Positions 1 through 64,000 of a stretch of DNA of 64,000 nucleotides are shown one piece after another. Position numbers and translations under genes: made by a program. Below the pieces are notes generated by a model. It was not told the origin of the DNA, ran no database searches, and saw nothing but the letters and a program-made list of their open reading frames with translations. Source of the stretch: Aureobasidium sp. EXF-3400 (Eukaryota; Ascomycota; Dothideomycetes; Dothideales; Saccotheciaceae); contig SWBL01000151.1 of assembly GCA_024195585.1 (NCBI GenBank), positions 1 through 64,000 of the forward strand. Reading direction: 5' to 3'. The number at the start of each line of letters is the position of its first letter. Within the stretch, counting starts at the first letter, position 1.

Positions 1-65
1 TTGCCGCTCTTCTCGGCGTTGTTGATGGCGTTAAGGGCATCGTTGAGGACGGAAGTCTTGACCAT
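1..65 (-). CDS. rps22: Small ribosomal subunit protein uS8 (S22/S15a), 5' part
   Basis: The minus strand from position 65 encodes the first 21 residues, beginning MVKTSVLNDALNAINN, which match the conserved N-terminus of eukaryotic uS8 (yeast Rps22, animal S15a). This small-subunit protein binds 18S rRNA. Only the start is inside the window; the gene continues beyond base 1. It is divergent to the TCTP gene at 695, and the two share a 629-bp promoter region. The assignment rests on a short but very conserved stretch. Confidence 0.82.
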   Translation of the reverse strand, partial: MVKTSVLNDALNAINNAEKSG

Positions 66-694
66 TTTTGCGGTTGTCGGGCGAGATTCTCAAACGGCGG
101 GGAAGTAGGCGGTAGGAGGTATCTGCTGGCGACGAAGAATACACGTTAGCCCTCGGAAGCCGTGAGCGCAAAGAGTGCCCTTCGGGATGCGCAAGCGGAT
201 GTGCGAGTGCGACCAGAAGGGTTCTTCAGCTCGTCCATGTCAGACGGGCCGTGTCGTTCTCTTGAGCAAGACAACGATGCGCCTGTCTGGGCTACCTGAA
301 GGGCACTCGATTGCTAGAGCGACAGCGCATGCCTGCGACTGCCATATGCGACAACTTACCTCACGAATTGGCGGCTGGAGTGATGGTAAAGAAACGACAG
401 AGGAGAGGGCAGCGTCCAGGGCAGGAGAGTTGAAGTTTTTGCAGGCGCGCGGTCAAGTCTTGGCGGTCAAATTCGGTCGGCACAGGCATTGTGGGGGTCC
501 AAGCTCGGCGCTTTCCCGATCGGGCTACGGCGTTCAGCGGCCAGACGCCAAATTTCTGCTGGACGTCTCCGCAACGAGGGAAGGAGCAAAGAACAAAAGC
601 ACCCCACCCCCGAAAGGCCCAGCAATCTTTTTCCTCGTTCAGTTGCTCCTTCCTCCTCTCCATCAACACCTCTTCAACCACAAACACCGCCAAT
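66..694. promoter_or_regulatory. Divergent promoter of uS8 and TCTP with pyrimidine-rich leader
   Basis: This 629-bp interval separates two translation-related genes transcribed outward. Just before the TCTP start, about 626-690, the plus strand is strongly pyrimidine-rich with several CTTCCTCC-like runs, resembling the polypyrimidine leaders of fungal ribosomal-protein genes. No convincing ORF is present; the overlapping open frames have no family resemblance. Co-regulation of the two genes is an inference from layout. Confidence 0.5.
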
Positions 695-1472
695 ATGCTG
701 ATCTACAAGGTGCGACTCTCCGACTGCTGGAAAGAGCTGCTGTCATTCGAGCTACTACAATTTTTCTCCTGCTGGAGCTCGAATCGCCGCTCTTCTTGAC
801 AGCTCAACCCCTCCCTGAGTCCTCGAACACACAGCTGACTCGACCCTATAGGATGTTATCACCGGAGACGAGATGATCTCGGACTCCTACGACCTCAAGC
901 TCATTGACGGTGTCGTCTACGAGGCTGACTGCGCCCGTATCACCGTTGGTGGTGACAACATCGGTATGCTCTTCCCGAATCCTCAACACCTTTCTCGACA
1001 TGGCCTCAGGGGCTAACATTCCTTCCTCCAGACATCGGTGCCAACCCCTCCGCCGAGGACGGTGGTGACGAGGGTGCCGACGATGCCACCACCTCTGTCA
1101 TCGACGTTGTCCACTCTTTCCGCCTCAACGAGACTTCCTTCGACAAGAAGTCCTACCTCGGCCACCTCAAGCAGTACATGAAGAAGGTCAAGGAGCACAT
1201 GAAGGCCAGAAACGCCTCTGACGAGGAGGTCAAGGAGTTCGAGACTGGTGCCTCTGCCTTCGCCAAGAAGATCGTCGGTGGCTTCAAGGACTGGGAGTTC
1301 TTCACCGGCGAGTCCATGGACCCCGACGGCATGGTCGTTCTCCTCAACTACCGCGAAGATGGCACTACCCCGTACGCTGTATTCTGTAAGGGCCCTTTCC
1401 TTCTTTTCTTCTTTTTCTTCTTGCTAACAAAAATTATCAGGGAAGCACGGTCTTTCGGAGATGAAGGTTTAA
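695..1472 (+). CDS. Translationally controlled tumor protein (TCTP) homologue
   Basis: Four exons (695-709, 852-963, 1032-1385, 1441-1472) join in frame to 170 residues, the normal TCTP length. The start [17 protein letters not shown], the central YEADC region, the helical hairpin around [11 protein letters not shown], and the C-terminal [11 protein letters not shown] are all diagnostic. TCTP is a conserved cytosolic growth- and stress-related protein that associates with translation factors. The first exon is only five codons. The last intron has a clear branch site (gctaac near 1423) and a long T/C run. A repeat mosaic begins about 320 bp beyond the stop and could lie in a long 3' UTR. Confidence 0.95.
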
Positions 1473-1794
1473 GCGATTCAAAAACGATTACGACAGGGCC
1501 TATACCCAGTGCTTTGCTACAACACAATGCCCTTACTCTTATGAAAATCAAAGATCCCATTTTCCGCACTCAAACACTTTTGTTCCATGTTCGCTGCAAT
1601 TTGTATACCCGTGATCGAGACTATGTAATTTCCATCGATTCCAAGTACATCCCTGATTTCCTCGCCAACATGGTTGTCTCAAACGAAGCATGTAATAAAT
1701 TGATCTTTTCTCACTGGCAGCCATCCGGGCAATTCGCCAACTCGGAGTAACGACCCATTAGGTATAGGAATCCAGATTCAAGTGGCAAGAGGCA

Positions 1795-2095
1795 ACCCAG
1801 CATGCAATCGAGGTTACCAGAAACGAACACTCGTTTCCAGCATAGCCATGTATTCTGGGACAAGCAATTCTCCCATACAAGACTGACAAGAAGAGTCTGG
1901 CAAGAACGAGCATTCGTTTTTAGGATGGTCTTGTGTGAAGCATCAAGCATGTTCTACGACCGGAATTGGTAAGAAGAGTCAATTGAAAGCGAACACTCGT
2001 TTCCAGCATGCTCCTGAGTGGAACACCAAGCATATTTTACGATCGAGATTTGTAAGAAGAGTCAGTTGGAAACGAACATTCGTTTTCAGCATGTG
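1795..2095. repeat. Repeat array A: degenerate 83-bp tandem units with a GAAACGA/TCGTTTC dyad
   Basis: Four degenerate units recur at exactly 83-bp spacing; the shared CGA of the core begins at 1824, 1907, 1990 and 2073. The best core is GAAACGA, four bases, TCGTTTC. Similarity extends beyond the core: units share an AAGAAGAGTC motif upstream of the next core and an AAGCAT-TTTTACGA-like stretch between cores. A partial unit seems to start near 1795. This is the first of five neighbouring arrays. Confidence 0.85.
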
Positions 2096-2166
2096 CGTGT
2101 GAGAAAACAAAGGTGTGCGTGTAACCCAGACCATAATGTAGCTATATCACATGCATCTAATTTGAC

Positions 2167-2396
2167 CATCAACTAGATTTAGTTGATGGAGGGATCACGT
2201 ACAAGACAACAAGGTCCACATCAACTAGATTTAGTTGATGGGAGGTTCGTTGTCAGAATTTCCCACAAGTCCTGACTTTTTCATCAACTAAATTTAGTTG
2301 ACGGAAGGGTCACGTCTCAGGCAATAATGCATGCGGTCGACTAGATTTAGTCGACATGAGCTCAACGTTGCTTCTCATCAACTAAATTCCAATGAT
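2167..2396. repeat. Repeat array B: CATCAACTA/TAGTTGATG inverted-repeat units
   Basis: Five cores begin at 2167, 2219, 2282, 2336 and 2376. The first two are perfect inverted repeats with 9-bp arms around GATT. The third has one arm mismatch. The fourth is GTCGACTA-gatt-TAGTCGAC, in which two base pairs changed on both arms together. The fifth keeps only the left arm. Spacing is 52, 63, about 53 and 41 bp, and some spacers share a GGATCACGT / GGGTCACGT stretch. Confidence 0.88.
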
Positions 2397-2464
2397 AGGA
2401 CGTCCACGTATATGATCATCATGACTTTGTACTCGCAAGAGCTTTGAACATTCTAAGTCAAATT

Positions 2465-2560
2465 GGCCAGTCCTAGGATCGGTAGAATCTGCTTGGACAA
2501 GACCGGCCAGTCCTAGGACCGTCCGATTCCGCCCAGAGGCGAGTGACCAGTCCTAGGACC
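2465..2560. repeat. Repeat array C: 40-bp units with AGTCCTAGGACC core
   Basis: Three copies of CCAGTCCTAGGA are spaced exactly 40 bp apart (TCCTAGGA at 2471, 2511 and 2551). In copies 2 and 3 the core GTCCTAGGAC is a perfect 10-bp palindrome; copy 1 has GTCCTAGGAT. Flanking bases between copies are much less similar than the cores. Confidence 0.85.
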
Positions 2561-2609
2561 TGCTATTTTCCCTCAAAAGAAGTTCATGGTCGGCCAATTT
2601 TGTCAAGTC

Positions 2610-2791
2610 ATTTTTTTCTTGTGCGGTACGGGAAAAAACATAACCAACTCATTTTCTTGTGCGGTACGAGAAAAAACGCACTCGAACCATTCTCTTGTGC
2701 CGTACGAGAAAAAACAGGTTCAAACAATTCTCTTGTGCGGTACGAGAGAAAACAAGTTCAAACCAGTTTCTTGTACCGTACGAAAAAAAAA
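2610..2791. repeat. Repeat array D: 38-bp units with TTCTTGTGCGGTACGAGAA core
   Basis: Five units recur at exactly 38-bp spacing (the GTGCGGTACG-type core begins at 2621, 2659, 2697, 2735 and 2773). Each has a T/C-rich left arm and an A/G-rich right arm that can pair over about nine positions with one G-U pair if transcribed. Because 38 is not a multiple of three, the same DNA motif is read in all three frames in turn, which creates overlapping open frames that are not genes. Confidence 0.88.
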
Positions 2792-2847
2792 GAGGTATAA
2801 GCGGCTTCACGAAGCAGTCTCAGAAAGATTACCAAACCATTCTCTAT

Positions 2848-3003
2848 CCTGGGTCAAGCAAAACAAGGGCAAAAAGTTGCTTAGTCCTGGACCAAGAAAA
2901 AGTGCTCAAAGGGCATACCTTGGTCCAGGACTAAAGAAAAACTGATCACAAGACTATCACTTGGTCCAGGACTAGAGAAAAGTTGCTCTACTCCTGGATC
3001 AAG
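2848..3003. repeat. Repeat array E: GTCC-A/T-GGAC units in alternating orientation
   Basis: Five related copies of CCTGGACCAAG or its reverse complement lie at 2848, 2886, 2919, 2960 and 2993. Copies 1, 2 and 5 read CCTGG-CAAG; copies 3 and 4 read CTTGGTCCAGG. The centre GTCC-N-GGAC is dyad symmetric and differs from array C only in the central base or bases. Each copy is followed by an A-rich run. Confidence 0.8.
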
Positions 3004-3375
3004 AAAAATCGAAGGTACTGGCTGCTAAAGGGTCAAGAAGCATCTGAGGAAGGCACGAGTATCCTCATGAACGCAGTTGCCCTTTTGGGCTAGTCTTGGC
3101 GCTCACTTGATGATCAAGTTGTCCGGCAAGAACCTTCCCATCGACCTTACCTCATCTTTTTTCTTTCTGCGCAATGTTAGTAACATCCTAATTAACAACG
3201 CTCTGATACCTGAAGCTTTTCTCTCAAGTGTCCGAGATCCAAGAGTTTCTCCGGCGTGCGCGCTTCTCTTCTTCCCTTTCTGCGCATCGTCAGGCGCACC
3301 TCGTCTGAAGGCAATTCAAGGTGAGACCAGCTCAATTCCTCCTTGACTTATTGTCCAGAGCTGACTTTGCACTAG
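3004..3375. other. Intergenic, upstream of the 771-aa ORF
   Basis: The repeat motifs stop at 3003. This stretch shows no further copies and no ORF with family resemblance. It includes a TC-rich tract near 3260-3280 before the next gene start, consistent with an ordinary fungal promoter and leader. Confidence 0.4.
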
Positions 3376-5691
3376 ATGTCGATCGGCGCCCCTCCTCCAT
3401 GGGATGCGATAACTCGTTGTCTTATGAATGCCATCAAAGACACATTCTACGACGATGTTGTTCTTCGAGACAGCTGCCAAAGCGCTCTGCAGGACTTCCT
3501 GGCTGCTAGAAGATCACATCAGGGGCAAGACTCAGGCTCCGCGTCCAGCCGTACATCTCGTCGTACAACATCCGAATGGATGTCTTGGGATAATGTCATC
3601 GATGACATTTGGGAGGATTCTCTTCTGAAGCTGCCCTCCATCCCTGGCCGCCCCAGGTCCCGCTTCGTCAAACCATCAGGTCCCTCCGAAGCCATCATGT
3701 TGATCGTATGGCATGTTCCCACGACGAACACCACGAAGTACAAGGAGTTTGGTGTGGTTGCTGACGGCTCAAACCCATCTCTGAGAAACATGGCAGTCAA
3801 GTTCGGCATGGAGCCCAAGCTCGACCCCATGAGCCAGAAACTGATGTGCATGGAGCACGTTCCCATCCGCTACTTCCACGACCCCAAGCGCGGAAACAAG
3901 CTGCCGTACGATGACCTCTCCCAGTCCGACATGGACATTCTGCTGCGTTACAAGCTCAAATTCTGGAACGCTTCGAAGGCATCGGTCGTCCTACTCCTTA
4001 GAAGGGAGAACACCCTGTGGTACAGAAAGACCTTTCCGAACTCGACCGCCATCAAGCTCTCAGAAGAGGTTGTCTACGGCAAGCCCCTGGAATTCTTCAT
4101 GGAGTGGGCATCAGATGGCACCCTCAAGAGGTTGGTGTTCAGCAGCCTGCATATGGAGGCTTTCTTCTGGCCCACTGGCAAGAGGCTCTCAAACCTTTAC
4201 GACGCAATTTGGAACATGGTAGCAGGGATCGCCAACTATCCGGTAGTCAACCACAAGCTTTTCATGCGTCTCTCCCGAGCTAAGGATATGGACTTTGACG
4301 ACAACTCTGTCACATTCGAAGCTTTGCAGAGCGGCACAAAGGATCTTGGTTTCGATGAGAAGCCTTGGGAGATTGCTGTTCGGATCCGGCGCGAAGAGAT
4401 CGAACGTGATATACACCTCCCCCTGGATGCACTACCTGACGTCCTGCAGAAGTGGTTGCAATCCACAGGTGGTCTTGATCCCCTTGCCCCTGACAGCCCC
4501 GTGCGCCAGTGTCTTCGAAGATTCGGTCGCAGATCCTACGAGAAGCAGGTCGCAGAGGGCAAAGCCAAGGGTGAGACCTACCAACCCCGAGGTCTCCTTC
4601 TGGGTCAGATGCTCAATGTTCTGTCAAACCACGCATGTCTTGTCACAGCCAGGGCCAACTCAATGTTGAAGGTCAAGGAGCGCGATGCACTGAAGACTCC
4701 AGAACAGCTTGCATTCTACGAAAAGCAACGTGCACGCGCTCGTTCCAGGGACCGACGCAGGGATGCTGGTGAGCTTGCCAGACGCCCAGGCGCTCCTGCA
4801 AAGTTCGCTACTGAGGAGGAGAGAGCCGAGAACAAGAAGGAGAACCTCAGGAAACGTGATCGACTGAACAAGGAGCGGAGAAAGGCTGGTCTCGTCAACG
4901 TTGCTCCCAAGGGGTTCCCTTTTCGCACTGCAGATGAGCCAATGACCGAGGCCGAACTAGCCTATCACGCTCGACAAGCTCTGATCTCCAAAGGTCGACC
5001 TGACACTGGCTTTGGTATGGGCTTCACCTCAGATACTCATGAAAGCAACATCGGTCAAGTGAGATGGAAGAAGCTTGCACCTGGACGTATACCCGAGAAG
5101 CCCACACCTCCGCCCCTGTCTGCCTTCGACCGCGAGAAGAGACAAAGAAGAAGTGAGCAGGACCGGAGGTACAGGGCACGTAGAGCAGCCGGTCAAGTTA
5201 TACTCCTACACAGACCAGATCCTCCAGAGGTGTCTGGCGCAGGAGAAGATGGACTTCAAGTCCCTGACACAAATCGTACAGATGGAGATCTCCTCGACCA
5301 TGCTGTCAGTCTGAGTCCATCCCTGAAAATCTCAAGCGACCCAAAGACAGCTCCAGCAGGTCCCAAGGTGTTGATCGAAAAGGCTCGGGAGATGTTGGCC
5401 GAACGTACCCTGATCCTTTACCCGGAGCAACTCACACCCGAAGAGCTTCTCGAGCTTCGTAAGGCCCAAAATGAGAAAACGAAGCAAAGCAAGAAGGAGA
5501 GTATGCAGAAGCCGCAAGCCAAGGTTAAGAAAGCTGAACGCCAGCGTCAATACAGAACACGCCAGAGTGCAGGTCTTGTCGGCAAGTCAGTAGCTGGCAA
5601 TGGTCGCAAATTCTCTCTGGGTACGCCTTCTGTTGAAGACGGAGGTCAAACTGAAGACGTTGAGATGATCGACCTTACCAACGACGACTGA
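3376..5691 (+). CDS. Unknown 771-aa basic protein with four RxRR-AG repeats and a SUMO-interaction-like tail
   Basis: This is one uninterrupted ORF, with a start at 3376 and no obvious introns. I do not recognise a catalytic domain. The first ~390 residues are globular-looking. After about residue 455 the protein is highly basic and carries four spaced copies of an arginine-rich motif followed by A-G and a hydrophobic residue (near residues 455, 494, 596 and 721; for example RQYRTRQSAGLVGK). The C-terminus ends in an acidic stretch with EMIDLTNDD, which resembles a SUMO-interacting motif. A nuclear, nucleic-acid-binding role is an inference from composition. It lies 0.8 kb upstream of the RdRP gene on the same strand. 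Confidence 0.8.
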   Translation: MSIGAPPPWDAITRCLMNAIKDTFYDDVVLRDSCQSALQDFLAARRSHQGQDSGSASSRTSRRTTSEWMSWDNVIDDIWEDSLLKLPSIPGRPRSRFVKPSGPSEAIMLIVWHVPTTNTTKYKEFGVVADGSNPSLRNMAVKFGMEPKLDPMSQKLMCMEHVPIRYFHDPKRGNKLPYDDLSQSDMDILLRYKLKFWNASKASVVLLLRRENTLWYRKTFPNSTAIKLSEEVVYGKPLEFFMEWASDGTLKRLVFSSLHMEAFFWPTGKRLSNLYDAIWNMVAGIANYPVVNHKLFMRLSRAKDMDFDDNSVTFEALQSGTKDLGFDEKPWEIAVRIRREEIERDIHLPLDALPDVLQKWLQSTGGLDPLAPDSPVRQCLRRFGRRSYEKQVAEGKAKGETYQPRGLLLGQMLNVLSNHACLVTARANSMLKVKERDALKTPEQLAFYEKQRARARSRDRRRDAGELARRPGAPAKFATEEERAENKKENLRKRDRLNKERRKAGLVNVAPKGFPFRTADEPMTEAELAYHARQALISKGRPDTGFGMGFTSDTHESNIGQVRWKKLAPGRIPEKPTPPPLSAFDREKRQRRSEQDRRYRARRAAGQVILLHRPDPPEVSGAGEDGLQVPDTNRTDGDLLDHAVSLSPSLKISSDPKTAPAGPKVLIEKAREMLAERTLILYPEQLTPEELLELRKAQNEKTKQSKKESMQKPQAKVKKAERQRQYRTRQSAGLVGKSVAGNGRKFSLGTPSVEDGGQTEDVEMIDLTNDD

Positions 5692-6448
5692 GCGGAGCAG
5701 GATGATGTTACGGGATGGGTGAGGTATTGCTATGTGAAGGATGGGATGTTGCTCGAAACACGAATTATGGCTTACGGGGATGTGGGACACAACTTATGAC
5801 ATGACAGTATGGGGTATACACGACGACATGGAACATGAAACATTAACGACAGGTAATGGCTTTCCATCAAGGAGGAATGGAACACATAACTTTTTCAGAC
5901 ATGCTATCGAGGTATGGAATTTATTTTGCCGTTTTGTGCGTCTTGCTCTTCGTCTACGTTCTACTCGACGTCTTTGTCAAAAAAGCATGGAGCTATCACA
6001 TGAAACAATATGGCTTTTCGCAGATGTTATTGAAATTCTCTGACACCATCGGTCCTCATCTGGATTCCAAACCTGCTAGGCTATGTTGATCTTTATGTCA
6101 CTGCAATGTTTTTCTAATGCTGTCTGAGCCTCGATTGTAGATATATTTCTTGGAGTTGGCGTTCAGGAGATAGACGACATTGGTGAACAGGGTGTTACCC
6201 CCAACGAGAAACACGACACGTCTGTTATGATTGGTCACTTTCACCTGGCGCTTAAGTGCGGCACGGACCGTCATAAAGATCGCAGTTCTGTCCCACTCGT
6301 TCCTCAGGCACACCCCCTTCTGCTTATCAACAACATTTTGGATCTCGTCGCACCAACTGACATTCTTTTGGCAACTTGAACATTGCAAAATCACATCCCT
6401 GACAATGCATTGAGCTCTTTAGTATTCCTTGCGCATTGATTTCTAGTC
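5692..6448. other. Intergenic between the 771-aa ORF and the RdRP gene
   Basis: A 757-bp gap holding the terminator region of the upstream gene and the promoter of the RdRP. A 77-codon ORF with a hydrophobic segment is listed separately as a weak candidate. Nothing else stands out. Confidence 0.4.
5856..6089 (+). CDS. Possible small single-pass membrane peptide
   Basis: A 77-codon ATG ORF with one strongly hydrophobic stretch (IYFAVLCVLLFVYVLLDVF, about residues 22-40) followed by lysines, as expected for a single membrane span. No homology is recognised, and it could equally be a chance ORF in the 3' region of the 771-aa gene. Codon composition does not settle it. Confidence 0.22.
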   Translation: MAFHQGGMEHITFSDMLSRYGIYFAVLCVLLFVYVLLDVFVKKAWSYHMKQYGFSQMLLKFSDTIGPHLDSKPARLC

Positions 6449-9400
6449 ATGGCTGCTTTGGGCGCTAGTCTCGGCAGATCCAACGGCGGCTCACCTGCGC
6501 CGACAACTCCCCGAGGCCAGGCAAGCAAGGAGATCAACACTATCATCGAATTGACTGCCCAGGAGTTTGGTTTACCCCTCAGGCCTCGAGTTGGAACATT
6601 CTCACCTAGCAAGCGACCCGATAATTACGCCGAGAGATGTGTCGATTCAATCAATTTTCTATTCTTCCATAACCGCATTGTTATGTACGATGTGATCAAT
6701 CAATTTCGCAAGGATAAAGCAGAGAACACCATCTTCGGAGACAATCTGAAGGAATTGTACTCTCGTTTGAGAGAAGCTGCCTACCTTGAGAAGCACAAAC
6801 CGCAGCTGGGAAAGCCGCAACTGGGCGGACCTGTGGTACAACAGGACACTCAGTTCAAGAAGCCCGCTCCGAAGCTTTCTTTGACACAGACAAAACTCAT
6901 TCCGACAATTAAGAAGCGCTCGGAGCCGCGTCCTGCCAAAGTAAAGGACACCGAGAACCAGAGTCCAAAGGAGAAACTACTGCCAACTGACCAATCCTTC
7001 CTTTTCGACCCTGGTCTAGCTTCTCGAGGTACCAAACGTCTTTCCGATCAAGATTCTTGCAGTTCTTCAAAGTATGTACGCCCCCAGAAGCAGCGGCGAC
7101 AGCAGCCTTCCCTTGACGACCATTTCTCATACAAGGTCAGCGCGACCAACCCCAGCTTTACTTCATCGCGTCAATGCAATGCGGCTTCAATCTATCCCAG
7201 ACAAGCGAACCAGAGTTTTGCTACGACTGTTGCTTCATTCGATGGTATATACGATAATTGTGATTCGTCAAGCGTCGATTACGGCGGAAATTGGGATCCT
7301 TCTCAAGCCGAACAACTTGATCAGCTCATGACGAGCTCCGAGCCACCTGAGTACGCTTGAAAGGGTTCAGGGGTAGTCGGGCAATCGCTAGACCAGTGCC
7401 AACACCTGAATGGTCGATCTCTTGACAACCTCTCTATCACACCCGCAGACACACATACAACAGCAGCGAAGGTTCAGATGCAACTCCAGGATTCTTTAGC
7501 TGCAAAAGTGCCAACCTCGAAATCCAAATCAGCTTCGTCAAAGGTCCCCGATCATAGACTTGTTCGCTCTCTGCCATCTGATGGGCTCTTTAGTTCGCCT
7601 ATGGCTATCAGTGTCAATCACTCATCTTTTTATCACCTCTGGGAAAGTTACAGACTTGCAGATGCTGCCGGAACACCTTTCAACTACTATGCAAATGAAG
7701 ATGAGCTATACACCAATATACCTGCTGGTGTTCAATTTCAAAGAACGCCTGCCTCGGTCTGGAAAGATAGGACTGATCCTACGCAAGCAGCCAATATCAT
7801 GCTCAAAGCCAATCTCGTCTTCGATGCCAGTCCATCTGCAGACAAGTTGTTGACACTCTCGTTGCAGCCACTCAAGACAGAGAGAGCCTGCATACTACAA
7901 AGACGCTTTGGGTCCAGCCGATTTTTATATGTTGAGGTACCGCAGATCCACACTTTCGGTGGAATTCATCTCAAAGGGCAACAAGATCTTCTCGAGTTAC
8001 GATACGAAGAATGGCTCTGCACTGAAAAGGGATTTTTCGGCCGCGTTTGGCGTGTGTTTCATGTTCAAGATGTCAAGAAGAAGAATAGCAAAGACAATCT
8101 GCCAAGTCAACGGCTAGTACTATTTGCTGTCGATGGACCTCGTTTGCAGAAGATTAGTCTTTTCGAAATGCTGAACTGGGCCATACCGTTTGCAAAGAAC
8201 GGTGACCAAGGGTTCTGCAAGGTATACGCTCGACTAGACTTGTTCCTCTCACAAACAATTCCCACAGTCAAGTTCACGCATAGGGAGGTCAAGTACGTCA
8301 AGGAGACTTTGGCAAACGGTGCTTCCGAGAATGAAGAATTTAATGACCCCGATATGAAATTTGAGTATCGTTCTGGCCCATCGAATGAGAAAGCTGTGAT
8401 GAACGATGGTTGCTCCCTGATCTCAGTTGGTGCAGCAAAAGAGCTCTGCGAAGAGCTTGGGATCAAGGGTGTTCGTCCTGTTGCTTTTCAAGGCCGCATC
8501 AGTGGCTGCAAAGGTGTGTGGATGATCAGCGCACCATACGATACGACTGAGCCAAAACACCGGAGAAAATGGATTCATATGACAGAAAGCCAACGCAAAG
8601 TTATACCAAGAGATGAGGACTTGACGAAAAGTTGTGAGCCTGATCGATGGTCATTCGAACTGGTTAAATTCACAAGTCCGCCAAAGCCATCAACGCTCAA
8701 CCTGGACTTCATACCCATCCTCAAAAATCGCCACGTGTCTAAGGACACACTCCAAGAAGTCATCGAAAGCCATTCAGAGATGGACTTCTCACCTTTCTTG
8801 GATTCCTTGACTGACCCACTAAGCTTGCGTCGCTGGTTGCACTCTGAATTCAGTGGTATGGAAGAGCTCAACCGCAAACTCGGCATCAAAGAAGCTGGCA
8901 ACTTTCCCTCTGACTGGGTCGAGAAATCCATCTTGTTGCTCGAATACGGTTTCAACCCGTTGACGAATCAGTATCTTGCGATGTGCATCCAACAAGTCGT
9001 CAAGCTATGGCTCTCCTCAGTCCGCTCCAAGCTCAAGATTCGTCTAGGTAAATCTGCCATGGCTCTGGGAGTTGCTGATCCAACCGGTTGTTTGAAGCCT
9101 GGCGAGATCCATATGGCCTTCTCGAAAACTTTTCGTGACGAAGCATCTGGCGAATATTGGTCACATCTCAAAGGCGAGGTGTTAGTCGCAAGACATCCTT
9201 CTCTTAGATGCTCCGACATACAGAAAGTCAGAGCTGTCTACAAGGAAGAGCTCAGTCATTTAACCGACGTTGTGGTGTTCCCGTCGAAAGGATGCGTTCC
9301 ACTTGCACACAAACTGCAAGGTGGCGACTATGACGGTGACACCTTTTGGCTATGTTGGGATCCGAGGTTAACAACAGATTTCAGAAATGCGCCTGCGCCA

Positions 9401-10402
9401 CTGGATGAACCGAAGCTGGATTACTACGGCATCAAGAAGGACATACGCAAGTTGAAAGAGGTCCTCGGCAGCGACAACAATGTTGATACATGGCTGTCTG
9501 AATGCTTCGGCTTCAAGTTGCAGGAAGATCTGTTGGGTAAAGTGACAAAGATGCATGGCAAATTGTCTTACAAGGAGAACTCAATCTCGTCTGAGAAAGT
9601 TGAGGATCTAGCTGGCTTGCATGATCTGGTCATTGACTCTGCAAAGAACAGTTACACCCTGACGCTGAACGATTTCGACAATTTTGTCAAGAAAAAACTC
9701 GGCATCACAGGAACCTTATACAAACCAGCATATGAGTCTTGGATGGATCCCACGATTGACAGTACAATCGGTCGGTTGAAGCCCAACCCGAAGCACATCA
9801 TCGACTTTCTTCTGTTCGAAATCGTCAACCCTCGTATCGAACAACTTACCAAGGACTGTCAACTAAAGCTAGCTGATGCTGAGAGCTATGATGAGGATCT
9901 GATCAAGCTCTATCAAAACCGATCGACCAACATTGATCCCATCGTTGTTGATGTTCTCAGACGCATGAATGCTGATCTGGCAAAAGTCAACTCCATCGGC
10001 AACTCAGCAGAGAAGATGACGAAAGAACTGTATAACCTGCAAGCCAACCGCGTTCTTGAGGCATATACTGCAGTCCAGCCTATTCACACCGAAGACCGTC
10101 TTGTGCAGGAATGGCTCACGAGAACAACACCAAACTCTTTCAATACATGGGAACTCATCAAAGCATCAGCATTCTACTTGGATAAGCACCAATTCCGGTC
10201 GACGTTGGCATTTTTAGTTGCTGGCAAAGAGCTTTGCCGTATCAAGGCTTCTCAGCCTGGAAGCAGAATTATTATCGAAGATATCCATGCGTTATACAAG
10301 CCGGAGAAAGAAAAGAAGGCAATCAACAAACGTCAAGCTCCATTGCTGATCACTGAGTCTTCTGAGTCGAGTGAGGCTGTATTTTTCGATGCGATCGAAT
10401 GA
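6449..10402 (+). CDS. QDE-1-type RNA-dependent RNA polymerase (RNA silencing)
   Basis: Two ORFs in the same frame, 6449-7360 and 7478-10402, are separated by a single TGA (7358-7360) and 39 sense codons. The second contains GGDYDGDTFWLCWD; its DYDGD is the catalytic signature of eukaryotic cell-encoded RdRPs (residues 617-621 counted from 7478). These enzymes make double-stranded RNA for quelling or siRNA pathways. The first ORF resembles the usual low-complexity N-terminal region of fungal RdRPs, including an SFATTV segment. Removing an intron from 7245 (GTATAT) to 7448 (CCCGCAG) drops the stop and gives 1249 residues, the expected size. The splice choice is not certain; a separate upstream gene is the alternative. 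Confidence 0.85.
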
Positions 10403-10894
10403 GAGGAAGAACAAGCCAGATAGAGTTACCAGGTTGGATATGTCGATAGATGTGGTTTGATGATTGTACGAATTTATGTTATGCCATGATTGATGAAGCA
10501 AGCCTCGTTTCTGCACCGCTTACAGCGCTTCTTGTATAATATACACTGTACAAGGTCTGATTCAGTTTTCCATGTTGGCAGGGATCAGCGTAGTCATTCG
10601 GCTCCAAGGGACAGCGAGGTCGCGAGGTTCGTATGCCGAAGGAGCGAGGGAACGTGGGGTGGTCAGCTCGGCATCGAGATACCGCGAGGCGGGGCACCGA
10701 AACGCGAGCATACCCCTGCCCAACAAGGATGCAATTGGTAGAGGAAAGTAAAGATGCTATAAGATGTGGCTTTCGCACCAATTTTTCCAATACTCTCTCA
10801 ATCTCTCAGAACCAGGCACAATCTACTTCTTCAGAAGCACTTGGAGAACATTGCAAAGAGTTTCTGTCAACTTATCTCGTCCATAACTATCACC
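10403..10894. other. Intergenic before the SDR gene
   Basis: A 492-bp gap. Open frames on both strands (for example 10479-10790 minus) have no family resemblance. The interval 10600-10720 is locally G-rich. I found no tRNA or repeat. Confidence 0.35.
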
Positions 10895-11827
10895 ATGAGT
10901 TCTTCCGACAAAAAGTCTCTTGCTGGCAAGGTCGCATTGGGTAAGTCACTAGCCCTACACAAACACTTACAAAACACAAACCCGCTGACCCACCACAACA
11001 AGTCACCGGCTCCAGTCGCGGAATCGGTGCCGCTATAGCCCTCCGTCTAGCCTCCCACGGCGCCGACGTGATCATAAACTACAACTCTTCAGCATCCGCC
11101 GCCGAAGAAGTCGCCAACCGCGCACGCAGCTTTGGCGTCCGAGCCTCTACCATCAAAGCAGATGTCTCCCGCGCCGAACAAATCAAAGCCATGTTCGAAA
11201 AGGCCATTGCAGAATTCAAAAGGCTTGATATCGTGATGAGCAATTCAGGAATCGAGCATTTTGGCGAGCTGGCAGAGATAATGCCAGAAGATATCGACCG
11301 TGTGTTGGGAGTCAACGTCAAAGCCCAATTTTTGGTTTCTCAACAGGCGTTCAAGTATCTTGGGGATAACGGGAGGTTGGTGTTGATTTCTTCCGTTTCT
11401 GCTGTTATGGTAGGTTTGACTTTTCGCTTTCTTCTTTCGGTTACACACACAGATGGTCTTTTGCCTGATTCTGACGCGATCACAGGGATTCCCCAACCAT
11501 GCCCTTTATTCAGCCTCCAAAGCCGCCATCCAAGGAATGGTAAAATCGCTAGCTTGGGACTTTGGCTCTCGCGGCATCACTGTCAATTGCATTGCCCCCG
11601 GAGGAATCAAAACAGACATGTACGCTGATGCGGCTGCCAAGTACATCCCTGGAGGCGATAAAATGAGTATCGAGGAGATTGATGCAAAGGTTTCTCAGTG
11701 GAGTCCTTTGGGGAGACCGGGATTTCCGGATGATATTGCTAGTGTTGTTGCGTTGTTGGCTAGTGACGAGGCTCGGTGGATTACTGGACAGACTATGCAT
11801 GTTAATGGGGGAACTTATATGGTTTGA
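10895..11827 (+). CDS. Short-chain dehydrogenase/reductase, tetra-/trihydroxynaphthalene or versicolorin reductase-like
   Basis: Three exons (10895-10940, 11003-11409, 11486-11827) give 264 residues, the classical SDR length. TGSSRGIG at residues 17-24 is the NADP(H)-binding loop, SS at 145-146 and Y159-x3-K163 form the catalytic set, and PGGIKTDMY plus WSPLGRPGFPDDIA are typical of the naphthol reductase / Ver-1 group that reduces polyhydroxynaphthalenes in melanin or polyketide pathways. No polyketide synthase or scytalone dehydratase lies in this window, so the actual pathway cannot be read from context. Confidence 0.88.
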
Positions 11828-12430
11828 GAAAGTTTTTAAGGGGTGATGAAATTCACCTTCTGTTGTTGCTAGAGAGAGTTCTGGGGTTGTTGCTAATTTG
11901 TTTAAAACTTCCTGTGATATCTTTTATTGATCTTTTGTGCATGAAACAGATTATTTGGTCTAAAGGATCGTTCAGCTTATATCGCATACATGCCACTGCT
12001 CAGTCTTCCGCGATTTCAGCTGTTGACTGCCTCTATGTAACTCGTTCTTTCGCCTGAATTGGCGCAGAGCCAGAAAACTATTAGGGTTCTGTAGTCAGAC
12101 CATTCTGGACCACTAAATATAGCATCTTCGCCGTTTCGACAACAACAACTTGGAATGCCTTAGGCAAACCAGCAAAACACTTTGTATCTCGTAACCGACG
12201 ACTAGAAATAACGGCATGATCTCGCGAAGCGAACACACTTCACATACGTCAATTGCGTTTGTCGGAAAATTGGTCTCACGTCAGAAGTAAAAAAGAACCA
12301 ATGCTGAGATTCTCATCCTAGTTATCCTCCTCTCGATCGGTTTGTTCCTTCCATTCTCCCATTCACAACTGTTGAGCAAAGAAACGTTTGCTAGCTATGA
12401 CTCATCAGACAGTTCTCGAACTCATTCGTA
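11828..12430. other. Intergenic, convergent gene ends
   Basis: A 603-bp region between the SDR stop and the stop of the small minus-strand gene at 12431. No ORF, repeat or RNA gene is evident. Confidence 0.35.
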
Positions 12431-12865
12431 TCACTCCATGAACCAGCGCGCAGCGTTTGCGGCACCGAGGTCGTTCACTTTCTCAGTCAGAGTGTCATAT
12501 CGCTGTATAGCCGCGGACTCCGTATCAAACTTCATGACCTGCGAGTTCTTGTAAAGCCGGCGTTCGGTTTGACCCCTGATAGTCACCATGGCATTCACAT
12601 GATAACCGTGGTTCGCATCCCAGTCATGACGCAGAGTGAAGTTCGCGCCGTTAGCGAGCGTTCCACTAAGGCCGGTTACTCTTTGTTGACCAGCTATAGG
12701 ATGCTGCATTTACAACTTGTCAGCAGGCAAGTAAAGCCTTGTAACGTTTGGGCAAGTCGTGCATACAGTCCATTGTGCGAAAGTCCATGCGAGGGTCCCG
12801 TCTCTAGTGACCCAGGCTTTCGCATCTTTGAACGGGTTTGCGGAATAAATAATTTGCTCTGCCAT
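12431..12865 (-). CDS. Small unknown protein, 123 aa
   Basis: Exon 1 (12767-12865) encodes 33 residues starting MAEQIIYSANPFKDAKAW. After a 63-nt intron (12704-12766, GTATGC...TGCAG) exon 2 (12703-12431) adds 90 residues. The splice is in frame and phase 0. The sequence is rich in alternating polar and hydrophobic residues suggestive of a beta-sandwich (for example ANFTLRHDWDANHGYHV). There is no signal peptide. I do not recognise the family. Support is the clean intron and uniform composition rather than homology. Confidence 0.55.
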
Positions 12866-14709
12866 CTTGTACTTGAACCTCAAGTACTGTATCGACTAAA
12901 ACACGGTCAGCATATTGTTCTCGAAGTCCAGCTTTAATCCTGCTAGTCGTACCTTTGTTTGAGGGACTCGATATTCAGACCTGCTTACTGCTGGAGAAGA
13001 CTGCATGAGAACTGGGGTTCTCGAGTCACTTAATATAAGACCTGTAAAGCCCCACCATCGCACGATTCACGTGTCACCTCATCGACCGATAGCTTTGGAA
13101 GGCTAAGATGCTGTGAATCATGTGAAAAGGTACACGAGGCGCGGTGAGACTAAGTCATCGAACGGTACAGGTGGCCATTCTCACACACCTATGCAATACA
13201 ACCGCTTGTATAGTAGCCCCGAAACAATAGCGTGTTCAGTCCGACCATCGATAGTATGACCTGACAGTACTAGATCAAGCGGTAATATCTAGCCTGGAAG
13301 TTTGAAGGGATTGTTCTATGCGCGATATATCAACCTTTGTGCTAGAACAGGAGCAAGAAGAGCTGAATGAAGACATATGCAAGCGATAGTAGCAGAAACA
13401 CGCCGTTGGTATAGGATAGTGATAGCAGTTATTTCCTTGGCAGAAGGTATCCGAATATCGTCTGGAACCATTTACTTGATCAGGTCGTGATACCAGTAGG
13501 AAGATTGAGCCTCAATGGCAAAGCAAGATCGTTAGATAATGGCAACGATGGTACCACATGGGGAGGTGAATACTCTCTTGGGATAATCATCGAGTAAGAT
13601 CATCTTGAAGTTGTTGATGATATGCAGCTTCTCTATGCGCAACTACACCATTAACTCAGCTGGGAACCGAAAGCAGTTTTGCAAGCTGTTACCCCGCTCA
13701 AGAGAGTGAACAGCTAGGGGAACGTGGCGGCTCGTGGGTTTGAAAGTTACTCAGTGCGGGCGAAAGGTGCAGAATGTTTCAGCTTTCTGTGTGATTATCT
13801 TGTTCGAGATCCTAGAGACAGTATTTCCAGCTGAGACCCCCACATTTGCAACGATTGAACTATTGGTTGGCTGCAGTTCGCCTAGAGTTCGGTAGATGCA
13901 GAGTTTCAAGTAGGCGCGTCCCGCACCTACGGCCGTTGACCGTTTAACTGTTTCTTAAGTTCTACCCGGACCAAGGTATCAAGACATGCAGCATAGCTCC
14001 GAGCTACAGCTGCAGAAGTATTGGGATATCCAAGACATCCACGTATGATAGTCTGAGCGGAACTATTGATGCTATTTCAGCCACGCTGCAGAACTGTGTG
14101 ACGAAAGGAATTATTGACGCTGTTCGACAGGATGGCACGAAACAAGCATCTGATCATGTGTGTCGCCATAGCGCTCGGTTAACAAGCACGTATGAGCTGA
14201 GGAGTTGATACTCGTGATGATGACAGATATCAGCCATTCAACAGATCGATAACCCAGAGTCTCGGCGCGGCAAGCATGTCAGCCCCCACGAACGATCCAA
14301 TGCGGTGACCTCGGCTTCCAGAAGAGGTATCCGGATCTGAAAACAAGTGGAAGGTATCATAATACGATAACATGGGCTGACGTCACACATAAAATTATCT
14401 TGTTTGGAGCAACTCTGGTCTTGTAGCTAGCAGAGTGGCATTGGGAGGAGTGTTGCGCTATTCGATGTGGTGTGCTGCCACTGGAAGAAGTTTTATTCTC
14501 ACTCATTATATGCTGAGACCACCATACCAAGTGGGATGACACTTGAATAGAGAGTTGTAGTTCATTGACATCAAGTATGCAGAACAATTGAATCAAGAAG
14601 AATAACATGAATATAATGGTAATAACGCCCAAGTCTACAGATAGGTGTTATGCTCTCTGGAAGTTACACACGACCCCAGGGGACATCAACATTCAATAAT
14701 CGTGTCCCC
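12866..14709. other. 1.8-kb stretch without a recognisable gene
   Basis: No ORF with family resemblance, no repeat array and no tRNA-like fold was found on either strand. The sequence is of ordinary composition with stops in all frames. It may hold long promoters, an unrecognised non-coding RNA, or decayed coding sequence. Confidence 0.4.
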
Positions 14710-15492
14710 TCAGGGCATACTTGACTTCTCTTCATACTCCCAACCCTCAACCTTTCGCGATCTGCAAAATTTCACGACCCCCGACTTGCGAGCTCCTGGT
14801 TGGGGATCACAACCAAAGAAGTCGTTCGAGAAGGGGATTCCTCGGCCGTTGCGGACGCATTCCTTCACTTTCGAACCGATGTTTTGGTCGCCGGTCAAAT
14901 CTCTGTTTGCCCATGTAATTTGGCGAATTGTGACATCCTCGCTATCTAGTTCGGACACACACTGACGAAGTTCATTGGCGTATCGATCACGCAGAGCGAC
15001 GGCGCGTGTAAGTTCACGATCCTTGTCCTCACACGTAGCAATGCATTGACTGAGCTGCGATTGAAGCTTATCATTCGATGCAGTCATTTCTGACAGCTGG
15101 AGTTGCAGGTTGGATATATCGCTGGTGAGGTTTTGCATCTCGGCTTTAGCGGCATTCAGTTCATTCGTCTTGGATGCAAGTTCGTTTTGCAAGGCATGGA
15201 CACTGGAACTAGCCAGGGCGTTCTCGGCGCTGCTGGTGTTGGCAAGTTGCTGGGCTTCCTGCAATTGACCTTCCAAAGTGCGAATCTTGACACGGCATGC
15301 CTCCAGTTCTTGAGCGTCCTCAGCAGCTTTCGCCTTGAATTCAGCGGCTACTCTATCTGCAGCCTCTTTCTCGGCTTTTGCTGCTGTCATGATTGCCTCT
15401 TTAGCCGCCTTCGCATTGCTGTCGTGATCGTTCGGGCTGCATCGGGATGCTCCCAAGTCATTCGCGTCGCCATTATATCTCTTGGGTGCCAT
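14710..15492 (-). CDS. Coiled-coil protein with C-terminal beta domain, 260 aa
   Basis: A single-exon ORF. Residues about 25-185 are an almost continuous alanine/glutamate/glutamine heptad pattern predicting a long coiled coil. The last ~70 residues change character: ITWANRDLT, a run ending in a hydrophobic-charged segment, then NDFFGCDPQPG and GVVKFC. That order (I-x-x-A at the start, an N-x-FG-DP-x-G turn, then a final V-x-F strand) resembles the small beta domain of unknown function attached to some DnaJ-like proteins. That family link is tentative. A structural or scaffolding role is only a guess. Confidence 0.65.
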   Translation of the reverse strand: MAPKRYNGDANDLGASRCSPNDHDSNAKAAKEAIMTAAKAEKEAADRVAAEFKAKAAEDAQELEACRVKIRTLEGQLQEAQQLANTSSAENALASSSVHALQNELASKTNELNAAKAEMQNLTSDISNLQLQLSEMTASNDKLQSQLSQCIATCEDKDRELTRAVALRDRYANELRQCVSELDSEDVTIRQITWANRDLTGDQNIGSKVKECVRNGRGIPFSNDFFGCDPQPGARKSGVVKFCRSRKVEGWEYEEKSSMP

Positions 15493-16126
15493 TCTGGGTC
15501 GAAGGGTAGTGGTTGAGGTGAAAGATGATCCGTAAGATGGAGGAAAGATTAGACTGAAATTATGTCAAGGATACTAGCAGAAGTGCAAAATCCGCTTGAG
15601 TCCCGTCGAAGCTATTTGTACTCTATTATCCATGACTTCATCCTTGCCAGTGGCTTTTGCGATATATACGGAGGACGGCCTGTCAGGCGTTCCAATGTCA
15701 CGCGCTGATAGGTACACTTGTACTAGCGAGACGTTCCAAAGACTGCAAAGCTATTGCACTAGCTATATTGAATATTGTTGTCTCATGTGATCGGAACATG
15801 CCCACCTAGAATAGTCAATGGGAGCAGTCCCGCTTGTAATAGTTCGTGATCAGGGGTTCAGATCACAGCTATTCATGGATCAGAAGATGGTCAGACCGAT
15901 CAGCCGTCCATCCTATGGAGAAGCATTATCGCCTTGCTCATCTCGCGGTTGAAGCTTGCCACCACCTTCACTCGCTGTGGGCCATCAATCGTTTGAGCAG
16001 TGCCGACGATAAAAGTATCTTTCATGATATTTGTGTACACTCATCGACTCAGCTTCACACCAGACAAAGGATGCATTACTATAGCGAGTTGGGAAGATCA
16101 AGGCTAGGGGATTAACTCGCGCCATC
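15493..16126. other. Intergenic before the MACPF-like cluster
   Basis: A 634-bp gap between the start of the coiled-coil gene and the stop of the first MACPF-like gene. No gene or repeat seen. Confidence 0.35.
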
Positions 16127-17965
16127 CTATGTGTAGATCCGGCCTCCGGACTTTCTGAACGCGTCCACGCTACGATTGACCTGACTCAGGTCATTTTCGT
16201 CTTCCAAGTCCTTCTTGATAGGTTCACCGACCTGTCGACGACGATGGATCAGTCAAAGACTTCATGAACAAGGAGGGGAGTAGATAAGGCTGCCACTTAC
16301 AGGAAGAAACTCCTTGAAGAGGAAAGGGCTGATGTGAGGTTGAACTCTTCCCTCATCCATTGCAGCCTCGGGAAACTTCGTCAAGATGTTGATCTCCTGA
16401 ACGATGCGAATCAAAATCATACAGACCATGCTACGCGCATCTTCAAGGCCTTGAAGAGTCGGAGGGAAATCTTTCTTGAGCACAATCGGTGTCCAAATGT
16501 ATGGACCATCAACCGGTCGCTCTTTATGCTCCTTGGCCTTCTGGACAGTTGAGTCATTGCTGGGAACAGGTTCCGCATCTGACGATTCACTACTCATGGC
16601 AGGCGTGACGATGGGACCTTCTGCATCAGAGATGGACGTTGGCTTAGCCGCTGCCTCGAGCCCTTTCGCCGCCGCCTCGAGCTTTTTCCTCGCTGCGAAC
16701 GCAGAGATGAGCTTGGTCTGCCCTGCGGAAACATCATAGGCCAGGACTTGAAGGTTTTTAGCGATGGTCTTGAAGTCGAGGTATGACTCCTGGAGTATAG
16801 TAGAGTGTACGCCAGCCATTTCAAATGCTGGCATCTTCAGTCCACTAAAGTGAGTGTGATAGCTGCGTAGGGCGGTGTACTTGGTTAGGATGGCATGGGT
16901 GCGCATCGGAGTCTCAGCCACAAGGTTAGGGAACTGCAGTGCAGCTTTACGCATGGTCTCGAATGTCCAATCCTCTCCAGCTTAGGTCACACAGTCAGCG
17001 ACTTTCCATAGATGCAAAGTCCAGGTCTGAACTTACGAGCCTTCAAACTCTGCCCACCGCCGGTGTAGCTGACTGAAATTGTAGTCTCATTCTCATCCAG
17101 GAAACTCATATCATCTTTGTTCAAATTTACATCGAACACGACTCCATTCTTACCATCTTGGTTTCCGATGCCTTCTGTGGCTTCTTTTGCCTTTGTGAAC
17201 TTCGCGCCAGCTCTGGAGACACAGATGTTAGGACTCAGAATACGATGGAAGTGGCTAGAAGATGAGCATTACTCTAATTTGATCTCACGGGATCTGTTCT
17301 CATTCTTGGCTTTGACGGAGATTACAGCAGTGAAGACACCGCCCTCCTGATAACCTAAGGACACAAATTGTCAGTACAATCAGTCACAGAATACGATAGC
17401 TGCCGGACCGTACCAGACACGAAGCAATCTCCGTAGATTTCAGTGAAGCTTTCGGCGCCAACGCCGTCAATCGGCTGAAAATGGATCAAAGAGTGATCGT
17501 AGATGACTTGGTTCACTACCTTGACCGAGATAAGGAAGGTCACGTCTGCTTCTTTGACCTTGGACGTGTTGAGGAAACCGACCTTGCCTTTGGCATCAAA
17601 TGCGTCGTACTTGATGGAGAAGGCAGCATTGACCTGTACGATGGAAATTAGCCCCACTATATCTTGGGTTAGATGAATATCCAGAACTCACGTTCATCTC
17701 ATTAGTCACATCAGTAACTTTGTCGACGATGGACGTCTTGTAGACCACATCCTGAGCAACAGGTCGAGTGGGAGCAGGTTCTTTCTTCTCCTGACTGGCG
17801 GCATCTTTGGAGGATGTAACAGCGCCGTTGATGCAGATTTGCTGAGTAAAAGAGTTGAAACCTGTGATAGATTATCAGCGCAATATAAGCAAAACAATCA
17901 AGGCAAAAAGATGTACCGGTTCCCAGTTGCATAGCCGTATTGAATGGTGCCAAAAGGGTTGCCAT
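16127..17965 (-). CDS. MACPF/perforin-like protein A, 493 aa
   Basis: Seven exons on the minus strand (17917-17965, 17692-17861, 17414-17633, 17273-17354, 17037-17212, 16301-16980, 16127-16231) close in frame to 493 residues. The segment YGDCF, six residues, GG fits the spacing of the membrane-attack-complex/perforin signature ([YW]-G-x-x-[FY]-x6-G-G), although the usual T-H pair is replaced by D-C. The N-terminus (FNTAMQLGTGFNSFTQQIC) and an ILTKYTALRS segment in the second half are shared with protein C at 19960. An alanine/lysine/serine-rich insert occupies the middle of the C-terminal half. No secretion signal is apparent. Membrane pore formation is inferred from the fold class only. Confidence 0.72.
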
Positions 17966-18446
17966 TTTGATAGGTACCAACGGACGAATTTGGGTATCGA
18001 AGTATCGTGAAAAGTCAAGAGTGCAAGCTCTGCTTGAAGAAGAAGAAGTTAGAGGTGCGGTTGATCAAGCTTGCTTAATAGATGATTGACCACGATGCCC
18101 TACTGCAATACGAGACAAACACCTGAGATAGTCCTAGTCCTTTTGGCAAGATTTATTGAATGATCGTTTTGAGGGGAATTACCTGTGGTCATCAAATATC
18201 GTGTGGCTTGCAGCACGTTTGTTCGTAGACCAATGCAAGGTGTGCGCGCTATTGAACAGCTTCCAAAAGACGCGTACGAGACCCGAGCTGTAGTGAGACT
18301 AGTTGTCACTAGATTTTCTTGAGCCCCATCAGTCAAAAAAAAGCTTGGTCATTGACTGCTAGCGGTAAATTGGCAAATTCTGCTTTCAGGGCTGACGCGA
18401 TCCTAGCCATATCCAACAAGCTATTGAGTCTTAGCGTATATCAACG
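17966..18446. other. Intergenic between MACPF-like genes A and B
   Basis: A 481-bp gap holding the promoter of gene A and the terminator of gene B, both on the minus strand. No additional ORF is supported. Confidence 0.35.
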
Positions 18447-19231
18447 TCATTCGCGAGGCGCCAATATGGCATCCCTATAGTCTCGGACGCCAGACCAAGG
18501 AAGCATCAATAGTTCTAGGACCAGACCAGACTTGCATAGTTCGTCACATCTCGCCCAAGACAGCTCTGATCCACTTCCGCTTAGACCAAGTTCTTTCAGC
18601 TTTGTCAGGACACGCGCCTCCAGCTGAGCTCCACGTTGTCTGTTAGCTATCGATTTTTCTACAGCCATCCTGTAGCTTTCGAAGCCACCAGCTTCCACTT
18701 TTGCTTGGTATGCGTCAAGTGAATCGAATGCCGCCAGGTTGGCCGCGCCTTTTGAAGAGAGATTTGCGTCTCGCTTCTTGATGCTGTCTTCATGACTGAG
18801 GAACAGCAGATGTACCTCATACGAGATGTCAAGACGCTCCGACTCAGCTTTAGATGCTCCATCTCCCCACATGACGGTCGAGTTGGTGCCGCCAAGTATG
18901 TAACCACCGACAAAATATTCGCCAAATTGATCGCGAAAGGCACGACACGGATCTGCAGACGACCGAAGGATGCGGGTGGCTTCCTCGGACAGGCGCGGAA
19001 TCTGAGTCAGAGTGACTTTGCCGCAGCGGAAGGTAGTGTGAACACTTGCTTTGTTTTGCTAGAAGCAAGAGTCAGCCTAGCACAACAGAACAGCGTAGTA
19101 TGTCTTACGCTTTCGTCCTGGTTGGAGTTCTTGCTGTATGTGCCTCGGGCCGATCCGCCCATCACGGATCCACCAATACTTCCAGCGATGTCCGCTGACA
19201 AGTCGCGGTGTGAGTTGCTCGAACCGCTCAT
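18447..19231 (-). CDS. Short MACPF-like protein B, 244 aa
   Basis: Exon 1 (19109-19231) encodes 41 glycine/serine-rich residues. A 50-nt intron (19059-19108) is followed by exon 2 (18447-19058). The join is phase 0. FGEYF, six residues, GG again has the spacing of the perforin signature and lies in a context (FRDQFGEYFVGGYILGG) known from other fungal MACPF-like proteins. Compared with neighbours A and C it lacks the shared N-terminal block and is roughly half the length, so it represents a different subfamily or only the core of the fold. It is divergent to gene C. Confidence 0.65.
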
Positions 19232-19959
19232 TGTAGCTTGATTGACTTGACCAGCACGCGTGGGGGTGAAGAGTAGAGGCGTCAGATGGAGAGACTCTGT
19301 GTGAAAGGCAGAATCACTTCCAAACCGGAATGTTGAGCCCTCGGGCGACTTGAGCAAGCATGTTCCAATCTTCATCAGAGCATGAGTCCATGGGAGCGCT
19401 AGAGGCATCTGCGTCGAGACCGCATAGCGCAGTGAAGGCTGAGTCGGATCCCTCGGGAATTCCCGCTCCAACATGGTCTTAGGAGGGCTAGAAACAATAT
19501 TATGTTGAGACCTCCTGTCCTGTATATTTTGAATTGATCAACGTCTGATAGCTGGCTCATACTTCTTTAATAATTCAGCTCGTCTTGGTCAGTCGAAAGG
19601 ATTGTAAGCTTCTCGGACATTTATCGAGGGTCTGAGACCCCAGCGCGCCTTGCAATCGCTAGCGTATACTCAAATCCAGATCTGGTTAGCGACCATGTTT
19701 CACAAGAGCTGGGGTCAATTCTGAGACATTCAACCCAGTTGGGACTAGGGAATTGCACAAGGTAACAAGTCTCACTCAGACTGCACTACCAGGTCGCATA
19801 ATCAGACAACTGCCAATTTTCAATAGACTACCTGACCTGCATGATACGTAAAGGATGTTACAGACATTGAATATTTGGGTATATGTAGTTCAAGAACCTT
19901 GACCGTCTCGTAACCTTTCGAAAAGTCGAGCAACAGAGAGGTAGCCTTGAGATTTTAGC
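19232..19959. promoter_or_regulatory. Divergent promoter region of MACPF-like genes B and C
   Basis: A 728-bp intergenic region between two outward-facing members of the same gene cluster. No ORF is supported. Shared regulation is suggested by the arrangement only. Confidence 0.35.
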
Positions 19960-22900
19960 ATGGCGTTGATGCTAGCACCTTACAACGAGGCCATGCGGCT
20001 AGGCATGGGGTGAGTACTGACAAGCCTGCTTATGTATTGCCACAAGATCATGAGTCAGCTTATACATTGATATTTTAACCAGGTTCAACAGTTATACGCA
20101 GCAGCTCTGTTGCAATGACATCGTCCGTTTGCCGGGAGGAAGACCGGCTACTGAGAGCGATCTGAAGGATACTAAGCATAATCCTTCATCACAGAAGTCT
20201 CTCCCCAGCTCTGGAGCGGAAGCTGGCATCTTGTCAACTCCACAGGGCACCGAATCAATCATGCAAAAGAGAATCGGAGTCGGTAATGACAATCAGAATG
20301 TTGTCAGCCAGGTCGTGAGCTGGAATGCGAGCTTCGTGGATACTGTCAGCGAAGTCACCAAGAAACTGGACATCAGTGGTATGTTACAAATACCGAGTGA
20401 GACCTTCAATGGAGAATTGCTCAATGTTACTGACGCAAAACAGGAGCTCTATCTGTCAACGTAGACGCCATCGGGAGCGTGAAGGTCGCGGGACACTACG
20501 TCGATGACAAAGCTCTGAAAGAATCAGACGCTACATACGACATCACAGTCAATGTGACAAATCAACGTCTCGAAGCACCGCAAATCACACAATTTGCACC
20601 AATCGCAAATGTTGACGCGAGTCGATTCCAAGAGGTATACGGTGACTGTTTTATATCAGGTTTCCTTGAAGGCGGTGTGTTTCATGCTATCGTCGCCTGC
20701 AAGAAAGTCGACGACAAGGCATCGAGTGACATGGGAGGCGATATTTCTGCTGGAGCCAATGTGTCCGGACTTGAAATCAAGGGTGAGATCAAGGCTACCT
20801 TCAAAACTGGATCAGAGAAAAAAAAGTATACCACAACAATTACGTAGGTTGACGTTGAATCACGAACCAGACCAGGACTGACCATCAAAATGGCTAGGGT
20901 CAACTGGTCAGGTGGTGGCGATATCAAACCAGACAATATCCAGGAATGGGATATCAAATCCCTTACAAGAGTCGCCATGGATTTTCCCGACCAAGTCGCC
21001 GCTTGTATGGAGTGTCAAAAAATTCCTAGTATGAGAACAACGCTGAACGTATATTACAGGTCCTCAAAGAACATAGTGAGTCTTTTCACAGTCATGATTC
21101 TGTTCCTTGAGCTTCGGTCGAGATTTTCAGTCGAATGCTGAGAACCAATCTCTTGCGCAGTGCCATCCTTACCAAATACACCTCGCTCAGAAGTTTTCAC
21201 GAGGCTACTAACAGAGGATCACCTCTCGATTACGAGAATGCTGGTATCTATACCAATTCCCTACTGGATGCGTACATGGTATGTAGCAGGCGAGATATCC
21301 AATCACGTACTGCAATCTGACCGGAACAGGACTACAAATATATTTGGTCACAGATCCAAGAACGTATGTACATCTGCACAATCAAGTGACTAAGGGAAGT
21401 TCGATTTTGACTTGATATATCAGGAATTGGCGCATTGGACAAAGGTCTGTCGAAAGTGCAAAGAGCTGAGGAGGAAGATGGCCTGGCCACGTACCGCGCT
21501 TCCTTCGCACAGAGTTACAAGGAACGATTGGAACTATTTCAAAAAGCAGAAAAGACGATCCAGGAGAACCCCTCAAAGTACCGCGATGTTGTCGTTGAGC
21601 CTCCCATGCCACCAAACGCCCTTCAGGCCTACACTGCCGACCTTTATGGTTTGGACCATGCCAAGCGCGATTGTAGGTTCGAGATGATCAAGATCGTTAG
21701 GGAGGTTAGCCGTCCTTTGCAGAAGAAGCAATCTTTTTGAGTTCAGGAACTTACTCATTACGTATAGGTCAAGGCCGTCAGCTTGGATCCGCAGGTCGCT
21801 ACAGATCCATCACGTATCTGGCAATATGTCGCACCCAGCATCTTTCGGAGGCTAGTTCCGGTGAGTAGGTTTCCGTGCACTGGAAATATCCGCTGACTGA
21901 GTCACTTGATGGTAGCTCGATAAGCCGATCGAAGAAAAAAATCCCGAAGCTGCGGCTAAGATCAAGAAACACGTGGCGAGCACAGTTGAGGTGAGCGATA
22001 TTTTCATGGTTTTCAGTGTCTTGGCTTTGACTATGCTGACCCAGCACTGTAGCATGCGGCCCAAAACTACCATAAAGCATCGACAGTGGGAGAGTGTCTT
22101 TACCAATCTGGTCAGCCGACTTGTGATCTTGAAAAGCGTGTTAATGTGCAATATGGCCACCTCTCTCGCCATTGGCGCATAGACTCCATCAATGGGCAAA
22201 GCATTACCCCACCATATGCACAGCAGTTCAACGATCTGGAAGTGCTGGACAAGACCTATACTGTCGCCAATATAACAGTATGGTATGATAACAAACGACT
22301 GGTCGGCATACAGCTTCTCTACCAGAACGGACAGGCTTTGTTCCATGGTATCAAGGACTCTTCCTACCAATCCACAAGCTTCAACGTCAATTCTGGACCA
22401 AAGGAGGACCCTGATCGCGTGAATCTGGTCTGGCTCGAGGCCCACGCTGATGATACTGGCAAAGCATGGGTTGATACGCTTCGTATCCTCAGCTCTCGCG
22501 ATCTTCTTGTGGTAGAACCTGCAGAGAGGCTCAAATATAATACCTCGTTTGAACTCAAGGCTGCTAAGCCCAAGTCAGCTGGAGACTGGGAGTTGAAGGG
22601 GTTTTACGGCTCCTTCCATCCGTCTGAGAAGGCTTTTGCTCAATTGAGCCCCATTTGGGGCACAACGGCCATAGACGATCCTGTGCCGAAAGCTATGCCG
22701 CTTTTTGAATCTGCAGCCTGGCCTTCAGTGTTGAGCTGGCCTACTTCCGCGATCGACTCCCTTAGCAGCCATCTGACCAAAGGTGACAAGTATCGATTGT
22801 CTCACCCACGGGGCAGCTTGGCCAATACTAATGGCAGACTCTTCAACGCTTTGGACCATATTGACGAGTCGTGGGTGATGGAGAAAGCTGACTTCTACTT

Positions 22901-23459
22901 CAGCGACCTGGAAGGAACTTCGGTCCTAGCTGGAATCGCCGTCGACTACGAGAACGGCAAACAGCTGCAGCACGGAAATTGCAATCCCAGGATGTTGGTT
23001 CAAACCTGGAATGTTGCAGACCAAAAGAACGCACGTGTTGTAGGGATATCTTCATGTTTTAAGGAGAGGTCAGGACAATCACAGTGTTCCCTAGGTTTGA
23101 GAATTTTCTTTGAGTCTGAGGGAGAAGCGGAAAATCCGAAAGAGGAACAACCAGCGGTGGCGAAGCCGGGACCAGAAACATCGCCTCAATCCACAGCCCC
23201 ATCCGATGGGTCAAAGTCCTCTACAGGATCAGTCGCCGCGCCAGAGTCTGTACCACCAAAGCGAAAAACCGTCAAGAAGACCGACCTTTGGCTTTCAGGT
23301 CCCTTAGGCGATCGTGAAGATTACTTGTGGAAACTGGAAGCTGCAAGCCAAAATCCATCACAAGAGCAACTTTCGGAGAACTGGACGGTGAAAGGTTTTA
23401 TGGGACAGGCCGGCATTGACTGTATCGAGACAATTGCGGTAGTTTGGGGCAGAGTATGA
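19960..23459 (+). CDS. MACPF/perforin-like protein C fused to jacalin-like repeats, 958 aa
   Basis: Eleven exons (19960-20009, 20083-20378, 20444-20843, 20898-21004, 21060-21075, 21161-21278, 21330-21363, 21424-21704, 21768-21860, 21916-21990, 22053-23459) close in frame. Exon 5 is only 16 nt but restores the family block PQRTYAILTKYTSLRSFH. Residues 1 to about 490 are paralogous to protein A, including YGDCF-x6-GG at residue 181. The remaining ~470 residues have no counterpart in A. They show two copies of a pattern typical of jacalin-like beta-prism lectin domains (GIQLLYQNGQALFHG...LKGFYG...PIWG and GIAVDYENGKQLQHG...VKGFMG...VVWGRV) separated by a serine/proline linker. A lectin-guided membrane-active protein is the inferred architecture. 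Confidence 0.75.
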
Positions 23460-23730
23460 CGGCTCAGAAAGTAGTTATCTGGTGTCACTAAACCATATCA
23501 TTTCCAGTAATCAAGGGTGCATCCGTGTACCAACAACGGCTCTATTGTAATCGCTTTGGTGAAAGACAGACTCCTGACGACCTTTGTAACCTCCACACCA
23601 ATGTTCCGTTCTATTTGAATCATACTGACGAGCCGGTGCGCCGATATTTAGCGAGCATGTGCAAAGGTTTGTTGTGTATTGGCGGTTAAAGCTCCGTATC
23701 TCCTGCGCTGATTGAATGGACATTGAAACA

Positions 23731-24510
23731 GGCTACACATGGATCAAGATACCAATAACACCGCCGGTCTTTGGCAAGCTCTCTGGGCTTCGATCTGGAC
23801 CTATAACATTGCAATCACCTTTACGAAGGCCTCCATACTTGTATCCTATATGCGCAATTTTGTCGGTTGATGGGCTCAACTGACATGCAAATGGCTTCTG
23901 ATATTTGTTTGTATCAATGGCGCGTGGGAGATTGGCAGCTCCTTCTTTGCTCTTGGCGGCCTGTAAGTACTGATGCTACGAGCGACTGCGCAAGATGTCT
24001 TTTTCTGACAATCGATACAGCGTATGCTTCATAAGCATCATTCGAATCGTGTTTTTTGTAGACATTATGAACAAAAACAATCGCAGCCACGTCGCTATAT
24101 GGAGCGACATTGAAGTGAATGCCGGCGTGATGGGCGCTGGTTCCTTGGCTGCGCTCTCATACTTCAAGCTCTTGCAACCATAAGAGCCAAGTACCTCGAG
24201 ATGTCTCTGGTTCATCGTCACGCCGTCGTTTCTCTCTCGAACGAGGTATCGTTTTACTCGACTATCCAGCACAAGCCACCTGGGTCGAAGGAGGCAACTG
24301 GAAGGACAAGACCAAGCGTTGGGATCAAGGATGGCGCCCAAGCTCGCAGGATGACTCTGAGCTGAACCTCGCACGATACCTGTCAAAGACAGAAGAATCA
24401 GAGAAACCAGGGAGAGGTATCACTATCACCACGGTGCTCGAACAAGAAGTCAAGGACATCACAGCACCGCGAAAATCATACGCCCTCCCAAGTCAGTGTA
24501 TCTAGGCAAG
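23731..24510 (+). pseudogene. Remnant of a PTH11-like / rhodopsin-domain integral membrane protein
   Basis: From 23739 a frame reads ...LWASIWTYNIAITFTKASIL and stops at a TGA near 23869; further on, segments such as VCFISIIRIVFFVDI and AIWSDIEVNAGVM occur in another frame, then stops near 24181. These correspond, in order, to transmembrane helices of the fungal rhodopsin-domain (PTH11-like GPCR) family, whose last helices carry an AIWS-x-x-E-x-N-x-G motif. The first helices are missing and the frame is broken, so it is a decayed copy. It sits immediately downstream of the MACPF-like cluster. Confidence 0.62.
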
Positions 24511-24991
24511 ACTTGTACACAGGATGAGATGCAGCTTTTACACAGAAGTCGTAATCAACCCCAGGCAGCCGCCAGACCTGTCTTGTCTTAATTCAAGGTT
24601 GGCGTCTTTTGAGACTGCACTCTGAGCCATGAGTCTTACGAGTCCGACAGACGTGTCACATTTTGGCTGGTCTGGGTAGTGTTCAAAACAGTTGCGGTAG
24701 GCTGCGGTAACGCAAAGGCTTATTATGCAGAATATACTAAAAGCACAAGAACAGACTTTCCAATAGACATGCTGTAACAGTCGTAAAAATGTATTGGACG
24801 ACAGGCTAGTGTTTCAACATCCACATCTCCAGAATTGCTACATCCGTAATGCCTCGAGAAGGATTCTCAAGCGTCCGTGCTGAGATGTCGCAGCCTGACG
24901 TCAATGCACTCCTTGGCCACAAACGTCATATCATCTTGTACAAAGCAGAACGCTGCTTATTCTACCATTCAACTTCCAAACAACCAAAACA

Positions 24992-25934
24992 ATGCATGAA
25001 ATCGATTTAACATTACCGGACACAGTGCCTGAGATGGCTCAATACCAGGACATACCCATGACGCTCGACTCTTTCGCAGTATACAATCTACTGGATCCTC
25101 AGAACGAACCATCAGGCCTCGTCGAAACATGCAACTCCGAGTGTCCCCGCGATGACTACGTCCACTTCCGAGCATCACCAGGGATCAACTCGCTCAAGAG
25201 TCTCATCGATTACCATCTCAGCAAAACCGTACACGAAGACTTTGATCGCAACCTTTTTCTCGTTGTCACCGACCCCAATTGGGAGAAAAACGGAGTTTGT
25301 GTCGTCACTTTGGGTGACGAGGAAGGAAAACCAGATAAATTCATCATAAAGACGGAAGAATCTGGACTCCTTCTTGTTAATCTGCAGATTGCGAATACGG
25401 ATTGGTATGAAGCAAAGGAGAATGCTGAATATACTGGTGATAATCACACGCAAGATCTTGCATCAGGTATTCCTCCTCACCCAAAATCGTTGAACTCCAG
25501 ATCTAATCACTGCAATGCCAGATGGAACATTCCCCGACGGAGCCTCGAAGAAGAAACCAGCCACCGGGTTTTACATAGCTTTCTACGCTATCCCTGGCAT
25601 CGAACCTTCACAATTAATCCGTGACGTTGAACCTTTCCATGACGGAAAAGCACCAGAAGACCGTGTTTGCAGATTCGAAGGCAAACTCAACCCAGACCGA
25701 GACCTTGTGTCCCAAGCTATGGATTCTTGGCATCCGCAAGCTTGTATGAGCAACAATTATCTGTCTAAGATGTACTTCTTTGTGGTGGACAGCGAGAACT
25801 ATAAGGATGATGGGTTCTTGTTGTGTAACGTCAAGGAACATAAGACGAAGAGAGTGGTTTGCAGTCCGGAGGTCACGGTGCCGGAGTTCTGTCGGATCGC
25901 ACAAGGGAGACGTGGTTGGGATCAGGAAAAGTGA
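24992..25934 (+). CDS. Unknown protein with internal duplication, DUF6924-like, 295 aa
   Basis: Exons 24992-25466 and 25522-25934 join in frame across a 55-nt intron. Two halves share a pattern: a hydrophobic strand followed by D and N (LFLVVTDPNW and YFFVVDSENY), then G with hydrophobic residues, a charged region, and an ending with I-A-x-x-x-W/G. IANTDWYEAKEN in the first half resembles the end of DUF6924 domains, for which no biochemical function is established. I infer a tandem duplication of one domain. It is convergent with the WD40 gene, with 164 bp between the stop codons. Confidence 0.6.
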
Positions 25935-26098
25935 GTGCGACAGACCTCGTACGTCAGATATCAACCTTAACACAACATGAAATGGTAAGTACACTCAACG
26001 ATGGGGTTTGCTCTATGTTTTCCGATCTCGGAGGCAAATGATGAGGAAAAGCTCTGGATATTCCTCAAGACACAACTATCGCAGCGACACTCCAAGTC

Positions 26099-27286
26099 TT
26101 ATGATTTCTCGATCTTCCAAAGAGAGACTGTTCCGTCTTCACTACTTGTGGCTGACCTACTCCCATCAGGTGAGAACTGCACACCGTAGACCTCGTCTTT
26201 ATGCCCTTCCAACACTTGCAAGCATACACCAGTATCGATGTCCCAGAGCCGCACACTATGATCTCGACTCCCGGTTGCTAATACGTTGCCAGCAGGAGTC
26301 ATGACAAAAGTGTGAATTAGGCGCCCATGATCTTCAAGCAAGTACTCCAGTTGACCGGTCGCAATGTCCCATATATGAACTATGCGACCAGATTTGGAGG
26401 CCAGTTTTTGCGAGTTGGGCGTGAAAAGAATGGAAGGTAGATTAGTGCCATAACCACAGAGTGCATGTTTCAGATGTCCAGTCTCGACATCCCAGAGGTC
26501 TATCTTGTGAGATCCTGCTCTGGTCGCAACGATTCTGCCGTCGGGCGAGAATCTCGGGCTTTCGCCTTGGAACGCCCGGCGTACGGTCAAAGTTTCCGTG
26601 CTCCAGAGTTCAATTCCGTTTGCACCTCCCGCCGTCATAAATGTCTTCCCATCAGGTGAGAAAAACAAATTTCGTCCGTTAGTTTCAAACTCCAGTGTCC
26701 AAGTACGAGTATCCCAAAGCCGCAATGTTGCAGTCTTGCTAGATGCGGAAACCAGGAATTTGTCGTCTGGCGAGAAATCCAGACTCCATATCTCATGCGA
26801 ATCCATAATGACGTTGGTCATCGCTTCTATCGAGGCTACAGGAAGATTGTCTCTGTCTCCTGTATGCAGAAGTGAGTGTTCCAGTTCTCCAGTGTTGACA
26901 TTCCAGACTTGTACGATATCGGTTCCGGTAATGATGCTCTCACCGTCAGGAGTAAACATCGCGGCAAACATTCTTTCGTAACCGTCTTCGCTAGTATCTG
27001 TGAACTCCCGTACCAGTCCTCCAGTGTTTGTGTTGTAAAGCCTGGCTATGCCGTCATCGTAGACTATCAGGACAAGCTTGTTATTAGAGGAGAATTGGAT
27101 ATCCCAAATTATCTCATGGTAATTTGCTGTTGTGCTCTGAAGATCTCCGGTGAAGGTGTGGTAGAAGGAGATGCAACCACCGTCAGACGGAATAGGTGCG
27201 AAGAGTAAACCATCTGAGCTGGAGACTATGTTCCTTACTTCGCAGTCGTATTGCTGAAACGTTCTGAGAAGAGTTGCTGATGGCAT
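26099..27286 (-). CDS. WD40-repeat protein, 395 aa
   Basis: An intronless ORF composed almost entirely of WD40 repeats. Repeated units end in W-D or W-N (LRLWDTRTW, IDLWDVETG, VHIWDIATG, VRLWDIDTG, VSLWKIEKS), each preceded by FSPDG- or TPDG-type turns. Seven to eight blades can be counted, enough for one closed propeller. There is no F-box, NACHT or kinase domain, so it is a stand-alone propeller, presumably a protein-interaction scaffold. No partner can be deduced from the neighbourhood. Confidence 0.88.
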   Translation of the reverse strand: MPSATLLRTFQQYDCEVRNIVSSSDGLLFAPIPSDGGCISFYHTFTGDLQSTTANYHEIIWDIQFSSNNKLVLIVYDDGIARLYNTNTGGLVREFTDTSEDGYERMFAAMFTPDGESIITGTDIVQVWNVNTGELEHSLLHTGDRDNLPVASIEAMTNVIMDSHEIWSLDFSPDDKFLVSASSKTATLRLWDTRTWTLEFETNGRNLFFSPDGKTFMTAGGANGIELWSTETLTVRRAFQGESPRFSPDGRIVATRAGSHKIDLWDVETGHLKHALCGYGTNLPSILFTPNSQKLASKSGRIVHIWDIATGQLEYLLEDHGRLIHTFVMTPAGNVLATGSRDHSVRLWDIDTGVCLQVLEGHKDEVYGVQFSPDGSRSATSSEDGTVSLWKIEKS

Positions 27287-28240
27287 TGTCGTGCAAGAGT
27301 AATTGATTGTTGTTAGAATGGTGTCTCCCCAGCAACAAGAGACTAAGGTACAGAAGTATAGGATGGGCCAGATGCTTTGACGTAAGATTCAAAAAGCTGT
27401 AGGAGACAGTGAGTAAGCTAAATAGATGTGACTGTTGTATCTCGTGGTTGGGATTTCAAGGAGTCATAATGGAATTGGGACGCCGCGGGCTTGGCGCTCA
27501 GGATGATTCTTCTGAGTCATTCCGCTCCTTACTGCCATAAAGTTCGGCCTCAACCCCACTGTTTTCCTTTGGAGTAAAAGAGCTTTCTGGTGATCGGTCT
27601 CCAAGTAAGCTGGTCGATTTTTGACTCTTTGGGGGCAGACAAGGGAAAAGCCTTGTTTGACTTATTCTCATAGGTAGAAATTCTGATTGCATATAGAAGC
27701 TTGGACCTAGAACTCAAGGTCATTAAGTTACAGTTCTGCATTCTCGTGTACCGTACATATCGGGCATTGTCCCCGCTCCTCGACCAACATAATGAAAGGA
27801 CTTGGACCCGGACATGGCAAAAGCGCAGTTCCACATGAACTTCTTTGAACTTAGGATCTCTCCACTCTGAGGCATGAGATTTATTTGGCCATCATTCTAT
27901 ACGGTAAACCATTCGTTGGTCTTCGACTCTACAAGTATGATGTCCAACTTCAAAGACTAAAATCATTTATATTGCTCTTATCTTTTAGAGATCAAAATAA
28001 TCACTTTCGTAGTTGAACCTGGGATCAGAGGTCTTGGAGTCAGAGTTCTGTATTCTTATCTATTGTACACGATGGACCTTGCTTCTCAATTCCTGTTGTC
28101 TTCTCTGAGTTTTCTTGCTCTGCCTTCGACTCTCGAGATCTGATGTGTGACCTCCTGATCTCTAATCCCGGACCCCCCAGCTCTCTCATAATTGAAAGTG
28201 TGAGAATATCGCACTTTGTGACAGCATAAGAACTGTCCCT
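27287..28240. other. Intergenic / possible decayed coding sequence
   Basis: A 954-bp stretch. Minus-strand open frames at 27498-27834 have no family resemblance. The region is moderately AT-rich. Nothing more can be supported. Confidence 0.3.
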
Positions 28241-28408
28241 TTACTGCAGCTGTGCTGATTCAAGTTCAACGTTGAAGTCATCCAGGTCGAAGTCGCCCAA
28301 GTCGACATCGCTTAGGTCAACCTCACTCAGTTCAAAAGCAGGGTCCTTGAACCTGAGCTGCCTGTCGTAGATAGACCTGCATGATCTGGGAATTGAGCCC
28401 CAAGTCAT
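28241..28408 (-). CDS. Short acidic ORF with 15-nt repeats, possible gene fragment
   Basis: Minus-strand frame starting ATG at 28408 and ending TAA at 28241, 55 codons. The last third consists of five-residue units (SEVDL, SDVDL, GDFDL, DDFNV), reflecting a 15-nt DNA repeat on both strands between about 28265 and 28335. Just upstream the frame continues to a possible splice acceptor near 28454, giving F-x-x-L-W...SIYDRQLR, which is vaguely like the end of a J-domain. It may be the last exon of a broken gene. Low confidence in function and start. Confidence 0.35.
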   Translation of the reverse strand: MTWGSIPRSCRSIYDRQLRFKDPAFELSEVDLSDVDLGDFDLDDFNVELESAQLQ

Positions 28409-28876
28409 GTTCCACAATTGCTCAAAAGCAGCTTCCTTCAGCTTGGCAGTCTAAGCAGCGTCTTTTAAGACGCGCTTTCAGGATGGACTCTGATTCTTGG
28501 TCGTGGGATGGTTGAACATGGCTCTCAAATACTCAAAGACTACGATGAGCTTGACGCGGTCTCGGCAATCTATAAGATCATTGCTGAGTTACTCTACCAG
28601 CTGATTCTCGACAACGCGAAGAAAGTCACAACAACGCCTCTGCTCCAGCAGGCTCAGAGCCAGATTCCAGGTAAGGAGGAAATGACAAGGCACCATAATC
28701 ACATGCAACTCATTTGGTGCACGCCGTCAAGAACGTGGACAATTCGTTGGGCTTTTTCTAAGCGCGGTCAAGCACGATGCCGCTAGCTCCAACAAGCAAG
28801 CGTCTCAGAAATCTTCACAAGGCTCAAGACTGAGGACCGAGGAGTATCCATCTGTCAATTGAGATAAACCTCGAAG

Positions 28877-29859
28877 TCAAACTCTAGTTGTTCGGTCGGA
28901 CATATCAGCATCCGGATTCTTGAGTTCCAGCAGGCGATCTTTTTCATCTTCAAATAGCTTCTCCGTCTCCAGCAACTCAGCCCTGCAATTCTCCTTGTCA
29001 TACCTTCCATCAGCCCATCCATGACGGAGATATGCGTTGTATATATCCTGAGCTCTCGTGATCAGCCAATCGTGAAATATCTGTAGTTCTATGAACGATA
29101 CATACCGCAGGATACTTCAATCTCAAGATTCTGCCCTGTCTGTCGACATCATCTTCGACTGCCTCAGCTTCGGCCAGATCAGGGACCCATTCGACCAATC
29201 GTTGGCGGCATAGACTTTTTTCTTGCCGCTGAGTGTCCGCCCGACTGTGAAATTTGCCTGTTGACATATACGAACAGGGGGAAATGAACCACACCAACTT
29301 CTCGTATCGTAGTGTCCAGCCGGCGAAGAATTGTGTGGTTGGAAGCGTTCGGTGGGCTTTCCATTGCTCTATTTCGGGTAGATGCTTGGGTTTCTCGATC
29401 TCGAACATGGAGAGCTCGTAGTCCATAATGCTGTAAGCTGTCGTGGTGCCTATCCTTCTTGTTAGCAAAACATTCTGGTAGGGCAAGATTGTTCGAACCT
29501 CTCTCGGTATCAAGGATCAGACGATACCCTTCACGACCAAGGCCTCCGGTAAGATAAACGCAGTGACCAGGGATAGGATAAACTTCCTCGGTCATCGCTG
29601 TCGAGTCGATGGTAAAATCGACTGGGATCGTCTCATACGCTACAAGATACCCATCACCGCGACCGTCGAGATATGGTAGATGGCGTAGTAGATCAACAAC
29701 AGTGTCAGTCTTACCGATAGCTCGTAGTGCCTCCGCGTCGATAGTGTCCCACCCAGAGGCTGGAGGAATCTTGAGAGCTGTTTCATCCAGGTATGGATGT
29801 TTGATGAGTTGTTGGTAGAAGGCCAAGATGGCGTTCACAGTTTCTTCTCTAGAATACAT
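28877..29859 (-). CDS. Unknown fungal protein, about 302 aa, with an apparent 25-nt intron
   Basis: Exon 1 (29499-29859) and exon 2 (29106-29449) are joined by a 49-nt intron. The frame then meets a stop unless the 25 nt at 29081-29105 (GTATGT...CTACAG) are removed; with removal, exon 3 (28877-29080) continues as IFHDWLITRAQDIY...YLRHGWADGRYDKENC and ends naturally. The restored C-terminus (charged helix, then an YLRHGW motif) resembles the ends of a family of uncharacterised fungal proteins, so the join is probably real or a recent frameshift. Mid-protein features include GHCVYLTGGLGREGYRLILD. No catalytic motif is recognised. Confidence 0.6.
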
Positions 29860-30085
29860 TTGAGTGTCAATGATTGACGGTTTTTTAACAATTCGCTTGC
29901 AGATCGAGGATTGTTATGCAGGACGGTTGGAGAGAAGCGTCGCTCGACGTTCAGGTTGGAGACCCACCGGCAAATGCCGTCTCCACTCAATTGCTTGTTG
30001 TTGTTTCAGGATGAACACCACTCATCGAAATGACATTACGAACAGTGATTGATACTGGTATTCCTCGACATTACTTACAACCACT

Positions 30086-33000
30086 CTAGAATCCAAACAT
30101 GTCCTTTCCTTCCTCATATCCCTGATCTGTATTAGCAAAACTCCTGATAAACAAGCTAAGCGGTTGAAACTCACCCAGTCACTCAATGCAGGCATAGCAG
30201 CCTTCTGGATCATAGCCGGAGGGCCGCACAAGAATACAACATTCTTCTTTCCACTCTCCTTCTCAGGTGCAAAACTATACTTCTTGATCTTATCGGCATC
30301 GACATGACCCTTCTCGCCTTTCCAGTCGTCTGATGGGTGACTGAGGATATGCTGAATCTCGAAACTGTCTTTATGCTCTTTGGCGAACTTGTCCAGATCT
30401 TCGCGCAGCAAGATTGAAGATTCGTCTTTGTTGGCATCCACAACCTTGATCTTCGTCTTGTCGCTATCGGTAGCCATGATCCTTGCGATTAGCTGGTACC
30501 CGGGCGTGATACCAGAACCGCCAAGAATGAGTGTGATATTCTCAAATTGCTGTTCTTCGTCGAAGATTTCAAACTTTCCGTCACCGAGATATTTGATGTC
30601 ACCAGTGGGACCACGGATCTCGACTTCTTCGCCTTCTTTCATGACATCGAGGATATTACTAAGGGCACCTCCAGGTTGTGCGTCGGTAGGGAAATAGGTC
30701 TTGACGACGAGGTCGAAGGTGCCGTCATCAGTGTCTGCACCGATGATAGGAGCGGTGGGTGTGTAGGAGCGGACGAGCATCTTGTCGGCCATATGGAATC
30801 CGATCTGTAGGTGTTGACAAGTACCAAGACCGAGCTTCTTGTATTTGTCGCCGAGGCCAAAGGTGTACTGACGGGTATCTTCTGAGATGTTCTTCTTCTT
30901 CTGGAGGGTTACAGGGTACCATCTGGAAGTTGAGGTTAGCGTCAATATCTCAGCGGAAGGTGTGGATAGTTGTAGACCTACTGCTGCATGGAGAGTACAA
31001 CATCGGTCTTCTTATTCGAAGCTTCTGCCTTGGCTTTCGCGGCCGCTTCTGCTTCTTTCTTCATGTGTGTTTTTGCCTTGTCCGTTACCGTACCAAGAAT
31101 ACATTCTGCAGATCACGTCAGCAAAGTGTTCATCCTGAGCCCGGAAATGATAGCCTACCAGCAAGCTTCTTGTAAGCGTAGCCATCATGAATAGACTCGA
31201 AGCTCTCTGAAGTCTCTTGAGAGAGTCTGCCACCATGGTTCATGATGGTTGCCTTGCCACCAGGATGCCAATCAAGCACGGAAGTTGCATCGTAGACGTT
31301 GCCGTCGACCACAATCCAACAATCGTCTTCCTTATCGTGCTTCTCGATTTCCTCTCTGGTAAATTGTTTCTGGGGTGTACTTGCACTCTGCTTCGCGCTG
31401 GCAATCTTCTCGTCTGCGCTGGGCTCCACCCATCCACCGGTACCGGTACCTGGCTCCACAGGATGGCGGAAGAGAATCTCGATGTTATCGTCCTTGTCCG
31501 CGGTGATCGCAGGTTTGACCTTGTACCAGCCATTGTTCATCATGCCCATGACGTTCCATGAGCCAAACTAGAAAGACACATTAGACAAAATAGACCAAGG
31601 ATAAAGATTGGTAAACTTTTACCTCTGGCTGAGTGTTTTTGAAGACGTTAAAGCACCGCACGGTGATGCTCGGAGCTTTGAGCAAGTGCGCCAATTCGAT
31701 GTCAATGTACCAGTGAATCCAGGTCCAGTACTTTTTGCCATGTCTGACTGGAGCTTCGGGGAATTTTCTGATGCAGTACAGCCATGTCTCACCGTTGTCG
31801 AGACTGACTTCGACTCGCTGCACCTCATGACCACCTCCATCATAAGCATACCCAGCAATGCGATAAGTGTGACCCTTCTTGACACTAGCCACCGCGATAC
31901 GCTCTCCATGTCCCGGTTTTGCAATGACCGAATTCAGATTTTGCTCGTTGCACGCGGTGTCGGGATGACGGAAGAGGGTTTCTGCGAACTCGCCATCTTT
32001 CTCAGTAACGAAAGTAGGCTAGTAGTTCGTTAGCACAAGACGCCGTCAGACTACAGTCGAGGTATGCAACGCACCAACACGCGGTTGTCCCAGATATGGT
32101 AGTGACTATCGTTCTCCTTCTCACTAATCCAGATCTTGCTCAGCCATTTAACTTGCCTACCGCCAACATATCCAGGAATAATGACTCGCAGAGGATAACC
32201 ATGATCAGGAGGCAACCTGACATCATTCATCTCATAAGCCAGCAGGACATCATTAACCGGGTCCATAGCATACTCATATGGAATGCAAGTTTCATAAGTA
32301 CCTTCCGATGGCTCATCAGAACCGGCAAAGTTGACCCATCTTCTGACTCCAGATCCATTGGTAGGGTAATCAATCCCAGCCGCCTTCAGAACATCGCACA
32401 GAAGAGCACCCTTCCAGAATGCATTACTGATGGCGCCAGCGCCCCAGTTGAAACCCTTTGATCTCTTGACCATGTTGAGTTCTTTGCGTCTGTTGCCATC
32501 ACAAGCGAGTGCGACCGCAATGTTGACGCTTTCGAACTTGTTCTTCAGGTCGTCCATGCTAAACTTGCACTTTCCGTTCTCGATGTCCAGTTCATGTGTC
32601 TCCCACAGTAGATGTGGTACGGGTCCATGGTTTCTCACGTAGTGGAGGCGATTCGGAGTGATGAGACCTGTCTCAAAAAGGTCCTTCAATGGATATTCGC
32701 AATTCAGAGGGTGCTTGCCGGTGAGACGGATCATGTTTGAATTTCTTGGGATCCAATTGTCTGGACTGGCACGATCGGCATCATCGATCACATGAGAAGG
32801 CTCAAGGTGTGCCCAAGGAGATTTCATTTTGCCGTCGCTTTGCTTGAGGTTGTCGACAATCTTCTTCTCTGCTTGCAGACTCCTCAGAAGCGCAATCTCC
32901 TGAACGCTGTACTTTTCGCGCAGTTTTTCGTATTCGGATTTTGGCTTGGAATCCTTCTGCTCGTCCGATCCCGCTTGGTCAGTGTCGCCAGAGTCGTCCT

Positions 33001-33657
33001 TTGAATCCTTTTGGTCATTCTTGCCGTCCTGCTTGTCGCTGTCCTGTTTGGTCGCTTTCGAGTCATCTTGTCCGCCGCATGAAGCATAAGCGTCGTTGTG
33101 TCTGTGTCGGTTCAGGTTGCCAGCCTTCCATTCATGCTCTTGTTCTTGCTTCTCCTCTTGCTCTTTTTTCTCTTCTTCCTCCTTCTCCTTCTCCTCCTTC
33201 TGCTTCTGGCGTTTCAAGTTAGCGGGCCAAGGCTGTTGGTTTTTGATGAAGTCTTCGGATTCATTCAGTCTGTAACGCCAGCCATTGGGATGTTCTTCCG
33301 GTTCCTCGAGAGAGTAGTCCTATGATGCGTTAGTGCCAATACAGCTTATATCTTGATAAAGTTTGCACGTGCCTCTTGCTTCTCCTTGGCTTCACGAAAG
33401 TTGATCAGTTTTTGATGCTTCAATTCCTGATGCAGCTCGTTGGATTCTTCTGCAGCTTCCTTTTCGAAGGAATCTTGGCTGTCTTCACTGTCTGAATCAT
33501 CACCGCTGTGTACCAGTCCAGGAACGCGATCATAGCGGTCGCGAAACCCAATGTGATGCTTATACTTCGCCGAGCTCCAGTCAGGCTCATTGTCAATCTC
33601 CTCTTGAGTGGAGCCGGGATGGCCTCGAACGTAGGTACGGTAAGGTATCGGAGGCAT
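30086..33657 (-). CDS. niaD: Assimilatory nitrate reductase (NADPH), Mo-cofactor/cyt b5/FAD, 1080 aa
   Basis: Seven exons (33373-33657, 32075-33319, 31623-32018, 31159-31567, 30982-31105, 30175-30922, 30086-30121) close in frame. The order is: N-terminal extension, molybdopterin domain (LHYVRNHGPVPH; ACDGNRRKELNMVK with the Mo-ligand cysteine; GFNWGAGAISNAFW), dimer domain, cytochrome b5 with heme ligand motif WHPGGKA, then FAD domain (RSYTPTAP) and NADPH domain (GGSGITPGYQL; CGPPAMIQKA). It reduces nitrate to nitrite in the cytosol. At about 1080 residues it exceeds the usual 870-1000 because of an E/K/Q/D-rich insert in exon 2. The first intron seems to begin with GC. No nitrite reductase or NrtA-type transporter lies nearby. 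Confidence 0.95.
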
Positions 33658-35731
33658 CTTGGAGGTTGAACAATGAAGCTGCGGATTGGGAGCTGGGCAG
33701 CTGAGCTTATGTGAACGCCAGAGCTCTGGCTGGATCTGGAATTACGTTATCCATCGGGAACTGTCAAAGTCAGAAAGAGCTATGAACGAGCTCCATCGCC
33801 TTGTTTTGGTAGAGCCGCGGAGAAGCGGGGCCTCCAAACTGACGTCAAAAAGGTCGAATATGGAAGTCAACCGTTGGAACTTGGGGATTGACTTTGTACC
33901 GTCAGGCTTTTTGCCGTGAGTCTCTGGACTTTCCTCTTTTGTCGTCGCTACCTCTGACCCGATCGTTGTTGACTGTACAAGGACCATAATTCGATGGTAC
34001 TGTAGGTTATGAGATGCAAGGATTGTCGAGCTGTACGTTTTGATATCGTTCATGTATTGCTCAAGACGCTGTCGAGCTGGTCTACAAGACACACTTGACT
34101 GTCTGAAAAACTTCTTTAGCTCACGTCTGAGACAGCCCTGGGCTGTACAATAGGAAGTGCCTCCGCGCCCCGGGATTTTTTTCAGCTTTGTAGTCAACGG
34201 GTATGCATGTACTCCGCGGCACCCTCCAAATTTAGTCTGATATACTGGCCCATACATACTGGAAGGATTGGTTTACATCACTCATGCCGCATGGTTTTCT
34301 GACTGATTTCTGAGCGTAGTATCGATGTGCCGTAGCAGATGTGTATGGGATTATGGAATAAGGTTTTTGTGACCCAACCAAATGGCGCATATCATAGCGA
34401 CAGACATGCATGTCGAGATGGTAAGTTGTTCCATAGTGGTATTAGAAGTCCAGAACTTTTTCTATTCAGGTAACTTGTTTGTTTAAAGATCGAAGTCATT
34501 CCGAGTATGCGAGAGTAGCCGTCCGGGTTGATGCCAGTCGACGCCAAATAGAAAACTTGGTTTTTCGTTCAAAAGCGGGAGGAAGTTTTTTGAGGTGTCC
34601 ATGACGGACCACGAGCCGACAGCAACACATGTTCGAAGATACCCTCGACTGTATATTGTTGGTTATCCCTCCATGAGTGTTTCGTCAAGGATATAAGGAG
34701 CGGAGAATGACGCGCCAGGAAAGATCACGATGAGTGCCAAGATCAGGCTCCTGCCAAGGCGGAGACTCGCCCGCGGGGATCATGATGGTTGTTGGTATCG
34801 CGACAGTAACGTCGAATAGCAAGAGCGTTGTCTCTGTCCTATTCCTCCAGACATGTCTTCATATCGGTGACCGATGTCTTCTTACATAGTTGGAATGTGT
34901 TATTGTCATTATCAATATCTTCGATGCTCTGGTATCGAACAGAGGGTGTCACTCATCTCGTTGATGTAACAACCGTCGTTTTCCCCACATGCATGTCTAA
35001 CTATTTTTCACTGTAACCCACTCACAACTGATGGTTTTGGCTTATATAGCCGTGAGAGCAAATCTGTATCCATATACCACATTACCATCAATAAATAAAC
35101 CACTTCCAGCTGCTTGATCGCAAGTTTTCGCAATCCTGATGTTGCTGCCAGGGTCTGTACTACAGCCAAGATGATGATCCTATCTCAGATAAGATCCTCT
35201 TGGCATTTTCCGAACTTGTCGTTTTGCGCCAGGAGCCTCAATTTCCTTTCTTGTGAAGACACGAGACAGACACGACGATTCTTGACCTTACTCCGTATGA
35301 CTACACGCGGAGTCTAGTGCTCGATGGTCCTACGACAGAATTTACAGATCTTGTGGAAGAGAATGGAAGGTGCGACAATCAATGATACAGGTGAGGTGGT
35401 TATCGCGCCAAAGCAATCTTGAGCGCGAGGGCGAACGCAAGCGACCTGCTCATCTAGCATGATATTCGCGCGTGACAGAGCAGTCCTGTAGACCGAACGA
35501 CTTCAAAATCATGTCAAGATGAGTGGATGGTAGGAAACATTGCTTTTGGACCTGTCACATGTGAACATTGAAAAACACGCTCATGCGTCAACAGGTTCGT
35601 TCAAGACGTTTGATTATTGATTCATTATATTTCATCGCAATGGCTCTTGCCTTGGATCGTTTCATAACGCATTTCATCAAGCTCAGCACAGCTGCAGCTT
35701 AATCGGGATGTCGTGGCCATCAAGCAAATGT
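33658..35731. other. 2.1-kb intergenic region upstream of nitrate reductase
   Basis: Holds the nitrate reductase promoter. A 171-codon minus ORF at 33742-34257 has no family resemblance and overlaps the expected leader; it is not called. The rest, to 35731, has no supported gene, RNA or repeat. Confidence 0.35.
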
Positions 35732-36040
35732 TTACTTGGTGGGGTGGATCTTCTCGGGGAGGATCTCCTCAAGCTTCTTGGGGGCGGCCTCCTGGACGGC
35801 CTGAGGAACCTTGCTGGGGCCAGTGGCGTGGCTGACCTTGCCGGTCTGAGCGTTCGAGCCAGTGTCGTGAACGGAGTCAGGAAGCTCGTGCTCGAGCTTA
35901 GCGGGTGCCTGAAGTATGGTGTTAGAATGATTGTGGTCAAGAAGAGAATCTCTTAGAAAAAGACGTACCTTCTCCTGAATCTTGCCGGGGACCTGAGAGT
36001 CGGTGGCGTGGGAAACACCTTGGCCGCGTTCGTTCTGCAT
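35732..36040 (-). CDS. Small hydrophilic two-repeat protein, 82 aa
   Basis: Exons 35969-36040 and 35732-35908 flank a 60-nt intron (GTACGT...TTCAG), phase 0. The product contains two imperfect tandem units, each starting VSHAT and running through VP, Q, E, AP-K-LE, LP and H-(D/P)-T. It is highly charged with no hydrophobic core, as in LEA-like or starvation-induced small fungal proteins. Strong codon bias (many C/G-ending codons) suggests high expression. A stress-protection role is inferred from composition only. Confidence 0.7.
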   Translation of the reverse strand: MQNERGQGVSHATDSQVPGKIQEKVRLFLRDSLLDHNHSNTILQAPAKLEHELPDSVHDTGSNAQTGKVSHATGPSKVPQAVQEAAPKKLEEILPEKIHPTK

Positions 36041-38265
36041 ATTGATAGATGTGGTTTGTTGTTTTGTGATTGAGTTGAAAGGACAAAGATTGAGTTGATG
36101 GAAAAAGAAGATTGTGTCCCTCGGAGCTCATGAGGCTCTATTATAGCTGTTGGAGCTCTCAAAGAGGAGCTTGGAACTGGTGGGGCGCAGCAGTTTCGAA
36201 GCCTCACAATCATGACGTTTGGCGGGGTAACAACAAAGGGTCCTAACCCAAACGTCGACATGAACGGGTCATACTGCGATTCCTCTGCCGCAACATGACG
36301 ATGCTCTTGCGCACTCGGCGTGATCAATGTCCCGAATTGCTCAGTCTGTCACTGCTGTAGTGCTGCCCTGCGTCCATCTGCCGTCGAGGCCTTTGTTGAC
36401 GCCTCCTGCTCATGCGACATCCCTATTAAGAACGACGTCACCACCTGTGATATCGTCAACTTTTCATCATAGGTATTGCAGGCTGGAGGCAAATTGAACA
36501 AAGGACACGGTTTCATCGCACTTTGATCCTATCTTCTGGTTATCTTGTCGAGCAAGAATCTGGCAGCCTCAGGCACCCTTCGGCGGCTTCACGCCATCAC
36601 ACCGATCGCAATTTGACAAGAGGAGTGAATGGCAAGGAAGCTGAAGCTACCAGTGGATTCTGTGTTCAGTGGTCAGTAGTCATGCGCATCTAGACCTTCA
36701 ACTCCTCGACCAACGCTCAGGTCACGGACTGAACTCCGAACGTCTTTCGGATTCTAATGACTCTGTGTCTAGCAAGACAGATGAACATACATGGAAATAA
36801 TTAGATCTCGTTCAGTGTCCCAACTACAAAAGTTGCAGCAACAGTGTAACCTTCGTCTAAAACTTCTTGTACGGCCTAGGCAGTTTGCGACGTTCGTGTC
36901 TCTACCTCTGGTCACAACTTGAACTCAACCATGGCGACATGGTGGGTTATCGAATCCATCTGATTGATGCTTTTGCTTTGTTCACGTAGCTTCAGCAATC
37001 GAGTGGTGACTTAGAGTCAATGACTCAAGTGCATGCAAGAACTAGAATTTGACAGTACTGGAAATGCTGTCAAGGCGAGGTGGGTCGTTCTTTTGCTCAC
37101 GCTTTTGCCAACCAGAACTTGACAATATGTCATTCGTAATCCCAATCCACATTGAACTGCCCACCCTGCTCCTGTCAGACCCTATGTATTTCCTAATTAA
37201 GTTCCACCTTGAATGTGAGAATGTCATACTGGCGCATGGTGCCCTCCCGCCTCGATGAAAGGCATACCAGCGGATGAATCAAGTTGAGCTCGGAGGCTGC
37301 ATACTGGAACGGGAACGGTCGAGGTTTGCACCAGTGTTTGGATGATGTCCACGATTGGTCCGACCTGCACTGACACAGTCTCTTTGAACTCTAGGGCATA
37401 GATCTCCAAAGAAGTGGATTTGATCGTCAGGAACGGTGGGGAGAATGCTTAACCTTATTCATGAGGAACCGATCTTACACAACGGAGAACTAGAACGAGA
37501 TTTGCTTCTACATGAGGGTTGCATTGCTACTTGACTTCACTGATTACAGCAGATGCAACCCCTTTAGTACAAAGATGTTCGGATGTCCTTGACCAGATCT
37601 TATTGATGGGCTTTGTTGATTAAATTTGCCAATGAAAAGACTGACGGTTTTATCAGGGACATCAGGGTAAGTCCTCTGCTGCTTAAATAGTACATCAGCC
37701 GGCATGCTGCGACCCCTACTTTGCACCCTCCACTATAGAGGCACACGGTCTTGCATGCTTGTACTGTGAGATAGCCGATAGAAATTGGAACTTTCTTTTC
37801 GTCTTCTCGAAACGCCTCCAGTTCCCGCTGGAAGTCTCGGAGCAGATTGTCTATCCCGATTGTCTGAACGTGTCCGCAGACTGGGCAAGATGGTTTTTCG
37901 CATTTCAGCCCTTGACTGAAGTTTCTAGTATTTGACAAAGGCAGGTATGGGATGGATGGAAGTACGCATGTTTTCGGTGAAAATGTAAATTGTCCGATGC
38001 CGAGCAACCGATGTCCGAAGGAACACATCCCGCATGCTTCAGGCGCGTGCATGCTTCGCGGATTATTGGACGACTTCTTGCGGCAAAGTTTAGCCTTGCA
38101 GAATGAAAATGCATGTTGCTCGGCATTGGGCTTAGATAGTTTTGGGCGTATCATAAATGACTTCTCCGAGACCCGAATGCACCACAATATATAAGATGGC
38201 CCCCCCTGGAGTCGACCGCAACGACATCTGTTTTCCAAAATTCCGCCGCCGCTTTGTATATGATC
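36041..38265. other. 2.2-kb region without a supported gene
   Basis: An open minus-strand frame (37600-38403) runs through here but overlaps the start of the plus-strand reductase gene and lacks a recognisable domain. A short cysteine cluster (CEKPSCPVCGH, near 37880) is the only hint of coding. No repeats or RNA genes were recognised. Confidence 0.3.
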
Positions 38266-39123
38266 ATGGCAACCGAGACCGTCCTTGTCGTAGGCTCGAC
38301 CGGCAATATTGGCGTTTCCGCTGTCATTGGTGCACTCCATACCAAACGCGATGTCCTCGCTGTCGTGCGCAACCAGGAATCTGCCGAGAAATTGTTCAAG
38401 CATGTCGGCACACGTGAAGGCATAACAATCGCAGAAGCGGACATTACGTCCGAAGCAGACATGCTTCGGCTAGTGGAAGATGTCAAGACAGGAAAATTGC
38501 CTGCCTTCCAGCATGTATATGCCGCTTGTAAGCTTCACCGTCACGCGCGCGTCCCTATAATTGCCGTGAGTCCTTTCTGACAAAATTCAGCTGGCGGACT
38601 GATGGGACCAACACCTCTCCATGATATAACAACCGAAGAGCTACGTCACTACATGAGCATAAACTTCGAAACCAATTTCTGTGAGTCGTTTCCCACAAGG
38701 CAAGCCATGGACTAACGAATATGTCAAGTCGCTTATAAAGCTACTATCCCATACTTGCTCGAACAAGGACACAAAGATAGCACATGGACCCTTTGCACAG
38801 GCGGCATGGGTGATGCCGGTCTACGTGCAGGGGCAGCCTTGACACAAGGTGCCCTCTATTCTCTGGCCAACGTTGCCTGCCGCGACCTTGAGAATACCAA
38901 CGTCCGCTTCAATGAGGTCTACCTGAATCTCAGAGTAGAGGTCGACGAGTCAGCAAAGCAGACAGGTTTCTTCAAAGCCTCGGACTTTGCAAAGAACTAC
39001 CGGGAAATTCTTGCACGTCCTGAAATTCGGAGTGCGCGTGTTAGTGTTTTCGATAAGAAGGACTTTACGCAATTGGTGCACAAGAAAAAGCGCGTTGACT
39101 GGGCGTTTAAGAAGGATAATTGA
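38266..39123 (+). CDS. NAD(P)-binding SDR-like oxidoreductase, 248 aa
   Basis: Exons 38266-38527, 38591-38680 and 38729-39123 join in frame. The N-terminus ETVLVVGSTGNIGVSAV is a Rossmann dinucleotide loop (V-V-G-S-T-G-N-I-G). The catalytic Y-x3-K of classical SDRs is not obvious; FAYKATIPYLL occupies the corresponding helix, so the enzyme may be atypical or NmrA-like. Substrate is unknown. An in-frame ATG also exists at 38260, two codons upstream. Neighbours give no pathway context. Confidence 0.78.
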
Positions 39124-40052
39124 GCTACTTGATCAGAATCACTATCTCAAAAAAAGATCTGGCATTCCGATGGGCATTCTGCATCGATTGTGCTGCATTG
39201 TCTAGATGTCATCGAATCCATCGTCCTCATCCGCAAGTAACTGAAATGGTATCGATCTGGAAAGCTTGACGATGACTGATATAGAAGGTGAAACGAAGTC
39301 CATCTACAAGTTGATGCTGTGCGTAGATGCTTGAAGACGTTGCATGCAGCCCTCCACCTTGGAAATCCTTGTTTGCGCAACGTATACAAGTTCCATGTAG
39401 AGTCCATGTTGTGATACATGATTCGTCGTTCTTGACGTATTTCTGGCGGCGGACTGAACCTCCAAGTTCAGAGCTTGACATAATGGTCGAGATTGTTCCT
39501 AGCAGGCTTTCTAATCTGGAGTCGAGGAATCTGAGATTATATGTACGATCTATGATGCAGCTTGATACAATGGATGAATTGAAGAAACATATAAAAGTCC
39601 ACCTGAGGTCATGAAATACTTGAAGGTCAAGCTCTAGGCAGCGACAAGAAAAGGCACTGAGTCATGTTGTCTGCTGATCATATCTTGAAATTTTGATGTG
39701 GTTTTGGGACAAAAACCAAGAACATTGGTACTCAATCTCAAGCAAGCAAAGGATCCCGTTAACCACTAAATCTCGTTTGTAAGGATTCACATAATCCCAC
39801 ATCAGTATACACGACTGCTGCAATACCTCCACAACATCATGACTCCGAACCGTTCACCCACCCAGGAACCAAATAGACAATCACCATCCATAAACGCTCG
39901 ACACCCGTTTCGGAAGTTGAGACGAACCCCTGTATCATGCACAACACATGGGGAAGCCTCTGCTGGAAGCATTAGTCTCAGACGATCGAGCAGACGATGC
40001 AGTAGCACATGCGTACCTTCATCTTCAATCTTCTTATGCACCTAGAAAACCA
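39124..40052. other. Intergenic
   Basis: A 929-bp gap between convergent genes. Overlapping open frames at 39147-39614 and 39802-40045 are short, antisense to each other, and unsupported. Confidence 0.3.
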
Positions 40053-40241
40053 CTAGTTGGCAAGCATACTGAGGAACCCTAGATTTTTCGCCGCTTTCCT
40101 CCCACGGCCAGTCTTTTGTGGTGGTTGCTGGTACATGGGTGCTTGTTGAGGAGCTGCGTATCCTTGAGGTGCATTGCCTTGAACGGGTTGCGCAGGCGTG
40201 GCGTTGCTGGTATATTCCGGCTTCGAGCTTCCGCACCCCAT
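40053..40241 (-). CDS. Predicted N-myristoylated small protein, 62 aa
   Basis: An intact short ORF beginning MGCGSSKPEY, a strong N-myristoylation signal with an adjacent palmitoylatable cysteine, followed by a Gln/Pro/Ala-rich linker (about residues 16-42) and a basic end (KTGRGRKAAKN). This is the pattern of small lipid-anchored fungal proteins at the plasma or vacuolar membrane. No family is recognised and a further 3' exon cannot be excluded. Confidence 0.55.
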   Translation of the reverse strand: MGCGSSKPEYTSNATPAQPVQGNAPQGYAAPQQAPMYQQPPQKTGRGRKAAKNLGFLSMLAN

Positions 40242-41583
40242 ATCTGCCTTAGAGAGATCCTTGTCTTTGTTTGTTGCCGAGAAAACGCTGGAAGATTCGG
40301 AGGAAGGGTGAGGGTGTCAGAGTGTTCAATGTGGAGATAGAATGGAACAAGGCCGCAAATGGAGAGACAGCCTTCCTAATATGACTTACGCGAAGGAGCT
40401 GAGTCCTCCCTATAAGGATTCCAAAAGCTTGATTCACCGCCAATGATATGAGGTGTCGACGTCAGTGCCAGGCGACCGGGTGTAATGTGGTGTTGTTACG
40501 GCCGCTAGTTTTCACGAAGGATCAGGATTCGCTCGTATTGCACGAGCCACCAATATGCAACCAAGCTTTAACAAGCTCAGGAGTAGGAACGCTTGTTTGA
40601 TTGGTCTTTGACACTGAGAGGAATGTGTAGTTTGAGTTGGGTGCGTATCGTATGGTTGGAAATGATGCCTCAATGCATGAACTGTTTTGCATCCGTTAAC
40701 GTGCCCAACAAGGTAGCCAGCCACTGCTGTGAGCTGAGAAATGACGATAGACATGTGTTCTCGTGTTTTCTAGTCACATCCTACTAGTTTTTGCTCTTTT
40801 CACACCAGAGTGATGTCCGATGCGCGACCACAAGCCATGTTGTCAGACTCGTCGCAGATCCTCCCCATGAAACATTCGGGGATAGTGCTCTATTTGCTAG
40901 CCATTAGTCAAGGAAATCACTCCACGGAGATTATTTGCTGGGTTGTCATCCCAAAGTAGCATTGATCAACGGCGTTCATCTGAGACGATCAATAGAACTA
41001 CTTACTTGCATGAGACGCGACAAGCGAGACATACAGCCACATATAGTCTGCAGCTCGCGATGCTCGAAGTTGTCGGTGTAAGCGAGGTAGACGAGACTTG
41101 GGCATAATTTGCGATGCACCAAGTCATGTGACGTGCAACGTTCCCAAACCAACGTCGTATACCACTCCGCATAATGATCAAGAGCACGATGCATTACGCC
41201 AAGCTCAGGCAGACCATCAAGGATCTAGCTTGAGGAACTATTGATGATGGACAACAGCAAGGATCACAACATGTTCCAGAGTATACTCACTTAGCACCCC
41301 AACTTCCTTTCACTAGAGCGTCAAAATCTGTGCCAGACCGCCGGCGGAGAAGTATGAGCTCGAGATTATGAAGCATTGGAGGATCACTAATACAACTCGC
41401 AGGTACTACCAAGCTGAAAGACTAATCGAGCAATTGACAGCAGATACGAGCGAGTCGAAAGGATATATAAAGGGTGAATGACACCACCATTGCTTCTGAT
41501 ATCCTCATCAGCTCACTTCCTACCATCACACACAGATCTTTCCTCCTCAACACCTTGTAACGGCTCTCAAAACAACCGCAAAC
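40242..41583. other. 1.3-kb intergenic region
   Basis: Contains the promoter of the secreted protein gene at 41584. A TATA-like ATATATAAA at about 41463, roughly 120 bp before the ATG, is the only clear element. No other gene seen. Confidence 0.35.
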
Positions 41584-41937
41584 ATGCAATTCACTATCGT
41601 TGCTACTCTAGCTTTGGCTGCCACCGCTTTCGCTGCTCCCGTCGAGGAGTCTGTCGACGGCCAGGTCCTGATCTCTCTCCCTCCTGGTTGCACCAAGACC
41701 GACCTCGCCAGTAAGTGCAATGCTGGAACACCTACAGTATCGAAGGTACTGACAGAAAGTCCAGAGTGTGCCTTCCACCTCATCGGCACCACTGCCTCCT
41801 GTGGTGCCGCCATCATCGAAGTCGGCGCTAACCCTGCTGCCGACTTGTCTTGCGTTGGTTCTGCAGCTGGTACTGCAGCCAACTTCGGCGAGTGCAAGAG
41901 CTGCATTCCCAAGAAGACCGATGTTATTGAGAACTAA
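41584..41937 (+). CDS. Small secreted cysteine-rich protein
   Basis: MQFTIVATLALAATAFAAP is a textbook signal peptide with cleavage near the AFA-AP site. A 45-nt intron at 41711-41755 (GTAAGT...TGACAG) is likely; spliced, the protein is 102 residues with six cysteines after the signal, enough for three disulfides. Unspliced, the frame stays open and gives 117 residues with a seventh cysteine. Small size, secretion and paired cysteines fit an apoplastic or effector-like protein, but no named family is recognised. Confidence 0.75.
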   Translation: MQFTIVATLALAATAFAAPVEESVDGQVLISLPPGCTKTDLASKCNAGTPTVSKVLTESPECAFHLIGTTASCGAAIIEVGANPAADLSCVGSAAGTAANFGECKSCIPKKTDVIEN

Positions 41938-42330
41938 AGCGTTATGAGAAGAGAACTGTGGCTTGGGAAGCGTGGGACGCTGCGTGAGACCAGTCGTAGT
42001 TTGATGTTAGACGGCCGTCGATATCACTGTCCTTAATGAAGATTCTTTTTGCATGAGATCACCTTCCATACAGAATCGACACTTGTGCTTTTATCGTGAT
42101 CAATCTCTTTCCAGTCAATGTATCATATCTATTGCAAATTAAGATGGACTCTGGATTCGAGAAGTGGTGAACAGATGAATGGATCCTCAAGCTTCGTAGA
42201 GGAGCAGAAGACTGACTAGACATTGTATTGAGTCAAAAAGTTGTTAAAGCAATAACAATCAGTAACACAAAAAGACCAAAATAACAACAACAGAAGAGCA
42301 AAGAAAGTACTAAGTCTCCTGCATAGACAA
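41938..42330. other. Convergent intergenic region
   Basis: A 393-bp AT-richer interval between the secreted protein gene and the sugar transporter stop, serving as terminator for both. No gene seen. Confidence 0.35.
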
Positions 42331-44001
42331 TTAGATATCCACCTTCTCAGCAAAGATGACATCCTCCTTCAAGTCACTTTTGTACCCGACTTGAGTTTCC
42401 GCCTCTTGGTGGAGTCGGCTCACAATGCCAGCCATGTACTCCTTATTCTTGCTGTCACGAACGACCTGCAGAATGCTCGGACGTTTACCATCGCGGTCTG
42501 CAAACAGGAGATCAACCGCCTCAAGTGGTAGTTTAGACGTTTCGACGAAGAAGAAGTAGACGATAGGGATGGTCGCGACGTTGATGACTGCAAAGACGAT
42601 GTAGGATTTGTAGCCGATACTGCTGATCATGGGTGGAACAATCTCGACGACGAGAAAGGTAGCGAGCCATTGGAAGACGACGGAAAGTGCAGCGCCACGG
42701 AGACGAAGTTTGAGTGGGAGAAGTTCTGAAGGGTCTGTATACTTGTTAGTGACATGCTTGCGAACGTGGGCAAGGATATAATCATCAACTTACAAACCCA
42801 CATGTTGCTCATCCAGCCGACCGTGAAGCATGTTTGGTAGAGATACAACATGACAGCTGCACCATACCCAAGGCTTTTGTTTCCCTTGACTCCGACAAAG
42901 ACAGCTGACAATGCCATGCAGAGTCCAAGACCACTCGATCCGAACAGGAATAGACGGCGTCGACCGACTCTGTCGATGATGAACCAAGGGATGATACTGC
43001 TGACGAAGAAGAAGACTTGGAGGCCTCCCGAGACCAAGAGTGCCTGGTGACGAGTCATACCAATCGACTTCTGGAAGATGTAAGGTCCGAAACTTGACAT
43101 GACGTTTGAGCCAGTGAGTTGTTGGAGTGCATTAGCGACACAAGCGATGAGGACACGAGTGGAACCACTGATGCCACCGTCCTTGAACACATCACTCCAG
43201 GTTCCTTCTTCTCGCTGCTCAACTTCGACGATATATTCGATATCCTTCATCTCTTGTTGCAACTCAGGGTCGTCTGGATGCATACCGCGCAGAGCAGCAA
43301 GGTTGTTGATGGCAAGACCTAGATCTCCTGTCTTTGCTAGGTAACGAGGTGACTCGGGCAGGAAAGGTACCAGACAGGCCACACAGATGCAGAACGCGAT
43401 CTGGAAAGCGCATGGGAAGCGCCACTGTATACTTGACGGGTATGCAGCCATGCCGTAGTCAAGCCAGTTGGCAATGATAAGACCCATGATCAGATTCGAC
43501 AACTGCATGGCAATCATTCGTCCACGAGACTTTGGTGCAGCACATTCGGCAAGCCAGATGGGGATGACAGAAGTCATCATACCGAGACCAGATCCAGCAA
43601 TGATACGACCTGCAAGGAACTGACCTACTCCGAAAGAAGTACACTGGATGATGGCACCGGTCGAAATGACACCGGCTCCCATCAACTTTATGGGTCGACG
43701 ACCATAGCGATCACCCAGCAGGAACACAAAGACGGCTCCAAAAAGCGCTCCAAGCTCATAAGACGAGACCAGAAAGCCAAGGAGAGTTGGATTTGGGTTG
43801 CCGAAGGTCTTGAGGAACTCTGGAGATGTCGTCAGACCGCCCATGTACCCGAGATCGTAACCAAACAGCCTTTGAGATGTTAGCTATCCAGTCCTCCGCT
43901 GGATAAGATATGGCTTACAGGAAACCAAGAGAGCAGGAAAGGGTGACGGCATAGACCAACTTTTGGCCTTTGAGGCGCATATATGTTGGAGAAGAAGACA
44001 T
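42331..44001 (-). CDS. MFS sugar/H+ symporter, 520 aa
   Basis: Exons 43919-44001, 42794-43869 and 42331-42734 close in frame at 520 residues, normal for the family. Signatures include LFGYDLGYMGGL in the first helix, GDRYGRRPIK in loop 2-3, PESPRYLAKTG before the central loop, YPSELLPLKLRLRG after helix 10, and VETSKLPLEAVD (the PETKG-like motif) at the end of helix 12. Twelve membrane spans are expected in the plasma membrane. Substrate cannot be read from sequence; a hexose or pentose transporter is likely. It is not an NrtA-type nitrate carrier. Confidence 0.9.
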
Positions 44002-44783
44002 TGTGACAAGACAAGTCAGGTATGGAACACAAACAGCTGAACAAATCGCGGACGAGGTGTTACGTTTTATAGACGATCAACTTCGGGAAGTGCTTGACAA
44101 TCATCGGCTTGAAAAAGGACCTGGGGTATACGATCGGTCAATGACTCGATATCGGGCATTGGTTGATGCTATCAATACGTAGCCGAGTCCATGTTGTGAT
44201 CTGGATCGAAACAGGTAGCCCCGCGTGTATAGCCCCACGGGGAGTTCAGATTGGGTTTCGAGTATGCTTTCCCTCAGTAGCACGGCATGACTTACCGAGC
44301 ATCTCCTTATATCAAGCTTTCTAGTCGGCAGAGACAGGCTTTTTGGTCGTTGACAAGTGTTGCGGCTTTTGACGGTAAAGCGCGGTATTAAGTGATGAGT
44401 TCGATGGTTTCAGCGGGGACTGAGGAATCCCCAGAACAGGTAGACTTTTTGCTCAGGGGCACTGTCACCTCCTCGTATCAAGGCCAAATTTTCTGCATCT
44501 CCACTCTTCGACAAGTCGTATTCGGCTAGATCTTCACCTCAGATGCCGACCGACCAATACTGAACGAGATCAACCACATTCTCTATCCTTCAACGCAAGC
44601 CCGAACGTCGAACATCGGTCACAAGACAGAAAATTGCGTGGACCTTCTCGCCCGCTGTTCGTTCCTCGCATTTGCCATGAGATCGCCAGATCTCACGCAT
44701 TATCCTACACGAGAAGCACAACTCGAAACGCATGACCGTACACGAACTCAGGCGTCAATGAAAGGCGATAACTACATTAGAAA
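44002..44783. other. Intergenic
   Basis: A 782-bp region upstream of the sugar transporter and downstream of the solute-binding-like gene. No supported ORF or repeat. Confidence 0.35.
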
Positions 44784-45976
44784 TCATAGTCTAGCTATCA
44801 ATTTCTCCGTTCTGGTCACATCTTGTTGCTCTGCTGTCGAGAATATAGGTGTTGCAACAGACCATCTTTGACCATACTTCGCGACCATCTGCTGAACTTC
44901 TTGACTTCCTAGCCACGAAGCGAACTCTCTCGCCAGCACATTGTGGGGGGCCTTGATGTTGACAAGTGCAGAACAAGGATTCAGCAGTTCAGATCCACCC
45001 TCGATGAATGGTGCTGTACTGACCAGAGCGTTGTCACGTTTGGCTGTGAGATAGGTCGCTCTATCTGTGATGATGTATGCGCCTGTGCGATCTGCATTTG
45101 TCAATGCTTCATAAGGTGTCCCTGGTTTGGTGACTCTCCATGACTTTCCTGAAGACAGGTCGACCTGAGCGAGTTTCCACAAAGCAAGTTCTTTGTAGAA
45201 TGTGGCTGAGCCATCTCCACGAGTTTGGAAGATTCCGCTGTCGTGCCTTACATCGCTTGAAGAGCCGTAGTCTGCAATCGCTCTCATCGCGTCCGCAATC
45301 TTGCCGTCGATTGCAACACCAGCCGGATTGGCAGCAGGTCCGACCAAGATGAAATGATCGTTGAATACTTTAGCCAATCGTTCAGCCCAGCCCTCGCGAA
45401 CAGACAGATCTTCGTACGCAGGCTCGTATGTCAGAGCCACTTGGACCAAATCCCCGAGTAGAGCGATCTGCGAATGCCGACTGTGGTTGGAGATCCAGTC
45501 GATACAGAATCCTCCACCTCGAGAAGCGATGAAGTACTCGCAGAGTAATCTCAAGAAACCGGTATGACCAGCACCGCCGTTACCTAGTCGAAAACCCACA
45601 GGATGTGATGGGTCACCATATGTTGCAGAAGCACGAGTTTGTATCAAATTGGAGACGCCAGGATATTCGTCTGGTACCTGTATCGCTGAATTGGCAAATC
45701 GCTTGAATAATGGATCAGACACTGCACTCATCTGTCAGAAAGGACTGAAACGTGTTCACTCAATTGTGACATACCATCGACGAGATCTGGTATCGCCTGG
45801 GATCTAGCAGTATCCATGGACGAGCTCAGTGAGTCAATATTGCGTGGGTGATATTGCAGTGCAAGAAGTAGTAATATCAAAAACGACTGGAGAGATGGGT
45901 ATGTTGACGACTGCTGACAGGAAGAGAAGAGAGCGTGATTAATCCATGTCGTGCCGTCAAAGACCGAGCCCGACAT
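44784..45976 (-). CDS. Solute-binding-protein-like (TupA/WtpA-type PBP domain)
   Basis: The main exon (44784 to about 45730) encodes a type-2 periplasmic-binding fold: FRLGNGGAGHTGFLRLL, then LVQVALTYEPAYE, HFILVGPAANPAG, SSSDVRHDSGIFQTRGDGSATF and YIITDRATYL are the characteristic blocks of tungstate/molybdate-type binding proteins, which occur as stand-alone proteins in many fungi. An upstream exon from ATG 45976, with a hydrophobic stretch SFLILLLLALQY, can be spliced in phase (GTATGT near 45774 to GTGCAG near 45722); otherwise translation could begin at ATG 45731. Ligand and location are unknown; no ABC partner exists here. Confidence 0.75.
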
Positions 45977-46585
45977 GATCGGTATTCGTCGGTCCAGGGG
46001 TGCTCTTATAAGGTTACCGCGCCTGATTTTCCCCTCCGCAACTCCGCATTCTGGATAACCGGATTGAACTTTGTTTATTTCCGGACCATCAACTGTTCTC
46101 ACCTCGAGTAAGTAATTTATGAAGCCGTAGGATCGGTAAGGTCAACCCATATTGCTTTAAGCAGACACAAGCCCTCCTCATCCCAAGGTGAGATAAATAC
46201 ACAACTCATGTTTCTGGACCCTTCAGCCGCCCCATTCATATTTGAGGAACATTACACGCATTCTCGACTTGTGAAGGCGGTAGCCCAAAATCGCGTATCT
46301 ATTTAATGTCCGAGACAGGAGAACGAGCTTCAACATCTGGCTAGGCCATATGACGTGTTCTCTGTCTTGAAGAGGAGTACTTCACATTTGACAATGGCAC
46401 TATATCGATGATACACTTGCTTTTGATCTTCATCGGTGTAGACTCCAGTTGCCTCTCTGGGCGGTTTTCGATTGAAACATTGTAGCGAACGAAATGCATC
46501 AAGTCTCAAAAAGACCATATTGATCCAGATTAACACTCCAAAAATGACCTACGCCTGCACTCTCCCTCGTTGACTCTAAACATCC
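45977..46585. other. Intergenic
   Basis: A 609-bp gap upstream of the solute-binding-like gene. The ORF at 46330-46536 has no support. Confidence 0.3.
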
Positions 46586-47254
46586 TCACTCCACAACCTC
46601 CACCACAGCCTCCTTAACACTCCACTCCACCTTCCCCTCTTCCCACTCAAGATCCTGCACCTCCGCTCCCTTCCCCCACCCCTCAACAAGCACATCTTCT
46701 TTCGTCCCAAACGTCCACTTGACCTTTTTCAAAACCTCCAAATTAACCCCAACAAGATACTCATGTCCAGCTTCCAACCCATCCACCCCTGTAGCCTTCT
46801 TCGAGCGGCGAATCTTCCTTTGCGCGCCTTTGTCATCAAGCTCCCAGCCTTGTTCAACTATATGCCTAGGCAGAGGTTTTACCGCCACAGTGCCATTGAC
46901 ACCTCCTCTGCCAAAAGGACGGGATAAAGTTACCGGGACTCCAGGCTCGAGGGTCAGGTAGAGGTCTTCATCGGAAGAACCACGAACTCTTGTGATGGCT
47001 TTTCGTTGGATTAGAAACACAGTTGTTGGGACGGGAGTTGAAGTGGTGAGGTCGGTGATTGTGATGCCGTTGTTTGTTAGGCAGTTTTGGAGGTGTAGAG
47101 GTGTTTTCCATGTTAAGAATGTCATTGGGTGGGAAGCATGAGACAATAGAGTCATGGAGAGTGTAGGTGGCGAAGGTTGGCTGAAACTGTGGCGTGAGGG
47201 GCAGATGGAGAGGGAAATCTCTATGTGCGGAGGTGTGGGTATTGGTTCTGCCAT
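46586..47254 (-). CDS. Hypothetical protein, 222 aa
   Basis: A single ORF. I choose ATG 47254 (MAEPIPTPPHIEIS); the frame also has an upstream ATG at 47320 preceded by a lysine-rich run that looks like leader. The middle holds IQRKAITRVRGSSDEDLYLTL, GVPVTLSRPFGRGG and HEYLVGVN, suggesting beta-rich structure; the C-terminus is acidic with W-containing strands. I recognise no domain. Similar short intronless proteins are frequent and uncharacterised in fungi. Confidence 0.65.
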   Translation of the reverse strand: MAEPIPTPPHIEISLSICPSRHSFSQPSPPTLSMTLLSHASHPMTFLTWKTPLHLQNCLTNNGITITDLTTSTPVPTTVFLIQRKAITRVRGSSDEDLYLTLEPGVPVTLSRPFGRGGVNGTVAVKPLPRHIVEQGWELDDKGAQRKIRRSKKATGVDGLEAGHEYLVGVNLEVLKKVKWTFGTKEDVLVEGWGKGAEVQDLEWEEGKVEWSVKEAVVEVVE

Positions 47255-47559
47255 TTGCAGTCTCCTCTTGTGGTGAATGTTTTTCTTCTTTGATATCGGT
47301 GCTAAGATTGAGTTGTGCAAAAAAGGTAGCTTTCGATCATGGCTTTGCTAAAAGTTGGGTGCTGAGGTTGGAGCGCTCCTCCGCAATCCTATCAATATGC
47401 ACGACATTTTAGCGCCTTGGGGGCGTGCTTGGACGACTTGCCATCATTTGGAAAGCCATGATCCGTGTTATTGTCGCATTGCACAAGATCTGATGCAATG
47501 TAAATTAAAAGAACGAACGGATGTTTGGCATAATAATTAAGAAGGCGTTCGTTAATTCT

Positions 47560-47594
47560 CCTTGTGCTTGTACTTGTGCTTGTGCTTGTGCTTG
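47560..47594. repeat. Hexanucleotide (CTTGTG)n microsatellite
   Basis: About five copies of CTTGTG/CTTGTA in tandem, lying just beyond the 3' end of the histidine kinase gene, probably in its terminator or 3' UTR. Confidence 0.8.
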
Positions 47595-47633
47595 ATTACT
47601 CTAATGCGATATCCTACCTCGATGCCCAAACTC

Positions 47634-50600
47634 CTAATTCTGTAACAACTCCTTTAACGCATTAAACTTGACCGGTTTCGTATAAAACTCATCAATCCCA
47701 CTCAATTTAGCCTCTTGCTTCGAAGCCTCCGAGCCCAACCCCGTCAACGCAATAATCCTCACCACCTTTGTCCGACCTTCCTTCTCTTCCAAAATCTTCT
47801 CATGGCTTCTTATCGCTCGACTAGACTCGTACCCATTCATAACAGGCATACTGATATCCATAAGAATGGTTGTAAACGGTGAAGACGAGGTTTTAAATTT
47901 CTCGTATGCTTCCAGGCCATTCACGGCGGTTTCTGAAGTGTAGCCGAGCTTCTTCATGAAGGTGGAGAGGAGGCGTAGGTTTATCGCGTTATCGTCGACG
48001 AGGAGGAAGTGTTGTCGGTCTTGCCGTGTAGTGCTGGTTTCCTGAGCAGGACTCTGGTCTTGAGGTATATCTTTGACGTTCTTCACAGGCGATTGACCAA
48101 TTGGCTGGTTTGCTTCTTGCTCGTGGCGCATTGGCGAAAGCGATCTCAATGGCAGAGCTTGAGGCTGAACGGTAGAGGTCAAGCTGGCAGTAAGAGCACG
48201 AACAAGTGCTTTCGGACTGAGCGGGTATGCCAATTTCGCAGTGCTGCCAGGGAGTCGAAGCTTGTTGAGATGATTTGACGATTGAGCATCAACCAAGACT
48301 ATGCGTTGGTTGTTGAGCTTGTTCAAGACTCCTGATTCGGCGGCAATCAGGCTGGCAAGATGTGTCTCCTCAGCCATGACGATATCTGCATCAATGCCCT
48401 CTAGGCTGTCGCTCGTAATGACGTCCATGCCGAACCATGAACTAGCGATGGACCGCACATATGATTGCATTGTTTCTGTGCGTCGAAGTTGCAATTCCGT
48501 CTGGATGATTCTGTCTGCACGCATGCCAGAGGGTGATAACAAGCAGATCGTCCGACCTTTGAGCGTTGCATTTGGATCTAATCTTTGCCCTCCCATGGGA
48601 AGAGCGTCTTTCGATGTGTTATGGTCTGGGACAGGAATGAAGACGTCAAAGCGTGTACCAAGGCCTTGTGTGCTCTGTACTTCGATACTGCCCTGCAAGT
48701 CTTCGACGATCTTCTTCACAATGCTGAGTCCAAGGCCAGTCCCATCAGCGATCGGGTTTTCTTGGACAAATGGCTGATATAAGCTTCGCTCCAAGAACTC
48801 AGGACTCATGCCGATTCCCGTATCGCTGACCACGAGATGAGCTGATCGTTTGGTAGGGACCTTGGAGTCGGTCACCACTTTCAAAGAAACTTCGACAAAT
48901 CCCTGTTCAGTATATTTGAGAGCGTTGGCGAAGAGATTCATGACCAGACGTTTCCAAGCACCAGCGCAAACCATCATACACCAGTCTGATCGGCTCTCGA
49001 TATCCACATAGACGGCAACAGTATCGGGGCCTTGCGAAAGAGAGTTTTCATCGCTAGCCAGGTCAAACGATAGCATGTTCGTTGAAAGACTTGATTTCGT
49101 GGCGTGATTGACGGTGGTATTCTGCAGCTTGTCAAAAGTGGCTTTCCGCGAGGCTTGGCCAAAATGTACTCCTTCGACCACTGATAGGACCAGGTCACAC
49201 AGATGTTCTTGGCTCATATCGCCAAAAGCATTATAGGAGACATCTGTAGTCTCCCCAGAAGTGAAAGGCTGTGTCTCGATCTTGACATCGGTGAGTTTGC
49301 TGACTCGTGAGAAGTCCAGAACGTGATTTAAAGTGTCTAGTAACGTCGAAGAACAGCTCTGTATCATCTCGACCAATTCAGCCTTGGAGTCATGTTCAGG
49401 ATCTTGCAGGAGATCGACAGCAGCGTGAATGCCATGAAGAGGTGATCGAAGTTCGTGACTGATGGAAGAGAGAAAGTCGGATTTCGCGCGTGCCAGTTCA
49501 GTCATCTCTGTCCTTGCAATCTCGGTCATGAAAGTGTTTCCAAAGGCTGACAGACAGGTCATATCCTGCTCTGCAAGCACTCTTGTAGGATCGCTGGTCC
49601 AGCCGAGCATACCTACAATGAATTTCTCCTGCGTCGAGTCCCAAAGAGGGAGGAAGATCAAAGAACGGGCTTTGCGAATCAATGTCTGCAACTCACTAGA
49701 CACCTGGACGGCCGCAGAGAAGGTCTGCTGGGCATAGGTTTGAGCGAGGAAAGTGCCGTTCTTGTCGAAGACAGGATTGCCTTGGGTGTCAGAAACAAAG
49801 ACGCAACCTCGAGGAAAGTTTTGAATCAGATAGCGAAGCGAGGTATCATGAATAACCAACGGCTGTTGCGCTGTACCGAGATTGCAGCCACCAGGTACCA
49901 CTGAGCTTCCAAGAACTTCGCAGAGGGATGATGTTGCACTATTGTCAGAGACATGGTTTGTTGATGTCGACATCGACGGGGATTGAGTGAGGTCTGTCAT
50001 TGCATTTTCGTTGGATCCATGCAGGAAGACCAGTCCTTCGATATCAATGGCGTCACGGATAAGATGTGCGGCTCCTGAATAAATGCCTTCCATGGTTCGG
50101 CAACCGGTCAAGGGTTTGTTCGACATGTCCAAGGCAGGTTCGCAGACTCCAGGACTTTTTACAGAGAATAGATCTTCAGGAGGTGTTAGCGGAGTAGGGG
50201 CCTCGGTTGTAGCATCGTCTGAAGTCTGCATCTCAGAATCTGGTGAAGTCGACGATGATGTCGCTCCATGAATTTGCTGCTGGCTGTCAAAGTAGTCTAT
50301 GGCATTGCTCAAAGAGCTCTTTCTGGAATTGACAGCTGTGCTGTCTGCTCCTGAGCGTCTGCTTTCGATGAAATCGGACAAGCCCCTCATCATTTGTACT
50401 CCACGGCCCGACTCTTGCTTGATAGCATGGAGTTCCAATTGCTCAGTGATACAGGCTGCAATATCGTTGAGTATGTCGATAGTGCTGTCATTGAAGAAGT
50501 CATCTCGAATCTTGTTGTCCATGACACAGTATGTTCCGAGGATATGTCCCGAAGCGCTCTTGACAGGCACCTCAGCATAGGATACCATGTGAGGAAAGCC

Positions 50601-51162
50601 GACAACATAGGGGCAGTGTTTGTACTGGTCCATCTCTCTCAGGTCGCGAATCACATAGCGAGTGGTATTGGCGACAACATCATGGGTGTTGATAGCCCGT
50701 CGGCCGGTGCGGTCGGTGAAGATGGCGACAGACTGCGGACAGATGCCATATTCCTTGTTCAGGTTCTGCACACCAAGGAACAGCGCATCTTGAGGATGGG
50801 CATAGTTGGTCGAGTCACGGATCGAGATGGACCTCGTGGCTTCGGCGAGGATGTATTGCGTCGATGAGTCGATGAGCGAGACAAAGGAGCGGTCGCAGTT
50901 CATGCGCAGGGCGCCATTCTGCGTGACGGCTGTCAGGAGCGGGCTTTTGGCCAGCGACGGCGGGACCGGATCGCCGTGGTCGGCACTATTGACATGGTCG
51001 GCAGTGATGTTGTATGGAGCAAAGTACCTATCGCACGCACAGTCGTGTCAGGCTTCAGGGCTTCAGCTGTCGATCCATCGCCACGCCCTATCATATTTAC
51101 CTTGCCAACGCTCGCAGACGAAGCCACTCCTGCACCGAATCCGGACCTGCCTGTGTCGACAT
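47634..51162 (-). CDS. Hybrid histidine kinase with GAF-type sensor and receiver domain, 1151 aa
   Basis: A 62-nt first exon (51101-51162) beginning MSTQAGPDSVQEWLRLRAL joins a long exon (47634-51027) across a 73-nt intron. N-terminal GAF-like region (TALRMNCDRS-type start, QYILAEATRS, YVVGFPHMVSYAEVPVKS, residues about 60-260). Histidine kinase core: SHELRSPLHG with phosphoacceptor His near 545, N-box NLFANALKYT, SDTGIGM, and DGTGLGLSIVKK. C-terminal receiver: LLVDDNAINLRLL and ILMDISMPVMNGY with phosphoacceptor Asp near 1078. It should pass phosphate to a histidine phosphotransfer protein in a fungal phosphorelay. There are no transmembrane spans, so it is a cytosolic sensor; the signal is unknown. 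Confidence 0.93.
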
Positions 51163-51904
51163 GAGACGTCTGTCTTTGGTCACTGGTTCGAGAAGCTCCC
51201 CAGACGCTGCTGCATAGACTGGGAGGGGAAAATTCTTCGCTGAACGTCGTTCCTACGAAGAAGCGTTCAGACCCGGGAATGCCGACTACATGGCGTTTCG
51301 TTCTGCTCGAGCCCTGAGCGCCACTGCTCGCGGTTGCCGATTACGACTCTGGTCGACGCTGACATTCGGGATCGAGTCACCTTTTTTCCCTGAGGCACGC
51401 ACCCACAATCCCACTGATAACGGTTTTTGGAGCCGCAGGGTAATCGGAGCCGACGCCGAGCTGAGGAAGCTGCGGCTCCAGACAGTCTTGCGACGACTTC
51501 TTCAGGTCTGGGAAATCATGCTCAGTATAGCCGATTCCAGGCATGTCTGTATATAGTGCCAGTGCCTTATACTTACATTCTATTGAGGCCTTTAATATAT
51601 GGTAGGGTTCTTGGGTAGGTGCCTCGCGCCTAAATCCTCTTGGCCTACTTTACACGTCCTCGTGGAGAAGCAGCACATTTCTCGGAGCCGAGAGAGACAA
51701 AAGCGCTTTGCCGCCTATGCCGCTATGCATGACTGCATGGGTATTTGTGCATTTGCCAATTAGGTTGATGCTTTGTGGTTACTTGCAAGCATGCAAGAGC
51801 GTTGAGGAATCCTTTGATCGCTGCGTACAAATACATTTCGTTATCGTTACATATTACAGATTAAGTCTATTTGATTCATGGGTCATGAGGATTCTATCCC
51901 CTTT
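51163..51904. other. Intergenic upstream of the histidine kinase
   Basis: A 742-bp promoter interval. Open frames at 51290-51618 have no family resemblance. Confidence 0.35.
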
Positions 51905-53737
51905 TCAGGACTGATCCTCTCTCTCCTTGTCCTTCTCCTTATCCTCGTCGCTGCCGACTTGGGTTCTCTCATCATCGCTCTTCTCTTCATCCTTCTTCTC
52001 CTCATCCTTTTTGTTTATATACTCCTGAGAAGCTCTCTTGCTGCGAGCTCTGAGTCTATCTCCCTTCAACCACAAGTAGGTGACTATAGGGATGAACACA
52101 ACAGTCAGGAAACCGAGAAGCGAGTTACCCCAGTTGAGACCGAGAGTGTTGAACATCTGACGAGCGAAAAGAGGGAAGGCGGCACCGAAGCAGGAACGGA
52201 AGAAGTCGTTACCTGCAGAGATGGATGCGAAATCTGCAGGGTAGGCATCGCCAAGATAGTTAAGCACACCCGAGAAAGCACCGAAGGCTCCGATGGTGAA
52301 GAAGGCAGTTGCGATGATGGGGACGATGAAGTTAATCGAAGGGTTGGCGGTCCAGCCGAACATAAACAGACAGAGGGGTAGGCAGATGCAAGTTGCCACC
52401 GCAGGCTCCATTCTGATCTCGGGACGAAGGGTTCCATCCTTGGAGAAGCGAGGCTCGACATAATAGTAGTTGTAGTACCAGTAAGGGGGAATGCAGATAA
52501 TACCACCAACACAGATACCAAGGTAGCACAAGCCAGTGGTTCCAAGACTGAAGTGATAAAGATCTTCAAAGGCGAGAGGAATAGACTCCAGCCAGCAGTA
52601 GAGGACGGCGTAGATGAGGGCAATGTACATGTTCAAGGCGAACACGATGGGCTCGGTAAGGGTGAGGGAGAACGGCTTGACCAAAGTCATCATGGCGATG
52701 TCACCAAGGCCCATGCTTTCACCTTGGATCTCAGGCTCGCACTTGATCTTGTCGTATGGCTTGTCATCCAGATATCCGTTCTTCTCTTGCCACTTGCGAA
52801 GACGAGCAGTGCGGCGGTATAGAATGTTGGCCGCAGAGGTTTCAGGGACTGTATAATGGTCAGCTCGGTGGACAGAGCGAGCGAAAGCACACAACTACTT
52901 ACAGAAGAAAATCAGGAAGACGAGACAGGCTCCAGACATCCAGATGAGCATCCAAATGGGCCAAGTCCATCCCTCGTATTGTGCTGCCCAGTTACCGGCA
53001 ACTGGTCCAAGCGAAGGTCCCATGATGTTGGCAATACCGAAGATGGAAAGGGCATATGCACGCTTAGAAGCAGGGAAGATATCGGCCAACGAAGCACCTC
53101 CAGTAGCAAGAACGGGAGAGCCGAAGAAACCAGTCAGGAAACGGAAAGCCAGGAGCATGCCGATGTTTTTGGCGTAAACAACGCCGAAGTTGAAGAAGAC
53201 GAATACAACCAGCGTTCCAATGTAGATAGGATTTCTGCCAATCTGAGGAATTTCGGATAGAGGTGCCCAGATCATGGGACCAAGACCGTAACCCAGAACG
53301 TAAAGAGTAAGACCAATAGTGATGACTTCTGTGGACACACCAAAGGCTTGAGTCATGAATGGTAGACCAGAAGTGTAGATGGCGGATCCAATGTATACGG
53401 AAGAAGTCAGGAAACAGATGTTGAAGGTCACAAAGCACTTCTTGAAGGTGGACCAGTTTTGCGGGTTCTGCAGCAAATCAGCTCACGCGCGCAGTTTGCA
53501 AGCTCTGGCGCGACGTACATCAGGATCGTCCTCTCTGAACTCGATCAACTTGTATTTTCCCTTGGAACCGTTCTTCTCTTCATCGTCAGAGGATTCCTCC
53601 TCTTTGATGTCTCCTTGGTTGAAGTATTCCTCGCGAAGCTCCGCATTGTAAGTATCCTCGTATGGGAACAATCTTCCACCAGAAATGTTGCGCATGAGAA
53701 ACCCGAAGGTTGTATCAACAAACAGGGAAGGTGCCAT
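51905..53737 (-). CDS. MFS multidrug/polyamine-type transporter (DHA1), 575 aa
   Basis: Exons 53519-53737, 52903-53467 and 51905-52848 close in frame. A 73-residue acidic cytosolic N-terminus precedes NPQNWSTFKK, the characteristic entry to helix 1 of fungal DHA1 carriers. GPMIWAPLSEIPQIGRNPIY is motif A, and RFLTGFFGSPVLATGGASL is the motif B/C region of proton antiporters. Twelve spans are visible. The C-terminus is an unusually long run of K, D and E. Export of drugs or polyamines is the family role; the substrate is unknown. Confidence 0.9.
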
Positions 53738-55024
53738 GTTTGATGGTGGTGTCAGGCAAGACCTGATATTGCAGATCGTTGGATAGCAAGTGGTGTAAAC
53801 CGACAGATACTCCTACAGGCCTACCTATATACCAGGTGAGGTGTCGAAGAGAAACACGGGTTTTGAAAGTGTCAGAAAAAATGATGATATCACCATCCAC
53901 AAAAACATCATGCGCAACCTATCAGATCGCTAGTTAGCCGCGGAGCCCCACTCGATTGGAAAAATGGAAGCTACTTGTAGAAGCTCCAGTCGAACACTCC
54001 GAACGTGGAAATCAGAAGCGCGCAGATCGATGAGCTTTTGGTGACAACAGGTGCAAAAAGGTGTGTTTTTGGTGGGCGGTGGAGAGAAAGGGCCGTTTCC
54101 GAATCGCTGAGGGGCCATCGGGGCGTGAAACTCTATCGTGACGATCTGTCATGACGTAGTTTTCGGTAACGGAGAGAGGGATCCTCGTCAGGGCATTTCA
54201 CCTAATTCGATGAAAGTGGCTTGAGTTCTCGGTGCGGATTTTGATTTCTGTCTTGGTGATGACGCTGTCGCAGCATCTTGGGTGTGATGAGGATGGGACG
54301 GGGTGTGATGAAGCGACAAAAAGACAAGTTCAGACTTACCCGACAGCATTTTCAGACGACGAACAGCCTCAACGACACAACCACGCATGCACCTGCATAC
54401 TACATCCTAAAGCACTTCTAGAAGAGCGTCAAGGCAAGCCCCCATATTCTTGTCTTGCGGCTGGTCCAAAGAGTACAAAGTTCGGAGCCGCATTCTGTGT
54501 GGAAGAAATCAGGCCCCCACGATTCCAACATTTTGGCTTTCGTGGCTTGCAAGCCATGACAGTCCCTGCGTGGCCATGGCTTCTACTTTATCTCAACCAT
54601 TTGACGAGTTTGCAATAGGGATTCAGTAGTCTAGGGCGATAGCAGATAGGAGCCACGTCGTTGTAGGCAACTCGGACATGTTAATGGAAAACGCTACTCT
54701 TTCTACGTCCGATCGTTCAGCTATTTCCATTTTCTAGTGGTCATACAGATATCATTCAGCTAAACCATTTGAGCATGTAGAACACTGCGAAAGCTCATTT
54801 TGGACCACTTGATCTGTCTGACTATCACAATGGGATGAATATAGCCATACATAGTTGTTGCAATCGGAAAATTGGTCGAGCTCAAGGTGTCGGGCTTCTC
54901 GAGTCCCCGGGAAGTCTTACCATTCCATCTCATTGGCTCAAATAAGGGTAACGCATTTTCGTACCTGCAGCCTTTGTACTCTCTAGTAGCCAGTATATAC
55001 GGACAGCTATTCTTGCATATTCTA
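53738..55024. other. 1.3-kb intergenic region
   Basis: Promoter of the MFS transporter plus unassigned sequence. A frame at 54232-54618 lacks an ATG start and family resemblance. Nothing else supported. Confidence 0.3.
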
Positions 55025-55600
55025 ATGAGGCTGACGAGTTTGTTGTGGGTGCGAATCAAGACGATTCTTAGACAGGGTGCTCCTCTCAGCATCATCAACG
55101 GGCTTATTCCCGGGCTCTTGTTGATCACGAGCAGCATTATTGAGAAAGATAGTCTGCATCCGGAAAGCACGGAACTGTCAGAGTACGCTGAGGGAATATT
55201 GCTTTCGGATGGCTGCTATATATTACACGTCTTCCTTGCTATCCTTGTAGAAACCACCGCTCTCGACCTCCGCTGCATCATGGATCCCAAATCTTCCTCT
55301 AACCCAGCTCAATTGACAAGCCATGGACCTCACAGATATCGGTCCCTCATCGTTCTTGGTGCATATACACTTGCGACCAGTCTGTACTTGATCGCACTTC
55401 GTAACACAGAAGGTTATGTGATGATAACGATTCTGCTCTGCTGGATGGCTTGGCTGCTTCCAGATCTCATGGTTATAAAACTCCTAGGAGGCCCTCATCC
55501 GGTAATGGACCGGATCTTACTCAACCTGGTCGGCCCGTGGTCCTCGGCATTTTTCTTGCAACTTCTCTTGTGCAAAAGACCTTTGATGTGCCCACGATGA
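55025..55600 (+). CDS. Predicted multi-pass membrane protein, 191 aa
   Basis: The open frame extends from 54872 but its first ATG giving a sensible protein is 55025 (MRLTSLLWVRIKTILRQ). Four hydrophobic segments are visible: LIPGLLLITSS, CYILHVFLAILVETT, LIVLGAYTLATSLYLIAL and MITILLCWMAWLLPDLMVI. No family is recognised and further exons may exist. It ends 152 bp before the cyclase gene on the same strand. Confidence 0.45.
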   Translation: MRLTSLLWVRIKTILRQGAPLSIINGLIPGLLLITSSIIEKDSLHPESTELSEYAEGILLSDGCYILHVFLAILVETTALDLRCIMDPKSSSNPAQLTSHGPHRYRSLIVLGAYTLATSLYLIALRNTEGYVMITILLCWMAWLLPDLMVIKLLGGPHPVMDRILLNLVGPWSSAFFLQLLLCKRPLMCPR

Positions 55601-55752
55601 GATGATGGCGGAAAAGCAGAAACCGCCAAACGGAGAATTGGGCCCCGTCGGAAAACCAGACAGCTACCCCGCACACGTCACCGTCAACAAAAACACCCCC
55701 CGTGCCTCTCGCAGCTTGCTATACCACAAATATTTACTTATTTTCCAACTCA

Positions 55753-56709
55753 ATGTCATCAACGCGCCCTCCCTTCTCTTCCTTGCCTCTCGATCACAAT
55801 GGCCCTCACGGCAATGCCTGGGGCCTCTGGGGCGACAAAGACGAGCTCGGCATGCTCAATCTCCTAACCCCCTCCACCACGACCTCAGCAGCAAAAGAGA
55901 TCGAACACGGCATTCGCATCTCCATCGACTGGCCATTGAACAAGATACCGCCGCGTTCCAACCGCATCGCTTTAGAACACAACATCATCAACAAAGCTCC
56001 TCGAAGCGTAAACGACGATACCGTGACTTTCAACACGCAGAGCAGCTCTCAGTGGGACGGCTTCAGACACTATGGATACCAGAAAGAGAAGAGATACTAC
56101 AACAACTGTACAAATGAAGATGTATTGGGGTCAGAGCGAAATGGCATACACGTCTGGATTGAGAATGGCGGTATTGTGGGACGAGGCGTCTTGCTCGACT
56201 ACAAGTCCTGGGCCGAAGAAAAGGGTATCTGGGATGTAGATGCTTGTTTCCAGACGACACCTATCACTGTCGATGTTCTGGACCAAGTTGCGCAAGCCCA
56301 AGGTGTGCAGTTCAGAGAGGGAGATATTTTGTTCATCCGCACGGGCTGGACAGGCGCATACGAGCAACTATCTACAGAGACGCGCATAAAGCTATCCGAG
56401 ACACCCCCACATCCAGCCATCGGTGTCGAGTCGTCCGCAAAGACGGTGCGTTGGATGTGGGAAAAGGGGTTCGCCGCTGTAGCAGGAGACCAACCGAGTT
56501 TTGAGGCATGGCCGTGCCAGAACACCGACTACTTGTTGCACGAATGGCTGCTTGCTGGGTGGGGTTTGCCTATTGGTGAAATCTTCGATTTGGACAAGTT
56601 GGCAAAAGAGTGCAGGAACAAGAACAAATGGTCTTTCTTCTTTAGCAGCATGCCCATCAACGTCCCTGGAGGTGTTGCTAGCCCACCCAATGGTGTTGCC
56701 ATCTTGTAG
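55753..56709 (+). CDS. Cyclase-family (kynurenine formamidase-like) metal-dependent hydrolase, 318 aa
   Basis: An intronless ORF. I choose ATG 55753 (MSSTRPPFSSLPLDHNGPHG) because the frame before it is not conserved-looking. AWGLWGDKDELGMLNLLTP at the start, SSQWDGFRHYGYQ in the middle (taking the place of the metal-binding H-x-G-T-H motif of bacterial members), REGDILFIRTGWT, and AVAGDQPSFEAWP are the standard blocks of the fungal branch of the PF04199 cyclase family. Family members hydrolyse formamides or lactones; the substrate here is unknown. Confidence 0.88.
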   Translation: MSSTRPPFSSLPLDHNGPHGNAWGLWGDKDELGMLNLLTPSTTTSAAKEIEHGIRISIDWPLNKIPPRSNRIALEHNIINKAPRSVNDDTVTFNTQSSSQWDGFRHYGYQKEKRYYNNCTNEDVLGSERNGIHVWIENGGIVGRGVLLDYKSWAEEKGIWDVDACFQTTPITVDVLDQVAQAQGVQFREGDILFIRTGWTGAYEQLSTETRIKLSETPPHPAIGVESSAKTVRWMWEKGFAAVAGDQPSFEAWPCQNTDYLLHEWLLAGWGLPIGEIFDLDKLAKECRNKNKWSFFFSSMPINVPGGVASPPNGVAIL

Positions 56710-56959
56710 GTATGTTGCTTGTAATGCAAGATGTCTTGATCCTATTTGTCCTAAGTCTATCGTCGCTTATTCGATAGGGGGTATAATCCATCAATGCCAT
56801 CCGTCTCGTTGAACACATGACACTGCGACGCAAGCGCTCTCTACGTGGTCGCCAGCAAGCCGAGACTTGCAAATCATCTCTGTACAAGCATCAGCGACTT
56901 GATACCGCTTCTTTGCCAACCGCTTTGCAGTCGCCGTGGTCATGCTTGTTGAAGAGGCT

Positions 56960-58094
56960 TCAGGACTTTGCTGTCACTCTGACTGTACTCTCAATGATGC
57001 CTAGAGTGTCGTTAGATGCACAAGCCTTTTCAAGTCCAAGTGCCTTCCCCTTGTAGTCTCCCTCCGCTGTCACCATCTGGATTGCTTGCTTGACCTGCTC
57101 CACGCTCGGAGTTTGTGTCTGAAGATCGATTGCAGCTCCCGTCATTACAGCACGAGCAGTGGTTTCCATCTCTTCCTCAGTCACACCTGCGGGGACCATA
57201 GGTACACCAGCAGCGAAGGCCTGTGTGATGTCGCCGAATCCACCATTGGGCACCACCAGAGAGGCATGCTTAAAGAGCTCTTCAAATGGTATCCATCTAG
57301 CGACTTTGACATTCTCGGGCATTGGGAAACCCTTCGGCGGGTGAACATTGACGGCGCAGACCACGACTCTCACCGGAAGCGAGCGACAAGCTTCAATCGT
57401 TGGCATAATCAATTGCTTCACATCAGCAGATGGCGCAGTTCCTGAAGTGGCTACAACGAGGGCTCGCTCATCGTCTTGACGGACAAAACTGTCAAACCAA
57501 TCCGGCTCGCTCTTGCTATCATTCTTGCCGAGTAGAGCGCCAGTGAATTCGACATTGGGTGCCAGATCAGATCTCGGATATTCCAGCTGAGGCACGGAAA
57601 GCTGGAAGAAGCGATTGGCAGAGTAAATCATATCTTCGACCACAAACTCATGTTCAAGCTCTCCAGGACATTCGCACCTTGCCATGATCTCTTTGGCTCC
57701 AGCGTCAACTTTGCCGAACATTTCTTTTGTCATGGCGTTCAAGTCCAGATCTCGCTCTTCACTTTGTGGTGGTAGGCCCACACCAAAGGACGCACAGTCT
57801 TTGCTTAGCCCAAAGAAGACACTGTGCCCTATCGCGATAATTGGTACTTGACGGACATACGGACTCTCCAATGTTATCGGCAGTATTCCGGTGACCAACC
57901 GGTCAGAAACAACCACAACACGCTTATCCCGAAGCTCTGTCGACTCAATAACATCCCTCAGCACTTCAAACTGATCATGTAATACTCCAAACAAGACATG
58001 CTCAATATCCCATAAAGCATGTTTTTCATCCAGAGGTTGAAGTGCGCGGTCAGGAAATGTCGCTGAGAGATTGTCTGAATCGTATTCTGCGTCT
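56960..58094 (-). CDS. UDP-glycosyltransferase (MGT-like), N-terminus missing
   Basis: The frame is open from about 58094 down to the stop at 56960, roughly 375 codons; typical UGTs have about 450. Present are the acceptor-domain middle part (PIIAIGHSVFF, FQLSVPQLEYPRSDL) and the donor-domain end (VKVARWIPFEELFKHASLVVPNGGFGDITQAFAAGVPMV), which is the UDP-sugar-binding signature region with the usual N-GG-G in place of H-GG. The first Rossmann strand (normally with G-H at its end) is not in this frame; a splice acceptor near 58094 (ACTTTAG) suggests an upstream exon that I could not find intact. It may be 5'-truncated. Confidence 0.7.
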
Positions 58095-58491
58095 GTTTGG
58101 CTAAAGTGTTCTTATGTATCTTTCGAACTTATCTGTGCTAGGGTCTGCAATCGACATGATTTAATTCCGAGTCGATGATTTTCAGGGTACCTGCCTTTTG
58201 TTGCAAAGGCATGATCGACGGAGGCTGCTTGTTTTGGCTGCCGCCAAGAGATTGATGGATTGCGCTTTACCCTAAGCTGACTCGTGTGCGAGCAGAAAGG
58301 TGAATCTATGGCCAACACTTTTGGCCACCCCGAGTACGAAACTCGTCCCTGGCAATCACCCTCAAGGTCTCGTTCATAAAGATTCGTATTTTGGAGTGAC
58401 CTATATGTTTGTGAACGCTGAATATATCTTCGTAGATGCACCGCCGCCATCTAGAGCGAGAAATCCTCCTTGAGCAAAGTCGCCGGCAGTC

Positions 58492-58908
58492 ATGACCGAA
58501 AAGTCGTCGGCGGTTAGCGCGCCCGCCGGTGACGACCTGTCAATCAACAACACCCGATTCAATCGCATCTTCACCAGAGTAGCACTAAAAACTCTGGCGA
58601 AGCTGCACAAGTCTGATGGCTTTTGCAGTCCTATCTCGCGCAAGCTGATCATCAAAACTGGACCTTGGGTCGACTCGACCGAAGCAGGGACCACGAAATC
58701 CATTACGGAGAACACTTCCATCCCCGTGCCGAAAGTACACTCTTCATCCGTTCACAAAGGTCGCACATATATTTTCATGGAGCGCATACGAGGCCAGGGC
58801 TCTCTGCTGTATAAGCGCTTGCTGTTATCTGCTGTGGCTCGTCGGGGTTCTATCGCTGCAACTCATCTGTCGAGAACTGATGATCGCATTACGCTAAACG
58901 CCAGATGA
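58492..58908 (+). pseudogene. Truncated phosphotransferase (APH-type) gene fragment
   Basis: A 138-codon ORF whose middle (SRKLIIKTGPWVDSTEAGTT, then TENTSIPVPKVHSS and RTYIFMERIRGQ) matches the ATP-binding N-lobe of fungal aminoglycoside-phosphotransferase-like kinases: the K of IIKTG, the helix ending in IPVPKV, and the hinge-like YIFMERI. After the hinge the sequence loses resemblance and stops; the catalytic lobe with H-x-D is absent. It is most simply a decayed gene, but a missed intron cannot be excluded. Confidence 0.6.
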
Positions 58909-59372
58909 TCTCAACGTCTTCTAACCTCAAGCCTGGTTATCAAATCGTCGGAGCTGGACGAATCCCACGAGATATATAAGCCAAACAACACTTAGACAAA
59001 GAACTCATTTATCATCCTCATGGATGGCTTCTTGGCAAACACGATTTCAATCGTTGGCAAGATAAAGTTCTCTCAAGCTTTAAATCCTTCGTGAGCGTGA
59101 TCAATCGCTGTCTTGATGGAAGAATATCCAGCAGAACTTGCCATGGAGATAAACCGCCAGAGGTCGTGGGGTGAATTCTGGCACTAAGTAATCCATGGAA
59201 CTCGTGAACAACGAACTTGTGAAGGATGCACCGACGGGACGCCAACAACTTGTTTCAAGTTATCAAAACTATCCAGGGAGTCTCCTCAGCAACCATCGAA
59301 AGACAAACATTTGTCGTTCCCACATCGAATCAGACTGCGGCCGAACCTGGTCATGACCTCCGACATTCTCCG
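58909..59372. other. Intergenic
   Basis: A 464-bp gap between the truncated phosphotransferase and the permease stop codon. No recognisable kinase C-lobe remains here. Confidence 0.35.
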
Positions 59373-61195
59373 CTACTCAACTGGACCGACGACTCCTGAT
59401 GATGTGCCCGGTCTCAAATGAGCCATATCGCCTTTGTCCGAGGGAAGTACCGAGTTTAAGAATACTCCAATCACAGCTGCGATGATAAAGGGTGTCTTGA
59501 CGATCAGGTTGATTCCCTGCTCGAATCCTGCAAGCTGAAGATTGTTCCCACTGTAGTCCAATACCTGATCAAACCATGTAGGAGCAACGATATCGATGAA
59601 GCCGATGCCCAAAGAGCAGGTGAGGATGAATCGGTTTCGGCGAGTAAATTCGACCAAACTCAACACTCTCAGACCAGCTACGACGATTGTGCTGTAGAGG
59701 AAGCATTGCATGCCTCCTAAGACCGAAGGAGGCATTGCACTAAACACACCTCCGAATTTGCCGAAGATGCCCATGAGAACCAAGAATCCTGAGGCACACC
59801 AGCCCGCTCTTCTGCTCTGTAAAACAAAAAAAGGTCAGTAAGACAATTTATGATGGATTTGGAGAAACTTACTGCACATCCGGTGAGAACGATGACACCG
59901 TTGTTTCCTGCTTGTGAGACCATTGGCAGTCCAGTGCCTAGGGTACTAATCAAACTACCGACTCCATCGCAGAGTATACCTCCCTGAATCCTGCTGTTGA
60001 ATTGAGTACCATCAACCGCAACGCCTGATATCTCTGCAGTGGCGAGGATATCTGGCATACAGCTGACTCCTTCGCAAACGAACATGATCAGTAAAGGTAG
60101 GACCAGCGTGCCATCCACGGACAGCTTGAACGTATGAGCCCAAAGGAATGTCACAGCAGGAGCTGAGTCAATGTTCGAGGATGACCAGTATCCGGTGGCT
60201 CCTGAAATTGCACAACCTACGCCGAGCCCGATCAATACTGCTGCAGACTTCATCATGGGCGAGCCGAACTGTTCGACCATAATTACACTGGCAAAGACGC
60301 TGAAGCCAAGGCCAATCAATTTCGGATCTCCCCATGCAAGAGGTCGTGGTGCGGCGGTATCTGGACAGAGGGCGTAGAAGCCTTTTCCTCCATTGCAATT
60401 CGATGATCCTCCCCAGTTCTGCATTCCGTTCGAGACCAGATACACCCCTACAAGGAGAAGCAAAGAACCAGTGACAATCTTCGGAAAGGCGCGATTGAGC
60501 AGGCGAGGTGGGACTAGAGACATCAAGATCTGGACCCAGACCGTGCAAAGCATGGTACCAAGTACAGCGCCCCACGCTTCGGGACATGGTAGTTGTGTCC
60601 CATCTGCAGCAGTCGGGCACGATCCGTTCTTGTAGCGATTCTCGCTGTATGTTATAGCGATAGCGATGATATCGAAGGTTGGTCCCACGACTGAAAGAAG
60701 ACCGGTGCCTATGTAGAATGGGGTGCCCTTGATGTGAAATCGTGTAACTTGAATCGCTGTTGCAACACCAGTCGTGATGAACGCGGCCGAAACCATGTAT
60801 GATGTTTCTGCGGATGAGAGGTAGAATGCGCCTCCTGCCAGTGCAAGGGGTGGCGACACGATTGACCCGATCATAGTGAGTGCGTGCTGAAAGCCCAGGA
60901 TCAGTGTAAGAAGGATGGGCACCCTGTCATTGAGACCATAGAACGGAGTTGCATAGTTCTTATACTTTCTGTTAAAAGGTGGAAGGTTGGGGGTGATCAG
61001 GTAGAGGTAGTCGTAGTCCCCGAGCCATCCTTCTTTACTGAAGACATAGTTTGCAAGTTGTTGGCATCTTTGTTTGAAGTTGGTTTGTGTGCGATAGTCT
61101 GTAACAGAGCCTTGCGAAGTTTCTGTCACCTCTCCTTGTGTCGCAGACTGATCATGCCCCTTTTCAAAAACGACGGTAGATGTTGTTATATCCAT
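59373..61195 (-). CDS. Nucleobase permease, NCS2/UapA-like (xanthine-uric acid type), 588 aa
   Basis: Exons 59873-61195 and 59373-59816 join in phase 0 across a 56-nt intron to 588 residues, typical of Aspergillus UapA/UapC. ILGFQHALTMIGSIVSPP contains the conserved Q-H of helix 1. MVSQAGNNGVIVLTGCASRRAG corresponds to the signature (Q-N-x-G-x-x-x-x-T-x-x-x-S-R) that lines the substrate site. About fourteen membrane spans are visible. It imports xanthine, uric acid or a related base with protons. It is divergent to the amidohydrolase at 61574, which supports a purine- or heterocycle-use role. Confidence 0.92.
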
Positions 61196-61573
61196 TGCGT
61201 GGTGCAGTGATGACTGAGGAGAGATGAGAGATTTAATGTCCCGGATCCATCTATTATGAATATCCTAAAGACAACTTGTAGCCCTTCGGAGTTGTGTATC
61301 TAGGTGATGTACGATTCGATAACGGACGATGTACGATTGTCGCTATCGATCTTGGGGGCGTGCGAGATAAAGCGGGGCTGCCGTACAACAAATCTTGTCA
61401 CCGTGGATGTCCTCGGTCATGTCCGGTCATTGAGACTTTCGACAAACATTACTTATGACAGATAACAGTCTGGCCTTTTCTCCGTAACTGGCCACGAGAA
61501 AGTAACCTATGATCAGACTGCGCGACATTCGGGAATCATCCAGTTGCCTTCTTCTTCCTGATCTGAGATCGAC
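61196..61573. promoter_or_regulatory. Divergent promoter with four GATA-factor consensus sites
   Basis: This 378-bp region separates the permease and the amidohydrolase, transcribed outward. It contains HGATAR sites CGATAA (61317-61322), CGATAG on the minus strand (61342-61347), AGATAA (61365-61370) and AGATAA (61460-61465). HGATAR is the consensus of AreA/NIT2 nitrogen regulators, which activate genes for secondary nitrogen sources. Four sites within 150 bp is more than chance would usually give, but binding is untested. Confidence 0.6.
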
Positions 61574-63061
61574 ATGGCCTCAAACTCCAGTCTTTACATC
61601 CATGCTACCATCATTACGGTCGACAAAGAAAGGCGCATTATCCTGGATGGCGCTATGCTGATCAGACGCAACCAGATTGTGGCAATCGGCAAAACAGTTA
61701 ACCTATTGAACGACTCTCTCGTCTCGTCAGACACAGAACAGATTGATTGTTCTGGTCGGATAATCCTACCTGGACTGATCAATACGCATGCGCACCTCGC
61801 ACAATCCCTTCTGCGTGGTCTTGCAGAAGACCTCCCCTTGCATTCCTGGCTATGTGATTCAATTTGGCCTCTTGAAGCGAGTTTCGGTCCGAGAGATGGT
61901 TACATAGGAGCAAGATTGACCATTGCTGAGATGTTGAAAAGCGGAACCACGTGTTTTCTGGAAGCCATGTTGACTCATCGGTCTGGTTTCGAGAATGTGG
62001 CGACCGCTGTAAATGAAATGGGCATACGAGCTTGTCTTGTGAGTTGATTCCCCTGAGAGTCGACACAAATTGCTAACTGCTCGCAGGGAAAACTGGTGAA
62101 GGTTGAGGAGACCAACAAGGCAACTGGTATGATTGACCCAAGAGATCGAGATATCTCAAGCATGTCTATTGCTTCCGCCCTGGAAGCGCACAATGTTCAC
62201 CACGGCTCATGCGATGGCCGATTGCATGTGTGGATGGCAGCAGGAACGCCTAGAGGTTCGCCGGCTGCTTTGCACAAAGCTATCGGAGATGCCTGCGAGA
62301 ACTACGGTCTAGGTCTTACCATGCATTGTGCTGAAGCCCCAAAAGACCTTGATATCTTCCATGACTGCTATAACTCGAGTCCTGCAGAGTTCTGCAAGGT
62401 CAACAATCTGATCAGGAACGGTGGAAGAACAGTCTTGGCGCACATGGTCAATCTCGATCTTGCGAAGGATCTGCATTTGCTGAGTGAATGTGGCGCTACT
62501 GTCGCGCACAATCCCGCGAGTAACTGCAAGCTTGCCTCAGGTATCGCACCTATCCCGGAACTTATGGATGGAAGCGTCAATGTGGCCTTGGGGACCGACG
62601 GCGCTCCTTGTAACAACACCTACGACATGTTCCAGGAGATGCGACTGGCAGGACTGATCCAAAAAGGAGTCAGGAGAGATGCTGCTGTCATGAGTGCCGA
62701 CACAATCTTGGAGATGGCGACAATCAATGGTGCCAGAGCTCTGGGTTTGGAAGACAAGATTGGTAGCTTGGAGGTTGGGAAACTTGCTGATTTCGTGGTA
62801 CTGCGGGTTGGGGGTCTGCATTGTGCTCCTTTCGATCAAGAACAGTTACTTCATGGTAGTGTTGATCCAGTCACTACTGTGGTGTATTCATGCACTGGTT
62901 CAGATATCGAGAGGGTTGTTGTCGATGGCCAAGTTCTTGTTCAAGGGCAAAGACTTCTCTGCGCTGATGAAGACGAGATACTGGCACAAGTACGTCAAGC
63001 AGTGAGAAGTATTCGTGACTCTGCTGGCGTTGTGTCGAGGCAGGCCAAGAATTATGTCTGA
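61574..63061 (+). CDS. Metal-dependent amidohydrolase / deaminase (ATZ/TRZ, guanine-deaminase-like), 479 aa
   Basis: Exons 61574-62038 and 62087-63061 join in phase 0 across a 48-nt intron. The first metal site is NTHAHLAQSLLRG (H-x-H), followed by SGTTCFLEAM, a second-shell LTMHCAEAP histidine, LAHMVNL and the Asp of ALGTDGAPCNN. KIGSLEVGKLADFVVL is the C-terminal return to the small beta domain. These blocks place it among the ATZ/TRZ chlorohydrolases, guanine deaminases and 8-oxoguanine/isoguanine-type deaminases. With the adjacent nucleobase permease, deamination of an imported purine- or triazine-like ring is the best inference; the exact substrate is open. Confidence 0.92.
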
Positions 63062-63349
63062 TATTATGTGGAAGCTTTGTGATATCCTGACTTGACCTAT
63101 GGCTTTGCTATTCGTGGTGTCTATAGGAAATTTCATCGTGTCGAGATGTAAATCAAAGTAGATTCTTTTCCCTCATTCCACCCCCAGTGACCAAGACTTT
63201 TGGCCATGTTGATGACATCTTACTACGCAGCACGGAGGCATAATCTGGGTCCCGAGTGGCCAAAAGACTTGGCTCACATGAGTGCCGACGTTGCCACGGA
63301 CGCGACTCGATCGGAAGCATCCTATCGGTGCCATCGTACAACACTCTGG

Positions 63350-64000
63350 ATGCCCAAAGAAAGAACCACATGCACCGAATGCTCTATTCGCAGGCAGAGA
63401 TGTGATCGCGAAACACCATGTGGCCGATGTGTCAAGCGAGGTGTAGCTGACCGTTGTACCCGAATATGGTCTAGCAGAGAGGAGGCCAGATCACACCGTG
63501 TCTCGCTGGGTCGACAAGTGCGACAGGACACATCAACTGAAATTGACAGCCCGAATCCAGGCCAGATGGAAATGGCCAGTGGAAACTCAGCGTTGTCCAC
63601 ATTCGAACATGCGAGCTTACCAACGGATTCAACTAGGCGTAGTGCGAGCATTCCTCCTGACGAGGCGACATCCGACTATGGCGCAGCGCCCGTCTCGACT
63701 CACCTGGATGGGCACAACAGCGGAGATAATGACGCTCTGGAGTCAAATGAACTGATCTTGCAAAGTCCGTCTATCACTACTAGCCAGTGCCTATTGATCG
63801 ACGGTCTCGTTCCGTCACAATCTCCGCTCCCCCCTGGTTTTCCGGATCTTCGCGCAACCTCGCTAGCTTTACTGGAATTGCATCTACCGAGTGTCTCTCA
63901 GATATGGTCTCTTGTTGATTACCATGAGAAGTTCTTGCTGTGGTATCATGGCTGCTATCATGGTCCAACTTTCCGACATGAGCTAGAAGAGAGTCTCGAG
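63350..64000 (+). CDS. Zn2Cys6 fungal transcription factor, 5' part
   Basis: The frame opens at ATG 63350 (MPKERTTCTECSIRRQRC) and stays open for 217 codons to the window edge. The binuclear cluster is C-x2-C-x6-C-x5-C-x2-C-x8-C (residues about 8-36), followed by a basic linker and a serine/threonine-rich region. LPSVSQIWSLVDYHEKFLLWYHGCYH near the edge resembles the beginning of the fungal-specific middle homology region. It lies 288 bp downstream of the amidohydrolase and on the same strand, so it may be the pathway-specific regulator of the permease and amidohydrolase. The earlier in-frame sequence does not add zinc-cluster residues. Confidence 0.88.
   Translation, partial: MPKERTTCTECSIRRQRCDRETPCGRCVKRGVADRCTRIWSSREEARSHRVSLGRQVRQDTSTEIDSPNPGQMEMASGNSALSTFEHASLPTDSTRRSASIPPDEATSDYGAAPVSTHLDGHNSGDNDALESNELILQSPSITTSQCLLIDGLVPSQSPLPPGFPDLRATSLALLELHLPSVSQIWSLVDYHEKFLLWYHGCYHGPTFRHELEESLE

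Follow-up and report, generated by a model that had tools for sequence, protein, structure and literature searches.

Between the end of a putative TCTP gene (near 1471) and an open reading frame of 771 aa (3376-5691), the 64,000-nucleotide stretch of DNA analysed here (the window) carries five consecutive tandem arrays, each with a dyad of its own. When the cores of these arrays were searched genome-wide, as the first-pass annotation had proposed, the mosaic was found to recur, the window array being one of four. The three further loci, on contigs C259, C331 and C346, are non-homologous and intergenic and hold two to five of the families each. We favour, at about an even chance, the reading that tandem duplication has multiplied long dyad sites which dimeric DNA-binding proteins would occupy, and that each locus would serve as a composite platform for such proteins.

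Layout of the arrays and their neighbouring genes

The arrays, designated F1 to F5, and the genes around them are as follows.

860..1471, + strand: putative TCTP gene (so named in the first-pass annotation), 3′ part; 87% identical to C454:30711-31322
1821..2085, no strand: F1 array, four cores, consensus AAACGA-ACAC-TCGTTT, starts 1821, 1904, 1987 and 2070, period exactly 83 bp
2168..2396, no strand: F2 array, five cores, consensus ATCAACTARATTTAGTTGAT, starts 2168, 2220, 2283, 2336 and 2377
2466..2563, no strand: F3 array, three cores, consensus ACCAGTCCTAGGACCGGT, period exactly 40 bp
2614..2788, no strand: F4 array, five cores, consensus TTTTCTTGTGCGGTACGAGAAAA, period exactly 38 bp
2840..3003, no strand: F5 array, four clear cores, consensus CTTAGTCCTGGACTAAG, starts 2880, 2919, 2960 and 2987
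3376..5691, + strand: orphan ORF of 771 aa without a Pfam domain; ATG 373 bp past the last core
6449..10402, + strand: cellular RNA-dependent RNA polymerase (RdRP) gene; PF05183 in ORF 7478-10402

Five families in succession, each centred on a dyad, had been described at first reading, and this was confirmed, the arrays being ordered F1 to F5 across 1821-3003. The description of F5 as five units of about 36 bp held only approximately; the array exists, with four clear cores spaced at 39, 41 and 27 bp, two of them inverted so that both orientations occur, and by eye an extra degenerate copy is seen near 2845. The F2 cores are spaced at 52, 63, 53 and 41 bp, and the right half of the fifth is decayed. 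Tandem Repeats Finder, which had been suggested as a check, scored F4 alone in 1795-3003.

Comparable dyads in shuffled sequence of the same composition would have refuted the observation, and far fewer of them were obtained there. Seven palindromes of score >=7 were obtained in 1795-3003, against a mean of 0.55 and a maximum of 4 in 100 dinucleotide shuffles, and three of score >=9 against 0.03. F1 accounts for two of the seven and F2 for four, and the last one spans a pair of F5 copies; cores of F3 and F4 did not appear in this test even at score >=6, because the scoring penalises their mismatched pairs. When one hand-picked unit of 41-43 bases per family was compared with 20,000 base shuffles, the p values, uncorrected for the choice of unit, were 0.018 for F1, 0.0006 for F2, 0.019 for F3, 0.014 for F4 and 0.0065 for F5, so F3 and F4 are both dyads, though weaker ones than F2.

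The 771-aa ORF stands directly downstream of the array, and the RdRP gene starts only at 6449. The product of the ORF shares 97% identity with one Aureobasidium melanogenum protein and 88% with another; three relatives were found, two of them named A. melanogenum, with 7,997 and 7,991 candidates scored. The ORF is single copy, its sole match in the genome being itself. The best PDB match had an E value of 0.34, and the AlphaFold model was unusable (mean pLDDT 37.6). Several basic RRxAG-like stretches were seen by eye in the C-terminal half. In the RdRP gene of the window an in-frame TGA is present at 7358-7360, after 303 codons, while the homeolog on C454 is open across the 863 codons read; it could be a small intron or mark a disrupted copy.

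Near each array there is a gene or ORF start that faces away from it. On C259 this is a hydratase gene (PF22622), whose start was placed by eye near position 3159 of the stretch L013, about 0.9 kb off; on C346 it is an F-box-like start, recognised by eye and without Pfam support, and on C331 an ORF of 109 aa with no Pfam match. Such outward-facing starts may be due to chance in a gene-dense genome.

Recurrence of the cores and the homeologous contigs

The search covered the window's own assembly (53,448,430 bases, 717 contigs). Exact F2 cores were found at four loci only, on C151 (which holds the window), C259, C331 and C346. With mismatches allowed, F1 was present at all four loci, F4 at three (not C259), and F3 and F5 in the window and on C346. 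Outside the four loci, distinct matches, counted as lower bounds at the mismatch limits used and compared with the pattern read backwards on both strands, came to at least two for F2 (control 1+1), at least one for F4 (control 0+0), at least one for F1 (control 1+3) and at least seven for F3 (control 11+18), and there was none for F5 among the matches listed (control 1+2). In total 60 of 72 matches were kept as cores, with 21 in the window, 10 on C259, 9 on C331 and 20 on C346. It is unlikely that the array is an assembly artefact, as had been held possible, since the same cores stand on three other contigs with unrelated spacers.

Order and copy number vary between the four loci, and the spacers are unrelated. 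The window runs F1-F2-F3-F4-F5, C259 F2-F1-F2-F1-F2, C331 F4-F2-F1 and C346 F3-F5-F2-F4-F1-F2, with two to eight copies per family and locus. The pitch is nearly fixed in several arrays: 38-39 bp for F4 at three loci (38 and 38 on C331; 39, 39, 38 and 38 on C346), 39-40 bp for F3 at two (four copies on C346, spaced at 40, 39 and 40) and 39-41 bp for F5, which has two copies on C346, except for the one 27-bp step in the window. F2 keeps 40-43 bp in all three steps on C331 and in four of seven on C259; its spacing is wider ranging in the window (41-63 bp) and most of all on C346 (49-729 bp). The F1 spacing varies between loci (83; 232; 72; 61, 117 and 94 bp). A lone F1 core with spacer at C518:24375-24420 is 87% identical over 46 bp to positions 3265-3310 of the C331 stretch (L014), and may be a fifth, small site.

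F2 and F4 cores gave no match in viral contigs, and F4 gave none in prokaryotic genome contigs; these results say little about fungi. In the literature on such structures and analogues, as represented by titles and the openings of abstracts, no description of such arrays was found.

According to a published study (PMC9535773), a haploid genome of A. melanogenum measures about 25 Mbp, and of 49 strains 30 were considered diploid and of hybrid origin. The window's assembly is probably a hybrid diploid as well, because it measures 53.4 Mb against that haploid size of ~25 Mbp and the adjacent protein matches A. melanogenum. When the putative homeologous contig C454 was read for 3.8 kb from the TCTP end, RdRP was reached after about 1 kb, and window positions 1-12000 aligned to that interval only at 1403-1582 and 6227-9032 (E<=1e-3), leaving one feature between them:

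1583..6226, no strand: part of the TCTP-RdRP interval with no C454 match at E<=1e-3; contains the array and the 771-aa ORF

Neither the array nor the 771-aa ORF is present in the homeologous TCTP-RdRP interval on C454, and the divergence between the two intervals is too great to place an insertion boundary. Both flanks of the C259 locus align to C340, at query 94-3297 and 6580-9000, and 3.3 kb including the array faces only about 735 bp there. On C331, the stretch 358-6263 including the array gave four short matches only (46-65 bp, on C34, C696, C518 and a C346 core), with C510 and C66 aligning on either side of it. On C346 there was no long match before 7062, where C215 starts, the earlier ones being MITE-like copies, self matches and one core. 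No cores were found on the homeologous contigs C454, C340, C66, C510 and C215 among the matches listed, and from this absence any function would not be essential to the neighbouring genes. The suggestion that the array is a long TCTP 3′ UTR is contradicted, as the arrays adjoin other genes at three loci and none follows the homeologous TCTP on its 3′ side. A partnership with RdRP was likewise rejected; TCTP stands beside RdRP without an array on C454, which leaves ancestral synteny only.

Other repeats were observed in the same stretches. A MITE-like repeat lies at L013 3675-3896 (C259) and L015 5269-5444 (C346), and its ends alone were recognised by eye at L014 2675-2777 (C331); ends like GCTATCAAAATGCACAGT gave 323+338 matches genome-wide at <=3 mismatches, against 2+0 for the pattern read backwards. 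This repeat was rejected as a partner of the arrays, being genome-wide. On the C346 stretch (L015) there is also an inverted repeat at 6157-6448 (about 80 bp, 96% identity, arms 6157-6238 and 6369-6448), a tRNA match on the minus strand at 6210-6297 which overlaps its first arm, and a near-perfect palindrome at 6049-6088 with arms like TGATTTGAATGTGGTGT, seen by eye and also as an inverted self-match.

The arrays might instead come from a transposon or some other selfish element, which would have spread to a few sites in one parental lineage; they would then be its cis-acting parts, either recognition arrays or palindromic elements of very short length. Non-homologous loci do share cores without sharing flanks, and most of the sequence around the arrays has no match on the homeologous contigs. 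The MITE-like repeat, or at least its ends, occurs near the arrays on C259, C331 and C346, and the 46-bp unit with the F1 core has its 87% match on C518. However, a Pfam scan of four ORFs or ORF pieces in the window and 11 at the other three loci, 15 in all, detected no transposase domain. When 6-9 kb from each locus were compared all against all, the cores and the MITE ends were recovered; the other matches, of 14-19 bp, stood at chance level or were in a tRNA-like stretch, and no terminal repeats were shared around the arrays. The fixed pitch inside several arrays, moreover, argues for tandem duplication and not for separate insertions. We regard a mobile origin as unlikely.

Apparent constraint on the cores, and the behaviour of their half-sites

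Cores were compared pairwise within and between loci, using copies that had been recognised by likeness to the consensus, which inflates core conservation, and copy pairs that are not independent. Read with this limit, identity within and between loci was 0.80 and 0.80 for F1, 0.81 and 0.82 for F2, 0.85 and 0.82 for F3, 0.83 and 0.80 for F4, and 0.71 and 0.73 for F5. The 10-bp flanks on each side were 0.42-0.53 identical within an array; between loci they fell to 0.25-0.35 for F1-F4, which is near random, and to 0.46 for F5, which is A-rich. The earlier claim that the spacers are less conserved than the cores was thereby borne out across loci. Although the choice of copies by consensus inflates the conservation, it does not readily explain why core identity is the same within and between loci.

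For an estimate of age, four-fold sites of RdRP were compared between the homeologs, and 47/97 and 82/167 differed. The flank divergence within arrays (0.47-0.58) is close to this, so the spacers of one array stand about as far apart from each other as the two homeologs do. The cores diverged by 0.15-0.20 within loci (F5 0.29), and for F1-F4 this is about a quarter of the spacer divergence after Jukes-Cantor correction; F5 is less clear. Equal core identity within and between loci, together with decayed flanks, makes the cores look old and constrained.

It had been suggested that some process repeatedly amplifies palindromes, and ordinary minisatellites could arise neutrally in this way if palindromes caused template switching or slippage during replication, with gene conversion keeping the cores alike. 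The relatedness of spacers within arrays (0.42-0.53) is what tandem duplication predicts, and the loci are intergenic. Neutral amplification alone, however, does not explain cores that match across loci with spacers that do not; core and spacer would be expected to diverge alike, and among these copies, chosen by consensus likeness, they did not. The recurrence of unrelated core families together would further need selection or repeated core-only transfer, and a purely neutral account appears distinctly unlikely to us. A CRISPR-like arrangement, with unrelated spacers inside an array, does not describe the loci either, the F1-F4 flanks being 0.42-0.53 identical within arrays against 0.25-0.35 between loci.

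Whether each core acts as a hairpin of one transcript, that is, whether the arrays form a structured non-coding RNA family, was addressed through the two halves of the cores. Among 570 core pair cells, 453 were unchanged, 103 had a one-sided change, 6 a compensated change and 8 a double change without pairing. The 6 compensated changes, out of 117 changed cells, compare with 3.7 by permutation (p 0.13), and Watson-Crick pairs filled 444/570 cells against 445.4 (p 0.65), so that the excess of compensatory changes expected of a structured RNA was not seen over these cells. By family, the paired cells were 68 vs 74.4 for F1, 181 vs 176.9 for F2 (p 0.084), 49 vs 48.7 for F3, 112 vs 109.4 for F4 (p 0.14) and 34 vs 36.0 for F5. 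The half-sites vary independently, with no detectable covariation, F2 alone leaning the other way. Selection for hairpins would give paired changes, and since the changes are mostly one-sided, hairpin RNA is disfavoured.

The mismatches and flanks gave a similar picture. On the + strand, G.T numbered 51 vs 46 A.C over all families, hence no overall excess of G.U on one strand; F4 (17 to 6) and F2 (19 to 11) lean to the + strand, whereas F3 (2 to 7) and F1 (7 to 16, 13 of them in the unpaired centre) lean to the - strand. Flank complementarity at offsets 1-4, pooled at 99 pairs vs about 69, was rejected as a signal, as it was gone when the flanks were permuted within families (99 vs 95.7, p 0.32), leaving no covariation. 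In favour of an RNA, the predicted fold of 986 nt was more stable than shuffles (z -14.2 on the + strand and -5.9 on the - strand, 20 shuffles each), and with the pairing span limited to 60 the + strand had the lower energy in seven of nine segments. Any palindrome folds, however, and the folding was strong on both strands. No Rfam family reached the gathering score in the window, and in the three 9-kb loci a tRNA alone did. Of the readings first offered for the array, a structured RNA is thus disfavoured, and we hold it to be very improbable in spite of the slight over-pairing of F2 and its wobble bias shared with F4.

The centre of F1 is largely conserved and does not pair (AYAC, in either orientation, in 9/12 copies), which may be as in a protein site. 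The spacings of F1 and F2 were also compared with multiples of about 10.4-10.5 bp, and 25 distances gave a mean cosine of 0.69; with near-equal spacings merged, 13 distances remained (p 0.022). Taken by set, p was 0.039 for F1 alone, 0.10 for F2 alone and 0.11 for all families, and the 38-bp pitch of F4 amounts to 3.6 turns, which is off phase. A weak preference of F1 and F2 for whole helical turns is suggestive only.

RIP mutation was considered and rejected for the arrays. Their TpA/ApT ratio is 0.75-1.15 and their (CA+TG)/(AC+GT) ratio 1.06-1.18, against 0.61 and 1.30 in window 6001-64000; the shift is in the direction of RIP, is not strong and may come partly from lower G+C.

A proposed platform of dyad sites, its analogues and its meaning

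Among the first readings, sites for dimeric proteins fit best, with cores conserved across loci, half-sites that vary independently and no significant compensatory excess. According to the platform model, each locus would be a set of dyad sites of 16-23 bp with up to five specificities, each site probably holding a dimer whose two subunits take one half-site each. Tandem duplication, often in units of close to 40 bp, would have raised the number of sites, after which the spacers drifted while selection kept the sites, and the loci would thus come to share sites and not spacers. We infer from this pattern that proteins bind, that they do so as dimers and that several bound copies matter; the output would be local and would concern the genes nearby, some of them lineage-specific, through their chromatin or transcription. 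The 771-aa ORF was considered as a source of the array's protein, which it may or may not be. Sites of 16-23 bp are long for fungal regulators, five specificities in one platform would be unusual, and the slight over-pairing of F2 (181 vs 176.9, p 0.084) leans to hairpins. As a bolder version, which we rate as a long shot, several (up to five) dimeric proteins might co-assemble on the few dispersed arrays as a nucleoprotein hub, serving a selfish element or organising chromosome contacts or silencing, in one Aureobasidium lineage and with no counterpart in the sister subgenome.

Several known systems resemble the platform in part. The homologous regions (hrs) of baculoviruses are imperfect palindromes of about 30 bp in tandem units at dispersed loci, bound by a dimeric protein. 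The fungal arrays are like them in having imperfect palindromes in tandem units at several dispersed loci, but they are in a nuclear genome and combine several core families per locus where hrs have one, and no viral genes were noticed among the ORFs scanned against Pfam. In CENP-B box satellites a short protein-binding box is kept and the rest of the repeat unit diverges; the fungal arrays, in contrast, are very small (2-8 copies), have five dyad boxes and lie between genes. Clusters of transcription-factor sites in promoters likewise hold several copies of several dyad sites, intergenic and near gene starts, whereas the fungal sites are long and often stand in tandem with a spacing of about 38-43 bp, and elsewhere in the genome their matches, at the mismatch limits used, are close to the number expected by chance. 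Bacterial BIMEs are mosaic arrangements of palindromes. The REP elements are short extragenic palindromes in several families (PMC3733652). Unlike these high-copy elements, the fungal arrays occupy few loci in a eukaryote and keep a fixed pitch in several arrays, and no associated transposase was seen by Pfam in the 15 ORFs or pieces.

To our knowledge, neither ordinary minisatellites nor transposons show such a pattern, in which long dyads of unrelated sequence recur in company at a few loci, their cores constrained and their spacers saturated. The dispersed set of arrays is larger than the single-locus observation first made. The apparent hybrid diploid, without listed homeologous sites, would offer a built-in control, since the two alleles share a nucleus and could be compared there for their expression, chromatin and binding. 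Should proteins bind, probes of 16-23 bp would be specific enough to fish them out directly.
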